Source of the DNA: Alphaproteobacteria bacterium | GTDB taxonomy: Bacteria > Pseudomonadota > Alphaproteobacteria > Caulobacterales > Caulobacteraceae | Direction of reading: 5' to 3' | Length of the DNA: 64,000 nt | Assembly: GCA_025359785.1 (NCBI GenBank) | Contig: JANYET010000014.1 | Span: forward strand, 172,636-236,635 | In this document: in pieces, positions 1 through 64,000 of the stretch | Layout of the letters: each line of letters begins with the position of its first letter | How positions within the stretch are numbered: the first letter of the stretch is position 1 | Translations under genes and position numbers: made by a program | Notes under the pieces: generated by a model | Seen by the model: the letters and a program-made list of their open reading frames with translations, nothing else | What the model was told of the DNA's origin: nothing | The model's database searches: none

Positions 1-1231
1 GCCCTCCAAGGCCAGCAAGGTCCGGGGCCTCGCCTTCGAGGGGCTGGAGGACGAGACGCCCGCTCCGCCGCGCATCGCCACCGGCGTCGATGAATTTGAT
101 CGGGTCTGCGGCGGTGGCATCGTGCCCGGCTCGGCCATCCTGCTGGGCGGCGACCCGGGCGTCGGCAAGTCCACGCTGCTGCTGCAGGTGGCCGCCGAGG
201 CCGCCCGGCGCGGCGCCCGCTGCGCCTACATCTCCGGTGAGGAGGCCGTCGAGCAGGTCCGCTCGCGCGCCCAACGCATGGGTCTGGCCGATGCGCCGGT
301 GAAGCTCGCCGCCGAGACGTCGCTGCGCGCCATCACCGATGGCCTGAAGCGCGAGGCCTTCGACTTTGTGGTGATTGATTCCATCCAGACCCTTTGGAGC
401 GACGCCCACGAAGCCGGTCCCGGATCGGTCACCCAGGTCCGCGCCGCGGCCGGCGAGCTGGTGCGGCTGGCCAAGTCGCGCGGCGTGGCCATCGTGCTGG
501 TGGGCCATGTCACCAAGGAAGGAACCATCGCCGGCCCGCGCGTGATCGAGCACATGGTCGACGCGGTGCTCTCCTTCGAGGGCGAGCGCGGCTATCCCTT
601 CCGCATCCTGCGCGGCGCCAAGAACCGCTTCGGCGCCACCGACGAGATCGGCGTCTTCGAGATGGGCGACGCCGGGCTGGCCGAGGTCAAGAACCCCTCG
701 GCCCTGTTCCTCAACACCTCCGGCGAGCGCGCGGCCGGCGCGGCGGTGTTTGCCGGCATCGAGGGCTCGCGGCCCGTGCTGGTGGAGTTCCAGGCCCTGG
801 TCGCGCCCTCGGCCTACGGCACCCCGCGCCGCGCGGTCGTGGGCTGGGACTCAGGCCGGCTGGCCATGGTGCTGGCCGTGCTGGAGGCGCGTTGCGGCCT
901 CTCCTTCGGCGACCGCGACGTCTATCTGAACGTGGCCGGGGGCCTGCGCATTACCGAGCCCGCGGCCGACCTGGCGGCGGCCGCCGCCTTGGCCTCCTCC
1001 GCCCTCGACCAGGCCTTGCCGCAGGACTGCGTGGTGTTCGGCGAGATCAGCCTTTCCGGCGAGGTTCGCTCGGTCAGCCGCATGGAATCGCGCCTCAAGG
1101 AGGCCGCCAAGCTGGGTTTCCGCCGCGCGCTCGGCCCCGCCGGCATGGACGGCGGTCCAGGCATGCAGCCGATCGGCGCCACCCGCCTCGCCGACGCCGT
1201 GCGACGGATCGGAGACGCCGGATGGGACTAG
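1..1231 (+). CDS. radA: DNA repair protein RadA (5' end outside window)
   Basis: RadA/Sms is a RecA-like ATPase that helps process recombination intermediates. About 409 residues are visible, read from base 2, so the N-terminal zinc finger lies upstream of the window. The visible part begins with the RadA core, including Walker A GGDPGVGKST near visible residues 49-58 and the RadA signature KNRFG near 207-211. It ends in a Lon-protease-like domain of about 170 residues (from roughly 235). The stop overlaps the cvpA start by 10 bases, so the two are probably co-transcribed and translationally coupled. Family assignment is secure. Confidence 0.97.
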   Translation, partial: PSKASKVRGLAFEGLEDETPAPPRIATGVDEFDRVCGGGIVPGSAILLGGDPGVGKSTLLLQVAAEAARRGARCAYISGEEAVEQVRSRAQRMGLADAPVKLAAETSLRAITDGLKREAFDFVVIDSIQTLWSDAHEAGPGSVTQVRAAAGELVRLAKSRGVAIVLVGHVTKEGTIAGPRVIEHMVDAVLSFEGERGYPFRILRGAKNRFGATDEIGVFEMGDAGLAEVKNPSALFLNTSGERAAGAAVFAGIEGSRPVLVEFQALVAPSAYGTPRRAVVGWDSGRLAMVLAVLEARCGLSFGDRDVYLNVAGGLRITEPAADLAAAAALASSALDQALPQDCVVFGEISLSGEVRSVSRMESRLKEAAKLGFRRALGPAGMDGGPGMQPIGATRLADAVRRIGDAGWD

Positions 1232-1854
1232 GCCTGACCCAGTTCGACATCATTGTCCTCGTCCTGCTGCTGATCTCGGCGGCCATGGGTTTCTTCCGCG
1301 GCGCCATGCTGGAGATCGTCTCGCTGATTGCCCTGGTGGTGGCCGCCGGGGCCGCGATCTTCGGCCTGTCCACGTCGGCCCCGATCGCACGCCGGCTCAT
1401 CCACCTCGACTGGCTGGCGACCGCCGCGGCGCTGATCGTGGTCTTCGTGGTGATCTTCGTCCTCATACGCATGATCGGGGCGATGATCGCCCGCCAGGTG
1501 CAACAGACCGACTTCCTGGGCGCGCTCGACCGCAGTATCGGCCTGGCTATCGGCCTGGCCCGGGGCCTGCTGGTTCTGGGCGCGCTCAACCTGCTGTTCA
1601 ACGCCGCCACGCCCAAGGATTTGCAGCCGCACTGGATCGTGGGATCGACCACCTGGCCGCTGTCCCAGACTATGGGACGGCTGCTGAGCGCGCTGGCGCC
1701 CCAGGGCCTGGACATCGCCGGACGGCTGAAGCCCGCCTTCGACCGCGCGCTGCACAGCGCCGCGCATGACGCGATGGATGACAGATTGAAGTCAGAAGGC
1801 TACGACGCCCGCCAACGGGGCGAGATCGAGAACCTGGTGGAGAAATCCCGATGA
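1222..1854 (+). CDS. cvpA: CvpA family membrane protein
   Basis: A 210-residue inner-membrane protein of the CvpA/colicin V production family. Four hydrophobic segments are visible (about 10-28, 31-50, 62-84 and 104-122), followed by a soluble tail of about 80 residues. The ATG at 1222 lies inside the end of radA, and the stop overlaps the purF start by 4 bases (ATGA). cvpA directly before purF is a classical bacterial arrangement and supports the call. In other bacteria the protein has been linked to envelope homeostasis; no specific role can be read from this sequence. Confidence 0.93.
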   Translation: MGLGLTQFDIIVLVLLLISAAMGFFRGAMLEIVSLIALVVAAGAAIFGLSTSAPIARRLIHLDWLATAAALIVVFVVIFVLIRMIGAMIARQVQQTDFLGALDRSIGLAIGLARGLLVLGALNLLFNAATPKDLQPHWIVGSTTWPLSQTMGRLLSALAPQGLDIAGRLKPAFDRALHSAAHDAMDDRLKSEGYDARQRGEIENLVEKSR

Positions 1855-3338
1855 GCGCGCACGAGAGACGGCGGCCTCTCCACCGCGACCCGCTCGACGA
1901 CTCGCCCCGGCTGGAATGCGGTGTGTTTGGCGTGTTCGACACCGCCGAGGCGGCTGGCCTGACGGCGCTCGGCCTCCACGCCCTGCAGCATCGCGGCCAG
2001 GAAGCCTGCGGCATCGCCTGCTTCGACGGCCTGCGGTTCCATACCGAACGCCATATGGGCCATGTGGGCGACGCCTTCGGGGGCGCCGACCTCACCGAGC
2101 GGCTGCCCGGCCGCTTCTCCATCGGCCACACGCGCTATTCCACGGCCGGTGGCTCGGTGATCCGCAACGTCCAGCCAATGTTCGCCGACATGGAAGCCGG
2201 CGGCGTGGCGCTCTGCCACAACGGCAACCTGACCAACTTCCTGACGATCCGTGACCAGTTGGTCTCCGACGGGGTAATCTTCCAGTCGACGTCGGACTCC
2301 GAAGTGATCCTGCACCTGATCGCGCGGTCGCGGAAATCGCGCTTCGTCGACCGCTTCATCGACGCGCTGTCGCAGATCGAGGGCGGCTATGCGCTGGTCG
2401 CGCTGACCAACAAGAAGCTGATCGGCGTGCGCGATCCGCTGGGCATTCGCCCGCTGGTGCTGGGTGACCTCGACGGCAAGCCGATCCTGGCGTCCGAGAC
2501 CTGCGCCCTCGACATCATCGGCGCGCGGTTCGTACGCGATATCGAGCATGGCGAGATGGTGGTGATCGACGCCGATGGCGTGCAGAGCCTGAAGCCCTTC
2601 CCGGCTCAGCGGGCTCGGCCCTGCATCTTCGAATATGTCTACTTCGCCCGCCCGGACTCCGTCGTGAACGGCCGCTCGGTCTATGACGTCCGCAAGCGCA
2701 TGGGCCGGCGGCTGGCCCAGGAAAGCCTGGTCCCCGCCGATGTGGTGGTGCCGGTGCCGGATAGCGGGGTGCCCGCCGCGCTCGGGTTCGCCCAGGAATC
2801 CGGCCTGCCCTTCGAAATGGGTATCATCCGCAATCACTACGTCGGCCGCTCGTTCATCCAGCCGACCCAGGCGACGCGCGAATCCAGCGTGCGCATGAAG
2901 CTCTCGCCCAACCGCTCGGTCCTGGCTGGCAAGCGGGTGATGCTGATCGATGACTCGATCGTGCGCGGCACTAATTCGGTCCGCGTCGTCCAGATGGTCC
3001 GCGAGGCTGGCGCCGCCGAGGTGCACCTGCGCTCCGCCTCGCCGCCGATCATGTGGCCGGACTTCTACGGCATCGACATGCCAGACCGCGAACAGTTGCT
3101 GGCCGCCAACCATTCCGTCGAGGAGATTGCCAAGATCCTCGGCGTCGATTCCATGGGCTACCTCTCGGTCGACGGCCTCTACTGGGCCATGGACGCCGCG
3201 CCCCGCGATCCCGCCTGCCCGCAGTTCACCGACCACTACTTCACCGGCGACTATCCCACGCGCCTGCTGGACCGCGAGATCGCCGAGGGCCGCAACGAGG
3301 TCTCCGAGCGCCAGCTCTCGTTCCTGGTCGACGCGTGA
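1851..3338 (+). CDS. purF: Amidophosphoribosyltransferase
   Basis: First committed enzyme of de novo purine synthesis: PRPP plus glutamine gives phosphoribosylamine. It has 495 residues. A short propeptide precedes the N-terminal nucleophile Cys23 (ECGVFGVF), as in self-processed PurF. The glutamine amidotransferase domain occupies roughly residues 23-260. The phosphoribosyltransferase domain follows, with the PRPP loop VMLIDDSIVRGTNS near residue 365. The ATG overlaps the cvpA stop by 4 bases, and the stop is overlapped by the GTG of the next gene. guaA and guaB, further along on the other strand, use the IMP it helps supply. Confidence 0.98.
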   Translation: MSAHERRRPLHRDPLDDSPRLECGVFGVFDTAEAAGLTALGLHALQHRGQEACGIACFDGLRFHTERHMGHVGDAFGGADLTERLPGRFSIGHTRYSTAGGSVIRNVQPMFADMEAGGVALCHNGNLTNFLTIRDQLVSDGVIFQSTSDSEVILHLIARSRKSRFVDRFIDALSQIEGGYALVALTNKKLIGVRDPLGIRPLVLGDLDGKPILASETCALDIIGARFVRDIEHGEMVVIDADGVQSLKPFPAQRARPCIFEYVYFARPDSVVNGRSVYDVRKRMGRRLAQESLVPADVVVPVPDSGVPAALGFAQESGLPFEMGIIRNHYVGRSFIQPTQATRESSVRMKLSPNRSVLAGKRVMLIDDSIVRGTNSVRVVQMVREAGAAEVHLRSASPPIMWPDFYGIDMPDREQLLAANHSVEEIAKILGVDSMGYLSVDGLYWAMDAAPRDPACPQFTDHYFTGDYPTRLLDREIAEGRNEVSERQLSFLVDA

Positions 3339-4333
3339 GCGGAGCGCCTGCGGGTGGCGTCTTCAGCCGCCTGAAAGTCGACTGGTATCTCGTCCTGATC
3401 ATCTCGATGGCCGTGGCCGCCAGCCTGGCGCCCGCGCGTGGCGAGGTCGCGGTCGGCCTGGGTTGGGTCTCGAAGATCGCCATCGGCCTGGTCTTCTTCC
3501 TGCATGGCGCGAGGCTGCCGCGCGAGGCGGTGCTGAAGGGCCTGATCCACTGGCGGCTGCATCTGCTGATCTTGGCCGCCACCTTCGTGCTCTTCCCCGC
3601 GCTCTGCGTCGGGATCACCCACCTGCCCGCCTGGATCACACCGCCCGAGCTCGCCTCGGGTATTATCCTGCTGGGTTGCCTGCCCTCGACCATCCAGAGT
3701 TCGATCGCCTTCGTGGGCGCGGCGCGGGGCAATGTCGCCGCGGCCGTCGCCTCGGCTTCAGTCTCCAACATGCTGGGTGTGTTCCTGACCCCGCTGCTCG
3801 CCGGGGCCCTGATGCACGCCAAGGGCGCTGTCAGCGCAGGGTCTTTCTGGTCGATCGTCGCCCAGTTGCTCGCGCCGTTCCTGGCTGGCCAGCTGCTGCG
3901 GCCGTGGATCGGCGGGTTCGTGGCCGCCCACAACAAGACCCTGAGTAAGTTCGACCGGGGCACCATCCTGCTGATCGTCTACGTCGCGTTCTCCGGCGCG
4001 GTGGTCGGCGGCGTGTGGAGCCGGCTGGGCCCGGCAGACCTCGTGCGGCTGCTGCTCCTCTGCCTGGCCCTGCTGGGCGTCGTCCTGGCCGCCACCGCGT
4101 GCGCGGCGCGGGCCCTAGGCTTCGAAAAGGCCGACGAGATCGCCATCGTTTTCTGCGGCTCCAAGAAGTCGCTGGCCAGCGGTGCGCCGATCGCCGCGGC
4201 CCTGCTCAACCCCGCGGTCGCCGGCGTCGCCATCATCCCGCTGATGATCTTTCACCAGATTCAGCTGATGGCCTGCGCCGCCATCGCGCAGCGCTACGCG
4301 GCCCGGCCGGCGGAGGCTGACTCGCCTGCCTAG
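3335..4333 (+). CDS. Bile acid:sodium symporter-like carrier (SBF-like)
   Basis: A 332-residue polytopic membrane protein with about ten hydrophobic segments. It resembles the SBF-like/DUF4137 branch of the bile-acid:Na+ symporter superfamily. The segment near GCLPSTIQSSIAF is typical of the crossover region of this fold. The chosen GTG at 3335 overlaps the purF stop (GTGA), and the protein turns hydrophobic about 20 residues later. An upstream start would lie deep inside purF and is not credible. The substrate is unknown. Position at the end of the purF operon does not prove a purine link. Confidence 0.8.
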   Translation: MSGAPAGGVFSRLKVDWYLVLIISMAVAASLAPARGEVAVGLGWVSKIAIGLVFFLHGARLPREAVLKGLIHWRLHLLILAATFVLFPALCVGITHLPAWITPPELASGIILLGCLPSTIQSSIAFVGAARGNVAAAVASASVSNMLGVFLTPLLAGALMHAKGAVSAGSFWSIVAQLLAPFLAGQLLRPWIGGFVAAHNKTLSKFDRGTILLIVYVAFSGAVVGGVWSRLGPADLVRLLLLCLALLGVVLAATACAARALGFEKADEIAIVFCGSKKSLASGAPIAAALLNPAVAGVAIIPLMIFHQIQLMACAAIAQRYAARPAEADSPA

Positions 4334-4352
4334 GCAGGCTAGAGAGCCCACC

Positions 4353-5099
4353 ATGTCTCTTCCCCTGACCGATAAGATCGCCCTCGTCACCGGGGCCAGC
4401 CGCGGCATCGGCTACGCCTCCGCCATCGCGCTCGCCAAGGCCGGCGCTCACGTGGTCGCCGTCGCGCGCACCCAGGGCGGCCTCACCGAGCTTGACGACG
4501 AGATCCGGGCCGCCACCGGCCAGTCGGCCACCCTGGTTCCGCTCGATATCACCGATGGGACTGGCCTCGACGCCCTCGGGCTGGCGCTATACCAGCGTTT
4601 CGGACGCCTCGACGTCCTGGTCCATGCCGCCGCCATGCTGGGACCGATGACCCCCATGAGCCACCTTGAACCCGGCCAGTGGGACAAAGTCGTCGCCCTG
4701 AACCTGACGGCGACCTACCGCCTGATCCGCACCACCGAGCCGCTGTTGAGGGCGTCGCAGGCCGCGCGCGCCATCTTCCTGACCACCGGCCGCGTGGCGC
4801 GCCCGAAGGCCTTCTGGGGCGCCTACGGCGTCACCAAGGCCGGCCTGGAGCACATGGTCCGCACCTGGGCCGACGAGCTGGAGCAGACCGGCGTCCGCGC
4901 GGTCCTGCTCGACCCCAACACCATGCGCACCAGGATGCGCGCGGAGGCCATGCCGGGCGAGGATCCGGAAACCGTGACGCCGCCGTCGGAGATCGGCCCG
5001 CTGATGGTGCAACTGGCCCAGGCCGACCTGGGCCTGCCGAACGCTAACGTGGTCTTTTCCCACTGGAAGGCGCAGGGCGGGATGCTCGCTTCGGCTTGA
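4353..5099 (+). CDS. SDR family NAD(P)-dependent oxidoreductase (YciK-like)
   Basis: A 248-residue classical short-chain dehydrogenase/reductase. The cofactor loop TGASRGIG is at residues 13-20, the structural Asn at 117 and the catalytic YxxxK at Tyr158/Lys162. The position 13 residues before Tyr, normally Ser, appears to be Thr145; this is conservative but unusual. The C-terminal region ([18 protein letters not shown]) resembles the YciK subgroup of enterobacteria. The substrate cannot be inferred. It starts 19 bases after the symporter. Its last 56 bases overlap the 3' end of the convergent der gene. Confidence 0.88.
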
Positions 5100-6648
5100 C
5101 GCCGGGCCGCGCCAGCTTCTGAGCCCGCCCGCGTGGCGCGCCGGTCTTCGGCTTGGTATTGCCATAGGGCTTGGGCTTCTTCGGCTTGCCCGCCGCGCCC
5201 GCCTTGGCCTTGGCCGACGCCGCGGTTCGCCGTTTGGCCTTCAGTCCTGTCGTGGGTAACCCGCTTTCGGGCAGGCCGAAGGGCGCGCGGACCGAGCCTT
5301 GCCCGGCCTTTTCCTCGCCCTCGGCGTAGGGGTTCTTGTTCGACTTCACCGTCACCCGGATCGGCACGCCCGGCAGATCGAAGCTCTCGCGGAGCGAATT
5401 GACCAGATAGCGGCGATAACTCTCCGGCAGCTGGTCGGCGCGGCTGGCGAACAGCACGAAGGTCGGCGGCCGCGACTTTGTCTGGGCCATGTACTTCGGC
5501 TTGATCCGCCGTCCGCTCACCGCCGGCGGCGGGTGGCGTTCGGTAGCCATGCGCAGCCAGTCATTGAGGTCGCGGGTCTTCACCTTGGTCGACCAGTCGT
5601 TGTGGGTCTTGAACACCGCCGGCATCAGCTTTTCGAGCCCTCGCCCGGTCTCCGCCGACAGCGGGATGATCGGTGCGCCGCGCACCTGCGGCAGCTGGCG
5701 TTGCGCTTCGTCGATAATGGCCGCCAGCGTGGTCTGCTGGTCTTCCACGAGATCCCACTTGGCCAGGACGAAAACCAGCCCACGGCCTTCTCGTTCCACA
5801 AGATCGGCGATCTGCAGGTCCTGAATCTCGAAGGGATGGGTTGCGTCCATCACCAGGATCACGATCTCGGCGAAGGTGATGGCGCGGATACTGTCGTGGG
5901 TGGAGAGCTTCTCAAGCTTCTCCTGCACCTTGGCCTTGCGGCGCAGACCCGCGGTGTCGACCAGGCGCACGGCGCGGTCGCCCCAGGACCAGTCCACTGG
6001 AATGGCGTCGCGGGTGATCCCGGCTTCCGGCCCGGTCAGCATGCGGTCTTCGCCGATCAGCTTGTTGACCAGCGTCGACTTGCCGGCGTTCGGGCGACCC
6101 ACGATGGCGATCTTCACGGCCTTTTCGCCGTCCTCGTCCGCGTGGTCGCTCTGGTCCGGCGCGACGGCGATCAGCGCCGCATAGAGGTCGGCCATGCCCT
6201 CGCCATGCTCAGCGGAGATCGGCACCGGCTCGCCCAGACCGAGGCCGAAGGCTTCCAGAATGCCCTGATCGCCCTGTCGGCCCTCGGCCTTGTTGGCGGC
6301 CAGCACCACCGGCATGTCGCGCCGGCGCAGGATTTCGGCGAACACCTCATCGATGGGGGTGACTCCATCGCGGCTGTCGATGACGAAAAGCGCGACATCG
6401 GCCTCATCGATGGCCATCTCCGTCTGAATGCGCATCCGCGCCTCCAGGCTGTCGTCGGTCAGATCCTCGAAGCCGGCGGTGTCGATAAGCTCCAGGTCGA
6501 GGTCGCCGATCCGCCCGGTGCCGAAGCGCCGGTCGCGGGTCACCCCAGGCTGATCGTCGACGATCGCAAGTTTTCGCCCGGCCAGGCGGTTGAACAGCGT
6601 GGACTTGCCGACGTTGGGGCGCCCGACGATCGCGAGTTTCAGCGTCAT
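5044..6648 (-). CDS. der: Ribosome biogenesis GTPase Der (EngA)
   Basis: Essential double GTPase acting in 50S subunit assembly. It has 534 residues. The first G domain begins with GRPNVGKS (residues 8-15) and its G3 DTAGFED; the second has GRPNAGKS near residue 183 and [11 protein letters not shown]-like domain follows to about residue 460. The final 70 residues or so are a very Lys/Arg/Pro/Ala-rich tail, long for the family and probably RNA-contacting. The tail is encoded in the region that overlaps the convergent SDR gene. Gene order yfgM-bamB-der on this strand matches many proteobacteria. Confidence 0.98.
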
Positions 6649-6670
6649 GGCGCGAGCATAGGCCTAAAGA

Positions 6671-8056
6671 TCAGCGCAGTGCGATCAGCTGGGCGTTATC
6701 AGTGACCAGATAGATCATGTTGCCCGCCGAAATCGGCCCGATCAGCACCGGAACGCCCACCTCGATCTTGCGCTCGACCTCACCGGTTTTGGCGTTCAGC
6801 GCCGCCACCTGACCGGTGGAGGACGCCAGGATCAGGCGATTGTTCGAGAGAATCGGATTGGTCCACAGCGGCTTCGGCACGGTGTGCGAACCGATCCCCC
6901 AAAGTCCGCCCTGCTTCTTGGCCACATAGCCGGCGTTGAGGTCGTGGATCCAGAAGATCAGACCACTCTCGCGTGAGGCGCAGATCAGCTTGCCGTCGGT
7001 CGCCACCGCATAGACCACGTCACCGGCCGGCAGTGGCGTGGTGATGCCCACCACCGGCAGGCTCCAGCGCGGCTGGCCGGTGCGCAGATCCACCGCGGAG
7101 AACACACCGGAATGGCTCACCGCGAAAACGTCGCCCTGATAGATCACCGGGCGGCCGGCGATATCGCGGATTTCCGACAGCGCGCTGGTGCGGCTGGCTC
7201 GCGACAGGGCCTCATTCCAGAGGTCGTTGCCGTTCGCGGTGCGCAGCGCGACGAGTTCGCCGGACCCGAAGGCCGCGACGACCGTATCGCCCGAGACCGC
7301 CGGGCTGCTGGAGGACAGGATCCGCGCCGATTCCGACAGGGCCTGATAGGTCCAGCCCGGCGCACCGGTCGCGGCGTCATAGGTCAACAGCGTGTTGTCC
7401 AGAGCGACGGTCAGAACCCGCCCGCCGGCGACGGTCGGCGCGCCGTGGATCGGCTGTTCGGTGCGCGTGCGCCAGCCGACCCGGCCGGTCGTGGCGTCGA
7501 TCTGCGCGACCAAGCGGAAACCGGAGGTCATGTAGAGCTTGCCGCCGGCGTAGGCCAGTCCGCCGCCGAAGGCTTCGCGATCACGCCGGTTGTCGGTCGG
7601 CCGCATGTTGATCCGCCAGAGGGCGGCGCCAGTCTGGGCGTCATGGGCGCTGACCTGCGCCTGGGCGTCCAAGGTAAACACCTTGCCGGCCGCCGCGATC
7701 GGCGGGGCGATGACCAACTCGCCGTTCTTAGAGCCCTGGCCGAAGCCCTTGCGCCAGGCGACGGTGAGCCCGGGCCCGGCGGTGCTGTTGCCGACGGACT
7801 GCTCGGGCGTCCCGCCGGGCAGCGGCCATTCCGCCACCGCCTCAACCGGCGGCAAGGCGAAGTCGACGCCTTTCAGCGCCTCGGCCGGCTCCAGCTTCTG
7901 GTCCGCCGAGATGATCGAGATGCGATCGCCTTCGGTGGCGGTCTCCTTGGCTTCCTTACCCTTGAACGGGTTGACCTTGCTGATCGTCGAGCAACCGCTC
8001 GCGCCCAGCGCGGCGATCATCAGGACGGCGATGAAACTCCTGGCGCGAAGCGTCAT
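6671..8056 (-). CDS. bamB: Outer membrane assembly factor BamB-like lipoprotein
   Basis: A 461-residue PQQ-like beta-propeller lipoprotein, expected to act as the BamB subunit of the outer-membrane protein assembly machine. The signal peptide ends in a lipobox with Cys22 (GASGC). The rest shows repeated propeller blades with motifs such as GKVFTLDAQAQ, GVFSAVDLRTG and GQVAALNAKTG. The start overlaps the yfgM stop by 4 bases, and der follows after 22 bases. Position between yfgM and der strongly supports BamB over other PQQ-repeat proteins. Confidence 0.93.
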   Translation of the reverse strand: MTLRARSFIAVLMIAALGASGCSTISKVNPFKGKEAKETATEGDRISIISADQKLEPAEALKGVDFALPPVEAVAEWPLPGGTPEQSVGNSTAGPGLTVAWRKGFGQGSKNGELVIAPPIAAAGKVFTLDAQAQVSAHDAQTGAALWRINMRPTDNRRDREAFGGGLAYAGGKLYMTSGFRLVAQIDATTGRVGWRTRTEQPIHGAPTVAGGRVLTVALDNTLLTYDAATGAPGWTYQALSESARILSSSSPAVSGDTVVAAFGSGELVALRTANGNDLWNEALSRASRTSALSEIRDIAGRPVIYQGDVFAVSHSGVFSAVDLRTGQPRWSLPVVGITTPLPAGDVVYAVATDGKLICASRESGLIFWIHDLNAGYVAKKQGGLWGIGSHTVPKPLWTNPILSNNRLILASSTGQVAALNAKTGEVERKIEVGVPVLIGPISAGNMIYLVTDNAQLIALR

Positions 8057-8865
8057 TGCGGACCGGGCGCTTGCTCTTGAGCAGAGGGCGCCTGAGCCGA
8101 GGGATCTTGCCCCTCCGGCGGCGCCAGGCCCATCGGCACGCCACCCGGACCCACCATCATCGGGGGTGGCAGGGCCTGGGCGGCCTTGACGGCGGCGGGA
8201 ATGAACTTCGCGGACCCAGTATCGATCATGTCCATGGCGGCCCTGGCGCGCTGGCGAGCGCCTTCCGGCGCATCCAGCGTTCCGGTGATCACCACGAAAT
8301 CGGCGCGCGCGCCGGCGGCGTCGCCCTTCATCAGCTTGGCGAAGGCCAGCGCCTCGCGGGCCTGCACCCGATAGGGGTGACCGTCTTTCATCAGCGGCTG
8401 CAAACGCCCCTCCACTTCACTGTAGGAAGCGGTGTCGAGGATCGCGAAGGCGGATTTGAGGCGCGCGGCGTCACCGATGATATCGTTAGGCGCGGCTGCG
8501 GCCGCCTTGTCGAACAGCTCAACCGCGGCCTTGACGTCCTCCGGCTTGCCGGCCGCCATCTTGGCCCCGCCCAGCTGCATCAGCGCCAGCGCGCTATAGA
8601 CCTTGACCGGCGACTTGGAGACATCGCCGAAGATCTGGATCGCCTTGGCGCTGTTCCCCTGGGCCTGGGCGCTCAGCGCGTCGGCATACTGTTCGGAAGC
8701 CTTGTCGGTGGTCTGCAGCTGGTATTGCTGCCAGCCCCAGATGCCCAGCGCGACGAGCAGCGCCAGCGCCGCGAGCGCCAGCACCCACGGCAGCCCCTTG
8801 CGGGCGAGCGTGCGGTAGCGGTCGGAGCGCAGCTGCTCCTCGACCTCTTCAAACAGATCGCTCAA
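8053..8865 (-). CDS. YfgM-like membrane-anchored TPR protein
   Basis: A 270-residue protein with a short cytosolic N-terminus, one transmembrane helix (about 25-45) and a periplasmic TPR-like alpha-solenoid (TPR_21 type). It ends in a Pro/Gln/Ala-rich low-complexity tail. YfgM in E. coli is an ancillary SecYEG partner involved in periplasmic chaperoning. The start is a TTG at 8865 preceded by GGAG seven bases upstream; no ATG occurs before the transmembrane helix. It heads the yfgM-bamB-der operon. Confidence 0.85.
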   Translation of the reverse strand: MSDLFEEVEEQLRSDRYRTLARKGLPWVLALAALALLVALGIWGWQQYQLQTTDKASEQYADALSAQAQGNSAKAIQIFGDVSKSPVKVYSALALMQLGGAKMAAGKPEDVKAAVELFDKAAAAAPNDIIGDAARLKSAFAILDTASYSEVEGRLQPLMKDGHPYRVQAREALAFAKLMKGDAAGARADFVVITGTLDAPEGARQRARAAMDMIDTGSAKFIPAAVKAAQALPPPMMVGPGGVPMGLAPPEGQDPSAQAPSAQEQAPGPQ

Positions 8866-8996
8866 TCGGGGACTCCGGACAGAATTTGGCGTCGCATTTC
8901 AGAGGCCGGGAACCTATAGCGCGCCGCCTCGCGCCGCAACCAATCGTCCCCTGAACCCATGCTCAAGGTAAAACGGCCACGCAGCAGGGCATAGAA

Positions 8997-9374
8997 TCAG
9001 ATCTCGCCGATCACCCGGGTGAGCACAAAACCCATCATCACCACGGCCAGACCGGCGGCGATCCACACCACACCGCCGCCACTCGAAACCGTGGCCACCC
9101 AGTCAGCGCCCGACGTGACGTGGCTGACACTGTTGGTGAGCAGCCGCGCGGAATCGCCGGCAGCCTCCACGCGCTGGAAGATATCGGACATCATCAGCTG
9201 GCTGGCGCCGATAACGCCGCCGACCACACCGGCCGCGCCGATCAGCCAGCGCCGGGCGGTCCAGCCTGCATCCAGCCGACGTTCCACACGCTCGGCGAAG
9301 GGGCCCGCGTCGGCCAGTTCTGGGGCGTCCATGAAGAGGCGCTCAATCCGGCGCTCGAAATCCAGCTCAACCAT
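8997..9374 (-). CDS. Small membrane anti-sigma candidate (second unit)
   Basis: A 125-residue protein with a cytosolic N-terminal stretch of about 40 residues (ERRIERLFMDAPELAD) and two hydrophobic segments (about 43-62 and 98-121). The ATG at 9374 overlaps the sigma-factor stop by 8 bases, a coupling typical of sigma/anti-sigma pairs. No HxxxCxxC zinc anti-sigma motif is visible. Its N-terminus resembles that of the protein at 10467-10775, which sits in the same position beside the other ECF factor. The anti-sigma role is inferred from context only. Confidence 0.6.
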   Translation of the reverse strand: MVELDFERRIERLFMDAPELADAGPFAERVERRLDAGWTARRWLIGAAGVVGGVIGASQLMMSDIFQRVEAAGDSARLLTNSVSHVTSGADWVATVSSGGGVVWIAAGLAVVMMGFVLTRVIGEI

Positions 9375-9951
9375 TGCCGCGCCTCCCTTCCAAAACGGCG
9401 CCGTCTTCCGGCGCCAGTCGCGTTCTGAGTTTCTCCAGACCACGTTTGACATGGGATTTGACCGTTCCAAGTGGCAGGTTCAAGGCCTCTGCCGCTTCAC
9501 TGTGAGAAAGCCCCGCGCCGAAACACATGGTCACGCATAGCCGCTCCACCGCACTCAGCACCTTCAGCGCCTCTTCCAGGTCGATGGCGGCGTCTGCGTC
9601 GGCGGGGCGGGTATCGGCCTCGTCCTCGACGGCCTCGGCCGTCAGGGCGCCCAGCTTGCGGTCCCGTTGCAGACGCCGCAGATAAAGCCTGGCCGCGATC
9701 TTCTTCACCCAGGCCGCGAACGTGCCCTCCCCACGGAATTCCGCAATCCGCTCGAAGGCGGTCAGGAAGGCGTCCTGGGCTACGTCATCGGCCTCGGCGG
9801 CCTGCGCGCCCATCCGGCGGAGTACGCCGCGGACGGCGGATCCATGGCGTCGCACCAGTTCCCCGAAGGCGCGTCGTTCCCCGATCGCCGCGAGCGCGCA
9901 AAGCTCGACGTCGTGCTGGCTGGCGAACTTGGAGTATCTTTCGCCCGGCAT
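9367..9951 (-). CDS. ECF-family RNA polymerase sigma factor (second unit)
   Basis: A 194-residue sigma-70-family factor. Region 2 includes DDVAQDAFLTAFERIAEF (about residues 55-72), and region 4 carries the helix-turn-helix with LPLGTVKSHVKRG (about 159-171). Region 3 is absent, as expected for ECF factors. It is followed in overlap by a small membrane protein and preceded by a DUF6249 protein. Its region 4 motif SHxEAAEALNxPLGTVKSHV is shared almost exactly with the ECF factor at 10762-11301, pointing to duplication. The target promoter is not known. Confidence 0.93.
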   Translation of the reverse strand: MPGERYSKFASQHDVELCALAAIGERRAFGELVRRHGSAVRGVLRRMGAQAAEADDVAQDAFLTAFERIAEFRGEGTFAAWVKKIAARLYLRRLQRDRKLGALTAEAVEDEADTRPADADAAIDLEEALKVLSAVERLCVTMCFGAGLSHSEAAEALNLPLGTVKSHVKRGLEKLRTRLAPEDGAVLEGRRGNG

Positions 9952-9978
9952 GGGCCATTTCCCCCGGCTGAGCCGTGA

Positions 9979-10359
9979 CTAGCTCTTGGGCCGGTTGACG
10001 AAGCTGAGCACGATGAAGGCCAGGCCGATGAACACCGGGAAGGCGGCGCAGGCGATCATTGGAATGGTGGCGTCTGGCTCTTCATAGCCCAGCGCGATCC
10101 CCATCGCGATGAAGCCCAGGCCGATGCCCAGCCAGATGATGCCGGTCCGCAGATCGCGGCTCGCCGACGGCGCCGGGCGGATAGTGATGTTGCGCGCGGC
10201 GTTTTCCATGACCTCGGTGGGCATGGGCTGGCCGCTTTCGATGGCGGCGCGCAGGGTTTCCTGCACCCGGATACGTTCCTGACTGCGCAGCCAGAACGGG
10301 ATGATGATAACGCCGACGATCGATCCAAAGACGATCGCAACGATCAAGACAGCTTCCAT
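9979..10359 (-). CDS. DUF6249-type membrane protein
   Basis: A 126-residue protein with an N-terminal transmembrane helix (about 3-24), a short soluble segment containing LRAAIESGQPMPTEVME, and two C-terminal helices (about 71-91 and 98-120). This layout matches the DUF6249 family as I recall it, which is often found beside ECF sigma factors. The ATG at 10359 is preceded by a good AGGAGA ribosome-binding site eight bases upstream. It sits 27 bases before the ECF gene at 9367-9951. Function is unknown; a sensory or envelope role in the ECF unit is a guess. Confidence 0.75.
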   Translation of the reverse strand: MEAVLIVAIVFGSIVGVIIIPFWLRSQERIRVQETLRAAIESGQPMPTEVMENAARNITIRPAPSASRDLRTGIIWLGIGLGFIAMGIALGYEEPDATIPMIACAAFPVFIGLAFIVLSFVNRPKS

Positions 10360-10466
10360 TTCGTCTCTCCTTACCTCGATGATAGCGGGCCGCTTTTAGC
10401 CCGTTTCTGATGAGGAAGAGGCTTAGGCGATGGCCGTCAGATGCAAATTGTAGCGTGAATTCTTGG

Positions 10467-10775
10467 TCATGTAGCCAGACCAAGCGCAGCCGTGGGCCGC
10501 GCGCCAAGGATGATCGCGGCGCAGGCCGCCACGACGATGGCTCCCAGCGCCGGCGCCAGCCAGTGTGAAACCGCTACCAGGACCGGCTGCAGGGTCGGCC
10601 AGATCAGCCAAAGTACGCCGGCCGCCACCACGCTCACCGCGCACAGCAGGGCGACCTCCTCGCGCAGGCGCTGACGCATCACCTGTTCCATCACGGCGTG
10701 CGAGAATGCCGGGTCCAGGGCCGGCGCGTCGTCCAGCGCGAACAGCGCCTTCAGGCGATCATCAGCTTGCGTCAT
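10467..10775 (-). CDS. Small membrane anti-sigma candidate (first unit)
   Basis: A 102-residue protein. A cytosolic N-terminus of about 38 residues (RLKALFALDDAPALDPAF) precedes two hydrophobic segments (about 40-61 and 72-96). Its ATG overlaps the upstream ECF sigma stop by 14 bases. The N-terminal pattern LF-DAP-L-D-F resembles the protein at 8997-9374. It has no zinc anti-sigma motif. It is assigned as the probable membrane-bound regulator of the adjacent ECF factor from context and the shared pattern. Confidence 0.6.
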   Translation of the reverse strand: MTQADDRLKALFALDDAPALDPAFSHAVMEQVMRQRLREEVALLCAVSVVAAGVLWLIWPTLQPVLVAVSHWLAPALGAIVVAACAAIILGARPTAALGLAT

Positions 10776-11301
10776 CGCTCACTCCCAACGCTTGGCAGAG
10801 CCGCGCGCGGCCCCGCGATACATGGCTTTTCACGGTGCCCAGCGGCATATTCAACGCCTCTGCGGCCTCAGGGTGGCTGAAATCGGCCGCCAGGCAAAGC
10901 GCCACGCAGGCCCGTTGTTCCGGCGGAAGATCCGCCATCGCCCTTTCCAGCGCGATCTTGTCTTCCGGCGCTGCGTCCACGGTGACATCGCGCTCGGCCT
11001 GGTAGACCGCGCCCCGCGCGCGCTCACGGCCCGCCGAGCGGATCGCGGTCAGATGTTTGTTGTAGCCGATGCCACAGAGCCAGGCTCGGACGCTGGCGCC
11101 GGTGGTCAGCCGCCCGATCCGCGACCACGCGGCCAAGAAGGTCTCCTGCGCCAGATCGTCGGCCATGGCCCAGTCGCCGCAGGATCTTCGCAGGAACGCA
11201 CGCAGCGCCTGCTGATGTCGCTCGACAAGCCGCGAGAAGGCTTCCGCCGATCCGCCCTGGGCGGCGGCGACCAGCGCTTCGTCGAGGCTCGCCGGCGACA
11301 T
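10762..11301 (-). CDS. ECF-family RNA polymerase sigma factor (first unit)
   Basis: A 179-residue ECF sigma factor. Region 2 is at about residues 20-90 with DDLAQETFLAAWSRIGRL; region 4 is at about 120-170 with MPLGTVKSHVSRGRARL. It is paired with an overlapping small membrane protein downstream and a DUF6249-like membrane protein upstream. It appears paralogous to the factor at 9367-9951. Both may respond to envelope stress through their membrane partners; this is inferred from architecture only. Confidence 0.93.
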   Translation of the reverse strand: MSPASLDEALVAAAQGGSAEAFSRLVERHQQALRAFLRRSCGDWAMADDLAQETFLAAWSRIGRLTTGASVRAWLCGIGYNKHLTAIRSAGRERARGAVYQAERDVTVDAAPEDKIALERAMADLPPEQRACVALCLAADFSHPEAAEALNMPLGTVKSHVSRGRARLCQALGVSDDAS

Positions 11302-11326
11302 CAGCCCAGGCCCCGGGCGGCAACTC

Positions 11327-11812
11327 TCATTTGTTTCGGAAACTGGAGGCCATCAGGGCAAAGACCAGGTTGCCGATGCAGACGATGGTCAGGATGACCG
11401 CCACCAGTCGGAACGGCCCGTAGGTGCCCGGCCAGTCGGACCATTCCGACGCCCACCAGAAGCCCGCGGCGATCGCACCGGTGACGAACACCGTGCGCCA
11501 CTGCCAGTAGGGGCCGTAGCGGTAGTAGTTGCGGTAGGCGCGGCGCATATAGCGCGGCGCGCCCCAATAGCCGCCGTAGTAGCCCGGCGGTGGCATGCCG
11601 CCCGGCGGATAGCCCCCCGGCGCCTCGCCCGGCATTTCGCCGAGGCCACGCACCAGTTCCGGCGGCGGCTCTTTGCCCTTTTCGGCATAGGATCTCAGCA
11701 GGTCGAGGTGATCGCGGCTGCGTTTGTAGGCCAGCCAGCGATCCCAGGCCCCGAACACAAAGGCGCCGATCGGAAACAGCAGCCACCAGTAGTCACGCCA
11801 GAACTCATCCAT
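11327..11812 (-). CDS. DUF6249-like membrane protein with Gly/Pro/Tyr-rich linker
   Basis: A 161-residue protein: an N-terminal hydrophobic segment (about 6-25), a short helix ending EKGKEPPPELVRGLGEMPGE, a Gly/Pro/Tyr-rich linker (about 65-105), and two C-terminal transmembrane helices. The layout resembles the DUF6249 protein at 9979-10359, except that the linker is inserted. I chose ATG 11812 because the protein then begins MDEFWRDYWW with the membrane segment close behind. The longer reading lacks homology signs. It lies 25 bases upstream of the ECF gene on the same strand. Confidence 0.65.
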   Translation of the reverse strand: MDEFWRDYWWLLFPIGAFVFGAWDRWLAYKRSRDHLDLLRSYAEKGKEPPPELVRGLGEMPGEAPGGYPPGGMPPPGYYGGYWGAPRYMRRAYRNYYRYGPYWQWRTVFVTGAIAAGFWWASEWSDWPGTYGPFRLVAVILTIVCIGNLVFALMASSFRNK

Positions 11813-11980
11813 GAGCCTATGCTCCCTGAACCTGCGGCGGCCGGAAAGTCCCGCACCACCTTTGCCTCTAGTCGCCGCAGACCCGCCGAGCGGATGCAAG
11901 GCGCGGCGATTGAGCGTCGGGAGCCTATGCTGAGCAGGCCCTGCTCGCCACGCCGCCGCCGCCCCGGCCGCGCGCGGCGA

Positions 11981-12346
11981 TCACCGGGCCTCGAACAGCT
12001 CCACGATGTTTCCCGCGGGGTCCTCGCAAAGAATCTGGCGGCCGCCGGGGCCCTCGACCATCGCACTGCGGAAGCTTACGCCTTCGCCGCGCAACCGCTC
12101 GACCAACGCCGGCAGGTCGTCGACGCTCAACACGAACCGGCCCCAACCACCGGCTACTGGCTGCGCGCCGTCCGCCATCGGCCTGGACGCCGAGGCCATC
12201 GGGCCGGCCAGCCACAGCCTCAGGTCGTCGCGCTGCAATATCGCCATCGCCGGCCCGAACTGCTGCTCGAGACTGAACCCCAGCCTCTCAGTGTAGAACG
12301 CCACAGCCTTATCGACGTCATCGACGATGTAGCGAACCTGAGCCAT
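11981..12346 (-). CDS. VOC family protein (glyoxalase/bleomycin-resistance fold)
   Basis: A 121-residue protein with the paired beta-alpha-beta-beta-beta pattern of the vicinal-oxygen-chelate superfamily. It begins MAQVRYIVDDVDKAVAFYTERLGF, a standard VOC first module, and ends with the typical DPAGNIVELFE strand. Members include glyoxalases, dioxygenases and antibiotic-binding proteins, and the substrate cannot be told from sequence alone. It is followed by 13.4-12.3 kb neighbours on the same strand but without overlap. Confidence 0.85.
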   Translation of the reverse strand: MAQVRYIVDDVDKAVAFYTERLGFSLEQQFGPAMAILQRDDLRLWLAGPMASASRPMADGAQPVAGGWGRFVLSVDDLPALVERLRGEGVSFRSAMVEGPGGRQILCEDPAGNIVELFEAR

Positions 12347-12348
12347 GG

Positions 12349-12720
12349 CTAGCTGAACCTCGCGGCGTAGATCTCCGGCTTGAACCCCACCACGAGGCGG
12401 CCCGGCGTTTCAAGCACCGGCCGCTTGATCATCGCCGGTTGCGCAAGCATCAGGGTGATCGCCTTGGCTTCGGTCATATCGGCCTTGTCAGCGTCCGGCA
12501 GCGCCCGGAAGGTCGTACCGGCGCGGTTCAACAGCACCTCCCAGCCGACCTGCGCGGCCCAGCGCTGCAGGCTCGCCCGATCGATACCCTGCTTCTTGTA
12601 GTCGTGGAATTCGTAGGCGACGCCAGCCTGGTCGAGCCACGTCCAGGCCTTCTTCATGGTATCGCAGTTGCGGATCCCGTGCAGCGTCACAGCCTTGGTG
12701 GTCACAGCCTTGGTCGTCAC
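12349..12720 (-). CDS. ArsC/Spx-family reductase-like protein (YffB type)
   Basis: A thioredoxin-fold protein of the ArsC/Spx/YffB family, about 110-123 residues depending on start. The family motif GIRNCDTMKKA, with its redox Cys, aligns with the N-terminus of E. coli YffB; PAMIKRPVLETPGRLVVGF is the conserved C-terminal strand. All plausible starts are GTG (12720, 12705 or a longer one at 12792). I chose 12720; the homology itself begins near 12690. A 15-base tandem duplication in the start region makes the N-terminus uncertain. Physiological role is unknown in this family. Confidence 0.8.
   Translation of the reverse strand: MTTKAVTTKAVTLHGIRNCDTMKKAWTWLDQAGVAYEFHDYKKQGIDRASLQRWAAQVGWEVLLNRAGTTFRALPDADKADMTEAKAITLMLAQPAMIKRPVLETPGRLVVGFKPEIYAARFS
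12686..12715. repeat. 15-base tandem duplication at the ArsC-like start
   Basis: Two consecutive copies of gtcacagccttggt(g/c) encode a repeated VTTKA in the N-terminus of the ArsC-like gene. Each copy supplies a GTG codon, so the repeat duplicates a possible start site. Confidence 0.8.
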
Positions 12721-12838
12721 GGCGTTGCGGCTCCGAAAATCCGCCGGCAGACTCAAAGCCGGCGTCGGACGATAGCGCCGGACCGTCAGCACGCCGAGGG
12801 TGATAAAAGCCGCCGCTAAATCGGCCTGCGCGCCGCGT

Positions 12839-13402
12839 TCAACCGATCAGGGGAAACCTGTCGAGCACATCGTGACGACCCTCCCCGTAGTGGCTGTCCA
12901 GTAGCACGAACTCGCGAACCCACCACCGGACGGGCGCGATGAACGCAATGGCTCTGCGCCGCTCGGATCGCCACAGGGTGAGATGGGGATCGATCGCCGG
13001 CTTGCGCCGCCGCCACGGCGCAGCGGGCGCGACCGCGTCGTGCAGTCGGTCGTGCAGGTCGCGCACGCCGCCAACCCTCTCGTCAGCCCAGGCCACGGTC
13101 GGCAGCGGGCCGCGGCCACGGCCCCAGGTCGCCACGCGGTCGAGCGCGACCAGAAACGGCGGCAGTCGGACCCGGCAAGCCGCCTGCACGGCCTCGGCGA
13201 CCTGTTGACGGGGAAGGCTCCGGTGCAAGCCGAGCGAATAGAGCGAGATGTGCAGCCGGCTCGGGGCCATCGCGTGGCCGTCGGCGCACCCCAGGGCGCA
13301 CAGCGTACGGGCGGCGTCGGCGTCCGGCTGGATCGCGAAGTAGATGTTGTGCAGGGCTCCGCCGAGCTTCGGCGCTTCCGGCTCATCGAACAGCAGGCTC
13401 AT
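12839..13402 (-). CDS. 2'-5' RNA ligase family protein
   Basis: A 187-residue 2H phosphoesterase of the 2'-5' RNA ligase/ThpR family. The two catalytic HxS/T motifs are visible as LHISL (about residue 50) and PHLTL (about 141). Such proteins act on 2',3'-cyclic or 2'-phosphate RNA ends. Starts at 13402 (MSLLF) and 13423 (MLGTDF) are both possible; homologs usually begin near MSLLF. A LexA-type GTTC-N7-GTTC box on this strand lies about 50 bases upstream of 13402, suggesting DNA-damage control. Confidence 0.85.
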   Translation of the reverse strand: MSLLFDEPEAPKLGGALHNIYFAIQPDADAARTLCALGCADGHAMAPSRLHISLYSLGLHRSLPRQQVAEAVQAACRVRLPPFLVALDRVATWGRGRGPLPTVAWADERVGGVRDLHDRLHDAVAPAAPWRRRKPAIDPHLTLWRSERRRAIAFIAPVRWWVREFVLLDSHYGEGRHDVLDRFPLIG

Positions 13403-13452
13403 CGGAAAGTCCGTTCCTAACATCGCTCGCCCGGAGAGTTATCGCGATATTG

Positions 13453-13467
13453 GAACATTTCAAGAAC
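13453..13467 (-). promoter_or_regulatory. Candidate LexA (SOS) box
   Basis: On the minus strand this reads GTTC-TTGAAAT-GTTC, matching the direct-repeat GTTC-N7-GTTC operator described for alphaproteobacterial LexA. An extra GTTC on the plus strand at 13472-13475 makes the right side palindromic as well (GAACATTTGTTC). It sits between the 2'-5' RNA ligase (-) and the secreted protein (+), closer to the former. Confidence 0.55.
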
Positions 13468-13589
13468 ATTTGTTCGGAAAGATCCGGCGGACGGCGGCGT
13501 CGACGGGCTTGACGGCGCCCTGCGGGCAGCCTCCCCTACCCAACGGCAAGTCGCCTTCAGAGCGGCGGCCTCGGGAGCTTGAGATCGCC

Positions 13590-14660
13590 ATGAACAGCCG
13601 GCTTTTGGCCTTTGCCCTGGCGTCGGGCCTGACCCTTGCCGCCGCCGCGCCCGCGGTTGCGCAGACAGATCCGGCTGCGGTCGCCAAGGGGTACAAGGCG
13701 CCGCGCAACGCCTTCGGCCAGCCGGACGTCTCCGGCGTCTGGAGCAACGCGACGATCACGCGGTTGGAGCGAGACCCGAAATACGGCGAACGGCTGCAAC
13801 TGACCCCCGACGAGGCTGTAGTCATTGAGGGCGCCAGCGACAGCCGCAACGCCCGGCTGCGCGCCAAGACCGACACCTCGATCAAGGACCCGGACAAGCT
13901 GCCGGAGTGCCAGTCGGGCGCACAGGGCGCGGCCTGCGGCTACAACGCTTTCTGGACCGATCCGGGCACGCGCCTGGTCCGGATCGGCGGCGTAGCCCGA
14001 ACCTCGATCCTGACGTCCCCCGCCAACGGCCGCCTGCCCGCCCCAGGCGGCGGAGCGGCAGGCCGCGCCCGGGCGCAGCTGGGCGGCAATTTCGACGGGC
14101 CGGAGCGCCGCGCCCTGGGCGAGCGCTGCATCGTGGGTTTCGGTGGCACGTCGGGGCCGCCCATGCTGCCGGTGCTCTACAACAACCACTACCAGATCCA
14201 GCAGACCCGCGACGCCGTGGTCATTGTAGTCGAGATGGTCCACGACGCCCGCATCGTGCGCCTCGCCGATCCGAAGCATCCGCCCGCCAACATGCGGCTC
14301 TGGATGGGTGACTCTGTCGGCCATTGGGAGGGCGATACCCTGGTGGTCGAGACCACCAACCTGCGCCGCGAAGAGGGCCTGCGCGGGGCCACCGAAAATA
14401 TGAGGACCATCGAGCGCTTCACGCGCGTCTCACCGCAACAGATTCTCTATCAGTTTGAGGTGATCGATCCGCAGGCCTTCTCCGCGCCGGTGAAGGGCGA
14501 GGAGGCGCTGAACTTCACCAAGGACAAAATCTACGAATATGCCTGCCACGAGGGCAACTACGCCATGACCGGCATCCTGGCCGGCGCCCGCCAGGCTGAA
14601 AAGGACGGCAAGCCCGTCGAAGGCAATCGCGGTCAGGTGCGGGAGGAAGGCGGGACTTGA
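13590..14660 (+). CDS. Secreted protein of unknown function
   Basis: A 356-residue protein with a clear signal peptide (cleavage near residue 24, AVA-Q). The mature part begins YKAPRNAFGQPDVSGVWSNATIT, a pattern I recall from exported hypothetical proteins of Caulobacteraceae, Sphingomonadaceae and Acidobacteria. A VWSN-like start, a WMGDSVGHWEGDTLVVETTN segment and a C-terminal YEYACHEGNYAMTGILAGAR segment look conserved-type but give no enzyme family. The ATG at 13590 is chosen because the signal peptide begins there. The upstream in-frame reading crosses the putative LexA site and is rejected. Confidence 0.8.
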   Translation: MNSRLLAFALASGLTLAAAAPAVAQTDPAAVAKGYKAPRNAFGQPDVSGVWSNATITRLERDPKYGERLQLTPDEAVVIEGASDSRNARLRAKTDTSIKDPDKLPECQSGAQGAACGYNAFWTDPGTRLVRIGGVARTSILTSPANGRLPAPGGGAAGRARAQLGGNFDGPERRALGERCIVGFGGTSGPPMLPVLYNNHYQIQQTRDAVVIVVEMVHDARIVRLADPKHPPANMRLWMGDSVGHWEGDTLVVETTNLRREEGLRGATENMRTIERFTRVSPQQILYQFEVIDPQAFSAPVKGEEALNFTKDKIYEYACHEGNYAMTGILAGARQAEKDGKPVEGNRGQVREEGGT

Positions 14661-14685
14661 GCGCCCGCCGTCTCATCGGACGCGA

Positions 14686-15333
14686 TCAGGTCTTCTTCTT
14701 GGGCTTGCCCTTGGCTTTCACCTGACCCGGCCAGCCGGACTCGATCGGCATCTTCGGATTGGCGGTGATCTTCAGGTCGGCGCAGTGGTGATAGGTGAAC
14801 CGGCCGTCGGTGTTGATCCCGTGGTTTTCCATGAACTGGATCACCTGCAGCGAGCAGTGGTCGCAGTTGATGTTGGGAATCTTGACGTCGGTCTCGAACT
14901 CCTCGGCGGGTTTGCGCTCGTGATGTTCCCACAGCCCGTCGACCAGCACTGGCGCCTTGGGGTTCGGATCGATCTTGCCGGAGACCGAGATCGGCTTGCC
15001 GTTCGGCCCGTCCTTGGTGACGTCCTCGGGGTCGGCCGGCAGTTCGGCGCGGTCCAGCACCGACAGCGCGATCCGGAAGTGGCCCGGATGATAGATGGTC
15101 TCCTTGACGTGGACATGCAGCAGCGCGCCGCCCGCCACCTCGGTCACGACGCCGGTCGGCGTGCCGGCATTGGCCGTCGTGCCGCCGCAGGGGCCAAGCT
15201 TCTGAGGATCGCCCAGCTGGTTTTCCTCCAGCGCCGACTTCGGTTGCATCAAGATAAAGTGAGCCGAGCCCGCCACCGGGGCGGCCAGCATCACGGCGCC
15301 CGCGGCGAGCGCGGCGTAAAGACGAAGCTTCAT
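14686..15333 (-). CDS. Secreted LPMO-like protein (SCE4755-type)
   Basis: A 215-residue exported protein. The signal peptide (residues 1-24, ending AGSA) places His25 at the mature N-terminus, as required for the copper histidine brace of lytic polysaccharide monooxygenases. Further His residues occur in LLHVHVKETIYHPGHF and in the Cys/His-rich segment NINCDHCSLQVIQFM and YHHCADL. It resembles the SCE4755 family of polysaccharide-monooxygenase-like proteins as I recall it. The C-terminus is a Lys-rich tail. Activity is not established for this family. ATG 15333 is chosen because it opens the signal peptide. Confidence 0.75.
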   Translation of the reverse strand: MKLRLYAALAAGAVMLAAPVAGSAHFILMQPKSALEENQLGDPQKLGPCGGTTANAGTPTGVVTEVAGGALLHVHVKETIYHPGHFRIALSVLDRAELPADPEDVTKDGPNGKPISVSGKIDPNPKAPVLVDGLWEHHERKPAEEFETDVKIPNINCDHCSLQVIQFMENHGINTDGRFTYHHCADLKITANPKMPIESGWPGQVKAKGKPKKKT

Positions 15334-15439
15334 GGTCAACACCCAACCTCGTTGATCGGCCCGCGGGTCCGCGAGACTTTCGCTGCTGATAACACCGCTC
15401 TCCGGCCAATGCTTGTCGGATCGGCTTGAAATCGGCGGG

Positions 15440-16999
<1,560 letters not shown>

Positions 17000-17008
17000 G
17001 GGGCTCCG

Positions 17009-18286
17009 TTAGCGGGGTTTTTCCAGAACCGCGACGAAAAAGCCGTCCGTTCCGGAGGTGCGCGGCGTGAGGCGCAAAAAACCGTCGGGGGTGAGGTATT
17101 CGGTGAGCTTGGGGTCAGCGGTGGCGGGCGCCGCGATGAACCCGGGGGTGCGCGCCAGGAAGGCCGCCACGCGGTCCTCGTCCTCCTCCGGCAGCACCGA
17201 ACAGGTGACGTAGACCATCCGGCCGCCGGGCTTCACGAAGGGCGCGCCGCTATCGAGCACCGCGTCCTGATCGGCCATGCGCTTGTCCAGCGTATCCGGC
17301 GTCAGCCGCCACTTGGTGTCGGGGTGGCGGCGCCAGGAGCCCGTGCCGGAACAGGGTGCGTCGATGAAGACGACGTCCATCTTGCCTTCGAGGCCCTTCA
17401 GCGGCTCGGGATTCACCGGTGAACGGATCTGCAGGTTGCGGACGCCGGCGCGGTCGGCGCGGCGGATGGTGTCGGCCAGGCGCCGCGCCTCGCTGTCATA
17501 GGCGTAGATCTGGCCCGAATTGCCCATGGCGCTGGCCAGGGCGAGCGTCTTGCCGCCGCCGCCTGCGCAGAGGTCCAGTACCTGCTTGCCCTTGACGTCG
17601 CCCGCCGCCGTGGCGGCGATCTGCGAGCCCAGGTCCTGCACCTCGAACCAGCCCTTGGAGAACTGCGGGATGGTCTCGACGGCTCCGCTGCGGGTCATGG
17701 GATCCAGCGCCGGCATGCGCAGCGCCGTCGGCAGAAGGTCCACGGTCTCGGCCGATAGCGAGGTCAGAGCCTTCAGGGTCCGTTCCGGATCGGATTTCAG
17801 CAGATTGACCCGCAGGTCCACCGGCGCCCGCTCGGATAGCGCCGCACCCTCCTCGGCCCTCGCCGCGCCGAACACTCGCGCCATGGTGGCGTCCAGCCAA
17901 TCGGGATAATCGCCGCGGACGGGGTCAGGCGCCTCGGCCAGATCGCGCGGCTTGGCCAGCGCGGCCTGCTCAAACTGCGTCAGAGCGCCGGGCCCGTGCG
18001 GCGCCTCGCCGGCCGCCTCGGCCACCCGCTCCAACGGCCAGTCCCAGACGAATTTCAACGCGCCCAGCGCCGCGGCGCGCAGGCTGTCGTCGCCCATCTT
18101 CCAGCCCAGCGACCGACGCCTGCGAAGTACGTCGAGCACCAGGCCAGAGACGAAAGCGCGGTCCTTCGACCCTGCGTAACGGGCCGCCTCGCCCCAGTTC
18201 TTCAACGCCATCCGGACAGGCCGGTGGCGCTCGTCGATCTGGGTCAGGACATCAATTGCCGCCGCGAGGCGTCCGGCGTCACGCAA
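17009..18286 (-). CDS. RsmB/NOP-type RNA cytosine methyltransferase
   Basis: A 425-residue SAM-dependent m5C methyltransferase of the RsmB/Fmu class. An N-terminal NusB-like helical region (about 1-130) is followed by the Rossmann domain, with motif I VLDLCAGGGGKTLALA, motif IV DAPCSGTGSWRR and the second catalytic Cys in YVTCSVLPEED. It probably modifies 16S rRNA, though the NOP2/Sun family also targets tRNA. The start is a TTG at 18286 with GAGG just upstream, six bases after the MAPEG gene. Confidence 0.93.
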   Translation of the reverse strand: MRDAGRLAAAIDVLTQIDERHRPVRMALKNWGEAARYAGSKDRAFVSGLVLDVLRRRRSLGWKMGDDSLRAAALGALKFVWDWPLERVAEAAGEAPHGPGALTQFEQAALAKPRDLAEAPDPVRGDYPDWLDATMARVFGAARAEEGAALSERAPVDLRVNLLKSDPERTLKALTSLSAETVDLLPTALRMPALDPMTRSGAVETIPQFSKGWFEVQDLGSQIAATAAGDVKGKQVLDLCAGGGGKTLALASAMGNSGQIYAYDSEARRLADTIRRADRAGVRNLQIRSPVNPEPLKGLEGKMDVVFIDAPCSGTGSWRRHPDTKWRLTPDTLDKRMADQDAVLDSGAPFVKPGGRMVYVTCSVLPEEDEDRVAAFLARTPGFIAAPATADPKLTEYLTPDGFLRLTPRTSGTDGFFVAVLEKPR

Positions 18287-18292
18287 GGGACC

Positions 18293-18697
18293 TCACTGAA
18301 AGAAAGCCACGATCACCATGACGATGCCGACCATGGCGGCGGTCCACACCAGGGTGCGCACGACCGGCAAGCCGGCCGCATAGATCGGCACGAAGAGCAG
18401 CCGCCCCACCACATAGAGGATCGCGCCCCAATAGGTCAGCGGGCCGAACTTGCCGGCGACGTCGCAGGCCAGCAGGGCTGCGGCAAATAGCGGGAAGGTC
18501 TCAAGGAAGTTGGTCAGGGCGCGGTTCAGCCGGCCCGCCACCACGCCGACCGGCTTGGGGTCGTCGCGCGGCCCCAGCAGCCACGCCGTGTTGCGCTCGC
18601 CGCCGCCGCCCGCAGCCGCCGCCCAACCGATCTGGATCAGGCCGATGATCACGGCCGCCATCAACAGCTTCAACTCAACAGGAACCATTGCACCCAT
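18293..18697 (-). CDS. MAPEG family membrane protein
   Basis: A 134-residue, four-helix membrane protein of the MAPEG superfamily. The LNRALTNFLETFPLFAAALL segment carries the typical R-x-x-x-N-x-x-E pattern. Bacterial members are often of unknown activity, some being glutathione S-transferase-like. ATG 18697 is preceded by GGGAGG at five bases; the internal ATG at 18688 is an alternative. It probably heads a transcript with the RsmB-like gene and guaA. Confidence 0.88.
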   Translation of the reverse strand: MGAMVPVELKLLMAAVIIGLIQIGWAAAAGGGGERNTAWLLGPRDDPKPVGVVAGRLNRALTNFLETFPLFAAALLACDVAGKFGPLTYWGAILYVVGRLLFVPIYAAGLPVVRTLVWTAAMVGIVMVIVAFFQ

Positions 18698-18767
18698 AGT
18701 CGCCTCCCCCGTTTCGCCGCCGGCTCGGGGATCGGCCGGCTGGCGTTCGAGACCTTAGCCTGACGCC

Positions 18768-21487
<2,720 letters not shown>

Positions 21488-21540
21488 AGCCGTGCATGCG
21501 CCCGTTGCCGTTGCGCGTAAATCGACATATTGGATGCGAG

Positions 21541-22431
21541 GTGTTCGATAATCTCACATTCGGCGCCCTGCCCTCGCTTAACGCGCTCCGCGCCTTCGAG
21601 GCCATGGCGCGGACCGGCCGGGCGACGCTTGCCGCCGAGGAACTGAACGTCACCCACTCGGCGGTCAGCCGGCAGGTCAAGGCGCTGGAAGCCGCGCTGG
21701 GCGTGCGGCTGTTCCAGGGACCCAAGCACCGGCTGACCCTCACCCCGGCCGGCCAGGACCTGCTGCCCGCGCTGACCGGCGCCTTCGATGAGATCGCCAC
21801 CGCCGTTCGCCGCCTGAAAAGCGACGGCGAGGACCTGCATCTGGCGGTCAACGCCAGCCTGGCGGTGAAGTGGCTGATCCCGCGCATGGGCGACTTCTCG
21901 GCGCGCCATCCGGAAATCCGGCTGCATCTGGAAGAACTCCCGTCGCAGGCCACGGCCCACCGCGGCGCCCAGGCGGTGGTGCGGATCGCGCCGGCCAGCC
22001 GCCTGACCGAGCCCCTGGTCACCGCCTTCGCCCAGAACCACACCGGCCCGGTGATGACGCCGGCGCTCGCCAAGCGCTTCGCCGCCGATCCGCTGGCCGC
22101 GCCGCGGCTGGGCTCGCAGTCCCATCCGCAGGGCTGGGCGATCTGGGCGGCGGTGGCGGGATTTGAGCTGTCGCCGGCGCCCGAGCAGCCCTTCGCCCAT
22201 GTCCACTATGCCCTGGACGCCGCCTTGGCCGGCCTGGGCGTCGCGATCATGTCCTGGCCGCTGGTGGCCGACGAGATCGCCGAGGGCCGTCTGATCGCGC
22301 CGTTCGGATTCCGCCGCGCGGAGAGCGCGTTCGCGCTCATCGCCGCGCCGGGCGCGGAGAGCCGGTCGCTGGCGACGTTCCGGAGGTGGCTGGTTGCGCA
22401 TGGTGCGAAGACGCCCGCGCCGCCCGCATAA
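21541..22431 (+). CDS. LysR-type transcriptional regulator (GcvA-like)
   Basis: A LysR-family regulator. The N-terminal winged helix-turn-helix is PSLNALRAFEAMARTGRATLAAEELNVTHSAVSRQVKALE, resembling the GcvA subgroup; a periplasmic-binding-like effector domain follows from about residue 90. I chose GTG 21541 (296 residues), which begins just before the conserved helix. ATG 21496 adds 15 residues but would leave only 8 bases to the divergent MFS gene. LysR proteins typically control the divergent neighbour and themselves from the shared intergenic region. Confidence 0.85.
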   Translation: MFDNLTFGALPSLNALRAFEAMARTGRATLAAEELNVTHSAVSRQVKALEAALGVRLFQGPKHRLTLTPAGQDLLPALTGAFDEIATAVRRLKSDGEDLHLAVNASLAVKWLIPRMGDFSARHPEIRLHLEELPSQATAHRGAQAVVRIAPASRLTEPLVTAFAQNHTGPVMTPALAKRFAADPLAAPRLGSQSHPQGWAIWAAVAGFELSPAPEQPFAHVHYALDAALAGLGVAIMSWPLVADEIAEGRLIAPFGFRRAESAFALIAAPGAESRSLATFRRWLVAHGAKTPAPPA

Positions 22432-22489
22432 TTCCAAAAACTCTCGTCATGGCCGGGCTTGTCCCGACCATGACGATCAAACGGGGGGA

Positions 22490-23203
22490 CTAGCCCCGCC
22501 CCTTGAACCCCGTCGCCACGAGATAAAGCTCCGAGCTGTCCGACCGGCTGGCCTTGGGCTTCACGGTTTTGACGCTGGCGAAATGACGCTTCAGGGTGGC
22601 GATCACTTCGGCGGTCTCGCCGCCCTGGAAGGCCTTGGCGATGAAGGCGCCGCCGGGTTTCAGGACCTCGATGGTGAACTCGACGCCGGCCTCGATCAGG
22701 CCGACGATGCGCAGGTGGTCGGTCTGGCGGTGGCCCACGGTGTTGGGCGCGATGTCCGACATCACCAGGTCCGGCGGCCCGCCCAGCAGGCGGATCAGCT
22801 CGGGCCCGCACGCCGGATCGGTGAAATCCATCTCCAGGATGATGGCCGGCGACAGCGGATCGACCGGCAGCAGGTCGACGCCGACGATGTTGGTCACGCC
22901 GCGCTCCAGCGCCACCTGTGTCCAGCCGCCGGGCGCGGCCCCCAGGTCCACGACACGCGCGCCGGGCCGCAGCAGGCGCAGCTTGTCGTCGAGTTCGGTC
23001 AGCTTGTAGGCGGCTCGGCTGCGATAGCCGTGGGCCCGGGCCTTGGCGGCGAACGGATCGTTGATCTGCCGCGACAGCCAGGCCTGCTGCGACGGCGTGC
23101 GCTTCCAGGCGGTCTTCAGGCGTTCGGGCACGACCCGTCCGGCCTCGGTGCCGCCGGTGGGCGGCTTGACCATGCGCTTGCGGGGCGGTGGCTCGTCACT
23201 CAT
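22490..23203 (-). CDS. rlmE: 23S rRNA 2'-O-methyltransferase RlmE (FtsJ)
   Basis: Methylates U2552 in the 23S A-loop (E. coli numbering). It has 237 residues. Motif I is VVDLGAAPGGWTQVA, the acidic motif is VMSDIAPNTVGH, and the FtsJ K-D-K-E tetrad context includes SRAAYKL and the C-terminal SSELYLVATGFKG. ATG 23203 overlaps the ppx stop by 4 bases. The longer in-frame reading into ppx is rejected. Confidence 0.96.
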   Translation of the reverse strand: MSDEPPPRKRMVKPPTGGTEAGRVVPERLKTAWKRTPSQQAWLSRQINDPFAAKARAHGYRSRAAYKLTELDDKLRLLRPGARVVDLGAAPGGWTQVALERGVTNIVGVDLLPVDPLSPAIILEMDFTDPACGPELIRLLGGPPDLVMSDIAPNTVGHRQTDHLRIVGLIEAGVEFTIEVLKPGGAFIAKAFQGGETAEVIATLKRHFASVKTVKPKASRSDSSELYLVATGFKGRG

Positions 23204-24300
23204 GCGACGATCTCCGGTGACGCGGCCGAGGCGCCCGCGCGCCGGCCCCTGCGCCGCCGCCGATGCCGCCCGCCGCGCTCGGCCATCAGCGACAGCAGAA
23301 TACCTTCGCGCAGGCCCCGGTCGGCGACCCGAACGCGGCTGCAGGGCCAAAGCTCCTGTACCGCCTGCAGGATGGCCGCGCCCGCCAGCACGAGGTCCGC
23401 GCGGTCCGGCCCGATGCACGGCTGCTGGGCCCGTTCGGCGGCGCTCAGGGTCAGCAATCGGCCGGCGGCCGCGTCACAGTCGTCTCGGGTCATCCAGATG
23501 CCGTCCACCTGGTTCCGATCGTAGCGCGGCAGGTCCAGATGCAGGCCCGCCAGGCTGGTGATCGCCCCCGACGTACCGATCAGATGGGCGCGGTCGGCGT
23601 CGAACACCTCGCGCAGGCCGTCGGCGCGCTTGAAGGCGGCGATCTCGGTCTTGACGGTGTCGACCATCGCCCGGAACCAGGTCTCTGTGGCGGTTTCGCC
23701 CTCGGGGAAGCGCTCGGCCAGGGTAACGACCCCGATCGGAACGGAAAGCCAGGCGCGGAGCGGCGGCATGCCGGTCGGCGGCGCACCCTTCAGCTCGACC
23801 CAGGACAGTTCCGTCGAGCCCCCGCCGACATCGACCACCAAGGCGGCGTCGGCCGTGCGGTCGATCAAATTCAGGCAGCCTGCGACCGACAGCCGGGCTT
23901 CCTCCTGCGGCGGAATGATCTGCAGCCGCAGCCCGGTTTCCGCGAACACCTGCTCGATGAAGGCCGGGCCGTTGTCGGCCATGCGGCAGGCCTGGGTGGC
24001 GATGGCGCGCAGGCGCAGCACCTTGCGGCGGCGCAGCTTCTCGGCGCTGATCTTCAAGGCCGCCATGGCGCGGTCCATGGCCGCGTCTGACAGCCGCCCT
24101 GAAGCCGTCAGCCCCTCGCCCAGCCGCACGATCCGCGAAAAGGCCTCGACCACGCGAAAGCCGCTCTGGCCCTGGGGCGTGGCGATCAGCAGGCGGCAAT
24201 TGTTGGTGCCCAGGTCCAGCGCGCCATAGCAGGCGGGCTCGATCACAGGCTTCTCCCGGCCGCGCGGAGCGGCTGCGGGCGCGCTCGGCGCCTCGGTCAT
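23200..24300 (-). CDS. Ppx/GppA family phosphatase
   Basis: A member of the exopolyphosphatase/guanosine pentaphosphatase family (ASKHA fold), 366 residues from ATG 24300 or 384 from ATG 24354. The phosphate-binding motif YGALDLGTNNCRLL begins about residue 25, and VVDVGGGSTELSW is the second. GTSGAITSLAGLHL supports the family. It lacks the large C-terminal HD domain of E. coli Ppx. It probably hydrolyses polyphosphate or pppGpp. It is translationally coupled to rlmE by a 4-base overlap. Confidence 0.9.
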   Translation of the reverse strand: MTEAPSAPAAAPRGREKPVIEPACYGALDLGTNNCRLLIATPQGQSGFRVVEAFSRIVRLGEGLTASGRLSDAAMDRAMAALKISAEKLRRRKVLRLRAIATQACRMADNGPAFIEQVFAETGLRLQIIPPQEEARLSVAGCLNLIDRTADAALVVDVGGGSTELSWVELKGAPPTGMPPLRAWLSVPIGVVTLAERFPEGETATETWFRAMVDTVKTEIAAFKRADGLREVFDADRAHLIGTSGAITSLAGLHLDLPRYDRNQVDGIWMTRDDCDAAAGRLLTLSAAERAQQPCIGPDRADLVLAGAAILQAVQELWPCSRVRVADRGLREGILLSLMAERGGRHRRRRRGRRAGASAASPEIVA

Positions 24301-24395
24301 GGACTGGTATCCGTCCTTCGCAGGCGCAGGCCGAACTGGCGCGCCCCATTTCACGGCCAGCTTAGCAAGCCCGTTCGCCTCTCGGAAGGCTTAGC

Positions 24396-24424
24396 CTTGA
24401 ATGCTGAGTTCTGGACGCTACGTT
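24396..24424 (+). promoter_or_regulatory. Candidate heat-shock-type promoter for hspQ
   Basis: CTTGAA at 24396-24401, a 16-base spacer and CTACGTT at 24418-24424 lie 39 bases before the hspQ ATG. CTTGAA fits the -35 of sigma-32 promoters; the -10 is only a partial match. Confidence 0.35.
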
Positions 24425-24462
24425 CACGTTCCGGTCAGGAGACCTTTGGTAGATTCGGCCCC

Positions 24463-24792
24463 ATGGACATGCACAGCGCCAAATACGCCATCGGCCAGGT
24501 TGTACGTCACCGCGTCTATCCGTTTCGCGGCGTGATCTTCGACGTCGATCCGACCTTCTCGAACACCGAGGAATACTGGCTGTCGATCCCGGAGAATATC
24601 CGGCCGCACAAGGACCAGCCGTTCTACCACCTGCTCGCCGAGAACGATGACTCCAGCTATGTCGCCTATGTCTCCGAGCAGAACCTGCTGCCGGACGACA
24701 CCGGCCAGCCGGTCGGCCACCCGCAGGCCGCGATGCTGTTCGAGTCGTTCCGCGAGGGGCAATACAAGCTGCGGCCACGGATCAGCCACTAG
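24463..24792 (+). CDS. hspQ: Heat shock protein HspQ
   Basis: A 109-residue HspQ-family protein. In enterobacteria HspQ is a small heat-shock protein that influences Lon protease and DnaA stability. The conserved core KYAIGQVVRHRVYPFRGVI is followed by NTEEYWLSIP and by QPFYHLLAEND, all HspQ hallmarks. I chose ATG 24463 rather than the longer in-frame start, because the family begins near here. It is transcribed divergently from ppx. A possible sigma-32-like promoter lies upstream. Confidence 0.94.
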   Translation: MDMHSAKYAIGQVVRHRVYPFRGVIFDVDPTFSNTEEYWLSIPENIRPHKDQPFYHLLAENDDSSYVAYVSEQNLLPDDTGQPVGHPQAAMLFESFREGQYKLRPRISH

Positions 24793-24978
24793 GCAGTCAG
24801 AGCCTCGCCGCCACCGCGTCGACGAAAGGTCCTTCTCCCCGCTTGGGACCGTTGGCAATTCGCGGATCGGGGCCGGTCAGGCCAGAAGTTGATTGCTCCC
24901 GGGCCAGCGGAAGGATGAGAGTATCCGCGAGATGGCTTGGACCTGTCGCACCGGCAGGCCTGCCATGGAGGTGCCCTG

Positions 24979-26328
24979 ATGAATGCGCCGTTGAAATCTC
25001 CCGCTGCCGCGCCCTGGCACCTGCAAGGCAATTGGGCGCCCGTGCTCGACGAGATCGATGTCGGCCCGTTGGTGGTGCGGGGGCATATCCCGCCGCAACT
25101 TCACGGTGACTACGTCCGCGCTGGGATGAACCCGCGCTCCGGCCAAAGCCAGCACTGGTTCGCCGGAAACGGCATGCTCCACTCGGTTCAGCTGAATGAC
25201 GGCCAAGCCCGCTACAGGAACAGGTTCGTGCGGACGCCCTACTACGAGGGCGACATGAACATGATGTCCGGCATGTTCGATCCTGCGGCGTCGCCGGCCA
25301 ACACGAACATCATCCGGCATGCGGGGCGTTGGTTGGCCCTTGAGGAAGCGCACTGGCCCTGGGAAGTCGACCGTGACCTCAACACCCTCGGCGCCCATGA
25401 TTTCGGTGGCCGGCTTGGCGGATCGATGACCGCCCATCCGCGGGTCTGCCCCGTGACAGGGGAGCTCCTGTTCTTTGGGTATCAGCTCGCGAAGCCACCC
25501 TTCCTCACCTACTACCGCGCCGACTCAGCCGGCAACCTGGTCGAGGCTCAGGCGATCGAGCTTCCCAACCCCGTGATGATGCATGATTGGAACGTCACCC
25601 GGAACCATGTGGTGTTCATGGATTTGCCGGTCGTCTTCGATCTCAAGGCCGCCATGCGGGGCGAGCCTCCGCTGGCGTTCCGCCCGGAGGCCGGCGCCCG
25701 GCTGGGGGTCATGAAACGCAACGACGCCGGCGGCCAGGTGCGCTGGTTCGAAATCGACCCGTGCTACGTCTTCCACCCCGTAAACGCCTACGAGCAGGGC
25801 GACACGCTGGTGCTTCACGTCTGCCGCCAGGATCAGGCGATGGCGGGGGGATTCGAGGAAATCTATGGCGGAGACCGCACGCTCGGCCGGCTTTGGCGTT
25901 GGACCATCGACCTGGCGGCCGGGACCGTGCGGGAAGACCAGATCGATGACGCCGCGGCCGATTTTCCACGGATCCATGACGACCTCGTGGGCCTGCCCGC
26001 CCGCTGGGCCTACATGGCGAGCCTGAACGCCCAGGCGCCCAGCCTGACCCTCGGTCAGCGCCTCTACAAGTACGACCTTGCGACCGGCGCGCGGCTGACC
26101 CGCGATTTTGGCCCCAACAGCCATCTGGGAGAGCCGATCTTCATCCCGCGCGACGGGGCGTCAGACGAAGACGATGGCTGGATCCTCGCGCTGTCCCATG
26201 ACGAGTCGCAGGATCAATCGGCCCTCGTGATCCTGAACGCGCAGGATTTTACCGGCGAACCGGAAGCGGAGATCCTGATGCCCCGCCGCATCCCCTATGG
26301 CGCCCATGGCAATTGGATGCCGCGTTAG
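24979..26328 (+). CDS. Carotenoid oxygenase family protein
   Basis: A 449-residue carotenoid cleavage/lignostilbene dioxygenase-type enzyme with a seven-bladed propeller. The four iron-binding His residues can be placed at His153 (TAHPR), His202 (MHDWNVT), His266 (FHPVNAYE) and His443 (AHGNW). Members cleave conjugated double bonds in carotenoids, retinoids or stilbenes. ATG 24979 has GGAGGT eight bases upstream. It is convergent with the TPR gene, with a 4-base overlap. No carotenoid biosynthesis genes are nearby, so the substrate remains open. Confidence 0.93.
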   Translation: MNAPLKSPAAAPWHLQGNWAPVLDEIDVGPLVVRGHIPPQLHGDYVRAGMNPRSGQSQHWFAGNGMLHSVQLNDGQARYRNRFVRTPYYEGDMNMMSGMFDPAASPANTNIIRHAGRWLALEEAHWPWEVDRDLNTLGAHDFGGRLGGSMTAHPRVCPVTGELLFFGYQLAKPPFLTYYRADSAGNLVEAQAIELPNPVMMHDWNVTRNHVVFMDLPVVFDLKAAMRGEPPLAFRPEAGARLGVMKRNDAGGQVRWFEIDPCYVFHPVNAYEQGDTLVLHVCRQDQAMAGGFEEIYGGDRTLGRLWRWTIDLAAGTVREDQIDDAAADFPRIHDDLVGLPARWAYMASLNAQAPSLTLGQRLYKYDLATGARLTRDFGPNSHLGEPIFIPRDGASDEDDGWILALSHDESQDQSALVILNAQDFTGEPEAEILMPRRIPYGAHGNWMPR

Positions 26329-27209
26329 GACCCGACCGACGGATCGAGCCTGCGGGCCTGCGCCTTGTCGGCGTCGCCGCCTGGCCCATCGCCCAGGCTG
26401 GCGCGGATTTCGCCGCGGGCCTGCCAGGACGCGGCGTTGCGCGCATCGGCCTTGAGCGCGGCGTCGTAGAAGTCGCGGGCCAGCAGGAGGTCGCCGAGCT
26501 GGCGGTAGCAGTCACCCTTGGCGGCGAGCGACATCGGGTCGCCGGGGGTCAGCCGCAGCACGGCGTTGAGATCGCGCAGGGCGGCGTCGTAGCGGCCCAG
26601 CTGGCGGTAGGCGACGGCCCGGTTGAACAGCACCACATCGTCTTTCGGATGCGCGGCCAGCGCCTTGGTGAAGTCGGCCAGCGCCAGGTCGGGCTTCAGC
26701 GTCGCCAGGTAGAAGTCGCCGCGGGCGTTTAGCGCGACGCTGCTGTCGGGATCGATGGCCAGGGCGGCGTTGAAGTCGGCGAGCGCGGCGGGCGCCCGCT
26801 TGCCAACCCGTTGCGCCACCCAGCTGTGGCCGCGCGCCGCCAGGGCCTCCACATCGCGCGGGTTCTGCGACAGGGCGCGGTTGAAATCCTGGCGACCGTC
26901 GTCGAAGCGGCCCTGGCGGACCAGCAGCCGGCCCCGGTCGACTAGCGCGCGGCGGGTGTCGCCAGGGCCCTTCACCGCGTGATCGTATTGCGCCATGGCG
27001 CCGGCGGGATCGCCGAGCGACTCCAGCGTCTCGCCCAGCTGGGCGCGAAGGTCGGCGCGGTCGGGGGCGGCCTGTAGCTGGACGCGCAGGGCCGCGGCGA
27101 TCTGGCGCGGATCCGTGACGCTGGCCGCGTGCGCCGCGCTCGCTGGAGCAAGCGTGGCTAGCGCGAGCCCGGCCCAGCCGGCGACGAAGAGGCTTCGCAC
27201 CGAGGTCAT
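26325..27209 (-). CDS. Exported TPR-repeat protein
   Basis: A 294-residue protein with a signal peptide (cleavage near residue 28, AHA-A) followed by about six tetratricopeptide repeats to the C-terminus, with visible units such as ALADFNAALAIDPDS and ALRDLNAVLRLTPGD. TPR solenoids scaffold protein interactions; no enzyme domain is present. Its ATG overlaps the stop of the upstream M16 peptidase by 4 bases, so it may act with that peptidase in the periplasm. This partnership is inferred. Confidence 0.85.
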   Translation of the reverse strand: MTSVRSLFVAGWAGLALATLAPASAAHAASVTDPRQIAAALRVQLQAAPDRADLRAQLGETLESLGDPAGAMAQYDHAVKGPGDTRRALVDRGRLLVRQGRFDDGRQDFNRALSQNPRDVEALAARGHSWVAQRVGKRAPAALADFNAALAIDPDSSVALNARGDFYLATLKPDLALADFTKALAAHPKDDVVLFNRAVAYRQLGRYDAALRDLNAVLRLTPGDPMSLAAKGDCYRQLGDLLLARDFYDAALKADARNAASWQARGEIRASLGDGPGGDADKAQARRLDPSVGS

Positions 27210-28669
27210 GGCGTCATCAGAGCGGCGCGCACAGCGTCTTGCGCCAGCGGCTGCGGCGAGCTCACCGGGGCGAGCGGACCCCAGCCGGACCAGTCGCGGT
27301 TGAAGGCCGCCTTCACGGTCGCCGGCTGGGTGTCGTCCATCAGGACGTCGAAGGCCCGCAGGCCCTCTCGAGGCGCGAGCCGCGCCAGCCGGTCCAGGAC
27401 GCGATTGAGCACCTCCGAGGCCCGTTGGCTGGAGGCCGGGCCGCCGCTGGCGATGGCGTTGCGCACCGAGGCGCGCACCGCCTGCATCCCCGAATCCAGC
27501 TCGTCCTCGCTCGGCCCCTCCGCCGCGAAACGCCGCAGCACCTCCTGGATCATGCCGAGGGCGCGGACCTCCTGGCCTGGATTGGGAATGATCCCGACGC
27601 AGGTCTTCAGCGAATCCGGCCGCATCTCGTCGCTGATCGTCGCCTCGACGAAGGGGGCGTCCTTGCGCGAGCGGGTGACATTGATCCGCTCCTGCAGGAT
27701 CGCTTCCCACAGGCCGCGCAGCAGCAGGGTGTGGAGGCGGTCTTCCGGGCTCGCGTCCGGATCGGGGCCGGCGATCCGGCAGAGGCCGGCGATGGCCGGC
27801 AGGCGCGGGTCGGTGAGCGCCAGGGCGTCCGGCCCGCGCGGCGCGGCCGGACCGCCTCGGGACGCACGCAACCCCGCCGAACCGCGCGGCGTCCAGTCGC
27901 CGAAAGCCGCCGTCACCTTCTGCTCCAGCACGTCGATGGGCAGGTCGCCGACCAGCACCACCGCGGCGTTGTCTGGCCGATACCAGCGGTCATAGAATCT
28001 CGTAAGCCGCGCGGGCGTGATGGCTTTCAGGCTCTCCGGCGTCCCCAGCGGGCCGCGGGCGTTGGAGCGCAGGTCGCCGTCCACGAAGACGTCCATCCGC
28101 GCCCGCAGCGTACGCAGGATGTCGGCCGAGCGGGCGGCGCGCTCGGCCTCCAGGCTGTTGCGCTCCTGGGCGAGGGCGGCGTCGGTGAAGGTCAGGCCGT
28201 CAGCGACGTCGCGCAGCCATTTGGCCCCGGTGTCCAGTTCGCTGGCGTCCGTGCTCGGCAGGTCGAGCTCGTAGACGGTCTGGCGAAGGTCGCTGGAGGC
28301 GTTGCGGTCGCGCGCGAAGGTCACGTGCAGCGGCGCGAGGATCAGGTCGAGCTGGTGGCCGGGGAAGGCGCGCGAGGCGTCGAACGCCAGATGCTCGATC
28401 ATGTGCGCCGCGCCGCGCTCCTCGTCGGTCTCGTCATAGCTGCCGACGCCGATCCCGAGCCTGAGCGACACGCCGCCCCGAGGCGTCGCGTTGCGCTGCA
28501 CCGCATAGCGCAGGCCATTCGGCAGCACGCCGTAACGGATCGCCGGGTCCCAGCGCAGCAGGGCGGGATCGGCGGCGACGCCAAGGGCGGCCGGCTGGGC
28601 TGCGGCTGCGCCGGCGACGAGCCCGGCGACCACCGCCAGGGCTGCGCAAAGATATCGGGGTGAACGCAA
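27206..28669 (-). CDS. M16 family metallopeptidase, single-module
   Basis: A 487-residue exported (signal peptide, residues 1-24) insulinase-family protein. The inverted zinc motif HxxEH is present as HMIEH in the N-terminal lobe, with the downstream Glu in ERNSLEAERAA. The second lobe is degenerate, as usual for two-lobe half-M16 proteins. The start is a TTG at 28669 preceded by GAGAGG. The overlapping TPR gene suggests a coupled envelope function. The larger M16 protein at 52685-55582 is a separate two-module type. Confidence 0.88.
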   Translation of the reverse strand: MRSPRYLCAALAVVAGLVAGAAAAQPAALGVAADPALLRWDPAIRYGVLPNGLRYAVQRNATPRGGVSLRLGIGVGSYDETDEERGAAHMIEHLAFDASRAFPGHQLDLILAPLHVTFARDRNASSDLRQTVYELDLPSTDASELDTGAKWLRDVADGLTFTDAALAQERNSLEAERAARSADILRTLRARMDVFVDGDLRSNARGPLGTPESLKAITPARLTRFYDRWYRPDNAAVVLVGDLPIDVLEQKVTAAFGDWTPRGSAGLRASRGGPAAPRGPDALALTDPRLPAIAGLCRIAGPDPDASPEDRLHTLLLRGLWEAILQERINVTRSRKDAPFVEATISDEMRPDSLKTCVGIIPNPGQEVRALGMIQEVLRRFAAEGPSEDELDSGMQAVRASVRNAIASGGPASSQRASEVLNRVLDRLARLAPREGLRAFDVLMDDTQPATVKAAFNRDWSGWGPLAPVSSPQPLAQDAVRAALMTP

Positions 28670-28905
28670 TCGGACCTCTCGCCCTCCCCCTCCCCAGGCT
28701 CAAGCGATGGGGTTCAAGCGACGGGGCTCAGGGGTGTGGCTTAGTCTGGATGCGTCCGCGGTGGCAATTGCGAGGCGCCAGGTGGCCCAGCTTTGGGCGA
28801 ATTATGCGCCGCCGCGCGGCTCCGCGGACGATCCTGTCGCGAGGGTGCGCTCAGGCGGCCAACTCAGAACGGAACTTCCCCGCGAATGCGGCCATTCTCG
28901 CGGCT

Positions 28906-29775
28906 ATGAGCGCAGATGGCTTTACCAACGGCCCGCCGCCGGGGGCCCGGGACGACTGGACCATCGACCAGGGCTGGGCTGGCTACACGGCGGCCGAGCA
29001 CCAGGTCTGGATCACGCTGTATGAGCGTCAGGCGGCCCTGCTCGACGGCCGCGCCTGCGCGCCGTTCCTGAAGGGCCTGGAGGCGCTCGACCTGCACCGC
29101 TCCGGCATCCCGGACTTCGCGCGGATCAACGTCGAGCTGAACCGACTCACCGGCTGGAGCGTGGTGGCCGTCCCGGGGCTCGTGCCGGACGCGGTGTTCT
29201 TCGACCACCTGGCCAATCGCCGCTTCCCCGCCGGGCGGTTCATCCGCAAACCGGACGAGCTAGACTACCTGGAAGAGCCGGACATCTTCCACGATGTCTT
29301 CGGCCACGTGCCCATGCTCACCGATCCGGTGTTCGCGGACTACATGCAGGAATATGGCAAGGGGGGCCTCAGGGCGATGCAGCGCGGGCAGCTCGCCCAC
29401 CTCGCCCGCCTCTACTGGTACACCGTGGAATTCGGCCTGCTGCAGACCCCGGACGGCGTGCGGATCTATGGCGCCGGCATCGTTTCCAGCCGGGCCGAGT
29501 CGATTTTCGCGCTCGAAGATCCCTCGCCCAACCGTCTGGGCTTCGACCTGGAGCGGCTGATGCGCACGCCCTACCGGATCGACGACTTCCAGCAGGTCTA
29601 TTTCGTGGTTCCGTCGCTGCAGGACCTGCTCGACGCGACGCTGCAGGATTTCGCGCCGATCTACGACCGGCTGGCGCGGGCCATCGACATCCCCATCGCC
29701 GCGATCCTGCCGACTGACCTTGTGATCACCGACGGCACTCAGGCCTACGCGGTAGCCCGGCCGGTCGCTCAGTAG
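28906..29775 (+). CDS. phhA: Phenylalanine 4-monooxygenase
   Basis: Hydroxylates phenylalanine to tyrosine with tetrahydropterin and iron. The 289 residues are close to the short bacterial form, without a regulatory ACT domain. Iron ligands His129 and His134 (HDVFGHV) and Glu175 (YWYTVEFG) are intact. The ATG at 28906 gives the expected family N-terminus. The stop overlaps the convergent tamB stop by 7 bases. No pterin carbinolamine dehydratase (phhB) is adjacent. Confidence 0.96.
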   Translation: MSADGFTNGPPPGARDDWTIDQGWAGYTAAEHQVWITLYERQAALLDGRACAPFLKGLEALDLHRSGIPDFARINVELNRLTGWSVVAVPGLVPDAVFFDHLANRRFPAGRFIRKPDELDYLEEPDIFHDVFGHVPMLTDPVFADYMQEYGKGGLRAMQRGQLAHLARLYWYTVEFGLLQTPDGVRIYGAGIVSSRAESIFALEDPSPNRLGFDLERLMRTPYRIDDFQQVYFVVPSLQDLLDATLQDFAPIYDRLARAIDIPIAAILPTDLVITDGTQAYAVARPVAQ

Positions 29776-32700
29776 TCGCGCCGCCAGCGGATCGCCAAGC
29801 GGCCCGCACCCTGCGCGCCGACCCGGCTGACGATCGACAGGTTGCGCTTCACCCGCCACTCCACCTGGGCCGCCCCGCCGTCGCGGCCGCCGCCGGTAAG
29901 CTCCAGATAAACGTCGTTCGTCAGGTACTTGCCGCCGGAAATTGATACGGCGCCCGAGGCCGCGTCGCCGCCGGCCAGGGCCAGCCGGTCGAGCCCGGCG
30001 AAGGTCCGCAGGTTGCCGATCACATCGAACCCGCCACCGCCGGCCAGCGCCGACAGGGCCGAGGCCAGCTGGGCGCCCTCCAGCGGCGAAAGCTGCGAGG
30101 CCGTGCGCCCGAACAGCACTTGGCTCAGCACCTCGTCGTTGGGCAGGCTGGGGGTCGAGGTCAGCGTGATTTCCGGCCGGGCCGCCGTGCCCCGGATGCG
30201 GACGTCAGCGGTCAACGACGGGTCGTCGCGCGTGGCGGTGAGATCCAGCCGCACCTGGCTGGCCTTGGTCGACAGATAGACGACGCTGGTCGGTTCGAAC
30301 TCGAAGCGCTTGCCCGCGAAATCATAGTCGCCGCGCACGACCCGCGCCGTACCGCTGAGGTCCGGGTGGGCCGTGGTCCCCCCGACGTGGGCGTCCAGCG
30401 ACAGCTCGGTATCCAGGCCATGGCCCTTGAGGAACACGCCGCGCGAGGCCTTCAGCGTCACATCCAGCGCCCAGCCGTCGCCGCTCATCCTCGGCGGCGG
30501 CAAGGACGACGGCAGGTCGGCGGGCCGGTGTCTCTCAACCACGTCCATCACCACCACGCCGGACGGCGTCGGCAGGCGCGCGGCCACATCGGCCCGATCG
30601 ATGGTCAGCGCCCCGGACAGCCGGCCCTTGCCGTCCGCCGCCCGATCGACGGTCGCCCGCCCGGTGGCCGATGCGGTGGCCATGTCGTTGTCGATCAGCC
30701 GGAAGCCCTTCAGGTCGAGCCGGAAGCTCGACGCCCCCTCGCGGGCCAGGCTGACGCGGCCGGACCCGCTGACTGAACCGCCGTGGCCGTCCACGCCGCT
30801 GGCCTGGGTCACGTTCACCGCGTCGCGGGCGAAGTCGGCCTTCAGCGTCACGCTGCGCAGGGACAGGCCGGTCGCCCCATCGTCGAACCGGCCGCCCTCG
30901 ACCGTCACCTGACCGTTGGCGTTGGGATTGGCGAGCGTGCCGCTGAGCGTTCCCTGGGCGATCACCTTGCCCGCCAGGCTGCGTTCGCCGCCGACCAGCA
31001 GGTCCCAGAGCGGTCGCACCTCGCCCTGCGCCGCGAACCTGCCGCTGATCGGCTTCTCGCGGGCGATGGCGATACGGAACGGCGCCGCCGTGGCGACCGC
31101 GGGCAGCACCACACTGCCGTTGGCGCTGAGCCCCTGGGCGTTGCTGGCCGTCATATCGAGGGCGAGGGCGTCCGACGTCAGGCGGCCCCGCACGACGCCA
31201 TCGACCCCGGACGCCACCGCCGTGCCGCGGCCCCGCGCGCCGGTGAGTTTCGCCTCCAGGTTCCCGTCCAGCCGGCCGCCACGGCCCTGTAGCGTCAGGG
31301 TGGCGTCCGTCCGCCCGGCGAGATCCTCGTCGATCAGGCCCAGGGTCAGCGCGGTCACCTGGGCGCGGACATCGGCGCCGGCCTCCGACAGCCGCCCGTC
31401 CACATCGACACGCCCGCCGTCCGAGGTCGCGAGCTTGAGCCTGGCGCTGCGCTCCGGACCGCCGAACCGCACCTGGGCGGTTTCCAGCGTGCGGAGCTCC
31501 CGGCCCCCCAGGCGCCCCTGCCCGTCAAAGGTCGCCGCATAGCCGGACCTGGCGTCGGAGAACACCCCGCGCCCGTTCAGGCCCCAGGCGCCGCCATCGG
31601 AGGTCCCCGAGGCTTGAACGAGGTAGGGCAGCTGCGCCATCGGCCCGTCCGCCGTGACCTTGCCCGTGCGCACCGTGACCGTGGAGCCGGTGAACCGCAC
31701 AGTGTCCGCCGTCAGGTTAAGCCCGGCGCGCGCGCCGCCGGGCGCCTCGGCGATCCGCACCGTTCCGGACACCCGGCCGGCGTCCAGGAATGCGCCGCGC
31801 GTCACGGCGACCTCCAGGTTGGCGGCCGATAGCGCGGCGTTGCGGAGCGACAGCGAGCCCGAGGCCTTAACTCCCGCGGCGTCCACCGACAGGCCGCTCA
31901 GGTCGATCCCGTCCTGCGGAAACCGGAAATCCGCGCGCGCGCGGGCCGGGCCAAAGGCGCTGATCGCGGCGATCGCGACCGCGCCGCTGGACCCGTCCGG
32001 CCGGGTTGCGAAGCTCAGGGTCAGGTGGGCGTCCTTCAACGGCAGGCCCGGCGCGTCGATCTGCGCCACATCCGCCGTCAGGTCGGCGTGCGGGGCGCTG
32101 AGCGAGCCCGATATGGCGCCGGAGCCCTTGGCCCTGCCCGCGATCTCGATGGGACCGGCTGTAAACGGCCCGTCGGCGCTCCAGTCGACCTTGAACGCCA
32201 GGCCGCCGTCCGCCGCCAGCACGCCGGCTGACGTGGCCTTCACCGCCGCGCCGGAGAGGCTGGCCGAACTCAGCGCGAGCTTGCGCCCCTGCAGCGTCGC
32301 CTTGGCCGACAGCTGCGGCTTGCCGCCCAGCAGACGATCCAACTCCGCGTAGCCGGTGGCGAACCGGTCGCCGCGCGCGTCAAGGCCGAAGGCCCAGGGC
32401 TGACCCGCCCTGCCCTGGGTCGCCGACCAGCTTGCGTCGGCCGATCCGGTCGCGCCAGCCCGCGCCGCCGCCAGGTTGGAGATCGTGGCCTTGCCCTTGA
32501 AGGTCAGGCCGCCCAACAGGCCCCGCGAGCCGCTCGCCTCCAGCTTCAGGCCCGCGCCGGTCACCTGCAGCTCGCGCAGCAGCAACCGTCCGTCGGCCAG
32601 CCGCGCGCCCTCGAAATTGGCTTTTGGCGCGGCCCCCAGCGCCGCCGCCACCAAGCCCGCGCCGTGGCCACCGACCCCGGCCAGCCGGGTCTTGATGTCC

Positions 32701-33962
32701 CACTGCCCGGCTTTTTCCGCGATCTCCAGCGGCCCGCTCGCCTGCGCCAACCCGTAGTCGCCGACCGTGGCGCGCCAGACGGCCGCCGTGCCGACGAACC
32801 GCCAGCCGGGCTTGCCCTCGCTCAGCCGACCGACGATGCGCGCGGGCCCCAACGCCGGACCCCCGGTGATCCGCGAAAGTTCGCCGGTCTCGGCGGTCAG
32901 CGCGATCCCCTGCGGCCCGATCCGTTGCGCGCCGCCGATCCGTTGCGCGCCGAGGTCGCCCAGGCCCTGGGCGCGCAGGTTGAGATTTGCCGAGGCTATC
33001 TGGCCATCGAGGGCGAACAGCTGAGGCCCGGACCGGCGGCCGGACAGGACGAAGCTCGCCTGCGGACCGAAGCGGGCGGCGTAGGGCGCCGTCAGCGTCG
33101 AGGCGGTCAGCGAGACCACGCCGCGCGCGTCGCCGCCGTCCTTGTTCCAGGCGCCCTGGGCTTTGAGGGGCTGGATCGCGCCGGAATTGGCGATCGCCGT
33201 GAACTGCCCGGCGGACGTCGCCCCGCTGGCCTGGACCTTGAGCACGAAGGGTTGGTTGGGCGGCAGGCCCAGCGCCCCGGCCAACGCGCCACCCCGCGCC
33301 TCCACGCCGTCCAAGCGCAGCACGAGAGGGCGCGCCCTGGTGACATCATAGTCGAGATTCAGGTGGTCGCCGGGGTGCAGGATGCTGACCGCGCGGACCC
33401 GGCCGCGCTGATCGCCGCTGCGCTCGACGTCGAGGTTGAGGTCCAGGTCGTAGGTCCCGCGCTCGTAGCTGAACGCCGGTTCCATCTCGATGCGCGCGTG
33501 CGCCTTGTCGATGTGGAACGAGACCGGCAGGCCGGTGTCCTGGCCCTTTTGCGTAAACGTCGGCCGGCGGATCAGGCGAATGACGTCGGCGCTGATCGTA
33601 TCGGCGTGGAAGTTTCGAGTGAGAAGTTCCTCGTAACGCCATGCCATGTGCAGATTATCGGCCTCAAGCCATACCCCGCCCTCGTCGCGGATGGTCAGCT
33701 TGCGCACGGTCACGTCGCGCCAGATGTCGCCGCTCAGGCCCTCGATCTTCAGCCGCCCCATGCGGCCGACCTTCAGCCCGTCGGCGCCCGCCTCGATCAG
33801 GAATCGGGCCTGCGGCAGCAGCACCCCGAACCGCGCGCCGAGCACCAGCACCGCCAGCGCCGCGAGAACGCCCAGCAGAAGCAGCACCGCGCCCTGCCGC
33901 AGCGTGCGCTGGGGAATCTCTGGGAGATGCAGATCCGGCAGGTGATGCTCGGGCCCGGTCAA
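29769..33962 (-). CDS. tamB: Translocation and assembly module subunit TamB
   Basis: A protein of about 1397 residues anchored in the inner membrane by an N-terminal helix (about 20-40). It forms a long AsmA-like/beta-taco repeat region spanning the periplasm, with the conserved DUF490 C-terminal domain. It works with TamA in outer-membrane lipid transport and protein insertion. No ATG precedes the anchor helix, so a TTG at 33962 overlapping the tamA stop (TTGA) is the likely start; a longer reading would lie inside tamA. An 18-base tandem repeat near 32919-32954 duplicates GAQRIG. Confidence 0.92.
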   Translation of the reverse strand: MTGPEHHLPDLHLPEIPQRTLRQGAVLLLLGVLAALAVLVLGARFGVLLPQARFLIEAGADGLKVGRMGRLKIEGLSGDIWRDVTVRKLTIRDEGGVWLEADNLHMAWRYEELLTRNFHADTISADVIRLIRRPTFTQKGQDTGLPVSFHIDKAHARIEMEPAFSYERGTYDLDLNLDVERSGDQRGRVRAVSILHPGDHLNLDYDVTRARPLVLRLDGVEARGGALAGALGLPPNQPFVLKVQASGATSAGQFTAIANSGAIQPLKAQGAWNKDGGDARGVVSLTASTLTAPYAARFGPQASFVLSGRRSGPQLFALDGQIASANLNLRAQGLGDLGAQRIGGAQRIGPQGIALTAETGELSRITGGPALGPARIVGRLSEGKPGWRFVGTAAVWRATVGDYGLAQASGPLEIAEKAGQWDIKTRLAGVGGHGAGLVAAALGAAPKANFEGARLADGRLLLRELQVTGAGLKLEASGSRGLLGGLTFKGKATISNLAAARAGATGSADASWSATQGRAGQPWAFGLDARGDRFATGYAELDRLLGGKPQLSAKATLQGRKLALSSASLSGAAVKATSAGVLAADGGLAFKVDWSADGPFTAGPIEIAGRAKGSGAISGSLSAPHADLTADVAQIDAPGLPLKDAHLTLSFATRPDGSSGAVAIAAISAFGPARARADFRFPQDGIDLSGLSVDAAGVKASGSLSLRNAALSAANLEVAVTRGAFLDAGRVSGTVRIAEAPGGARAGLNLTADTVRFTGSTVTVRTGKVTADGPMAQLPYLVQASGTSDGGAWGLNGRGVFSDARSGYAATFDGQGRLGGRELRTLETAQVRFGGPERSARLKLATSDGGRVDVDGRLSEAGADVRAQVTALTLGLIDEDLAGRTDATLTLQGRGGRLDGNLEAKLTGARGRGTAVASGVDGVVRGRLTSDALALDMTASNAQGLSANGSVVLPAVATAAPFRIAIAREKPISGRFAAQGEVRPLWDLLVGGERSLAGKVIAQGTLSGTLANPNANGQVTVEGGRFDDGATGLSLRSVTLKADFARDAVNVTQASGVDGHGGSVSGSGRVSLAREGASSFRLDLKGFRLIDNDMATASATGRATVDRAADGKGRLSGALTIDRADVAARLPTPSGVVVMDVVERHRPADLPSSLPPPRMSGDGWALDVTLKASRGVFLKGHGLDTELSLDAHVGGTTAHPDLSGTARVVRGDYDFAGKRFEFEPTSVVYLSTKASQVRLDLTATRDDPSLTADVRIRGTAARPEITLTSTPSLPNDEVLSQVLFGRTASQLSPLEGAQLASALSALAGGGGFDVIGNLRTFAGLDRLALAGGDAASGAVSISGGKYLTNDVYLELTGGGRDGGAAQVEWRVKRNLSIVSRVGAQGAGRLAIRWRRDY
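32919..32951. repeat. Short in-frame tandem repeat in tamB
   Basis: Two adjacent copies of gatccgttgcgcgcc separated by three bases (an 18-base unit) encode GAQRIGGAQRIG within TamB. This is probably replication slippage in a repetitive beta-rich region. Confidence 0.7.
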
Positions 33963-35764
33963 AAGCTCTGCCCGATGCTGACATAGACCTGAAACGGCGC
34001 CTGACCCCGGCGGCTGGTCACCGGGGTCGCCAGGTCGATGCGGATCGGGCCGAAGCCCAGGTCGTAGCGCAGGCCAAGGCCCGCGCCGATGCTGAGGTCG
34101 CGGAAGCTCGGGAACTGCGCGCCGCCCACCGCGCCCGCGTCGACAAAGGCCACGATCCCCCATTTGTCGGTCAGCCGGTGACGCAGTTCCACCGACGCCT
34201 CGACCAGCGACAGGCCGCCCTCCGGCGTGTTGTCCGCGAGCCTGGGGCCCACTTCCTGGAAGCCGAAGCCACGCACCGATCCGCCGCCGCCGGCGAAGAA
34301 GCGTTGCGGCGCCGGAATCTCCTCGATCGCACCGTTCAGAATGCTGCCCACATGCAGCCGGCCCGCCAGGCTGGTGCGGCCTTCCGCATCGAACGGCAGA
34401 TAGCCCGACACCTGCCCCTGGGCCTTGAGGTAGGGGAGCACGCCCTCGCCGGTCAGCAGCGTCGGCTCGATCCGCGCGCTCGCCCGCCAGCCGCGCCGCG
34501 GATCCAGCGGATCGTCCGAGCGGTCGAGCTGCATGTCGGCCAGGGTCGCGAAGGTAGCGATATCGCGCCCCAGCGGCGTCAGATTGCCGATCCGCACCTC
34601 GCTGGTGCGGCTGAGATCCACCGAGGCGCCGTAGGTGAAATAGGTCCCCGTCAGCCCGAAGGTCGCGTTGGGGCCCCAGCGGCGGGTGACGTCGGCGCTG
34701 GCCATGACGCCTTCCTGATCGAAGGCCGGCGTACTGGTGCGATAGAGGGCGGCGCGCGTGGCCAGGGTCTGGCGAGGCGTCCGCCAGTGCGGCAGGGACA
34801 GATCAACCTGCACCCGGGTGTCGAGCTTCGACAGGCGGCCCAGCGCCGAAAAGGTGTCGGCCCGCCCCAGCAGGTTGTAGCGGGTCCATTTGGCGTCGAG
34901 GCCCACGCCAGCGGTGGTGTCGTAGCTCGCGCCCAGTTCGATGGTCCGCTTCAGTCGCTCGGCGACGCTGACGACGACCGGCCGCAAGCCATCGGCCTGC
35001 ATGTCGGCGGCCGGCGCCAGCGCCACGGTGACCGACTCGAAGACCCCGGTGTCCAGCAGCCGCCGCTCCAGTTCGGCGACGTCTTCGGGGTCGTAGGCGT
35101 CGCCCCGCCGCCAGGGCGCGAGGTGCTGCATCCACGCCGGTCGGGTGCGGCCGTTGGTGGTCAGCTGGATGCCGTCCAGGTGGGCGATGGCGCCGGACGC
35201 GATGCGATAGTCCGGGGTCACCGTCAGGTCGGCGTGGTCGACCACGACCTCGCGCGGCTCGGTCTTCACGTCGGCGTAGCCGCGCTTCTGGATAGCGGCC
35301 ACCGCCCGACCCTCGGCGGCGACCACGTCGGCGGCGCGGCCGGGCTGGCCCGGCGGCAAGGCCATGGCGGTGTTGGCCGCTTCGGCGGCGGCGGCGTCCG
35401 GTGGCGGCCCGATCCAGTCGATTCGCGCAGGGCCCAACTTGAACCGCGGTCCGGGTGCGATTTTCACCAGCGCCTTGGGCGCGTCGCCCTCGCCCACGTC
35501 CGGCTCGACGTCATAGGCGTAGTAGCCTTCGGCGCGCAGGACGGTGATGGCGTCCTCGGCCGCTTCGCGGGCGCGGCGGCGGGCTTCGAAGCGGTTTTCG
35601 ATCGGCCGGTCGGTGTCGCCAACCGCGCGGGCGACGGCGGCGCGAAGGTCGGCCGGCAGCGCGCCTTCGATCTGGGCCTTGGGTTCGGCGGCGGCGGCAG
35701 GTGTGCTGAGGCCCTGAACGAGGAGGGCCGCTCCGGCCGTCATGGCGTAGATCAGACGCGCCAA
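33959..35764 (-). CDS. tamA: Omp85-family outer membrane protein TamA
   Basis: About 601 residues: a signal peptide, about three POTRA domains (roughly 40-270) and a C-terminal 16-strand beta barrel ending in the aromatic VYVSIGQSF. TamA pairs with TamB, encoded immediately downstream. The start is ambiguous. ATG 35743 gives a signal peptide without a positive n-region. TTG 35764, preceded by GAGG, adds an Arg and makes a better signal peptide, so I prefer it. The VRGFGFQEVG motif of the L6 loop is visible near residue 470. Confidence 0.92.
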   Translation of the reverse strand: MARLIYAMTAGAALLVQGLSTPAAAAEPKAQIEGALPADLRAAVARAVGDTDRPIENRFEARRRAREAAEDAITVLRAEGYYAYDVEPDVGEGDAPKALVKIAPGPRFKLGPARIDWIGPPPDAAAAEAANTAMALPPGQPGRAADVVAAEGRAVAAIQKRGYADVKTEPREVVVDHADLTVTPDYRIASGAIAHLDGIQLTTNGRTRPAWMQHLAPWRRGDAYDPEDVAELERRLLDTGVFESVTVALAPAADMQADGLRPVVVSVAERLKRTIELGASYDTTAGVGLDAKWTRYNLLGRADTFSALGRLSKLDTRVQVDLSLPHWRTPRQTLATRAALYRTSTPAFDQEGVMASADVTRRWGPNATFGLTGTYFTYGASVDLSRTSEVRIGNLTPLGRDIATFATLADMQLDRSDDPLDPRRGWRASARIEPTLLTGEGVLPYLKAQGQVSGYLPFDAEGRTSLAGRLHVGSILNGAIEEIPAPQRFFAGGGGSVRGFGFQEVGPRLADNTPEGGLSLVEASVELRHRLTDKWGIVAFVDAGAVGGAQFPSFRDLSIGAGLGLRYDLGFGPIRIDLATPVTSRRGQAPFQVYVSIGQSF

Positions 35765-35942
35765 GCTCTCGATTTCCTCGCACGCCCCCGTGGGGCGGGT
35801 GTAGCCGCGCCCCGCGAGGCTGTCACCCCGCGGGAAAATGTCGGCGCCCAAAGCCTGTGCAGTCGCCGCGGCGCAGGGCATCAATGGACGAAAGGCCGCG
35901 CCCGTCTTCCGGTGACGCCGTAAGGGCCTTAAGGACTATACG

Positions 35943-37451
35943 GTGGCAAGAAGGGCGTCAGGCGTGAAGTTGGGGGCAGCCAAGGCCAAAGGGGCCGACC
36001 GCGGGTCGGCGATCGACGCCCCGGCCGTGCCCTATGACGAGATGCGCGACGCCGACGGCGCGGTCCGGCCGCAGTACGCCTCGCTCGCCGCGCGCATCGA
36101 AACGCTCAGCGCCGACGAACTGGCCGAGCGCCAGCGCACCCTCGAACGTTTCTTCCTGCTGCAGGGCATCACCTTCACGGTCTATGGCGCCGAGAGCACC
36201 ACGGAGCGGATCATCCCCACCGACCTGCTGCCCCGGATCATCTCGGCCGAGGAATGGAAGATCATCGAGGCTGGCCTGATCCAGCGCCTGAAGGCGCTGA
36301 ACATGTTCCTGGCCGACATCTATTCCAGCCAGCAGATCCTGATGGACGGGGTGGTGCCCCGCGACCTGGTGCTGAACGCGCCGTCGTACCAGCGGGAGAT
36401 GCAGAACCTCTTCGTGCCGCACAGCGCCTACGCCAACGTCTGCGGCTCGGACCTGATCCGCCAGCCCAACGGCGAATTCGCGGTGCTGGAAGACAATCTG
36501 CGGGTGCCCTCGGGCGTGTCCTACATGTTGGCCAACCGCGAGGCGTCCAAGCGCGTGTTCCCGGGCACGTTCCGAGGCGCCGGCGTGCGGCCCATCGACC
36601 GCTATCCTGACCTGCTGCTGACCACGCTGAAGTCCATGGCCGCCGACTGGCGCCCGAACCCGCAGGTCGTTGTGCTGACGCCGGGCGTCTATAACTCCGC
36701 CTATTTCGAGCACGCCTATCTGGCGCGGCTGATGGGCGTGCCGCTGGTCGAGGGCCGCGACCTCGTGGTGCACGACAACATGGTCTACATGCGCACCACC
36801 ACCGGACTGCGCCGGATCGACGTGATCTATCGCCGGGTGGATGACGACTTCATCGACCCCCTGACCTTCCGCCGGGACTCCGGCCTGGGGTCGGCCGGCC
36901 TGTTCAACGCCTACCGGGCTGGCAACGTGGTGATCTGTAACGCACCCGGCACCGGCGTCGCCGACGACAAGGCGGTCTATGCCTATGTGCCGGCGATCAT
37001 CCGCTACTACCTGGGCGAGGACGCCATCCTGCCCAACATCGAGACCTTCCTCTGTCGCGAACCGGCCCAGCTCAGCCACGTGCTGGCCAACCTGGACAAG
37101 TTCGTGGTCAAGGCGGTTGGCGCGTCCGGCGGCTACGGCATGCTGGTCGGCCCGCACTCCACCAAGGCCCAGCAGGACGAGTTCGCCGCGGCCCTGACGG
37201 CCGATCCAAACAACTATATCGCCCAGCCGACCATCCAGCTTTCCACCGGGCCGTGCCTGATCGGCGACGAGATCGATTCCCGTCACGTCGACCTGCGCCC
37301 CTTTATCCTGTCGGGCGAGAAGATCGTGGTGACGCCCGGCGCGCTGACCCGCGTGGCGCTGCGCAAGGGCTCGCTGGTGGTCAACTCCAGCCAGGGCGGC
37401 GGGTCGAAGGACACCTGGGTGCTGACCGACCGCAAGGACCTGCAACCGTGA
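35943..37451 (+). CDS. Circularly permuted type 2 ATP-grasp protein
   Basis: A 502-residue COG2308-type (DUF404/DUF407) ATP-grasp enzyme, expected to form amide bonds on an unknown substrate. Typical segments include YGAESTTERIIPTDLLPRII, VLEDNLRVPSGVSYM and VVKAVGASGGYGMLVG. The start is a GTG at 35943. Immediately downstream are an alpha-E protein and a transglutaminase-like protein. This trio recurs across bacteria and is thought to make or modify an unidentified peptide-like product. The trio is complete here, but no Anbu protease gene is present nearby. Confidence 0.93.
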   Translation: MARRASGVKLGAAKAKGADRGSAIDAPAVPYDEMRDADGAVRPQYASLAARIETLSADELAERQRTLERFFLLQGITFTVYGAESTTERIIPTDLLPRIISAEEWKIIEAGLIQRLKALNMFLADIYSSQQILMDGVVPRDLVLNAPSYQREMQNLFVPHSAYANVCGSDLIRQPNGEFAVLEDNLRVPSGVSYMLANREASKRVFPGTFRGAGVRPIDRYPDLLLTTLKSMAADWRPNPQVVVLTPGVYNSAYFEHAYLARLMGVPLVEGRDLVVHDNMVYMRTTTGLRRIDVIYRRVDDDFIDPLTFRRDSGLGSAGLFNAYRAGNVVICNAPGTGVADDKAVYAYVPAIIRYYLGEDAILPNIETFLCREPAQLSHVLANLDKFVVKAVGASGGYGMLVGPHSTKAQQDEFAAALTADPNNYIAQPTIQLSTGPCLIGDEIDSRHVDLRPFILSGEKIVVTPGALTRVALRKGSLVVNSSQGGGSKDTWVLTDRKDLQP

Positions 37452-37482
37452 TGCTCGCCCATCTTCGCAAAGGGTCGCTGGC

Positions 37483-38430
37483 ATGATGCTCGCGAGGGTT
37501 GCGGACAGCCTCTACTGGATCGGCCGCTATGTGGAGCGGGCCGAGCATCTGTGCCGGCTGTCCGACGTCATGCTGACGGCGACGCTGGACCGCACCGAGT
37601 CGGCCACCCAGATCGCCCGCATCGCGCTCGCCGCCGTGGGCGATCCAGACGATGCGGCCAAGGCGCTGGACCCCTATGAGGCCGCCCGCGCCCTGGTGCT
37701 GGACCTGGAGGATCCGGGCTCGGTCGCCTCGTCGCTGGCCCGCGCCCGGGAAAACGCCCGCCAGGTGCGCGACCAAATCACCACCGAGACCTGGGAGCGG
37801 TTGAATCTCATCCATCTGCGGATGAGCGATCCCAACGCAGCGCGCGATTTCGCCGACGGGAGCCAAGCCTTCCTGCACGAGACCATCGCCGACCTGCACC
37901 TGTTCAAGGGCGCGGCCGACGCCACCATGAGCCATGGCGAGGGCTGGCGGTTTTTCCAGTTGGGCGTCTACCTGGAGCGCGCCCAGCTGATCGGCGCGCT
38001 GCTGGAAGTCTGTTTCGGCGACCGCCGCCGCCGCGCGATCACCGACCACCAGGCGCTGACCAGCCTGTTGCGGATGGGCTGCGCGCTGGAGCCCTACCTG
38101 CGAGTCTACACCGCCGACATGCAGCCCAAGTACATCCTGGAATTCCTGCTGCTGGACGAGGACTTCCCGCGTTCAGTCCGCTTCTGCACGGCCCGCATCG
38201 AGGAGCACCTGAGTTCGATCAGCCGCCATGTAGAGGCTGCCGGCGTCTCTGGGCCTGACCGCCTGGCCGGCCGGCTGCGCGCGCGCCTGCAGTACGCCGA
38301 CATGGGTGAGATTCAGGCTGGCGGCGCCAGCGCGTTCCTGGCCGCGGTGATCGACGAGTGCGCCGCCGTCCACCGCCAAGTCTACGAAACCTTCGTCGCC
38401 TACACCCTCGAACAGCGACTTCCCGCTTGA
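37483..38430 (+). CDS. Alpha-E domain-containing protein (COG2307)
   Basis: A 315-residue, largely helical protein of the DUF403/alpha-E family, beginning MLARVADSLYWIGRYVERAEH, the family signature. It follows the circularly permuted ATP-grasp gene by 31 bases and precedes the transglutaminase by 28 bases, as in many genomes. No catalytic mechanism is known for the family; it probably partners the ATP-grasp enzyme. ATG 37483 and ATG 37486 are both possible. Confidence 0.93.
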   Translation: MMLARVADSLYWIGRYVERAEHLCRLSDVMLTATLDRTESATQIARIALAAVGDPDDAAKALDPYEAARALVLDLEDPGSVASSLARARENARQVRDQITTETWERLNLIHLRMSDPNAARDFADGSQAFLHETIADLHLFKGAADATMSHGEGWRFFQLGVYLERAQLIGALLEVCFGDRRRRAITDHQALTSLLRMGCALEPYLRVYTADMQPKYILEFLLLDEDFPRSVRFCTARIEEHLSSISRHVEAAGVSGPDRLAGRLRARLQYADMGEIQAGGASAFLAAVIDECAAVHRQVYETFVAYTLEQRLPA

Positions 38431-38458
38431 TCTTGGCGCCCTAAGGACCAGACCGCCC

Positions 38459-39433
38459 GTGCTCCTCGCCGTCCGCCACTCGACCCGTTACCTCTACGAC
38501 CAGCCGGTGCGCGAGAGCGTCATGGAGCTGTGGATGCAGCCGCAGAAGCTTAGCCATCAGCGGCTGATCAGCTTCGAGCTGGAGATCGAGCCGGCCGCCC
38601 AGCTGTTCTCCTACGCCGACACCTTCGGCAACGCCGTCTACCACTTCGACATCCCCCAGCCGCACGACCGGTTGACCATCACCGCGCGATCGGCGGTCGA
38701 GACCGAGCCGCCGCCGGCCCTGCCCGACGGGCTCGACCGCGGCGAATGGGACCGGCTGAAGTCGGATTTCGTGCGGGGTGAGCATTTCGACTTCCTGCAT
38801 CCGCACGGTTTCGCCGGCCCGACCGCGGCGCTGGCCGCCTTCGTCGCCGAGAAAAACCTGGACGAGCTGCGGGTGCGCGATCCGTTCCGCGCGCTGCTCG
38901 ACCTCAACCGCGCGATCTACGACGCCTTCGCCTACGAAGCTGGCGTCACCCGCGCCGATTCGCCGATCGACGATGTGTTGAAGGCCCGAGGCGGCGTCTG
39001 TCAGGACTTCGCCCATGTGATGATCGCTATCTGCCGGGAGTGGGGCATCCCGGCGCGCTACGTTTCGGGTTATCTGTTCACCGACCGCAAGGCCGGGGAC
39101 CGCTCCGATCCCGACGCCACCCACGCCTGGGTCGAGGTGTTCCTGCCCAGCCTGCGGTGGGTCGGCTTCGACCCGACCAACAACATCATCGCCGCTGAGC
39201 GCCACATCGCCTGCGCGGTCGGCCGCGACTATTCCGACGTCCCGCCCTCGCGTGGCGTCTACAAGGGCGAGGCGGAGAGCGAACTGGCGGTTGGCGTCAC
39301 GGTGCGCAAGGCGCGCGCCGCGGTCAGCGAGCCGGAGTTTCTGCGCATCTCGCAGCCGACTCCCAAGCCCGGCCAGCGCCGCGCGCAATACTCGGGTCTC
39401 GCCTACGACCAGCAGCGCCAGCAACAGCAATAG
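38459..39433 (+). CDS. Transglutaminase-like cysteine peptidase/amidase
   Basis: A 324-residue protein with an N-terminal beta-domain (about 1-100) and a transglutaminase core. The catalytic triad is visible as Cys in GGVCQDF, His in ATHAWVEVF and Asp in GFDPTNNI. The start is a GTG at 38459 giving VLLAVRHSTRYLYDQP, the usual family N-terminus. It ends the three-gene ATP-grasp/alpha-E cluster. The C-terminus is Gln-rich. It probably hydrolyses or forms amide bonds in the product of its neighbours; no substrate is known. Confidence 0.93.
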   Translation: MLLAVRHSTRYLYDQPVRESVMELWMQPQKLSHQRLISFELEIEPAAQLFSYADTFGNAVYHFDIPQPHDRLTITARSAVETEPPPALPDGLDRGEWDRLKSDFVRGEHFDFLHPHGFAGPTAALAAFVAEKNLDELRVRDPFRALLDLNRAIYDAFAYEAGVTRADSPIDDVLKARGGVCQDFAHVMIAICREWGIPARYVSGYLFTDRKAGDRSDPDATHAWVEVFLPSLRWVGFDPTNNIIAAERHIACAVGRDYSDVPPSRGVYKGEAESELAVGVTVRKARAAVSEPEFLRISQPTPKPGQRRAQYSGLAYDQQRQQQQ

Positions 39434-39516
39434 CGAGGCCCAAAGCACCCTTGCGCCGCAAGGGCCCGGCGCCTAAGGTCCGCGCCGCTTCGCCAGGGCT
39501 TCTTGCCCGGCGTCGT

Positions 39517-39591
39517 GGGCCGGTAGCTCAGTGGTAGAGCATTCGACTTTTAATCGAATGGTCGTGAGTTCGAACCTCACCCGGCCTACCA
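39517..39591 (+). tRNA. tRNA-Lys (anticodon TTT)
   Basis: A 75-base cloverleaf with encoded CCA. The acceptor stem GGGCCGG pairs with CCGGCCT (a G-U at 1:72). The D stem is GCTC/GAGC, the anticodon stem TTCGA/TCGAA closes the loop CTTTTAA, and the T arm is GTGAG-TTCGAAC-CTCAC. The anticodon is UUU, reading lysine codons. Confidence 0.98.
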
Positions 39592-39653
39592 ACATTCCTC
39601 CGATTCACAGACCACCTCCCACTTGCCCGGAAGTCGGCTAAGGGTGTTGCGCC

Positions 39654-40274
39654 ATGCGATTAAGCACCGCCCTCGCCGCCTGCATCTGCGCTGCCACCAC
39701 GGCCTTGCCGCTGGGCGGGTGCATGACCACGCGGGCCGATGGCTCGCCCAAGGTCGAAACCACCAGCGAGGCCAATCGCGAGGGCCTGAAGGGCGCGGCC
39801 AAGGCGCCCTTGCGGGACCTGAACGTCCTGCGGACCAAGATTCCCGAGGTCCTGCTGCAGGCGCTCGCCGACCCCTACGAGCGACCGGTCTCGATCCGGT
39901 GCGCCGAGCTCAACCGCCTGCTGGCGCCGCTCAACGACGCCCTGGGCGCCGACCTCGACGCGCCCTCGATGGACGAGGACGATCTGCTAGAAAAGGGCCG
40001 CAACACCGCGCTCGGGGTGGTGGCCGGCGCGGCCAGCGACGTGATTCCGTTCCGCGGGTGGGTGCGCAAGCTGACCGGCGCGGAGCAGCACGACCATGTG
40101 GTGCAGGCCGCGATTGTCGCCGGCGCCGTGCGCCGCGCCTATCTGAAGGGCCTGGGTGAGGCCAAGGCCTGCCCGCCTCCGGCGACGCCCTCCCACGAAC
40201 TGGCGGGCGCGCCGGTCATCGATCAGTCCGGCAAGCCGAAATATCCGATCCGGCTCGGGGAGCCGCAGCCCTAG
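39654..40274 (+). CDS. Putative lipoprotein of unknown function
   Basis: A 206-residue protein with a signal peptide and lipobox LGGC (Cys23). The mature part contains no family I recognise. It has a predicted helical middle ([32 protein letters not shown]) with a small Gly/Ala-rich hydrophobic patch that could contact membrane, and two later Cys residues (IRCAEL and KACPPP). It lies 62 bases after the tRNA and is convergent with tgt, overlapping it by 4 bases. Confidence 0.8.
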
Positions 40275-41389
40275 CGGGAGGCCGCCTGGCGCGCCACGAA
40301 GGCTTGCCGAAACGCCTCCATGCGCCCTTCCGCGATCGCCGCCCGTAGCGCGGCCATCAGCTGCTGGAAGAAGGCCAGGTTGTGCCATGACAGCAGGACC
40401 TGGCCGAGGATTTCCTCGGATTTCACGAGGTGATGCAGGTAGGCCTTGGAATAGTCTCGGCTGGCGGGACAGGCGCTCGCCGCGTCGAGCGGCGTTTCGT
40501 CGTCGGCGAAGCGGGCGTTCTTCAGATTGAACGATCCCTCCCAGCCCCAGGCCTGGCCATGGCGTCCGGACCTCGTGGGCAGCACGCAGTCGAACATGTC
40601 GACGCCCCGGAACACCGCCTCGACGATATCGATAGGCTTGCCGACGCCCATCAGATAGCGCGGCCGATCCGACGGCAGCATGGCTGGCGCATAGTCCAGC
40701 ACCTCGACCATGCCCGCGTGGCCCTCGCCTACCGCCAGGCCGCCGATCGCATAGCCATCGAAGCCGATTTCGGTCAGGCGTTCGGCGGATTCCCGGCGCA
40801 GGGCTTCGGTCATGCCACCCTGCTGGATGCCGAACAGGGCCTGGGTGTCGCGGGCGCCGAAAGCGGCCTTCGACCGCTCGCCCCAGCGCGCGGAACGCCG
40901 CATGGCGTCAGCGGCGCGGTCGTCGGTAGCCGGCAGGGCGACCAGCTCGTCGAGCTGCATGACGATGTCGGAGCCCAGCAGGTCAGCCTGAATCTCGATG
41001 GAGCGTTCCGGGGTCAGGACGTGCCTGGAGCCATCGATGTGGCTCTGGAAGGTGACGGCCTCTTCCGTGACCTTGGAAATCTTCGAGAGCGACATCACCT
41101 GGAAGCCGCCGCTGTCGGTGAGGATCGGCTTTTCCCAGCGCATGAAGCGGTGCAGGCCGCCCAGCCGCGCCACCCGCTCCGCCGTGGGCCGGAGCATCAG
41201 GTGGTAGGTGTTGCCCAACAGGATGTCGGCGCCGGTCTGGGCCACCTGGTCGACCGTCAGGGCCTTCACCGTCCCGGCGGTGCCGACCGGCATGAAGGCC
41301 GGCGTGCGGATATCGCCGCGCGGGGTCGACAGCACACCGGTGCGCGCCTTGCCGTCGGTGGCCGCGATCTGGAACGGGAACGCCGCCAT
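40271..41389 (-). CDS. tgt: tRNA-guanine transglycosylase
   Basis: Exchanges guanine 34 for preQ1 in queuosine tRNAs. It has 372 residues. Substrate motifs [18 protein letters not shown] and the nucleophile region KPIDIVEAV are intact. The zinc site is altered: the usual CxCxxC is SACPAS here (about 40472-40487), so two of three Cys are Ser, while the distal His in SWHNLAFF remains. ATG 41389 overlaps the queA stop by one base (TGATG). An upstream TTG at 41407 is less likely. Confidence 0.96.
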
Positions 41390-42468
41390 CAGGTCGCCGC
41401 CCGCCAAAGCAGGCTGGAGTCGCCGTAGGAATAAAACCGATAGCCGGTGGCGATGGCGTGCTCATAGGCGCCGCGCATGGCGGCCACGCCCGCGAAGGCC
41501 GAAACCAGCATGAACAGGGTCGACTTCGGCAGGTGGAAGTTGGTCATCAGCCCGTCAGCCGCGCGGAACCGGTAGCCTGGCGTGATGAAGATCGCGGTCT
41601 CACCCTGGAACGCCCCGATCACACCGTCCTCAGCCGTCGCCGATTCCAGCAGCCGGAGCGACGTCGTCCCCACACAGACGATCCGGCCGCCGCCGGCGCG
41701 CGCCGCATTCAGCCTGGCCGCCGTGCCGGCGTCCACCTCGCCCCACTCAGGATGCATCCGGTGCTCGGCCACAACCTCGGTTTTCACCGGCAGGAAGGTG
41801 CCGGCGCCCACGTGCAGGGTCACGAACTCCGTCGTCACGCCCGCCGCCGCCAGCCGCGCGAACAGCTCGGGGGTGAAATGCAGGCCCGCGGTCGGCGCGG
41901 CCACAGAGCCGTCCTGGCGAGCATAGACGGTCTGGTAGTCGCGGCGGTCCTGCTCGTCTTGCGCCCGCTTGGCGGCGATGTAGGGCGGCAGCGGCATGGA
42001 TCCCCGTTCGGCGATGGCGGTGTCGAGGTCCGGCCCGGAAAGATCGAAGCTCAACGTCACTTCGCCGCCCTCGCCTTTGCCGGTGATGGTGGCGTCCAGC
42101 GCGCCCAGCAGGCAGGCCCGGTCGGCGCTCTCGCCGAACACCACGCGATCCCCGACGGCCAGCCGCTTGCCCGGCCGCATGAAGGCGGTCCATTCGTAGG
42201 GCGAGAGACGGCGGTGCAGCGTCGCCTCGGTTCTCAGCCGGTGCTCGTCGCGATGGCGCACACCCTTCAGACGCGCGGCGATGACGCGAGTGTCGTTCAG
42301 CAGCAGCACGTCGCCGGCCCGCAGTTCGCCCGGCAGGTCGCGGACGCTCAGGTCGCGCAACGGCCCGCCCGAGGTCACCACGAGCAGCCGCGCGCTATCC
42401 CGCGGGTTCGCCGGCCGGAGCGCAATGCTGGCGTCGGGCAGATCGAAGTCGAAATCGGTGAGGCGCAT
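41389..42468 (-). CDS. queA: S-adenosylmethionine:tRNA ribosyltransferase-isomerase
   Basis: Transfers and isomerises the ribosyl of SAM onto preQ1-tRNA to form epoxyqueuosine. It has 359 residues starting [12 protein letters not shown] and covers the whole QueA family, with [38 protein letters not shown] and [16 protein letters not shown]. It directly precedes tgt, so the two consecutive queuosine enzymes are coupled. Confidence 0.97.
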
Positions 42469-42542
42469 GGGAGGCGCGTGAAGGCCACGCCCCGTCCCGT
42501 CCGTCAAGTCAGGCCGCGTGGCCCAGAGGGCCTGAGACGCCC

Positions 42543-43010
42543 TCAGGCGTCCGCAGCGACCTTGGCCGAGACGATCTTGCCCGGCTCGCGCGGCGGCTCG
42601 CCCTTCGGCAGGCCATCGACACTGTCCATGCCGTCGGTGACCTCGCCCCACACCGTGTACTGATTGTCGAGGAAGCGGGCGTCATCCAGGCAGATGAAGA
42701 ACTGGCTGTTGGCCGAATTCGGGTTCTGCGAACGCGCCATCGAGCAGACACCGCGCACATGCGGCTCGCGGCTGAATTCGGCCGGCAGGTCGGGCTGCTT
42801 CGAGCCGCCCATGCCGGTCCCCGTCGGATCGCCGCCCTGGGCCATGAAGCCCGGGATCACCCGGTGGAACACCACGCCGTCATAGAAGCCCTCGCGCGCC
42901 AGCGCCTTGATGCGCTCGACGTGCTTCGGCGCCAGGTCGGGGCGAAGCTTGATGGTCACGGGGCCGGAGGACAGCTCCAGGATCAAGGTATTCTCAGTGT
43001 CGCTCATCAT
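42543..43010 (-). CDS. Cytoplasmic cyclophilin peptidyl-prolyl isomerase
   Basis: A 155-residue cyclophilin without a signal peptide. The active-site segment [23 protein letters not shown] and [22 protein letters not shown] are typical. Starts at 43010 and 43007 (MMSD) are equivalent; the stop of the upstream cyclophilin overlaps the first. It is followed by queA after 74 bases. It catalyses cis-trans isomerisation of Xaa-Pro bonds in folding proteins. Confidence 0.96.
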
Positions 43011-43885
43011 TTCACCTCAGCAGGAAGGGTCACATCACAGGCCGTGAAGTCCGCACCCTTCGCCGCGCGCGCGCGGTCGATCTCGGCCTTGAACCACGGC
43101 CCCTTGGGGTCGATCACCCGGACCTTGGGGCGGTCCTTCTCGGGAATGTCGCTCAGCAGGCGCACGCGTTCCATGCGGTCCTGTGGGTCTTCCACCGGCT
43201 CGCCGACCTTGATGGCCAGCACCACATCCTGGCCGCTGATCACGCGCCCCCAGGCAGTGTATTTCTTTTCCAGCGACGGAAAGGCGTAGCGCATCAGGAA
43301 GAACTGGCTGTTGCCGCTGTCCGGATTTTCGTCGCGCGCCATGCCCATGACGCCCGGGCAGTAGAGCGCCCAGGCGGTGACCTTCTGATCCTTGGTCATG
43401 GCGCCCAGCATCATCGACTGGCTCATCACCGGCAGGGATTTCACGAAGCCGACCTCGGCCACCGTCTGGTCGGCCGCCATCACGAACGCCAGGTCGGGGC
43501 CGCGGCGGAAGGTGAACTCCGCGGGTACGTTCGGCTTCGATGAGCCGCCTTGGCCATTGTTCTGCGGGTCGCCGGTCTGGTCCATGAACTTGTCGATGAC
43601 CCGGAAGAAGCGCTGGCCATCGTAGAAATTCTCGTGCGCCAGGGCGCGGATCTGGGTGACGTGCAGGGGCGCCACCTCTGAGACCATCTCGACGACGATG
43701 CGACCCTTGTTGGTGTCAATCACCAGGACGTCGTTCGGATCGGGCGTTCGCCAGTCGGCGGGACCGGGCGCGGCCGGGGCCACCGGTTTGGCAGGGACGG
43801 CGGCCGGCGCCTTGGACTTGGGCGCGGCGATGGCCGTGGCGGCGAGGGCCGCGACACAGGCGGCGAGCAGAAGCATTCGTTTCAT
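43007..43885 (-). CDS. Exported cyclophilin-type peptidyl-prolyl isomerase
   Basis: A 292-residue protein with a signal peptide (about residues 1-20) and a Pro/Ala-rich linker to about residue 45. The cyclophilin domain follows, with FFRVIDKFMDQTGDPQNNGQGGS and NSQFFLMRYAFPSLEKKYTAWGRV. It carries an insertion relative to the 155-residue neighbour and extends C-terminally by about 60 residues. It probably acts in the periplasm. The stop overlaps the start of the cytoplasmic cyclophilin gene by 4 bases. Confidence 0.94.
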   Translation of the reverse strand: MKRMLLLAACVAALAATAIAAPKSKAPAAVPAKPVAPAAPGPADWRTPDPNDVLVIDTNKGRIVVEMVSEVAPLHVTQIRALAHENFYDGQRFFRVIDKFMDQTGDPQNNGQGGSSKPNVPAEFTFRRGPDLAFVMAADQTVAEVGFVKSLPVMSQSMMLGAMTKDQKVTAWALYCPGVMGMARDENPDSGNSQFFLMRYAFPSLEKKYTAWGRVISGQDVVLAIKVGEPVEDPQDRMERVRLLSDIPEKDRPKVRVIDPKGPWFKAEIDRARAAKGADFTACDVTLPAEVK

Positions 43886-43918
43886 GGGGCTTCTCGTAGA
43901 GGTCTGGACGGCCAGAAG

Positions 43919-44413
43919 CTAGTCGCGTCCAGCCTTGGCCATCAGGCGATCTCTGACGTCGGCGCTGACGAATTTGGTCACGTCACCCCCCAGCAGGACG
44001 ATCTCCTTCACCAGCCGCGAGGCGATCGCCAAGTGGCGCGGATCGGCCATCAGGAACACCGTTTCGACCTCGCGGTCGAGTTGCTGGTTCATGGCGGTCA
44101 AGGCGAACTCGAACTCGAAATCCGTCACGGCGCGCAGGCCGCGCACCATGATTCCAGCGCCGGTCTCATGCGCAAAGTGGGTCGTAAGTCCCTGATAGGG
44201 CTGCACAACGATTTCCGTCGCACCGCGCAGCGGAGCCACGGCTTCCTCGACCATCGCCACCCGCTCATCGAGGTCGAACATCGGGGTCTTGCCGGTATCG
44301 ATGGCGACGCCCAGCACCAGCTTGTCCACCAGCTTCACGGCCCGACCGATGATGTCGATGTGGCCGTTGTGGATGGGATCGAAGCTGCCCGGATAGAGCC
44401 CGACGCGGGTCAT
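43919..44413 (-). CDS. coaD: Phosphopantetheine adenylyltransferase
   Basis: Transfers AMP from ATP to 4'-phosphopantetheine in coenzyme A synthesis. It has 164 residues, the usual length. The nucleotidyltransferase motif YPGSFDPIHNGH is at residues 7-18 and the second conserved segment VSADVRDRL near the end. RGLRAVTDFEFEF is the CoaD substrate region. It lies 109 bases downstream of gyrA and 33 bases upstream of the exported cyclophilin. Confidence 0.97.
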   Translation of the reverse strand: MTRVGLYPGSFDPIHNGHIDIIGRAVKLVDKLVLGVAIDTGKTPMFDLDERVAMVEEAVAPLRGATEIVVQPYQGLTTHFAHETGAGIMVRGLRAVTDFEFEFALTAMNQQLDREVETVFLMADPRHLAIASRLVKEIVLLGGDVTKFVSADVRDRLMAKAGRD

Positions 44414-44522
44414 GCGGCTTGGTCCCCAAACAACCGATGTTCGCCTTTCGCCGCCCGGGGCGGTTCTGGCAAGGAGAAACTTGCCGGGACCTCGCGCCGA
44501 TCAGGCCATGACTAGCCCCCGA

Positions 44523-47315
44523 CTAGGCCTCCGGAGCGTCCGGCGTGGCGGCGTCGTCGCCCGGCGCATCATCGCCGAGCCCCTCATCGGCTTCGTCCTC
44601 GCCGGTGTCGGCCAGGCGTTCGACGGAGACCACATGTTCGTCGGCGGCGGTGCGGAAGATGGTGACGCCCGAGGTGTTGCGGCCGACCATGCGCACCTGG
44701 CTGACCGGGGTGCGAATCAGCTGGCCCTGATCGGTGACCAGCAGAATCTGGTCGAACTGATCGACCGGGAACGAGGCGGCCAGCCTGCCGCCCTTCTTGG
44801 TCAGGTCCTGGGCCAGCAGGCCCTGGCCGCCGCGTCCGGTGCGCCGGAACTCATAGGCCGAGGTCCGCTTGCCGAAGCCTTCGGTGGAAACCGTCAGGAT
44901 CACCTCTTCGGCGGCCCCCAGGGCGGCGAAGCGCTCCAGCGACAGCGCCGTGTCGCCGCCCATGTCTTCGTCGTCGTCAGCCGGCGCGGCGTCTTCGACC
45001 TCGTCGCTCTCCCCGTTCAGGGCGCGGCGATTGGCGTTTGACTGTTTCGCATAGGCGGCGCGCTCATCGGCGGTGGCGTCCACCGAGCGCAGGATGGCCA
45101 TGGAGATGACGCTGTCGCCTTCCGCCAGCCGGATGCCGCGCACGCCGGTGGAATCGCGGCCGGCGAAGACTCGCACGTCAGCCGTCGCAAAGCGGATACA
45201 GCGGCCCAGCGCCGTGGTCAGCAGGATGTCGTTGACCTGGGCGTTGCAGGTGCCGACCCCGATGATCTGGTCGCCCTCATCGAGCTTCATGGCGATCTTG
45301 CCGTTGCGGCGCACGTCCACGAAATCCGACAGCTTGTTGCGCCGCACCCCACCGGAGCGGGTGGCGAACATCACGTCGAACTGGTCCCAGGTCGCCTCGT
45401 CCTCCGGCAGCGGCAGGATCGAGGTGATGCTCTCGCCGGGCTCGATCGGCAGGATGTTGACCCAGGCCTTGCCACGCGAGGTCGGCGTGCCGATCGGCAG
45501 GCGCCAGACCTTCAGCTTGTAGACCTTGCCGCCGGACGAGAAGAACAGCATCGGCGTATGGGTATTGGCCGAGAAGACGCGGGTCACCGCATCCTCGTCC
45601 TTGGTGGACATGCCCGAGCGGCCTTTGCCGCCGCGATGCTGGGTCCGGTAGATCGACAGCGGCGTGCGCTTCACATAGCCGGCGTGAGTGACGGTGATCA
45701 CCATGTCGTCGCGGGCGATCAGGTCCTCGTCCTCGACGTCGGCGTCGCCGTCGACGATCTCCGTGCGGCGCGGCACCGCGAAATTATCCCGCACCTCGAC
45801 CAGCTCTTCGCGCACGATGGCCATGATGGCCTCGCGCGACGCCAGCAGCGCCAGGTAGCCGGCGATCGCGTCGGCCAGCGTGCGGGCTTCCCCGAAGATC
45901 TCGTCGCGGCCCAGGCCGGTCAGGCGCGACAGCGTCAGCGCCAGGATGGCGCGGGCCTGCTCGTCGGAGAGCCGGATCAGATTGCCGTCGATGACCAGGG
46001 TGCGCGGATCGGCGATCAGCTCGACCAGCGGCAGCATATCACCGGCCGGCCAGTCCTTGGCGATCAGCCGCTCGCGGGCTTCCGCCGGGTCCTTGGACGA
46101 TCGGATGATGTGGATGAACTCGTCGATATTGGCGACGGCGATGGCCAGGCCAACCAGCACGTGGCCCCGATCGCGGGACTTCGACAGTTCGAACTTGGTC
46201 CGTCGGACCACCACCTCTTCGCGGAAATCCACGAAGGCGACGATCATCTGGTGCAGGCCCATCTGCTCGGGCCGTCCGCGGTTCAACGCCAGGGCGTTGA
46301 CGCCGAACGAGCTCTGCAGCGGGGTGTAGCGGTAGAGCTGGTTGAGGATCACGTCGGGCGTCGCGTCGCGCTTCAGCTCGATAACGATCCGCATGCCCTG
46401 GCGGTCACTTTCGTCGCGCAGGTCGCTGATACCCTCAATGCGCTTTTCGCGAACCAGCTCGGCGATCCGCTCGACCAGCCCGGCCTTGTTCAGCTGATAG
46501 GGGATGGAGTGGATGATGATCGCTTCGCGGTCCTTGCGAAGCTCCTCGAACGACGCCACGCCGCGCATGATCACCGAGCCGCGGCCAGTCATCAGCGCCT
46601 GGCGCGCGCCGGTCCGTCCGACGATCTGGCCACCGGTCGGGAAGTCGGGGCCCGGCACGATGTCCAGCAGGGTCTCCACCGAGACCTCCGGGTCGTCGAT
46701 ATAGGCCAGGCAGGCGTCGACGATCTCGCCCAGGTTCTGCGGCGGGATGTTGGTGGCCATGCCGACGGCGATGCCGCCCGCGCCGTTGACCAGCAGGTTC
46801 GGCACCCGGCTCGGCAGCACCATCGGCTCGCTCTCGGAGCCGTCGTAGTTATCCTTGAAGTCGACGGTGTCCTTGTCCAGGTCGGCCAGGATCGACATGG
46901 CCGCCTTGGTCAGGCGGCACTCGGTGTAGCGCATGGCGGCTGGCGGATCGTTGTCCACCGAGCCGAAATTTCCCTGCCCGTCGATCAGCAGCAGGCTCAT
47001 CGAGAACGGCTGGGCCATGCGCACCAGGGTGTCGTAGATCGCGAGGTCCCCGTGCGGGTGGTACTTGCCCATCACGTCGCCGACCACGCGGGCCGACTTC
47101 ACATAGGAGCGGTCGGGTGTGTGCCCCTGCTCGCTCATCGAGAACAGGATTCGCCGGTGCACCGGCTTCAGGCCGTCGCGCACGTCGGGCAGCGCCCGGC
47201 TCACGATCACGCTCATGGCGTAGTCGAGATACGAGCGCTTCAGCTCGTCTTCGATGGCGATAGGTGCGATGCCGCCCTGCCGGTCGGCCGGAGGCGTGGT
47301 GTTTTCGTCGGTCAA
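44523..47315 (-). CDS. gyrA: DNA gyrase subunit A
   Basis: The 930-residue breakage-reunion subunit of DNA gyrase. The catalytic Tyr130 sits after Arg129 in AMRYTE. The gyrase-specific GyrA box QHRGGKG lies in the C-terminal beta-pinwheel, excluding ParC. The quinolone-resistance position equivalent to E. coli Ser83 is Leu91 (GDLAIYD), codon CTC at 47043-47045, while the Asp87 equivalent (Asp95) is kept. An acidic insertion (about 750-800) interrupts the pinwheel. The start is a TTG at 47315, the only reasonable start codon before the conserved [11 protein letters not shown]. Confidence 0.97.
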
Positions 47316-47397
47316 GGGAGGGATTTAGCCGTTAGAATCGGACTGGTTATGTGGGGACCATCATTAGCATTCTGAAGCCCCCGCCGCCAACCTTCGT

Positions 47398-47413
47398 GCG
47401 CGCGTACGCGCGC
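47398..47413. repeat. Perfect 16-base GC palindrome
   Basis: GCGCGCGTACGCGCGC is a perfect inverted repeat in the intergenic region between gyrA (-) and the first redoxin-like/2OG fusion (+). It lies about 107 bases before the latter's ATG. It may be an operator, but GC-rich composition alone favours such runs. Confidence 0.4.
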
Positions 47414-47519
47414 CTGTGCGAGAGGAGTTATCGTGTGACGTCATTCCGACCGCCTTTGGGCGGTGACCGCGGCCCGGCGGCGTCCTAAGAAGCAGTCTCG
47501 ACAAGGACCCCGTTCCCCG

Positions 47520-48578
47520 ATGCCCCTAGCCCTAGGCGAGCCCGCGCCGTGGTTTACCGCGCCGACCCCCAGCAACCCTGAGTTCGTCTTCGACACGGTG
47601 GCCGGGCGCTATGTGCTTATGGTCTTTCTGCCCAGCGAACCGGACGCCGCTGGCGAGGCCCTGCGCGCGCTGGCCGCGCAACGCTCCAGGTTCGACGACG
47701 AGACGATGAGCGCCTTCGTGGTGGTCCGCGATCCCGCGACGGCCGCCACGGCCCAGGACATGCGCGGCCTGCGCTGGTTCCTGGACACCGACGGCGCGGT
47801 GAGCCGGCTCTACGGCGCCCTGGGGGCCGACGGCGTCGAGGCGCCCATGTGGCTGCTGCTGGACCCCACGCTCAGGACGATCGGCCGCGTTCGGATCGCC
47901 AACGCCCAGATGATTTTCGATCATCTGGCGCGCCTGCGCCCGGTCGCCGACCACGCCGGCGTGCCGTTGAACGCGCCGGTGCTGACCGCGCCGCGGATCT
48001 TCGAGCCGGAACTTTGCCAGCGGCTGATCGCCCTGCACCAGGCCGACGGCGGCCGGTTCACCGGCGTCATGCGCGATGTGGGCGACCGCACGGTCGCCGT
48101 GATGGACGAACTCAAGAAGCGCCGCGACGTCCTGGTCGAAAGCCAGGCTCTGCAGGCCGACCTTCGCGAGCGCCTGGAGCGCCGGCTGTTCCCGATGATG
48201 CATCGCGCCCTGGGCTTCAGCGTCACCCACATCGAGCGCTATGTGGTGAGCTGTTACGACGCCGCCGATGGCGCGGTGTTCCACGCCCACCGCGACTCCA
48301 CCACGCTCGGCACGGCGCACCGCAAGTTTGCCTGTTCGATCAACCTGAACGACGGGTTCGAGGGCGGCGATCTGCGCTTCCCGGAGTTTGGCCCTAGGAC
48401 CTACCGGCCGCCGCTCGGCGGTGCGGTGGTGTTCTCGTGCGCCCTGCTGCACGAGGCGACGCGGGTGACGGCCGGGCGCCGCTATGCCTTTCTGCCGTTC
48501 TTCTACGACGAGGCGGGCGCCGAGGTGCTGGCCGCCTATCGGGCTCGCGTGGCCGACATCGCGGAGCCCGCGGCCTGA
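47520..48578 (+). CDS. Thioredoxin-like/2OG-Fe(II) oxygenase fusion (paralog 1)
   Basis: A 352-residue two-domain protein. Residues 1-145 resemble a peroxiredoxin/redoxin fold (GEPAPWFTAPTP start, then GRYVLMVFLPSE), but the peroxidatic Cys position has none. Residues 150-352 form a prolyl-4-hydroxylase-type double-stranded beta-helix with Fe ligands His257, Asp259 (HAHRD) and His311, and 2OG-binding Arg321. The N-terminal domain may be a recognition module. It overlaps the next paralog by one base (TGATG). ATG 47520 is chosen because homology starts there. Confidence 0.85.
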   Translation: MPLALGEPAPWFTAPTPSNPEFVFDTVAGRYVLMVFLPSEPDAAGEALRALAAQRSRFDDETMSAFVVVRDPATAATAQDMRGLRWFLDTDGAVSRLYGALGADGVEAPMWLLLDPTLRTIGRVRIANAQMIFDHLARLRPVADHAGVPLNAPVLTAPRIFEPELCQRLIALHQADGGRFTGVMRDVGDRTVAVMDELKKRRDVLVESQALQADLRERLERRLFPMMHRALGFSVTHIERYVVSCYDAADGAVFHAHRDSTTLGTAHRKFACSINLNDGFEGGDLRFPEFGPRTYRPPLGGAVVFSCALLHEATRVTAGRRYAFLPFFYDEAGAEVLAAYRARVADIAEPAA

Positions 48579-49660
48579 TGGCGGCGCAAGCCGACACCGC
48601 CGCCTGGACCGCGCCCTTCGAGGCCGGCGATCCCGCGCCCTGGTTCGAAGCCCCGACGCCAACCAGCCCGCGCTTCTATTTCAGCACGACCGTCGGCCGC
48701 TACACCCTGCTGGCCTTCCTGCCGCCGCCGGGCGCGGCGCGGAACGCCGCCATGGCCGCCCTGCAGGCCCATCGCGGACCCTTCGACGACATCAGTCTTT
48801 CGGCCTTCCTGGTGCTGCGCGACCCCGCCTCGATCGCCGAGGCGCGCAACCAGCTGCCCGGGCTGCGCTGGTTCCATGACCCCGAAGGCCGGATCAGCCG
48901 CCTCTACGGCGCCCTGGATGACGCGGGCGCGGAGCATCCCTACTGGCTGCTGCTCGACCCGTCGCACCGCGTACTGGGCGCCTATCCGATCGCCGAAGCG
49001 GCGGCCCTGTTCGCCCAGATCGCGGCCCTGCCCGCCGTGGCCGACTACGCCGGGGTCGAGCTCTGCGCGCCGGTGCTGATCGTGCCTCGCGTTTTCGAGC
49101 CGGCCACCTGCCGCAGGCTGATCGATCTCTACAAAGCCCACGGGGGCGATCCGTCCGGGGTGATGCGCGACATGGACGGCAAGACCGTCGGCGTGCTCGA
49201 CGATTTCAAACGCCGCCGCGACGTCACGGTCGAGGACCAGGCCTTCTGTCAGGAAATCAGAACCTATCTCGGCCGACGCCTGATCCCGGAAATCGCCAAG
49301 GTGTTCCAGTTCCACGCCACCCGCATCGAGCGCTACATCGTCGCCTGCTACGACGCCAAGGACGGTGGTTATTTCCGCCCGCACCGGGACAACGAGACGG
49401 CGGGTACGGCGCATCGCCGGTTCGCGGTGTCGATCAACCTCAACGCCGATGAATTCCAGGGCGGCGACCTGCGCTTCCCTGAATTCGGCCCTCGCACCTA
49501 CCGGCCGCCGACCGGCGGGGCGGTAGTGTTCTGTTGCTCGCTGCAGCATGAGGCCACGCCGGTGACCCGCGGGACGCGTTACGCCTACCTGCCGTTCCTC
49601 TACGACGAGGCGGGCGCCGCGATCCGTCAGGCTAATCTTGGAGCCTTCGCAGCGCCTTGA
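48578..49660 (+). CDS. Thioredoxin-like/2OG-Fe(II) oxygenase fusion (paralog 2)
   Basis: A 360-residue paralog of the preceding gene. The N-terminal GDPAPWFEAPTP domain (to about 155) again lacks a peroxidatic Cys. The oxygenase has His269, Asp271 (RPHRD), His324 (LQHEATPV) and Arg334. The two paralogs share YGALxDxG, RVFEP, KRRDV, GGDLRFPEFGPRTYRPP and YDEAGA segments, so they arose by tandem duplication. ATG 48578 overlaps the previous stop. Substrates are probably prolyl or other residues of proteins or peptides, but this is not shown. Confidence 0.85.
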   Translation: MAAQADTAAWTAPFEAGDPAPWFEAPTPTSPRFYFSTTVGRYTLLAFLPPPGAARNAAMAALQAHRGPFDDISLSAFLVLRDPASIAEARNQLPGLRWFHDPEGRISRLYGALDDAGAEHPYWLLLDPSHRVLGAYPIAEAAALFAQIAALPAVADYAGVELCAPVLIVPRVFEPATCRRLIDLYKAHGGDPSGVMRDMDGKTVGVLDDFKRRRDVTVEDQAFCQEIRTYLGRRLIPEIAKVFQFHATRIERYIVACYDAKDGGYFRPHRDNETAGTAHRRFAVSINLNADEFQGGDLRFPEFGPRTYRPPTGGAVVFCCSLQHEATPVTRGTRYAYLPFLYDEAGAAIRQANLGAFAAP

Positions 49661-49732
49661 GGGGTGTTGTCCCCTTGAGGTTTCAGGTGGCCGCCCCCAC
49701 CTCCGCCACAATCCGCTGCGTTAGGTCAGATC

Positions 49733-50173
49733 ATGAACCGACTGTTTCTCTTGATCGCCGGTCCGCTGATCGCCCTGACGGCGGCCGGCGCCGCCTCGGC
49801 GCAGAAGGCCATCAATCCCGGCTATTGGGAGACCATCAGCAAGGTCACCTCGCCCTTCCCGACCCAGAAGACCGAGAAGCGCTGCATCAAGCCCGCTGAC
49901 GTCGCCAAGTTCATGGAAGGCAAGATCAACCACATCTACACCTGCACCTATCCGACCAAGGAGGTCGGCGGCGGCAAGATCAGGCTGCAGGGCTCCTGCG
50001 CCACCAAGGACGGGCCGCCAGTGCCGATCTCCGGGCAAGGCGTCTTCACCAGCGACACCATGCATATCGATGCCAAGGTGTCCCTGTCGGTCGGCGGCCT
50101 GAGCGTTCCGGTGAAGGCCTCGACCGACGCCAGACGCCTGGGCGATACCTGCCCGGAGCCGGCGGCGGGCTAA
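49733..50173 (+). CDS. DUF3617 domain exported protein
   Basis: A 146-residue protein with a signal peptide (cleavage AASA-Q near residue 23). The DUF3617 region begins INPGYWETISKVTSP and includes a paired-Cys pattern (KRCIKPADVAKF, TCTYP, GSCATK, DTCPEP) consistent with disulfides in the periplasm. Function is unknown in this family. It starts 72 bases after the second fusion gene and converges on the DUF4199 gene with a 4-base overlap. Confidence 0.85.
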   Translation: MNRLFLLIAGPLIALTAAGAASAQKAINPGYWETISKVTSPFPTQKTEKRCIKPADVAKFMEGKINHIYTCTYPTKEVGGGKIRLQGSCATKDGPPVPISGQGVFTSDTMHIDAKVSLSVGGLSVPVKASTDARRLGDTCPEPAAG

Positions 50174-50712
50174 CCTAGGGGTGGCCGCGCCGGCAGGATG
50201 CGGCTGTTGCGCAGCAGGCCCGCCGAGATCAGCGAGATCACCACCCCGACCGGGAAGATTTCAACGAAGGTCATGGGCAGGCGGTAGAGTGGATTGGCGT
50301 ACTGCGCCTTGAAGTCCTGCATCTGAACTGTGGCCTTCGCGATCTCGGCCGGCGAAGCGCCCTTGGCCTGCGCCGCGCGGATCATCGCCGCGCCGTAGGT
50401 GTCGGCGAAAGTATAGTGGGTGGCCGCCAGCGTGATCTCCCAGCCAATCGCATAGATCACGCCGGCCACCGCGCTGATTCCCAGGCCGACGAGCAGCGCT
50501 GGGCCGAACTTGATCACACCGCCGTAGACCCGGTCACGCAGGCGCTTGACGCCCACGAAGATGAAGCTAAGCGCCAGGATCATGATCAGATAGCCGTAGA
50601 GCGCCGACGAGACGCCATGGCCGAGCCGGTCGCCCAGGCCCAGAACGACCGCGAAGTTCGCCGCGGTGATCAGGCCCGCGATCAGGCCAAAGGTGACGAT
50701 AGTGCGCAGCAT
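50170..50712 (-). CDS. DUF4199 family membrane protein
   Basis: A 180-residue integral membrane protein with about four hydrophobic segments (roughly 4-22, 35-53, 70-95, 150-170) and the DUF4199 layout. Start ATG 50712 opens the first transmembrane segment; a longer reading adds an unlikely polar leader. It lies 114 bases downstream of the membrane-bound LuxR regulator on the same strand. I recall such DUF4199/LuxR pairs from other alphaproteobacteria. Function is unknown. Confidence 0.8.
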   Translation of the reverse strand: MLRTIVTFGLIAGLITAANFAVVLGLGDRLGHGVSSALYGYLIMILALSFIFVGVKRLRDRVYGGVIKFGPALLVGLGISAVAGVIYAIGWEITLAATHYTFADTYGAAMIRAAQAKGASPAEIAKATVQMQDFKAQYANPLYRLPMTFVEIFPVGVVISLISAGLLRNSRILPARPPLG

Positions 50713-50826
50713 GGCTAAGTTCCCCGTTAATCGAGCTTCGCACGCAACCCGTCCGGTCCGGCTCCGACAATCGCCCAAAAGGATGATTTTCGCGAACTCA
50801 CCCGAAAAACCCGGGCGCCCGGAGGC

Positions 50827-51243
50827 TCAGGGAATCAGCTGCAACTCCCGGGCGCGGAGCACGGCCTTGGTTCGTCGCTGCGCCTCCAGCTTCTGATAGA
50901 GCCTCGCCACATGGGTCTTGACCGTGTTCGGTGAGACGTGAAGCCGGCCGGCGATCTCCTTGTTGGATCGCCCCGAGGCCAGCAGCGTCAGGACTTCATA
51001 CTCCCGCGCCGTGATCCCCAGCGACGCCAGCGCCCGGGTGTTGGGCTCAAAGGCGGTGGCTTGAACCGGCGGCCGGAACAGCCTCGCGCCCAGCCAGACG
51101 CCGAGCGCCAGGAAGGCCACAGCGATCAGGGTGAGGTAGATCTCGCCCGCATGGGTTCGCGCATAGACCTGATACTGCAGCCACTGCAGCGCGACCGCAC
51201 CCAGCGCCAGCGCCACGCCATAGAGGAGCACGGTCCGCAGCAT
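50827..51243 (-). CDS. LuxR-type regulator with N-terminal membrane helices
   Basis: A 138-residue protein with two transmembrane segments (about 3-20 and 35-56) and a short linker. A C-terminal LuxR helix-turn-helix (about 75-138) follows: LGITAREYEVLTLLASGRSNKEIAGRLHVSPNTVKTHVARLY. No receiver or autoinducer domain is present, so the membrane part probably senses or anchors. Start ATG 51243 opens the first helix. The DUF4199 gene downstream is its likely partner or target. Confidence 0.85.
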   Translation of the reverse strand: MLRTVLLYGVALALGAVALQWLQYQVYARTHAGEIYLTLIAVAFLALGVWLGARLFRPPVQATAFEPNTRALASLGITAREYEVLTLLASGRSNKEIAGRLHVSPNTVKTHVARLYQKLEAQRRTKAVLRARELQLIP

Positions 51244-51300
51244 CGCGGGCGAGCTTAGGGGCGACGCCCGTGGCAAGCCAGTCCCGCCTTGGGCAACGCC

Positions 51301-51729
51301 TCAGCTCGCCGCGATATAGGCCTTCAAGCCATCGGCCTCGGCCTCGACTTCGCTGATCTTCGACTTCACCAGGTCGCCGATCGACACGATGCCCACCAGC
51401 CGCTCCTTGAGGCACACCGGAAGGTGGCGAATACGCCGGTCGGTCATGCGGGTGAGCAGCGAATCGACGGTCTCTCCCGGCTGGGCGAACAGCACGTCCT
51501 TGGTCATGACGGTGGCGACGGCCCGGCCGAGCGCCGCGGCGCCGCCTTCGGCCATGGCGCGGACCACGTCACGCTCCGAGACGATGCCGACCACGCGCTC
51601 GTCCTCGAGTACGATCAGGGCGCCAACCCGTCTGGAATGCAGCAGCGCCGCCACCGCCGCGATGGTCTCGGTGGGGGTGATGGTGAAGACGGTATCGCCC
51701 TTGGACCGCAATATCTGGGAGACAAGCAT
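51301..51729 (-). CDS. CBS domain-containing protein
   Basis: A 142-residue protein of two CBS motifs (about 8-62 and 75-130), with GALIVLEDERVVGIVSERDVVRAMAE and RHLPVCLKERLVGIVSIGDLVK. A single CBS pair usually binds an adenosine nucleotide and acts as a sensor or dimer. No effector domain is attached. ATG 51729. Nothing in the neighbourhood points to a specific target. Confidence 0.93.
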   Translation of the reverse strand: MLVSQILRSKGDTVFTITPTETIAAVAALLHSRRVGALIVLEDERVVGIVSERDVVRAMAEGGAAALGRAVATVMTKDVLFAQPGETVDSLLTRMTDRRIRHLPVCLKERLVGIVSIGDLVKSKISEVEAEADGLKAYIAAS

Positions 51730-51824
51730 CGGACGCTCCTCGCTTTCTCTTGTTTTGAAAGAACAGCGTCGCCCAGAATGGCCGGCAGTTCAATGCACGC
51801 GCGCGTGAGACCGTTCGGGGCCGC

Positions 51825-52553
51825 TCAGTCCCGCGGCCCGGCCCGAGGCGTGAGGCGCGCGAAGGGGCCGATCAGCAGGACGCCCGCGATGAAGCCCGCG
51901 ATATGGGCTTCCCAGGCAACGCCCGCGCTGCCGGATCCCGGCAGGAACCCGCCGCCGAAGATCGCGATCAGGCCATTGATCACCACCCAGCCGCCGCCCA
52001 TGCCGAGCACGCTCTTCGAGAACATCGGTCCCGGCCGCCGCGGGTCACTCATCAGCCGCGAGGCCGCCCCCATCAGCCCCGAGACCGCGCCGGACGCTCC
52101 GACCACCAGACCGTGACCGCCGAGGTTCAGGGCCGCATAGCCCAGGTTCGCCAGGACGCCGGTCAACACATAGAAGGAGAAGAAAAGCAGCGCGCCTTCC
52201 AGCTTCGCCCCGAACAGCCGGGCGAGCGGGGCCGAAAACGCCAACGCGAAGGCTCCGTTCATCATCGCGTGCGACCAGCTGCCGTGCAGGAAGATCGAGG
52301 TGATCAGGGTTTCCCATCGGCCCGGCGCCAGGTTGGCCGGCGAAAACGCGTAGGCGCCGAGGACAGCGTCGCTGGGGAACAGCGTCTGCAGGGCGTAGCC
52401 GCCGACGATCAGCACAACCACCGCCACGGCCTGCCAGGGTGCATTGAACACCGGCTCGCGGGCCGGCGCGCCGTCCGGACGGGAACCCGGTCCCTGCGAC
52501 CGCGGGTTCGGCTCTGGTCTCGGCGGGGTTTCTTCGAAACGCGATTCAGTCAT
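51825..52553 (-). CDS. Rhomboid family intramembrane serine protease
   Basis: A 242-residue polytopic membrane protein. The N-terminal 35 residues are Pro/Arg-rich and cytosolic. The rhomboid core has the HGSWSHAMMNG loop, the catalytic Ser in VGASGAVSGLMG and the catalytic His in AWEAHIAGFIAG, so it should be active. Starts at ATG 52553 (MTESRF) and 52562 are both possible. It is transcribed divergently from the large M16 peptidase. Confidence 0.92.
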   Translation of the reverse strand: MTESRFEETPPRPEPNPRSQGPGSRPDGAPAREPVFNAPWQAVAVVVLIVGGYALQTLFPSDAVLGAYAFSPANLAPGRWETLITSIFLHGSWSHAMMNGAFALAFSAPLARLFGAKLEGALLFFSFYVLTGVLANLGYAALNLGGHGLVVGASGAVSGLMGAASRLMSDPRRPGPMFSKSVLGMGGGWVVINGLIAIFGGGFLPGSGSAGVAWEAHIAGFIAGVLLIGPFARLTPRAGPRD

Positions 52554-52684
52554 CGGCCTCATTTAGGCGTTTTGCCGCCATTGCGACACCGCCCCCTTCT
52601 TGCCTTGCCGCCGCCACGTCTGTTGGCGATGGTGCGCACCCCGCGCCTGCCTAATGCAAGATCCACCGACTTCAGGACTTTTCT

Positions 52685-55582
52685 ATGATCCGTTCCTTGC
52701 GCGCGAGCGTCGCGTTCGCCGCCCTTCTATCCCTCACCGCCCCCGGCCTTGCCCAGGCCATCGGCCTTCCACACCTGCCCTACCTGGGCATGGGCCACAA
52801 AACGACGCGCGCCGAGCCGCTGGAAAAGCTGCCGCCGGGTGTCTGGCCACAGGCCCGCTCCGACGTCCGCGCCGACCCCGACGTGCGCTTCGGCGCCCTG
52901 CCCAACGGCATGCGCTATGCGATCAAACGCCAGGCGACGCCGCCCGGCCAGACGGCGCTGCGCCTGCGCTTCGACGCCGGATCGCTGATGGAGACCGACG
53001 CCCAGGCCGGCCTCGCGCACTTCCTCGAGCACATGGCGTTCAACGGGTCGAAGAACGTGCCGGAAGGCGAGATGGTCAAGATTCTGGAGCGCCACGGCCT
53101 GGCTTTCGGCGCCGACACCAACGCTTCGACCAACTTCGACGAGACGGTCTACAAGCTCGACCTGCCGAAGACCGACGACGACACGGTCGAGACGACCCTG
53201 AAGCTGCTGCGCGAAGCCGCGTCCGAACTGACCATCGCCCAGGCCTCGGTCGATCGCGAGCGCGGTGTGGTGCTCTCGGAAGAACGCACCAGCGACAGTC
53301 CTGGCTATCGGGTTTTCAAGCAGCGCCTGGGCTTCCTGTTGGCCGGCCAGCGGATGCCGAACCGCCTGCCGATCGGCCATGTGGATGTGCTGCAGAAGGC
53401 GCCGGCCAGCCTGATCGCCGATTTCTATCGCCACTACTACCGCCCGGAGCGGGCGACCCTGGTGGCCGTCGGCGACTTCGACCCTGCCTTGATGGAGGAC
53501 AGGATCAAGGCCCGTTTCGCCGACTGGAAGGCTGTCGGGCCGGCCGGGCCTGAGCCGGACCTGGGCCAGGTGAAAGAGCGCAAGACCGAGGCCAGGCTGG
53601 TCGTGGAGCCGCAGGGCGCGCTCAATCTGCAGATCACCTGGGTCCGGCCGCCAGACCTGCGGCCCGACCGCCTCGCCAAGCGCCGTACCGACACCATTGA
53701 GCAGTTGGCCTTCGCGGTCCTGAACCGCCGCTTCTCAGCCTTGTCACGGGCGTCGGAGCCGCCGTTCATCGGCGCCGTCGCGTTTAAGACCGACCAGGGC
53801 CATTCCGCTGAGGAAACCGTCCTCAACCTCGCCGCGCAACCGGATGGCTGGCGCCAGGCCCTGGCCGCCGTCGATCAGGAGCAACGTCGCGCGGTGCAGT
53901 ACGGCGTCCGCCAGGACGAACTCGACCGCGAAATCGCCGAGGTCCGCGCCTCGGCCCAGGCCGCGGTCGCCGGCGCCGCCACCCGCCGTCCCGCCCAGAT
54001 CGCAGACGAGATCGTCGGCTCGCTGGGCGACCAGGAGGTAGTCACCAGCCCCGCCGAGGACCTGGCGATCTTCGAGGACGCCGTGAAGGGCCTGAAGGCC
54101 GACACCGTCTCGGCCACCCTGAAGGCCGCCTTCTCCGGCCAGGGCCCGCTGGTCTTCATGGCCTCGCCCAAGGCGGTTTCCGGCGCCGAGCCCGCGATCC
54201 TGGCCGAATACGCCGCGACCCAGAAGGTGGCGGTCGCCGCGCCCACCGCCCCGCACGAGGTCGCCTGGCCCTATTCGACCTTCGGCGCGCCCGGCAAGGT
54301 GGCCGAGACCAAGGAGGTCGCCGATCTCGACACCGTCTTCGTGCGCTTCGAGAACGGCGTGCGTCTGACCGTGAAGCCCACCAAGTTCCGCGACGACGAG
54401 GTCCTGGTCCGCGTCAACATCGGCGATGGCCTGCAAGGTCTGCCCAAGGATCGCCAGAGCCTGGCCTGGTTCGGCAACGTGTTCATCGAGGGCGGCCTGA
54501 AGCAGATCGACAATGAGGACACCGAGCGCGTCCTGGCGTCCAAGGTCTATAGCGCCCGCTTCAACGTTGGCGAGGATGCCTTCATCCTGTCCGGGTCGAC
54601 GCGGACCGGCGACCTGCCCACCGAGCTGCAAGTGCTGACGGCCTACGTGGCCGATCCGGGCTGGCGCTCGGAAGCCTTCAAGCGCCAGCAGACCGCCGGC
54701 AAGTCCGTCCACGACCAGATGGAAGGCACCGACGGCGGCGTCATGGGCCGTGAGCTCTCCGGCCTGCTGCACGCCGGCGACCGGCGCTTCACCTTCCCCA
54801 GCCGCGACGACATCGCCAAGGCTCAACTCGGCGACCTGCAGGCCCAGATCGCGCCGCACCTGGCCAGGGACCCTATCGAAGTCGTGGTGGTGGGTGACGT
54901 CACGGTGGAGAAAGCCATCGACGCGGTCTCCCGCACCTTCGCCTCGCTGCCGGTCCGTAACGCTCCCGAGCCGGTGTCAGCGGCGCAGCGCGCAGTGGGC
55001 TTCCCCGCCGCTAACGCCCAACCGCTGAAGCTCACCCACAAGGGCCGCGCCGACCAGGCGATCGCCTACGTGGCCTGGCCCACCAACGACCTCTGGGCCA
55101 ATCCGCAGCAGGCGCTGGAGAACGACGTGCTGGGCGAGGTCATGGACCTGCGCCTGATCGACGAACTGCGCGAGAACCAGGGCGTCACCTATTCGCCCTC
55201 GGTCCAGTACAACCACAGCCAGACCTGGACCGGTTGGGGCTACCTCTCCGCCAGCGTCGAGGTGCCGCCAGCCAAGCTCGACGGGTTCTTCCGAGACGTG
55301 GGCAAGATCGCCAACGACCTGCGCACCAAGGACGTCACGCCCGACGAACTCAACCGGGCCAAGAAGCCGCGTATCGACAAGCTGGAGAAGTCGCGCGTCA
55401 CCAACCAGTACTGGCTGCAGGAGCTGTCCGGCGCCCAGGCCGACCCCCGGCGCCTCGACTTCATCCGCCATATCATCCCAGGCACCGAGCGGGTGACCGC
55501 CGCCGACGTCAAGCGCGCGGCCCAGCTGGTGCTGAAGGACGACAGAGCCTACCGGCTGGAAGTCCAGCCGCAGGGAAAATAG
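52685..55582 (+). CDS. M16 family metallopeptidase, two-module
   Basis: A 965-residue exported (signal peptide about residues 1-22) pitrilysin/insulinase-type protease. The active N-terminal module has HFLEH (HxxEH) with downstream Glu in RERGVVLSEER. The second M16 pair (about 520-965) lacks the zinc motif, as expected for a full-length clamshell. It probably degrades short peptides in the periplasm. ATG 52685. It ends 67 bases before the third redoxin-like/2OG fusion. Confidence 0.95.
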   Translation: MIRSLRASVAFAALLSLTAPGLAQAIGLPHLPYLGMGHKTTRAEPLEKLPPGVWPQARSDVRADPDVRFGALPNGMRYAIKRQATPPGQTALRLRFDAGSLMETDAQAGLAHFLEHMAFNGSKNVPEGEMVKILERHGLAFGADTNASTNFDETVYKLDLPKTDDDTVETTLKLLREAASELTIAQASVDRERGVVLSEERTSDSPGYRVFKQRLGFLLAGQRMPNRLPIGHVDVLQKAPASLIADFYRHYYRPERATLVAVGDFDPALMEDRIKARFADWKAVGPAGPEPDLGQVKERKTEARLVVEPQGALNLQITWVRPPDLRPDRLAKRRTDTIEQLAFAVLNRRFSALSRASEPPFIGAVAFKTDQGHSAEETVLNLAAQPDGWRQALAAVDQEQRRAVQYGVRQDELDREIAEVRASAQAAVAGAATRRPAQIADEIVGSLGDQEVVTSPAEDLAIFEDAVKGLKADTVSATLKAAFSGQGPLVFMASPKAVSGAEPAILAEYAATQKVAVAAPTAPHEVAWPYSTFGAPGKVAETKEVADLDTVFVRFENGVRLTVKPTKFRDDEVLVRVNIGDGLQGLPKDRQSLAWFGNVFIEGGLKQIDNEDTERVLASKVYSARFNVGEDAFILSGSTRTGDLPTELQVLTAYVADPGWRSEAFKRQQTAGKSVHDQMEGTDGGVMGRELSGLLHAGDRRFTFPSRDDIAKAQLGDLQAQIAPHLARDPIEVVVVGDVTVEKAIDAVSRTFASLPVRNAPEPVSAAQRAVGFPAANAQPLKLTHKGRADQAIAYVAWPTNDLWANPQQALENDVLGEVMDLRLIDELRENQGVTYSPSVQYNHSQTWTGWGYLSASVEVPPAKLDGFFRDVGKIANDLRTKDVTPDELNRAKKPRIDKLEKSRVTNQYWLQELSGAQADPRRLDFIRHIIPGTERVTAADVKRAAQLVLKDDRAYRLEVQPQGK

Positions 55583-55631
55583 CGGTCACAGGCGCCGAAC
55601 TGCATCGATCGTAAGGCCTCGTTCACCATGA

Positions 55632-55648
55632 TCCCGGAGTCTCCGGGA
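55632..55648 (+). promoter_or_regulatory. Hairpin over the ribosome-binding site of paralog 3
   Basis: TCCCGGA, a three-base loop GTC, and TCCGGGA form a perfect 7-bp stem one base before the ATG at 55650. The only Shine-Dalgarno-like GGAG (55636-55639) lies inside the stem-loop, so translation could be limited by this structure. Confidence 0.45.
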
Positions 55649-55649
55649 C

Positions 55650-56726
55650 ATGGGAATCTCGAGTCTGCAGCTTTCGATCGGCGACCGCGCGCCGGACATC
55701 CTCGGCGCCACGGCGTCCGGGCGCTTCTATTCGCTGGACAGCCAGGCCGGCCGGCCGGCGCTGATCGTGGCCCTGGGCGCGCTTGAGGCTGGGGTCGCCG
55801 GAGCTCTGTTCGAGCGCCTTTGCCGTCTTCAATCGCAGTTGGCCGAGACCGGCGTCGATCTCGTCCCGCTGGCGCCGATGCTGCAACCGTTCACCGAGCG
55901 ATTTTCCACCGATCCCGCCGCCTACGACCTTCTGGTCTACACCTCGGGCAACGAAGGACTTGAAAGCCTGGACATCGAGGGGCGAGCCGCCGCCGTACTG
56001 ATCGACCGCGGCGCGCGCATCGTGGGCCTGTCAGGCCTGGATGCCGAAACCGACCTCATCGGCTGGCTCGGCGCCTCGGCGCGTCAGATCGCCTCGGCCG
56101 CCCCGCGGATCTGCACCGCGACCGCGCCGGTGCTGATGATCCCCAACATCATGCCGCCGGCGCTCTGTCAGGCCCTGATCGCGCACTTCGAGGCCTCGCC
56201 GCACGCAGCTGGGGTCATGGCGTCGTTCAGCGACGGCGCCGCCTACGCCAAGCTCGACGAGAGCAAGAAGAAGCGCCGCGACACCGAACTGACGGCGGAA
56301 AGCCCGCTTCACGGCGAGGTGGTTCATCTGCTTGCCAGCCGGGTGATCCCGGCGATTAAAACCGCGTTCCAGGCCGACATCGCCAACGCCGACCGCATCC
56401 TGATCGCCCGCTACGACGACACCGGCGGCTATTTCAAGCGCCACCGCGACAATACCGCGCCGCATACCGCCTTCCGCGAATTCGCCATCTCGTTGAACCT
56501 CAACACCGACGACTATGAGGGCGGCGAGCTCAAGTTCCCGGAGTACGACGACCACCGCTACAACCCGCCCGCGGGCGGCGCGATCGTGTTCTCAGCCTCC
56601 CTGCTCCACGAGGCCGCGCCGGTCACCAAGGGCAGCCGCTACGTCCTGCTCTCCTTCCTGGGCAGCGCCGAGGCTCAGGCCCGGCTCACTGCCTGGGTCG
56701 ACAGCCAACAGGCCATCGCCTCGTGA
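55650..56726 (+). CDS. Thioredoxin-like/2OG-Fe(II) oxygenase fusion (paralog 3)
   Basis: A 358-residue paralog of the 47.5-49.7 kb pair, more divergent. The N-terminal redoxin-like domain (IGDRAPDILGATASGRFYSL to about 150) has no peroxidatic Cys. The oxygenase has Fe ligands His265, Asp267 (KRHRD) and His320, and 2OG-binding Arg330 (VTKGSRYVLL). The GTG of the FkbH-type gene overlaps its stop (GTGA), so they are translationally coupled and probably act in one pathway. A hairpin overlies the ribosome-binding site. Confidence 0.85.
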   Translation: MGISSLQLSIGDRAPDILGATASGRFYSLDSQAGRPALIVALGALEAGVAGALFERLCRLQSQLAETGVDLVPLAPMLQPFTERFSTDPAAYDLLVYTSGNEGLESLDIEGRAAAVLIDRGARIVGLSGLDAETDLIGWLGASARQIASAAPRICTATAPVLMIPNIMPPALCQALIAHFEASPHAAGVMASFSDGAAYAKLDESKKKRRDTELTAESPLHGEVVHLLASRVIPAIKTAFQADIANADRILIARYDDTGGYFKRHRDNTAPHTAFREFAISLNLNTDDYEGGELKFPEYDDHRYNPPAGGAIVFSASLLHEAAPVTKGSRYVLLSFLGSAEAQARLTAWVDSQQAIAS

Positions 56727-58831
56727 CCCAGATCCGCCGCTCCACCTATGTCCACCTGACGCCGCTGGCGCAGGACCGCGTGCTGGTTGTCCACGCGATC
56801 AGCCACCTGCGCCTGGTGGTGGACGCCGAGGTCGCGGGGATCATCGCCTGGTTCGAGACGCCGCGGGACATGCCCGGCGATCTGGCGGCCTTCCGCGAGA
56901 CCCTGACCATCGACGCCGACACCCTGGCCGGTGCGCTGGCGAGCCTGATGGAGCGAGGCGTGCTGACCGCCGACGATCCCGCGGCGGAGGCCGCCGCCGT
57001 CGCCGAAAAGCTCGCCGAGCTGCACGGCCGCGATCCGGGCGAGGCCCTGGACCAGCTCCGCCGCCAAGCCGGCGAAGGCTCCAATCCCTATTGGTCGGTC
57101 ACTGCCGCGCTGGGCGCCGACGACCTGGGCGGCGCCAAGGCGCACCGCTGGGAAGTGCTGCTGTTCGGCGATTGTGACCTGCAGATGGAGGCCGACTTCC
57201 TGCGCCGCGAGGCCGCGCGCCGCGACGTGGACCTGCGCGTCGCCGCCAGCTTTCCCGACGACCTGCGCCTGGCCGCCGAGCGATCGCACCAGGCGATCTT
57301 CATCGGCGCGCTGCGTTCCCGCCATCTGGTGGCGCAAGGCTCGGCGGACGACCACGGCGGCGATCCGGCGGCCGTCTACCTCGCCGAGGCCCGCCACGTC
57401 ATCGAGGGCCTGCGCGCCCATTCCGATGCGCCGATCCTGATCGATGGGCTGCCGGAGCCGACCGTCCAGCCGCTCGGCCTCGCCGACCGGGGGCCGCTCA
57501 GCCACCGCGGCCGCTTCCGCGCCGTGAACGCCGGGCTTGAGGCGCTCGCCGACCAGTACGCCGGCGTCTACGTCGTCGACATCGCCGCGAGCTTGGCCGC
57601 CGAGGGGTTGAACGGCCTGCTCGACGACGCCCTCGTCGGCTTCACCCACTTCGGCTCACCGGGCTGGATGCTGCAGCGCCCGGCCGGCGAGCTTGCCGCC
57701 GTGCACAACGCCTTCCCCGACACCGCGCCGCTGGCCGCAATGGTCGGCCCCAACCTCTATCGCCGCGAGGCCGTCGCCGCCCGCGCGCACATGGACCTGC
57801 TGGCCGTGGTCATGGGCCTGGGCCGCAAAAAGTGCGTGATCCTCGACCTCGACGGGACGCTCTGGCCCGGCGTCCTGGCCGAGACCGGGGCGCCCTTTGC
57901 CTGGACGCCGGAGATCAGTGGCCACAACTCCTACATCGGCCTCTATTTCGGCTTCCACGAAGCCCTGAAGGCGCTGAAGAAGCGCGGCATCCTGCTGGCC
58001 TGCGTCAGCAAGAACGACGAGGCTCTGGTCCGCGAACTCTGGACCTACCCCGACCACTATCCGCACGAGCGCCTGCTGACCCCCGACGACTTCGTCACCT
58101 GGCGGGTCAACTGGCAGGACAAACCCTCCAACATCGCCTCGATCGCCGAGGAACTGGGCTTCGCGCTGGACGCCTTCGTGTTCATCGACGACCACCCGGT
58201 AGAACGCGAGCGGGTGCGACAGGAGCTGCCGGCCGTCGATGTGCTGGGCGAAGACCCCTTCGCGCTGCGGCGCCTGCTGCTCACCGACCCGCGCTTCCAG
58301 GTGCTGAAGCTCACTGAGGAAAGCGCCGTCCGCACCGACCTCGTGAAGGCCCAGCTCGGGCGCGAGCGCCAGCGCGCCACCTCCGGCGACGACTTCCTGA
58401 CCTCATTGGAGGTGGTCACCACCTGCGAGCGGCCGAGCGATCCGGCGATACTCACCCGTGTTGGCGAGCTCTTCCAGCGCACCACCCAGTTCAACACCAC
58501 CGGGCGCACCTTCACCGAGAGCGAACTGGCCCGCCATGCCCAGGCCGGCCAGGTCTTCGTCGCCCACTGCCGCGACCGGTTCGGCGACTACGGCCTGGTC
58601 GCCGCCGCCGTGCTGGACGGCGCGGAGATCGTAGCCTTCGCCATGAGCTGCCGGGTGATCGGACTGAAGGTCGAGCACCAGTTCCTGAGCTTCATTCTCG
58701 ACGCCATCGCCGACAGCCAGGCCGAAGTCCTGGCCCAGATCGTCGAGACCTCTCGCAACGGCCCGGTCCGCCACCTCTACGCCGACAACGGCTTCGCGCA
58801 GCAAGACGGTGTCTGGCGAAAGGCGCTCTAG
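56723..58831 (+). CDS. FkbH-like HAD-IIIC protein with N-terminal wHTH-like extension
   Basis: A 702-residue multidomain protein. Residues 1-90 look like a small winged-helix of the PqqD/RiPP-recognition type. Residues 140-345 form the SGNH-like domain common in FkbH proteins (LFGDCDLQME). Residues 368-520 are the HAD phosphatase/transferase: nucleophile Asp375 in LDLDGTLWPG, then VSKNDE, KPSNI, IDDHPVERE. Residues 545-702 are GNAT-like. FkbH enzymes load glyceryl groups from 1,3-bisphosphoglycerate onto carrier proteins. GTG start overlaps the upstream oxygenase stop. Confidence 0.85.
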   Translation: MTQIRRSTYVHLTPLAQDRVLVVHAISHLRLVVDAEVAGIIAWFETPRDMPGDLAAFRETLTIDADTLAGALASLMERGVLTADDPAAEAAAVAEKLAELHGRDPGEALDQLRRQAGEGSNPYWSVTAALGADDLGGAKAHRWEVLLFGDCDLQMEADFLRREAARRDVDLRVAASFPDDLRLAAERSHQAIFIGALRSRHLVAQGSADDHGGDPAAVYLAEARHVIEGLRAHSDAPILIDGLPEPTVQPLGLADRGPLSHRGRFRAVNAGLEALADQYAGVYVVDIAASLAAEGLNGLLDDALVGFTHFGSPGWMLQRPAGELAAVHNAFPDTAPLAAMVGPNLYRREAVAARAHMDLLAVVMGLGRKKCVILDLDGTLWPGVLAETGAPFAWTPEISGHNSYIGLYFGFHEALKALKKRGILLACVSKNDEALVRELWTYPDHYPHERLLTPDDFVTWRVNWQDKPSNIASIAEELGFALDAFVFIDDHPVERERVRQELPAVDVLGEDPFALRRLLLTDPRFQVLKLTEESAVRTDLVKAQLGRERQRATSGDDFLTSLEVVTTCERPSDPAILTRVGELFQRTTQFNTTGRTFTESELARHAQAGQVFVAHCRDRFGDYGLVAAAVLDGAEIVAFAMSCRVIGLKVEHQFLSFILDAIADSQAEVLAQIVETSRNGPVRHLYADNGFAQQDGVWRKAL

Positions 58832-58855
58832 CGAGCGAAGCGAGCCCAAGATTCA

Positions 58856-58934
58856 AACCACGGATTTCACTGATTTCACGGATCGAGCTGTGCGGCAGAG
58901 TTCGCCATCCGTGAAATCGGTGAAATACGTGGTT
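58856..58934. repeat. Long imperfect inverted repeat between convergent genes
   Basis: A 28-base left arm (58856-58883) beginning AACCACGGATTTCACTGATT pairs with the right arm (58907-58934), with two mismatches around a 23-base loop. It contains the internal repeat of ATTTCAC. It lies between the FkbH-type gene and the GMC gene, which converge, so it may act as a bidirectional terminator. The arm sequence resembles a dispersed intergenic repeat I recall from several bacterial genomes. Confidence 0.8.
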
Positions 58935-58948
58935 CAACTTCCTGGCGG

Positions 58949-60607
58949 CTAAGCCGCCCGCGCCTCGTCCCCAAACACCGGTGCGTCGTCCGCCGGCAGG
59001 AAGGCCCTGCCGCGGATCGCGTCGGCGATCTTCTCGGCAATCATGATGGTGGGCGCGTTGGTGTTGCCGCCCACCAGGGTCGGCATGACCGAGGCGTCGA
59101 CGACGCGCAGGCCGGTGATCCCCTGAACCCTGCACTCGGCGTCCACCACAGCCATCGGATCGCCCACAATCCCCATGCGGCAGGTGCCGACCGGATGGTA
59201 GATCGTTTCCCCGGTTTTCCGGATCCAGGCGTCGATCTCTGCGTCGGTCTGGACCGCGGCGCCCGGCGCATATTCCTCGGTGATGTAGGGCGCCAGCGCC
59301 GACTGTTCGGCCACCTTGCGCATCATGCGGACCCCTTCGCGGATCGCGCGGCGGTCTTCCTCGGCGGCCAGGTAGTTGGCGAAGATCGCCGGATCGTCGA
59401 GCGGATCGGCGGACTTCAGGCCCACCCGTCCGCGGCTCTCGGGTCGCAGCTGGCAGACATGGAAGGTGAAGCCGTCCTTCTCCACGGCCACCTTGCCGTG
59501 GTCCTGCATGATCGCCAGCACCGTGTGGATCTGCAGGTCGGGCCGGTCGAGATCCGGCCGCGAACGCAGGAAGGCGCCGGATTCCAGGAACTGCTGACGG
59601 CCCAGGCCCTTGCCGAACAGCATGTAGGCCAGGCCGATGCTCAGGGTCTTGATCAGGCCCTTTCGCAGTGAAAAGGCGGTGATTGGCTTTGGGCAGACCC
59701 AGGACAGGCAGACGTCCAGGTGGTCCTGCAGATTGGCGCCGACCCCCTTCAGCGCCTTCACCACCGCAATGCCGTGGGTGGTCAGTTCCTCGGGATCGCC
59801 GATGCCGGACAGCTGCAGGATGTGCGGCGACTGCACGGCGCCGGCGCAGAGCAGCACCTCGGCGTCGGCGTGGACGATGCGCCGGGTCTTGGTCTTGTCG
59901 TCATGGATTTCGACGCCGGTCGCCCGTCCGTTCTCGACCACGATCTTTGTGGTGCGCACGCCGGTCAGGCAGGTCAGGTTCGCCCGGTCGAGCACCGGGT
60001 GCAGATAGCCTCGCGCAGCACTCCACCGCTGTCCGTCATGGATGGTGAGCTGATAGGGGCCGAAGCCCTCTTGTTGGAAGCCGTTGAAATCCTTGGTCAG
60101 CGCATAGCCCGCCTGCCCGCCCGCCTGGATCGTCGCCGAATAGATCGGGTTGGGCGATGAGGCCTTGGAGACCTTCAGCGGCCCCTCGCCGCCGTGCCAC
60201 GCGTCACCACCGCCCTCCAGGCTTTCCGACTTCTTGAAATAGGGCAGCACGTCAGCGTAGCCCCAGCCCGGCAGGCCCATCTGGCGCCACTGGTCGTAAT
60301 CGCGCGCGTGCCCGCGGATGTAGATCATGCCGTTGATTGAGGACGAGCCGCCCCAGCCCTTGCCGCGCGGCCACCAGAGCTTGCGGTCGCCCAGGTTCGG
60401 CTCCGGCTCGGTCCAGAACCCCCAGTTCGCGGGGCCCTGCTTGCCGATCAGCCCGCCGACGCCGGCCGGCATCTTGATCATCAGCGACCCATCCTTGCCG
60501 CCCGCCTCCAGCAGCAGGACCGACTTGGTCCCGTCCTCGGTCAGCCGATTGGCCAGCACGCAGCCGGCCGAGCCCGCGCCGATGATGATGTAGTCGTAGC
60601 GATCCAT
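58949..60607 (-). CDS. GMC family oxidoreductase (choline dehydrogenase-like)
   Basis: A 552-residue flavoprotein of the glucose-methanol-choline family. FAD-binding GAGSAGCVLANRL is at residues 10-22. The GMC signatures PRGKGWGGSSSINGM and GAVQSPHILQLSGIG are present, and the catalytic His region is near the C-terminus (YHPVGTCRMG and GGNTNAPTIMIAEK). It oxidises an alcohol. The similarity to choline/alcohol dehydrogenases does not fix the substrate. It is downstream of the DUF805 gene by 57 bases. Confidence 0.95.
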   Translation of the reverse strand: MDRYDYIIIGAGSAGCVLANRLTEDGTKSVLLLEAGGKDGSLMIKMPAGVGGLIGKQGPANWGFWTEPEPNLGDRKLWWPRGKGWGGSSSINGMIYIRGHARDYDQWRQMGLPGWGYADVLPYFKKSESLEGGGDAWHGGEGPLKVSKASSPNPIYSATIQAGGQAGYALTKDFNGFQQEGFGPYQLTIHDGQRWSAARGYLHPVLDRANLTCLTGVRTTKIVVENGRATGVEIHDDKTKTRRIVHADAEVLLCAGAVQSPHILQLSGIGDPEELTTHGIAVVKALKGVGANLQDHLDVCLSWVCPKPITAFSLRKGLIKTLSIGLAYMLFGKGLGRQQFLESGAFLRSRPDLDRPDLQIHTVLAIMQDHGKVAVEKDGFTFHVCQLRPESRGRVGLKSADPLDDPAIFANYLAAEEDRRAIREGVRMMRKVAEQSALAPYITEEYAPGAAVQTDAEIDAWIRKTGETIYHPVGTCRMGIVGDPMAVVDAECRVQGITGLRVVDASVMPTLVGGNTNAPTIMIAEKIADAIRGRAFLPADDAPVFGDEARAA

Positions 60608-60664
60608 GAGCTGAACGCGCGTCCCTGAACGTCGGTTACTTGAGGCGCGAACCTGACGCAGGCG

Positions 60665-61111
60665 TCATCTTGTGGCAAGGGGGCCGAACTCCATCGCGCC
60701 AAAGCGATTGTAGCCGGGCGTGCCACGCAGGAAGCCGACCTCGATGACGCCCCATACGACGAGTCCCAGCCCAACCAGCGTCGCCAGAAGCACGGTGAGC
60801 GACTGAGCGGTCGGATCCCTCAGTTGATAGGCCGCATCGATCAGGCCCGACGGAAGCAGATAGAAGACAACCAGCCACCAAGCTGATCGGTCGCGGTCGT
60901 GCAGTCGCCGCACCGTCATGGCGATGCTGGCGACGTAGATCGGGACGAATGGCAGGAACAGGATCGCCGCCCAGATGCCGGCCGCCATGCTCGCGATCAT
61001 CGCCACCACGGCGACGATGGCCGAGATGATTGTCAGCCGCAGGTAGGCTCGCCAAAAGCCAAGGCGGCTCAGACGGCCGCGGAAATCGAACCAGGGCCTT
61101 AGCCGCTCCAT
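60665..61111 (-). CDS. DUF805 family membrane protein
   Basis: A 148-residue integral membrane protein of the DUF805 family. It starts MERLRPWFDFRGRLSRLGFW, has about four hydrophobic segments and contains RRLHDRDRSAWW, a family signature. Function is unknown. ATG 61111 overlaps the crotonase stop by one base (TGATG), so the two are probably co-translated. An in-frame longer reading into the crotonase gene is not credible. Confidence 0.88.
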   Translation of the reverse strand: MERLRPWFDFRGRLSRLGFWRAYLRLTIISAIVAVVAMIASMAAGIWAAILFLPFVPIYVASIAMTVRRLHDRDRSAWWLVVFYLLPSGLIDAAYQLRDPTAQSLTVLLATLVGLGLVVWGVIEVGFLRGTPGYNRFGAMEFGPLATR

Positions 61112-61893
61112 CAGCGCCCCTTCCAAGCCGGCGCGCGCTTTTGCGAGAAGGCCAGCGGCCCCTCCACGAAATCCTCGCTGCGGTAGAGGGCGGCGATGGC
61201 CGGGTACTGGTTCTGGGCCTTGAGCGCAGCCTCCAGGCTGGGCTCGTCCAGGCCCTTGTAGACGGCCTCCTTCGACGCGCGGATCGACATCGGGCCAAGC
61301 TCGCAGATGCCTTTGGCCCAGGTCATCGCCGTCGCCATCAGCGCGTCCGGCTTGGTCACCTCGGCGACGAAGCCCAGGTCCTTGCCCTCGGCGGCCGACA
61401 CCCGCCGCGCGGTGAGGATCATGCTCATCGCCCGCTTGGTCCCGATGGCGCGTGGCAGGCGGTGCAGGCCGCCGGCCAGGGCCGCCAGGCCCACGCGCGG
61501 CTCCGGCAGGGCGAATACCGCGGCCTCCGAGGCGATGATGATGTCGCAGGCCAGCGCGATCTCGAACCCGCCGCCCATGGCCACGCCATTCACCGCCGCG
61601 ATCAGCGGCTTGGTCAGGTCGAACCGCGAGGTTAGCCCGGCGAAGCCCGACGGCGGGCTGCCCATCTTGCCGCCGCCCGCCTGGTGCTTCAGGTCGTTGC
61701 CCGCCGAGAACGCCCGCTCGCCAGCCCCGGTGACGATGGCCACCCACTGCTCCGGATCGGCCGCGAAGGCGTCGAACGCCTCGGCCAGTTCGAAGTGCGC
61801 CGGCGAATGCAGCGCGTTCATCACCTCCGGCCGGTTCAGGGTGACCGTGGTGATCGGCCCGTCCCGCTCCACCTTGATGAACTCATAGGCCAT
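61111..61893 (-). CDS. Enoyl-CoA hydratase/isomerase (crotonase family)
   Basis: A 260-residue crotonase-superfamily enzyme. The oxyanion-hole segments are AFSAGNDL (about residue 65) and GVAMGGGFEIALACD. The second general-acid position normally Glu is within ALPEPRVGL, which keeps Glu. It hydrates or isomerises an acyl-CoA double bond; the acyl chain is unknown. ATG 61893 has GGGAGGGAC upstream. DUF805 follows directly. Confidence 0.92.
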   Translation of the reverse strand: MAYEFIKVERDGPITTVTLNRPEVMNALHSPAHFELAEAFDAFAADPEQWVAIVTGAGERAFSAGNDLKHQAGGGKMGSPPSGFAGLTSRFDLTKPLIAAVNGVAMGGGFEIALACDIIIASEAAVFALPEPRVGLAALAGGLHRLPRAIGTKRAMSMILTARRVSAAEGKDLGFVAEVTKPDALMATAMTWAKGICELGPMSIRASKEAVYKGLDEPSLEAALKAQNQYPAIAALYRSEDFVEGPLAFSQKRAPAWKGR

Positions 61894-61967
61894 GATGTCC
61901 CTCCCGTTGCGTTGGCGCGTTTGGGTCACGCTCGGCGCGTGCCCCCGGGTCCGTCAAGCCGCGTCCG

Positions 61968-62495
<528 letters not shown>

Positions 62496-62529
62496 CCGCA
62501 CACCCCGTTTCTTGCGACAATCGGTCTGT

Positions 62530-62544
62530 TTAACAAATCATAAA
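62530..62544. promoter_or_regulatory. Possible CtrA-like site
   Basis: TTAA-N7-TAAA differs by one base from the CtrA consensus TTAA-N7-TTAA known in Caulobacter. It is 35 bases upstream of the gamma-carbonic-anhydrase-like gene (-). This is a weak, pattern-only call. Confidence 0.25.
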
Positions 62545-62639
62545 CCAAGTTAGGCTCATTCTAGTCGGGCGATTCGAGGGGTGAAATTCCGCCTCGTGAA
62601 TCCGCTGCGGGGCCGACCACCGGCTCCGTGTCTCGCGCT

Positions 62640-62804
62640 AGGCGGAGTTGATGGCGCTGAGTGTGTTGTCATCCTGGGTCTTCGGATCCGGACCGGCGTT
62701 TCGGGGACAGCCCCCGGGAACATGCCCAGGCCGCCAAGCATGCCGCCTGCTTCGAGACTTCCCCGACCACCCAAGGGCGCTCCATCGCGGAGACGCCCTT
62801 TTTT
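62640..62804 (+). ncRNA. Candidate structured RNA or leader upstream of phoH
   Basis: The 346-base gap 62496-62841 holds no convincing gene. Its second half looks like a structured RNA. CCTGGG at 62673-62678 can pair with CCCAGG at 62725-62730 around an inner GGGG-acag-CCCC hairpin, and a factor-independent terminator ends at 62804. No plus-strand gene precedes it, so the terminator either ends a small RNA or attenuates phoH. It does not show the SRP RNA loop or tmRNA features; I cannot assign it to 6S RNA or a known riboswitch. Confidence 0.4.
62773..62804 (+). terminator. Intrinsic terminator before phoH
   Basis: The stem AGGGCG-CTCC pairs with GGAG-(A)-CGCCCT around a short loop and is followed by six T residues (62799-62804). 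It lies 37 bases before the phoH ATG, inside the upstream intergenic region. Confidence 0.8.
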
Positions 62805-62841
62805 CTTGGCCCCAATCGTACGGGCCCAACGGAGGCTGTTC

Positions 62842-63612
62842 ATGACCAAGCGAGCCCTGAAGCGACCGCTGCGCGAAGGCGCGTTCGACGCTGGCCAGTT
62901 TGCCGGTGACGATAAGATCCGTCGGCTTCCGCTCGATAGGGGGTGGTCTCCGCTGGCCCATCACAATTCGAACGATGAGCGTGACCAGGGCTACCTCAGG
63001 ACCATCAAGGCGAAGTCCCCCGGACAGGAAGAACTGATCAAGGCCATCGACGCCAAGAACCTCGTCATGGCGCTGGGACCGGCTGGCACCGGCAAGACCT
63101 ATCTGGCCATCGCCAAGGCGGTCGAGGCCCTGGAGAGCGGCAGCGTCGGGCGGATCGTCCTGTCACGCCCCGCGGTCGAGGCCGGCGAGAGCATTGGTTA
63201 TCTGCCGGGCGACGCCGAGGACAAGCTCGCCCCCTATCTGCGCCCGCTGTACGACGCGCTCTCCGACCGGCTTTCCATGAAACGGGTCCGGGCGCTGATG
63301 GCCGAGGGCGCGATCGAGATCGCGCCGGTCGGCTTCATGCGCGGGCGCACGCTCAACAACGCCTTCGTGGTCATCGACGAGGCGCAGAACTGCACCTACG
63401 GGCAGCTTAAGATGCTGCTGACCCGCCTGGGCTGGCACTCGACCATGGTGGTCACCGGCGACCCGGACCAGTCGGACCTGCTGCCGGAGTTCTCCGGCCT
63501 GAGGACCGTCGCCGGGAAGCTGGAAGCCGTCGCCAATATCGCCGTTGTCCGCCTGGCCGACCGCGACATCGTCCGCCACCCGCTGGTGGCCGAAATGCTG
63601 GGAGTTCTCTAG
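62842..63612 (+). CDS. PhoH family ATPase
   Basis: A 256-residue PhoH-type P-loop ATPase. Walker A GPAGTGKT is at residues 79-86 and Walker B VVIDEAQN near 172-179, followed by TGDPDQSDLLP. A basic N-terminal region of about 60 residues precedes the ATPase. It is shorter than YbeZ-type PhoH and has no ybeY neighbour here. PhoH proteins are linked to RNA processing. ATG 62842 has GGAGG eight bases upstream; the longer in-frame reading crosses the terminator and is rejected. Confidence 0.92.
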   Translation: MTKRALKRPLREGAFDAGQFAGDDKIRRLPLDRGWSPLAHHNSNDERDQGYLRTIKAKSPGQEELIKAIDAKNLVMALGPAGTGKTYLAIAKAVEALESGSVGRIVLSRPAVEAGESIGYLPGDAEDKLAPYLRPLYDALSDRLSMKRVRALMAEGAIEIAPVGFMRGRTLNNAFVVIDEAQNCTYGQLKMLLTRLGWHSTMVVTGDPDQSDLLPEFSGLRTVAGKLEAVANIAVVRLADRDIVRHPLVAEMLGVL

Positions 63613-63622
63613 GCGTGTCGGC

Positions 63623-63644
63623 CCCTCCCGCTTCGGCGGGAGGG
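63623..63644. terminator. Strong hairpin after phoH
   Basis: CCCTCCCGC, loop TTCG, GCGGGAGGG: a perfect 9-bp stem 10 bases after the phoH stop. There is no T run, so it may be an RNA-stabilising 3' hairpin or a bidirectional terminator between convergent genes. Confidence 0.55.
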
Positions 63645-63708
63645 CGCCAGGCGTTTTGGCTGGGTCGCTCTCGCTGACCGGCTGGCTCAAAATCAGCCAG
63701 AAACCGCC

Positions 63709-64000
63709 CTACGCCCCGAAGATCCAGCCGGGGGTCAGCGTGGTCATCTGCACGCCGACCAGGATCATCTGGTTGCCGGCGCCCATGTCGATCACCGTGT
63801 CGGCCCCGACCTGGCTCACCGTGTAGGTCGTGCCGGGATCGAGCAACACCCGGTCGCCCTCGGCCAGGTGGAAGTCCAGGACCTTGTCGATCCCCGCGTC
63901 CTGGCTGCCATGAAAGATGTCCGCGCCCGCGCCGCCGCTCTCGGTGTCGTTGCCCCGGTCGCCGGAGATGAAGTCGTCGCCCGCGCCGCCGGCGATACTG
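63709..64000 (-). CDS. RTX/hemolysin-type calcium-binding protein, C-terminus (partial)
   Basis: The last 96 residues of a minus-strand gene whose start lies beyond the window. Visible RTX nonapeptide-like repeats (GGAGDDFISGDRGND, SGGAGADIF) bind calcium and form beta-rolls. The C-terminus, with its VLDFHLAEGDRVLL segment, resembles type I secretion substrates of the hemolysin/serralysin kind. It is probably secreted by an ABC exporter not in this window. The stop is a TAG at 63709-63711. Confidence 0.85.
   Translation of the reverse strand, partial: SIAGGAGDDFISGDRGNDTESGGAGADIFHGSQDAGIDKVLDFHLAEGDRVLLDPGTTYTVSQVGADTVIDMGAGNQMILVGVQMTTLTPGWIFGA

Follow-up and report, generated by a model that had tools for sequence, protein, structure and literature searches.

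An oxygenase with a peroxiredoxin-like front domain is conserved beside an FkbH-type protein with a predicted RRE-like N-terminal domain

The 64,000-nucleotide stretch of DNA analyzed here (the window) comes from an alphaproteobacterial genome assembly of 4.2 Mb in 75 contigs and carries two consecutive genes, encoding the oxygenase P4Hc and an FkbH-type protein, with two further oxygenase genes, P4Ha and P4Hb, in tandem upstream (Table 1). Both open reading frames of the pair sit where the first-pass annotation of this sequence had placed them, and the bases bear out the four-nucleotide overlap that it reported. In its own genome the FkbH-type protein has no second match at E 1e-3, and the oxygenase search gave four matches: P4Hc, the two tandem genes and, on a different contig, a 232-aa frame that matches in part.

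Table 1 Coordinates and supporting evidence for the features of the window
Feature	Position	Strand	Evidence
Peroxiredoxin-like/2OG-Fe(II) oxygenase (P4Hc), 358 aa	55650..56726	+	PF13640, E 1e-12; HxD..H..R invariant in 20/20 aligned oxygenases
Peroxiredoxin/thioredoxin-like front domain, residues ~9-152	55674..56105	+	peroxiredoxin 3drn hit by a 20-oxygenase profile, E 4e-9; AhpC-TSA in 7/20
2OG-Fe(II) oxygenase domain, residues ~155-340	56112..56669	+	PF13640; profile relatives PiuC and LH3
GTGA overlap of the two genes	56723..56726	+	sequence: GTG, start of the FkbH-type gene; TGA, stop of the oxygenase gene
FkbH-type protein, predicted RRE-SGNH-HAD-GNAT, 702 aa	56723..58831	+	TIGR01686, 230.3 bits; predicted model
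RRE-like winged-helix domain (predicted), residues 1-85	56723..56977	+	
SGNH-like domain, residues ~141-345	57143..57757	+	Foldseek matches 3slr and GDSL esterase 7e16; GDSL Pfam in 5/22 members
HAD-IIIC phosphatase core, residues ~369-505, Asp375/Asp377	57827..58237	+	TIGR01681; 3slr, E 1.8e-25
GNAT-like domain, residues ~557-695, invariant Ser-Cys643-Arg	58391..58807	+	Foldseek matches GNAT proteins including SbzI; SCR in 22/22 family members
Paralogous Prx-like/2OG oxygenase P4Ha	47463..48578 (start may be 47520)	+	PF13640; groups with P4Hb in tree
Paralogous Prx-like/2OG oxygenase P4Hb	48578..49660	+	domain match, homologue search, tree

FkbH enzymes are known for charging carrier proteins with three-carbon units, and those described by TIGR01686 make the glyceryl-ACP of tetronate and methoxymalonate pathways. 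The window's protein belongs to this family: TIGR01686 covers residues 369-695 and scores well above its cut-off of 146.65 bits, and the HAD-IIIC model scores 54 bits against a cut-off of 35.75. Together with the invariance of Asp375 and Asp377 in all 22 aligned family members, these scores bear out the HAD-IIIC core proposed in the first-pass annotation, and the Foldseek matches likewise support the SGNH-like domain that it had placed alongside. In the SGNH part Gly149-x-Cys151 and His309 are invariant (22/22), and block I lacks the serine nucleophile, reading GDC or GEC instead, with Cys151 present in all 22 members. The cysteine of the SCR triplet in the GNAT-like domain, Cys643, could be the residue that carries the acyl group. 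The domain order RRE, SGNH, HAD, GNAT is that of a predicted whole-protein model, which is the weaker model (pLDDT 77, pTM 0.59; 22 sequences). A similar SGNH-like plus HAD arrangement is found in BF1531 of Bacteroides fragilis (PDB 3slr), the solved 376 residues of which appear from the alignment to be filled by these two domains, leaving no RRE.

An outside comparison drew on 20 of the 26 non-family FkbH loci; L047, L050-L053 and L055 yielded meaningless frames and were left out, so that 14 usable FkbH proteins entered it. All 14 have both HAD aspartates, the DD motif and the cysteine of SCR, and 13 have the SKN motif; the likeness to the TIGR01686 glyceryl transferase/phosphatases lies in a HAD-IIIC plus GNAT core with its DxD, SKN, DD and SCR motifs. 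The window's protein differs from them in its RRE-like domain, in the lack of an adjacent carrier gene and in three motifs: the GDC/GEC of the SGNH part, which the family alone has in comparison with the 14 outside proteins, a WPG (Pro382) found in none of the 14, and a TTQF in which the family has Thr588 and all 14 outside proteins have Asn before Gln. Because the family departs from other FkbH proteins at WPG and TTQF, the donor or the acceptor may differ.

The first 90 residues had been likened to a PqqD/RRE-type winged helix, and structure prediction and fold comparison support that likeness. The N-terminal model has strands at residues 2-6, 10-16, 19-24 and 30-34 and a short strand at 48-50, and helices at 35-43, 54-58 and 65-77 that follow the beta-beta-beta part. 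This is the beta-beta-beta then alpha-alpha-alpha order of RRE winged helices, and the best structural matches of the model are RREs; an unrelated fold did not emerge. The best Foldseek E value was 1.2e-3, and the subsequent VIA-align fold comparison covers the winged helices among the chains ranked by Foldseek. Residues 1-85 resemble in fold the RREs of the RiPP enzymes TigE, MccB, TruD and ThcOx, to which they are fused, and the discrete TbiB1 and PqqD; the difference here is that the RRE-like domain is fused to an FkbH core with no precursor found nearby. A profile search of 177,635 PDB sequences also placed TigE first (E 0.023, weak taken alone). Pfam and NCBIfam models gave no PqqD/RRE-family match in the 29 family members, and PF05402 (PqqD) is described, in the part of PMC7470986 available, as recovering other RREs incompletely. 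A PqqD pathway was considered and set aside, PF05402 having no match in the window's own genome. The N-terminal RRE fold is a prediction of the model.

Winged helices of similar fold also turned up outside RiPP systems in the fold comparison, namely BmdC entries and the ribosomal oxygenases MINA53, NO66 and YcfD. These ribosomal oxygenases lend some weight to a reading in which the winged helix of the RRE-like domain serves structure or dimerization and the pair modifies a fixed cellular protein or glycan rather than a leader-bearing peptide. In line with that reading, the fkbH-domain gene cj1302 is among the genes discussed for flagellar glycans in the accessible part of PMC7099621, and a small-ORF comparison across 58 loci found no nearby precursor gene (see below). 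On balance we judge it distinctly unlikely.

P4Hc was first described as an oxygenase fusion, and it stands as a fusion of two domains, one peroxiredoxin-like and one an oxygenase. A peroxidatic cysteine does not stand as a feature of the oxygenase family, because 6 of the 20 aligned rows lack any cysteine in the front half; judged from sequence, the front domain is probably peroxiredoxin-like in fold only and not a peroxidase. The PF13640 match spans residues 252-336. The invariant residues of the HxD..H..R motif are H265, D267 and H320, which from knowledge of the family we take to be the iron triad, and R330, presumably the 2-oxoglutarate arginine. A profile search relates the oxygenase core to the solved structures of PiuC, a PKHD hydroxylase, and the procollagen lysyl hydroxylase LH3, from both of which P4Hc differs in its peroxiredoxin-like front domain and its conserved FkbH partner. 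The genes at 47520-49660, singled out earlier for follow-up, proved by domain match and homologue search to be tandem paralogs of this oxygenase; the AhpC-TSA match of P4Ha (E 4.6e-5) is below its curated cut-off. The tandem falls in the oxygenase clade whose FkbH partners elsewhere are of the other group, a group absent from the window's own genome.

Among 84,980 species genomes scanned, 44 loci were found, 29 of which (L001-L029) match the RRE-FkbH family; the other 15 match its later parts only, chiefly HAD-GNAT, at 29-39% identity. Two of the 29 end at contig borders, L029 without its front and L025 stopping inside the FkbH gene. The oxygenase adjoins RRE-FkbH in 23 of the 29, mostly in Alphaproteobacteria (22 scored by tblastn, and L012 from an incomplete gene at a contig edge), with a single esterase-like gene in between in L002 and L005. 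It is not adjacent in L008, L009, L019, L023 and L027, and two further linked loci, L092 and L093, lie beyond the 29. Six of the 23 (L001-L006) have the synteny of the window and are not independent. Their genomes are labeled Phenylobacterium or only as alphaproteobacterial or proteobacterial MAGs. As the same pair recurs in 23 of 29 family loci, the oxygenase and RRE-FkbH are a genuine unit, beyond chance. The order of the two genes varies: the oxygenase lies upstream of FkbH in the window, L001-L006, L015, L017, L026, L028 and L092, downstream in L013, L014, L021, L022, L024, L029 and L093, and divergently in L007, L010, L011, L012, L016, L018 and L020. Mapped on the FkbH tree, the four labels for gene order require 10 changes, compared with a mean of 18.7 after shuffling, so the two genes seem to have stayed linked through several rearrangements.

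The two genes also occur together when they are apart. The oxygenase was present in 11 of 12 RRE-FkbH genomes tested, the sole exception being G297, and in 6 of 7 genomes with an FkbH gene that lacks an adjacent oxygenase it was found elsewhere, against a base of 83 of 385 Alphaproteobacteria at E 1e-40 (both counts uncorrected for kinship). Two of these six (G445 and G446) held a linked pair too, and in G443 oxygenase and FkbH lie on one contig, 17.7 kb apart start to start. RRE-FkbH occurs in 4 of the 385 genomes, three of which have the oxygenase, adjacent in all three; a match in G377 (E 6e-5, with an internal stop) fell at a 143-aa ORF that looks unrelated and was discarded, giving 4 rather than 5. 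Most genomes with oxygenases of the P4Hc type lack RRE-FkbH.

The oxygenase tree has two clades (support 100/100), and 28 of 29 pairs (9 and 19; kinship uncorrected) have an oxygenase of the clade that goes with their FkbH group, the exception being L093. This test is loose, because the FkbH split was taken from midpoint rooting and has a support of 28/64. The well-supported FkbH clades are uniform, eight rows (95/94) having the a/b type only and nine rows (100/100) the c type only. In G448, G443, G447 and G444 the oxygenase lies apart from FkbH and likewise falls in the clade matching it; there is exactly one oxygenase match in G448, G443 and G444, and one full-length match plus one fragment in G447. 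In two genomes, G452 (L020, L028) and that of L011 (L011/L091, L092), both FkbH groups are represented by one gene each, and each of these genes adjoins its own type of oxygenase. Conserved linkage and matching trees thus support the coupling of the FkbH-type protein to the oxygenase that the first-pass annotation had proposed. Three gene orders, the clade match and the matching of non-adjacent partners all count against the notion that a general stress or metal oxygenase and a separate FkbH enzyme happen to co-travel, and this we consider highly improbable, even with G297 and the excess of oxygenase genomes (83 versus 4 of 385) in its favor.

What the pair acts on was sought among its neighbors. 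Genes were called with a custom codon-usage script rather than a published gene finder, and small ORFs (20-150 aa, outside genes of at least 150 aa) were compared between locus groups, twice with window positions 40001-64000 plus the 29 loci and a third time in 58 loci other than the window, over the 2.5 kb around the pair or around an oxygenase standing alone. The first comparison gave zero between-group clusters at E 1e-4. A looser one gave at least 20 between-group matches from E 1.4e-4 upward and one cluster joining L013 to the window's group (E 1e-3), whose first member lies more than 3 kb beyond FkbH; these were judged to be chance. In the third, each of the 14 largest clusters was confined to one locus group or genus. 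One cluster, in L011, L016, L018 and L020, looks like twin-arginine-translocase genes. In none of the three comparisons did a small ORF stand out convincingly as shared by different locus groups, although a fast-evolving precursor could escape them. The locus is not classed as a RiPP gene cluster, the search near the enzymes having given no convincing precursor. Of the peptide- or carrier-tailoring pathway suggested at first, the RRE-like fold and the coupling to the oxygenase stand, and action on a peptide does not gain support from the three comparisons.

Nor does an acyl carrier gene, as in a glyceryl-ACP system, lie beside FkbH in the window; the first-pass annotation had likewise seen neither a precursor nor a carrier there. 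Polysaccharide loci with an obvious carrier, which would have pointed elsewhere, were not seen among the annotated neighbors. PF00550 matches just two carriers in the window's genome, the first some 74 kb from the pair and the second on a different contig. The second adjoins genes that by eye are ABC transporter-, ketosynthase- and efflux protein-like. These findings bear on a small-molecule pathway, in which FkbH would place glyceryl on a carrier encoded at a distance, the RRE-like domain would dock either that carrier or the partner enzyme P4Hc, and P4Hc would hydroxylate the carried acyl group. With no carrier gene among annotated neighbors and both carriers far off in the one genome searched, that of the window, we hold such a pathway to be rather unlikely.

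In a clustering of the neighboring genes, several metabolic and transport families recur near the pair: enoyl-CoA hydratase (9 loci in 3 groups), ABC-transporter-like genes (3 loci in 3 groups), acyl-CoA dehydrogenase and aldo/keto reductase (each 5 loci in 2 groups). They were set aside because they belong to large families and keep no one fixed place, though some may be partners. Peptidases also occur there, M16 in the window and L001-L006 and S9 in L010 and L019; as leader peptidases they were set aside, the families being different and the start of the M16 protein looking signal-like by eye.

We tentatively favor, at somewhat less than an even chance, a reading in which the enzyme pair tailors a ribosomal peptide or protein. 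The RRE-like domain would hold the substrate, its ligand being a peptide and not a carrier or the partner enzyme. The substrate would first be hydroxylated by the oxygenase and next acylated by the FkbH core, most likely with a glyceryl unit taken from 1,3-bisphosphoglycerate. The order of bind, hydroxylate and acylate, and the acceptor, are suggested by FkbH glyceryl chemistry, the PiuC and LH3 relatives and lysine hydroxylation in corallotide. The donor would follow by analogy from FkbH enzymes that turn 1,3-bisphosphoglycerate into a glyceryl-carrier thioester, as stated in the portions consulted of PMC7489565 and PMC8949500. A 2OG oxygenase hydroxylates lysine in the RiPP corallotide according to the available text of PMC13097080; that enzyme is likened to P4Hc as a RiPP tailor by description and not by sequence, and it belongs to a graspetide pathway; the abstract of that paper does not mention FkbH. 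A narrower form of the favored reading, in which leader-guided glyceroylation would make this the first FkbH to load an RRE-held ribosomal substrate, at a freshly hydroxylated residue and with the substrate encoded elsewhere, seems to us unlikely.

The component parts are of known kinds and their combination is new. A 2025 survey of RRE fusions reports unexpected ones, such as Memo-like proteins, and FkbH, haloacid and GNAT are absent from the portion of its text searched (PMC12710340). In the open-access literature, to which the search was confined, no paper was found that joins FkbH with "recognition element", and of those joining FkbH with RiPP none is, by title, about such a fusion; broader searches likewise showed none among the papers listed. 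Were the favored reading true, an FkbH enzyme in which an RRE replaces the carrier partner would mean a new peptide or protein modification, and genome mining would gain a handle independent of a nearby precursor gene.

Stand-alone homologues of the RRE-like domain gave 59 matches of 90-249 aa, and 7 of the 8 inspected look like family proteins that are broken off or frame-shifted. A 144-aa ORF with an RRE in L058 was similarly rejected, being a shortened version of an FkbH gene from the other group. Among the eight inspected, P0176 has an RRE start joined to an oxygenase-like tail.

Some copies of the RRE-bearing genes are shortened. One frame, a truncated copy belonging to the other FkbH group (L058), retains an intact RRE part, the predicted winged-helix domain, and stops shortly past the GDC motif of the SGNH-like part; another contig of the same genome (C12) carries a full FkbH gene and an oxygenase gene near each other. 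The stand-alone RRE homologue P0176 is a small ORF of 101 residues with eight member sequences, which starts as an RRE and has a tail like the end of the Bradyrhizobium oxygenase. It reads as if the FkbH-oxygenase unit had dropped out between the two. The RRE-FkbH gene also occurs in a genome (that of L094) in which we found no oxygenases of the pair's type at E 1e-10.

Positions of features discussed
Feature	Locus and coordinates	Remark
Truncated copy, other FkbH group	L058:1495-1929	G015, contig C7
RRE-FkbH gene, 683 aa	L094:9110-11161	genome G297
Esterase-like gene	L002:8726-9658	PF00756 checked
Esterase-like gene	L005:8987-9910	
TPR protein gene	L028:6847-8892	overlaps oxygenase gene start
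Peptidase gene (M16 or S9)	window:52685-55582	
Peptidase gene (M16 or S9)	L010:6584-8713	
Peptidase gene (M16 or S9)	L019:7839-9926	
Tandem P4Ha-P4Hb and DUF3617 gene	window:47463-50173	
Small cluster with carrier protein	L130:4302-8900	G000, contig C21

In two relatives an esterase-like gene separates the oxygenase and FkbH genes. The second half of the L028 TPR protein appeared ATP-grasp-like by eye; its comparison with the PDB gave only a weak match, to biotin carboxylase (E 0.11). The peptidase genes, M16 in the window and S9 in L010 and L019, occupy three different settings, in each adjoining or close to either the pair or the FkbH gene alone.

The carrier-protein cluster, which is unlinked to the pair, also includes ketosynthase-like, ABC-transporter-like and efflux-protein-like genes. 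Genus relatives (L069, L071, L075, L076, L077 and L122) show the same arrangement of paralogous tandem oxygenases and a DUF3617 gene as the window, and in several of them it adjoins a gene that clusters with, or is sized like, the 930-residue gyrase-A-like gene of the window. Lone oxygenases of the same type lie near a histidine kinase and response regulator pair in L070, L073, L081 and L083, the kinase being assigned to DUF4118 by a Pfam check in L070 only.
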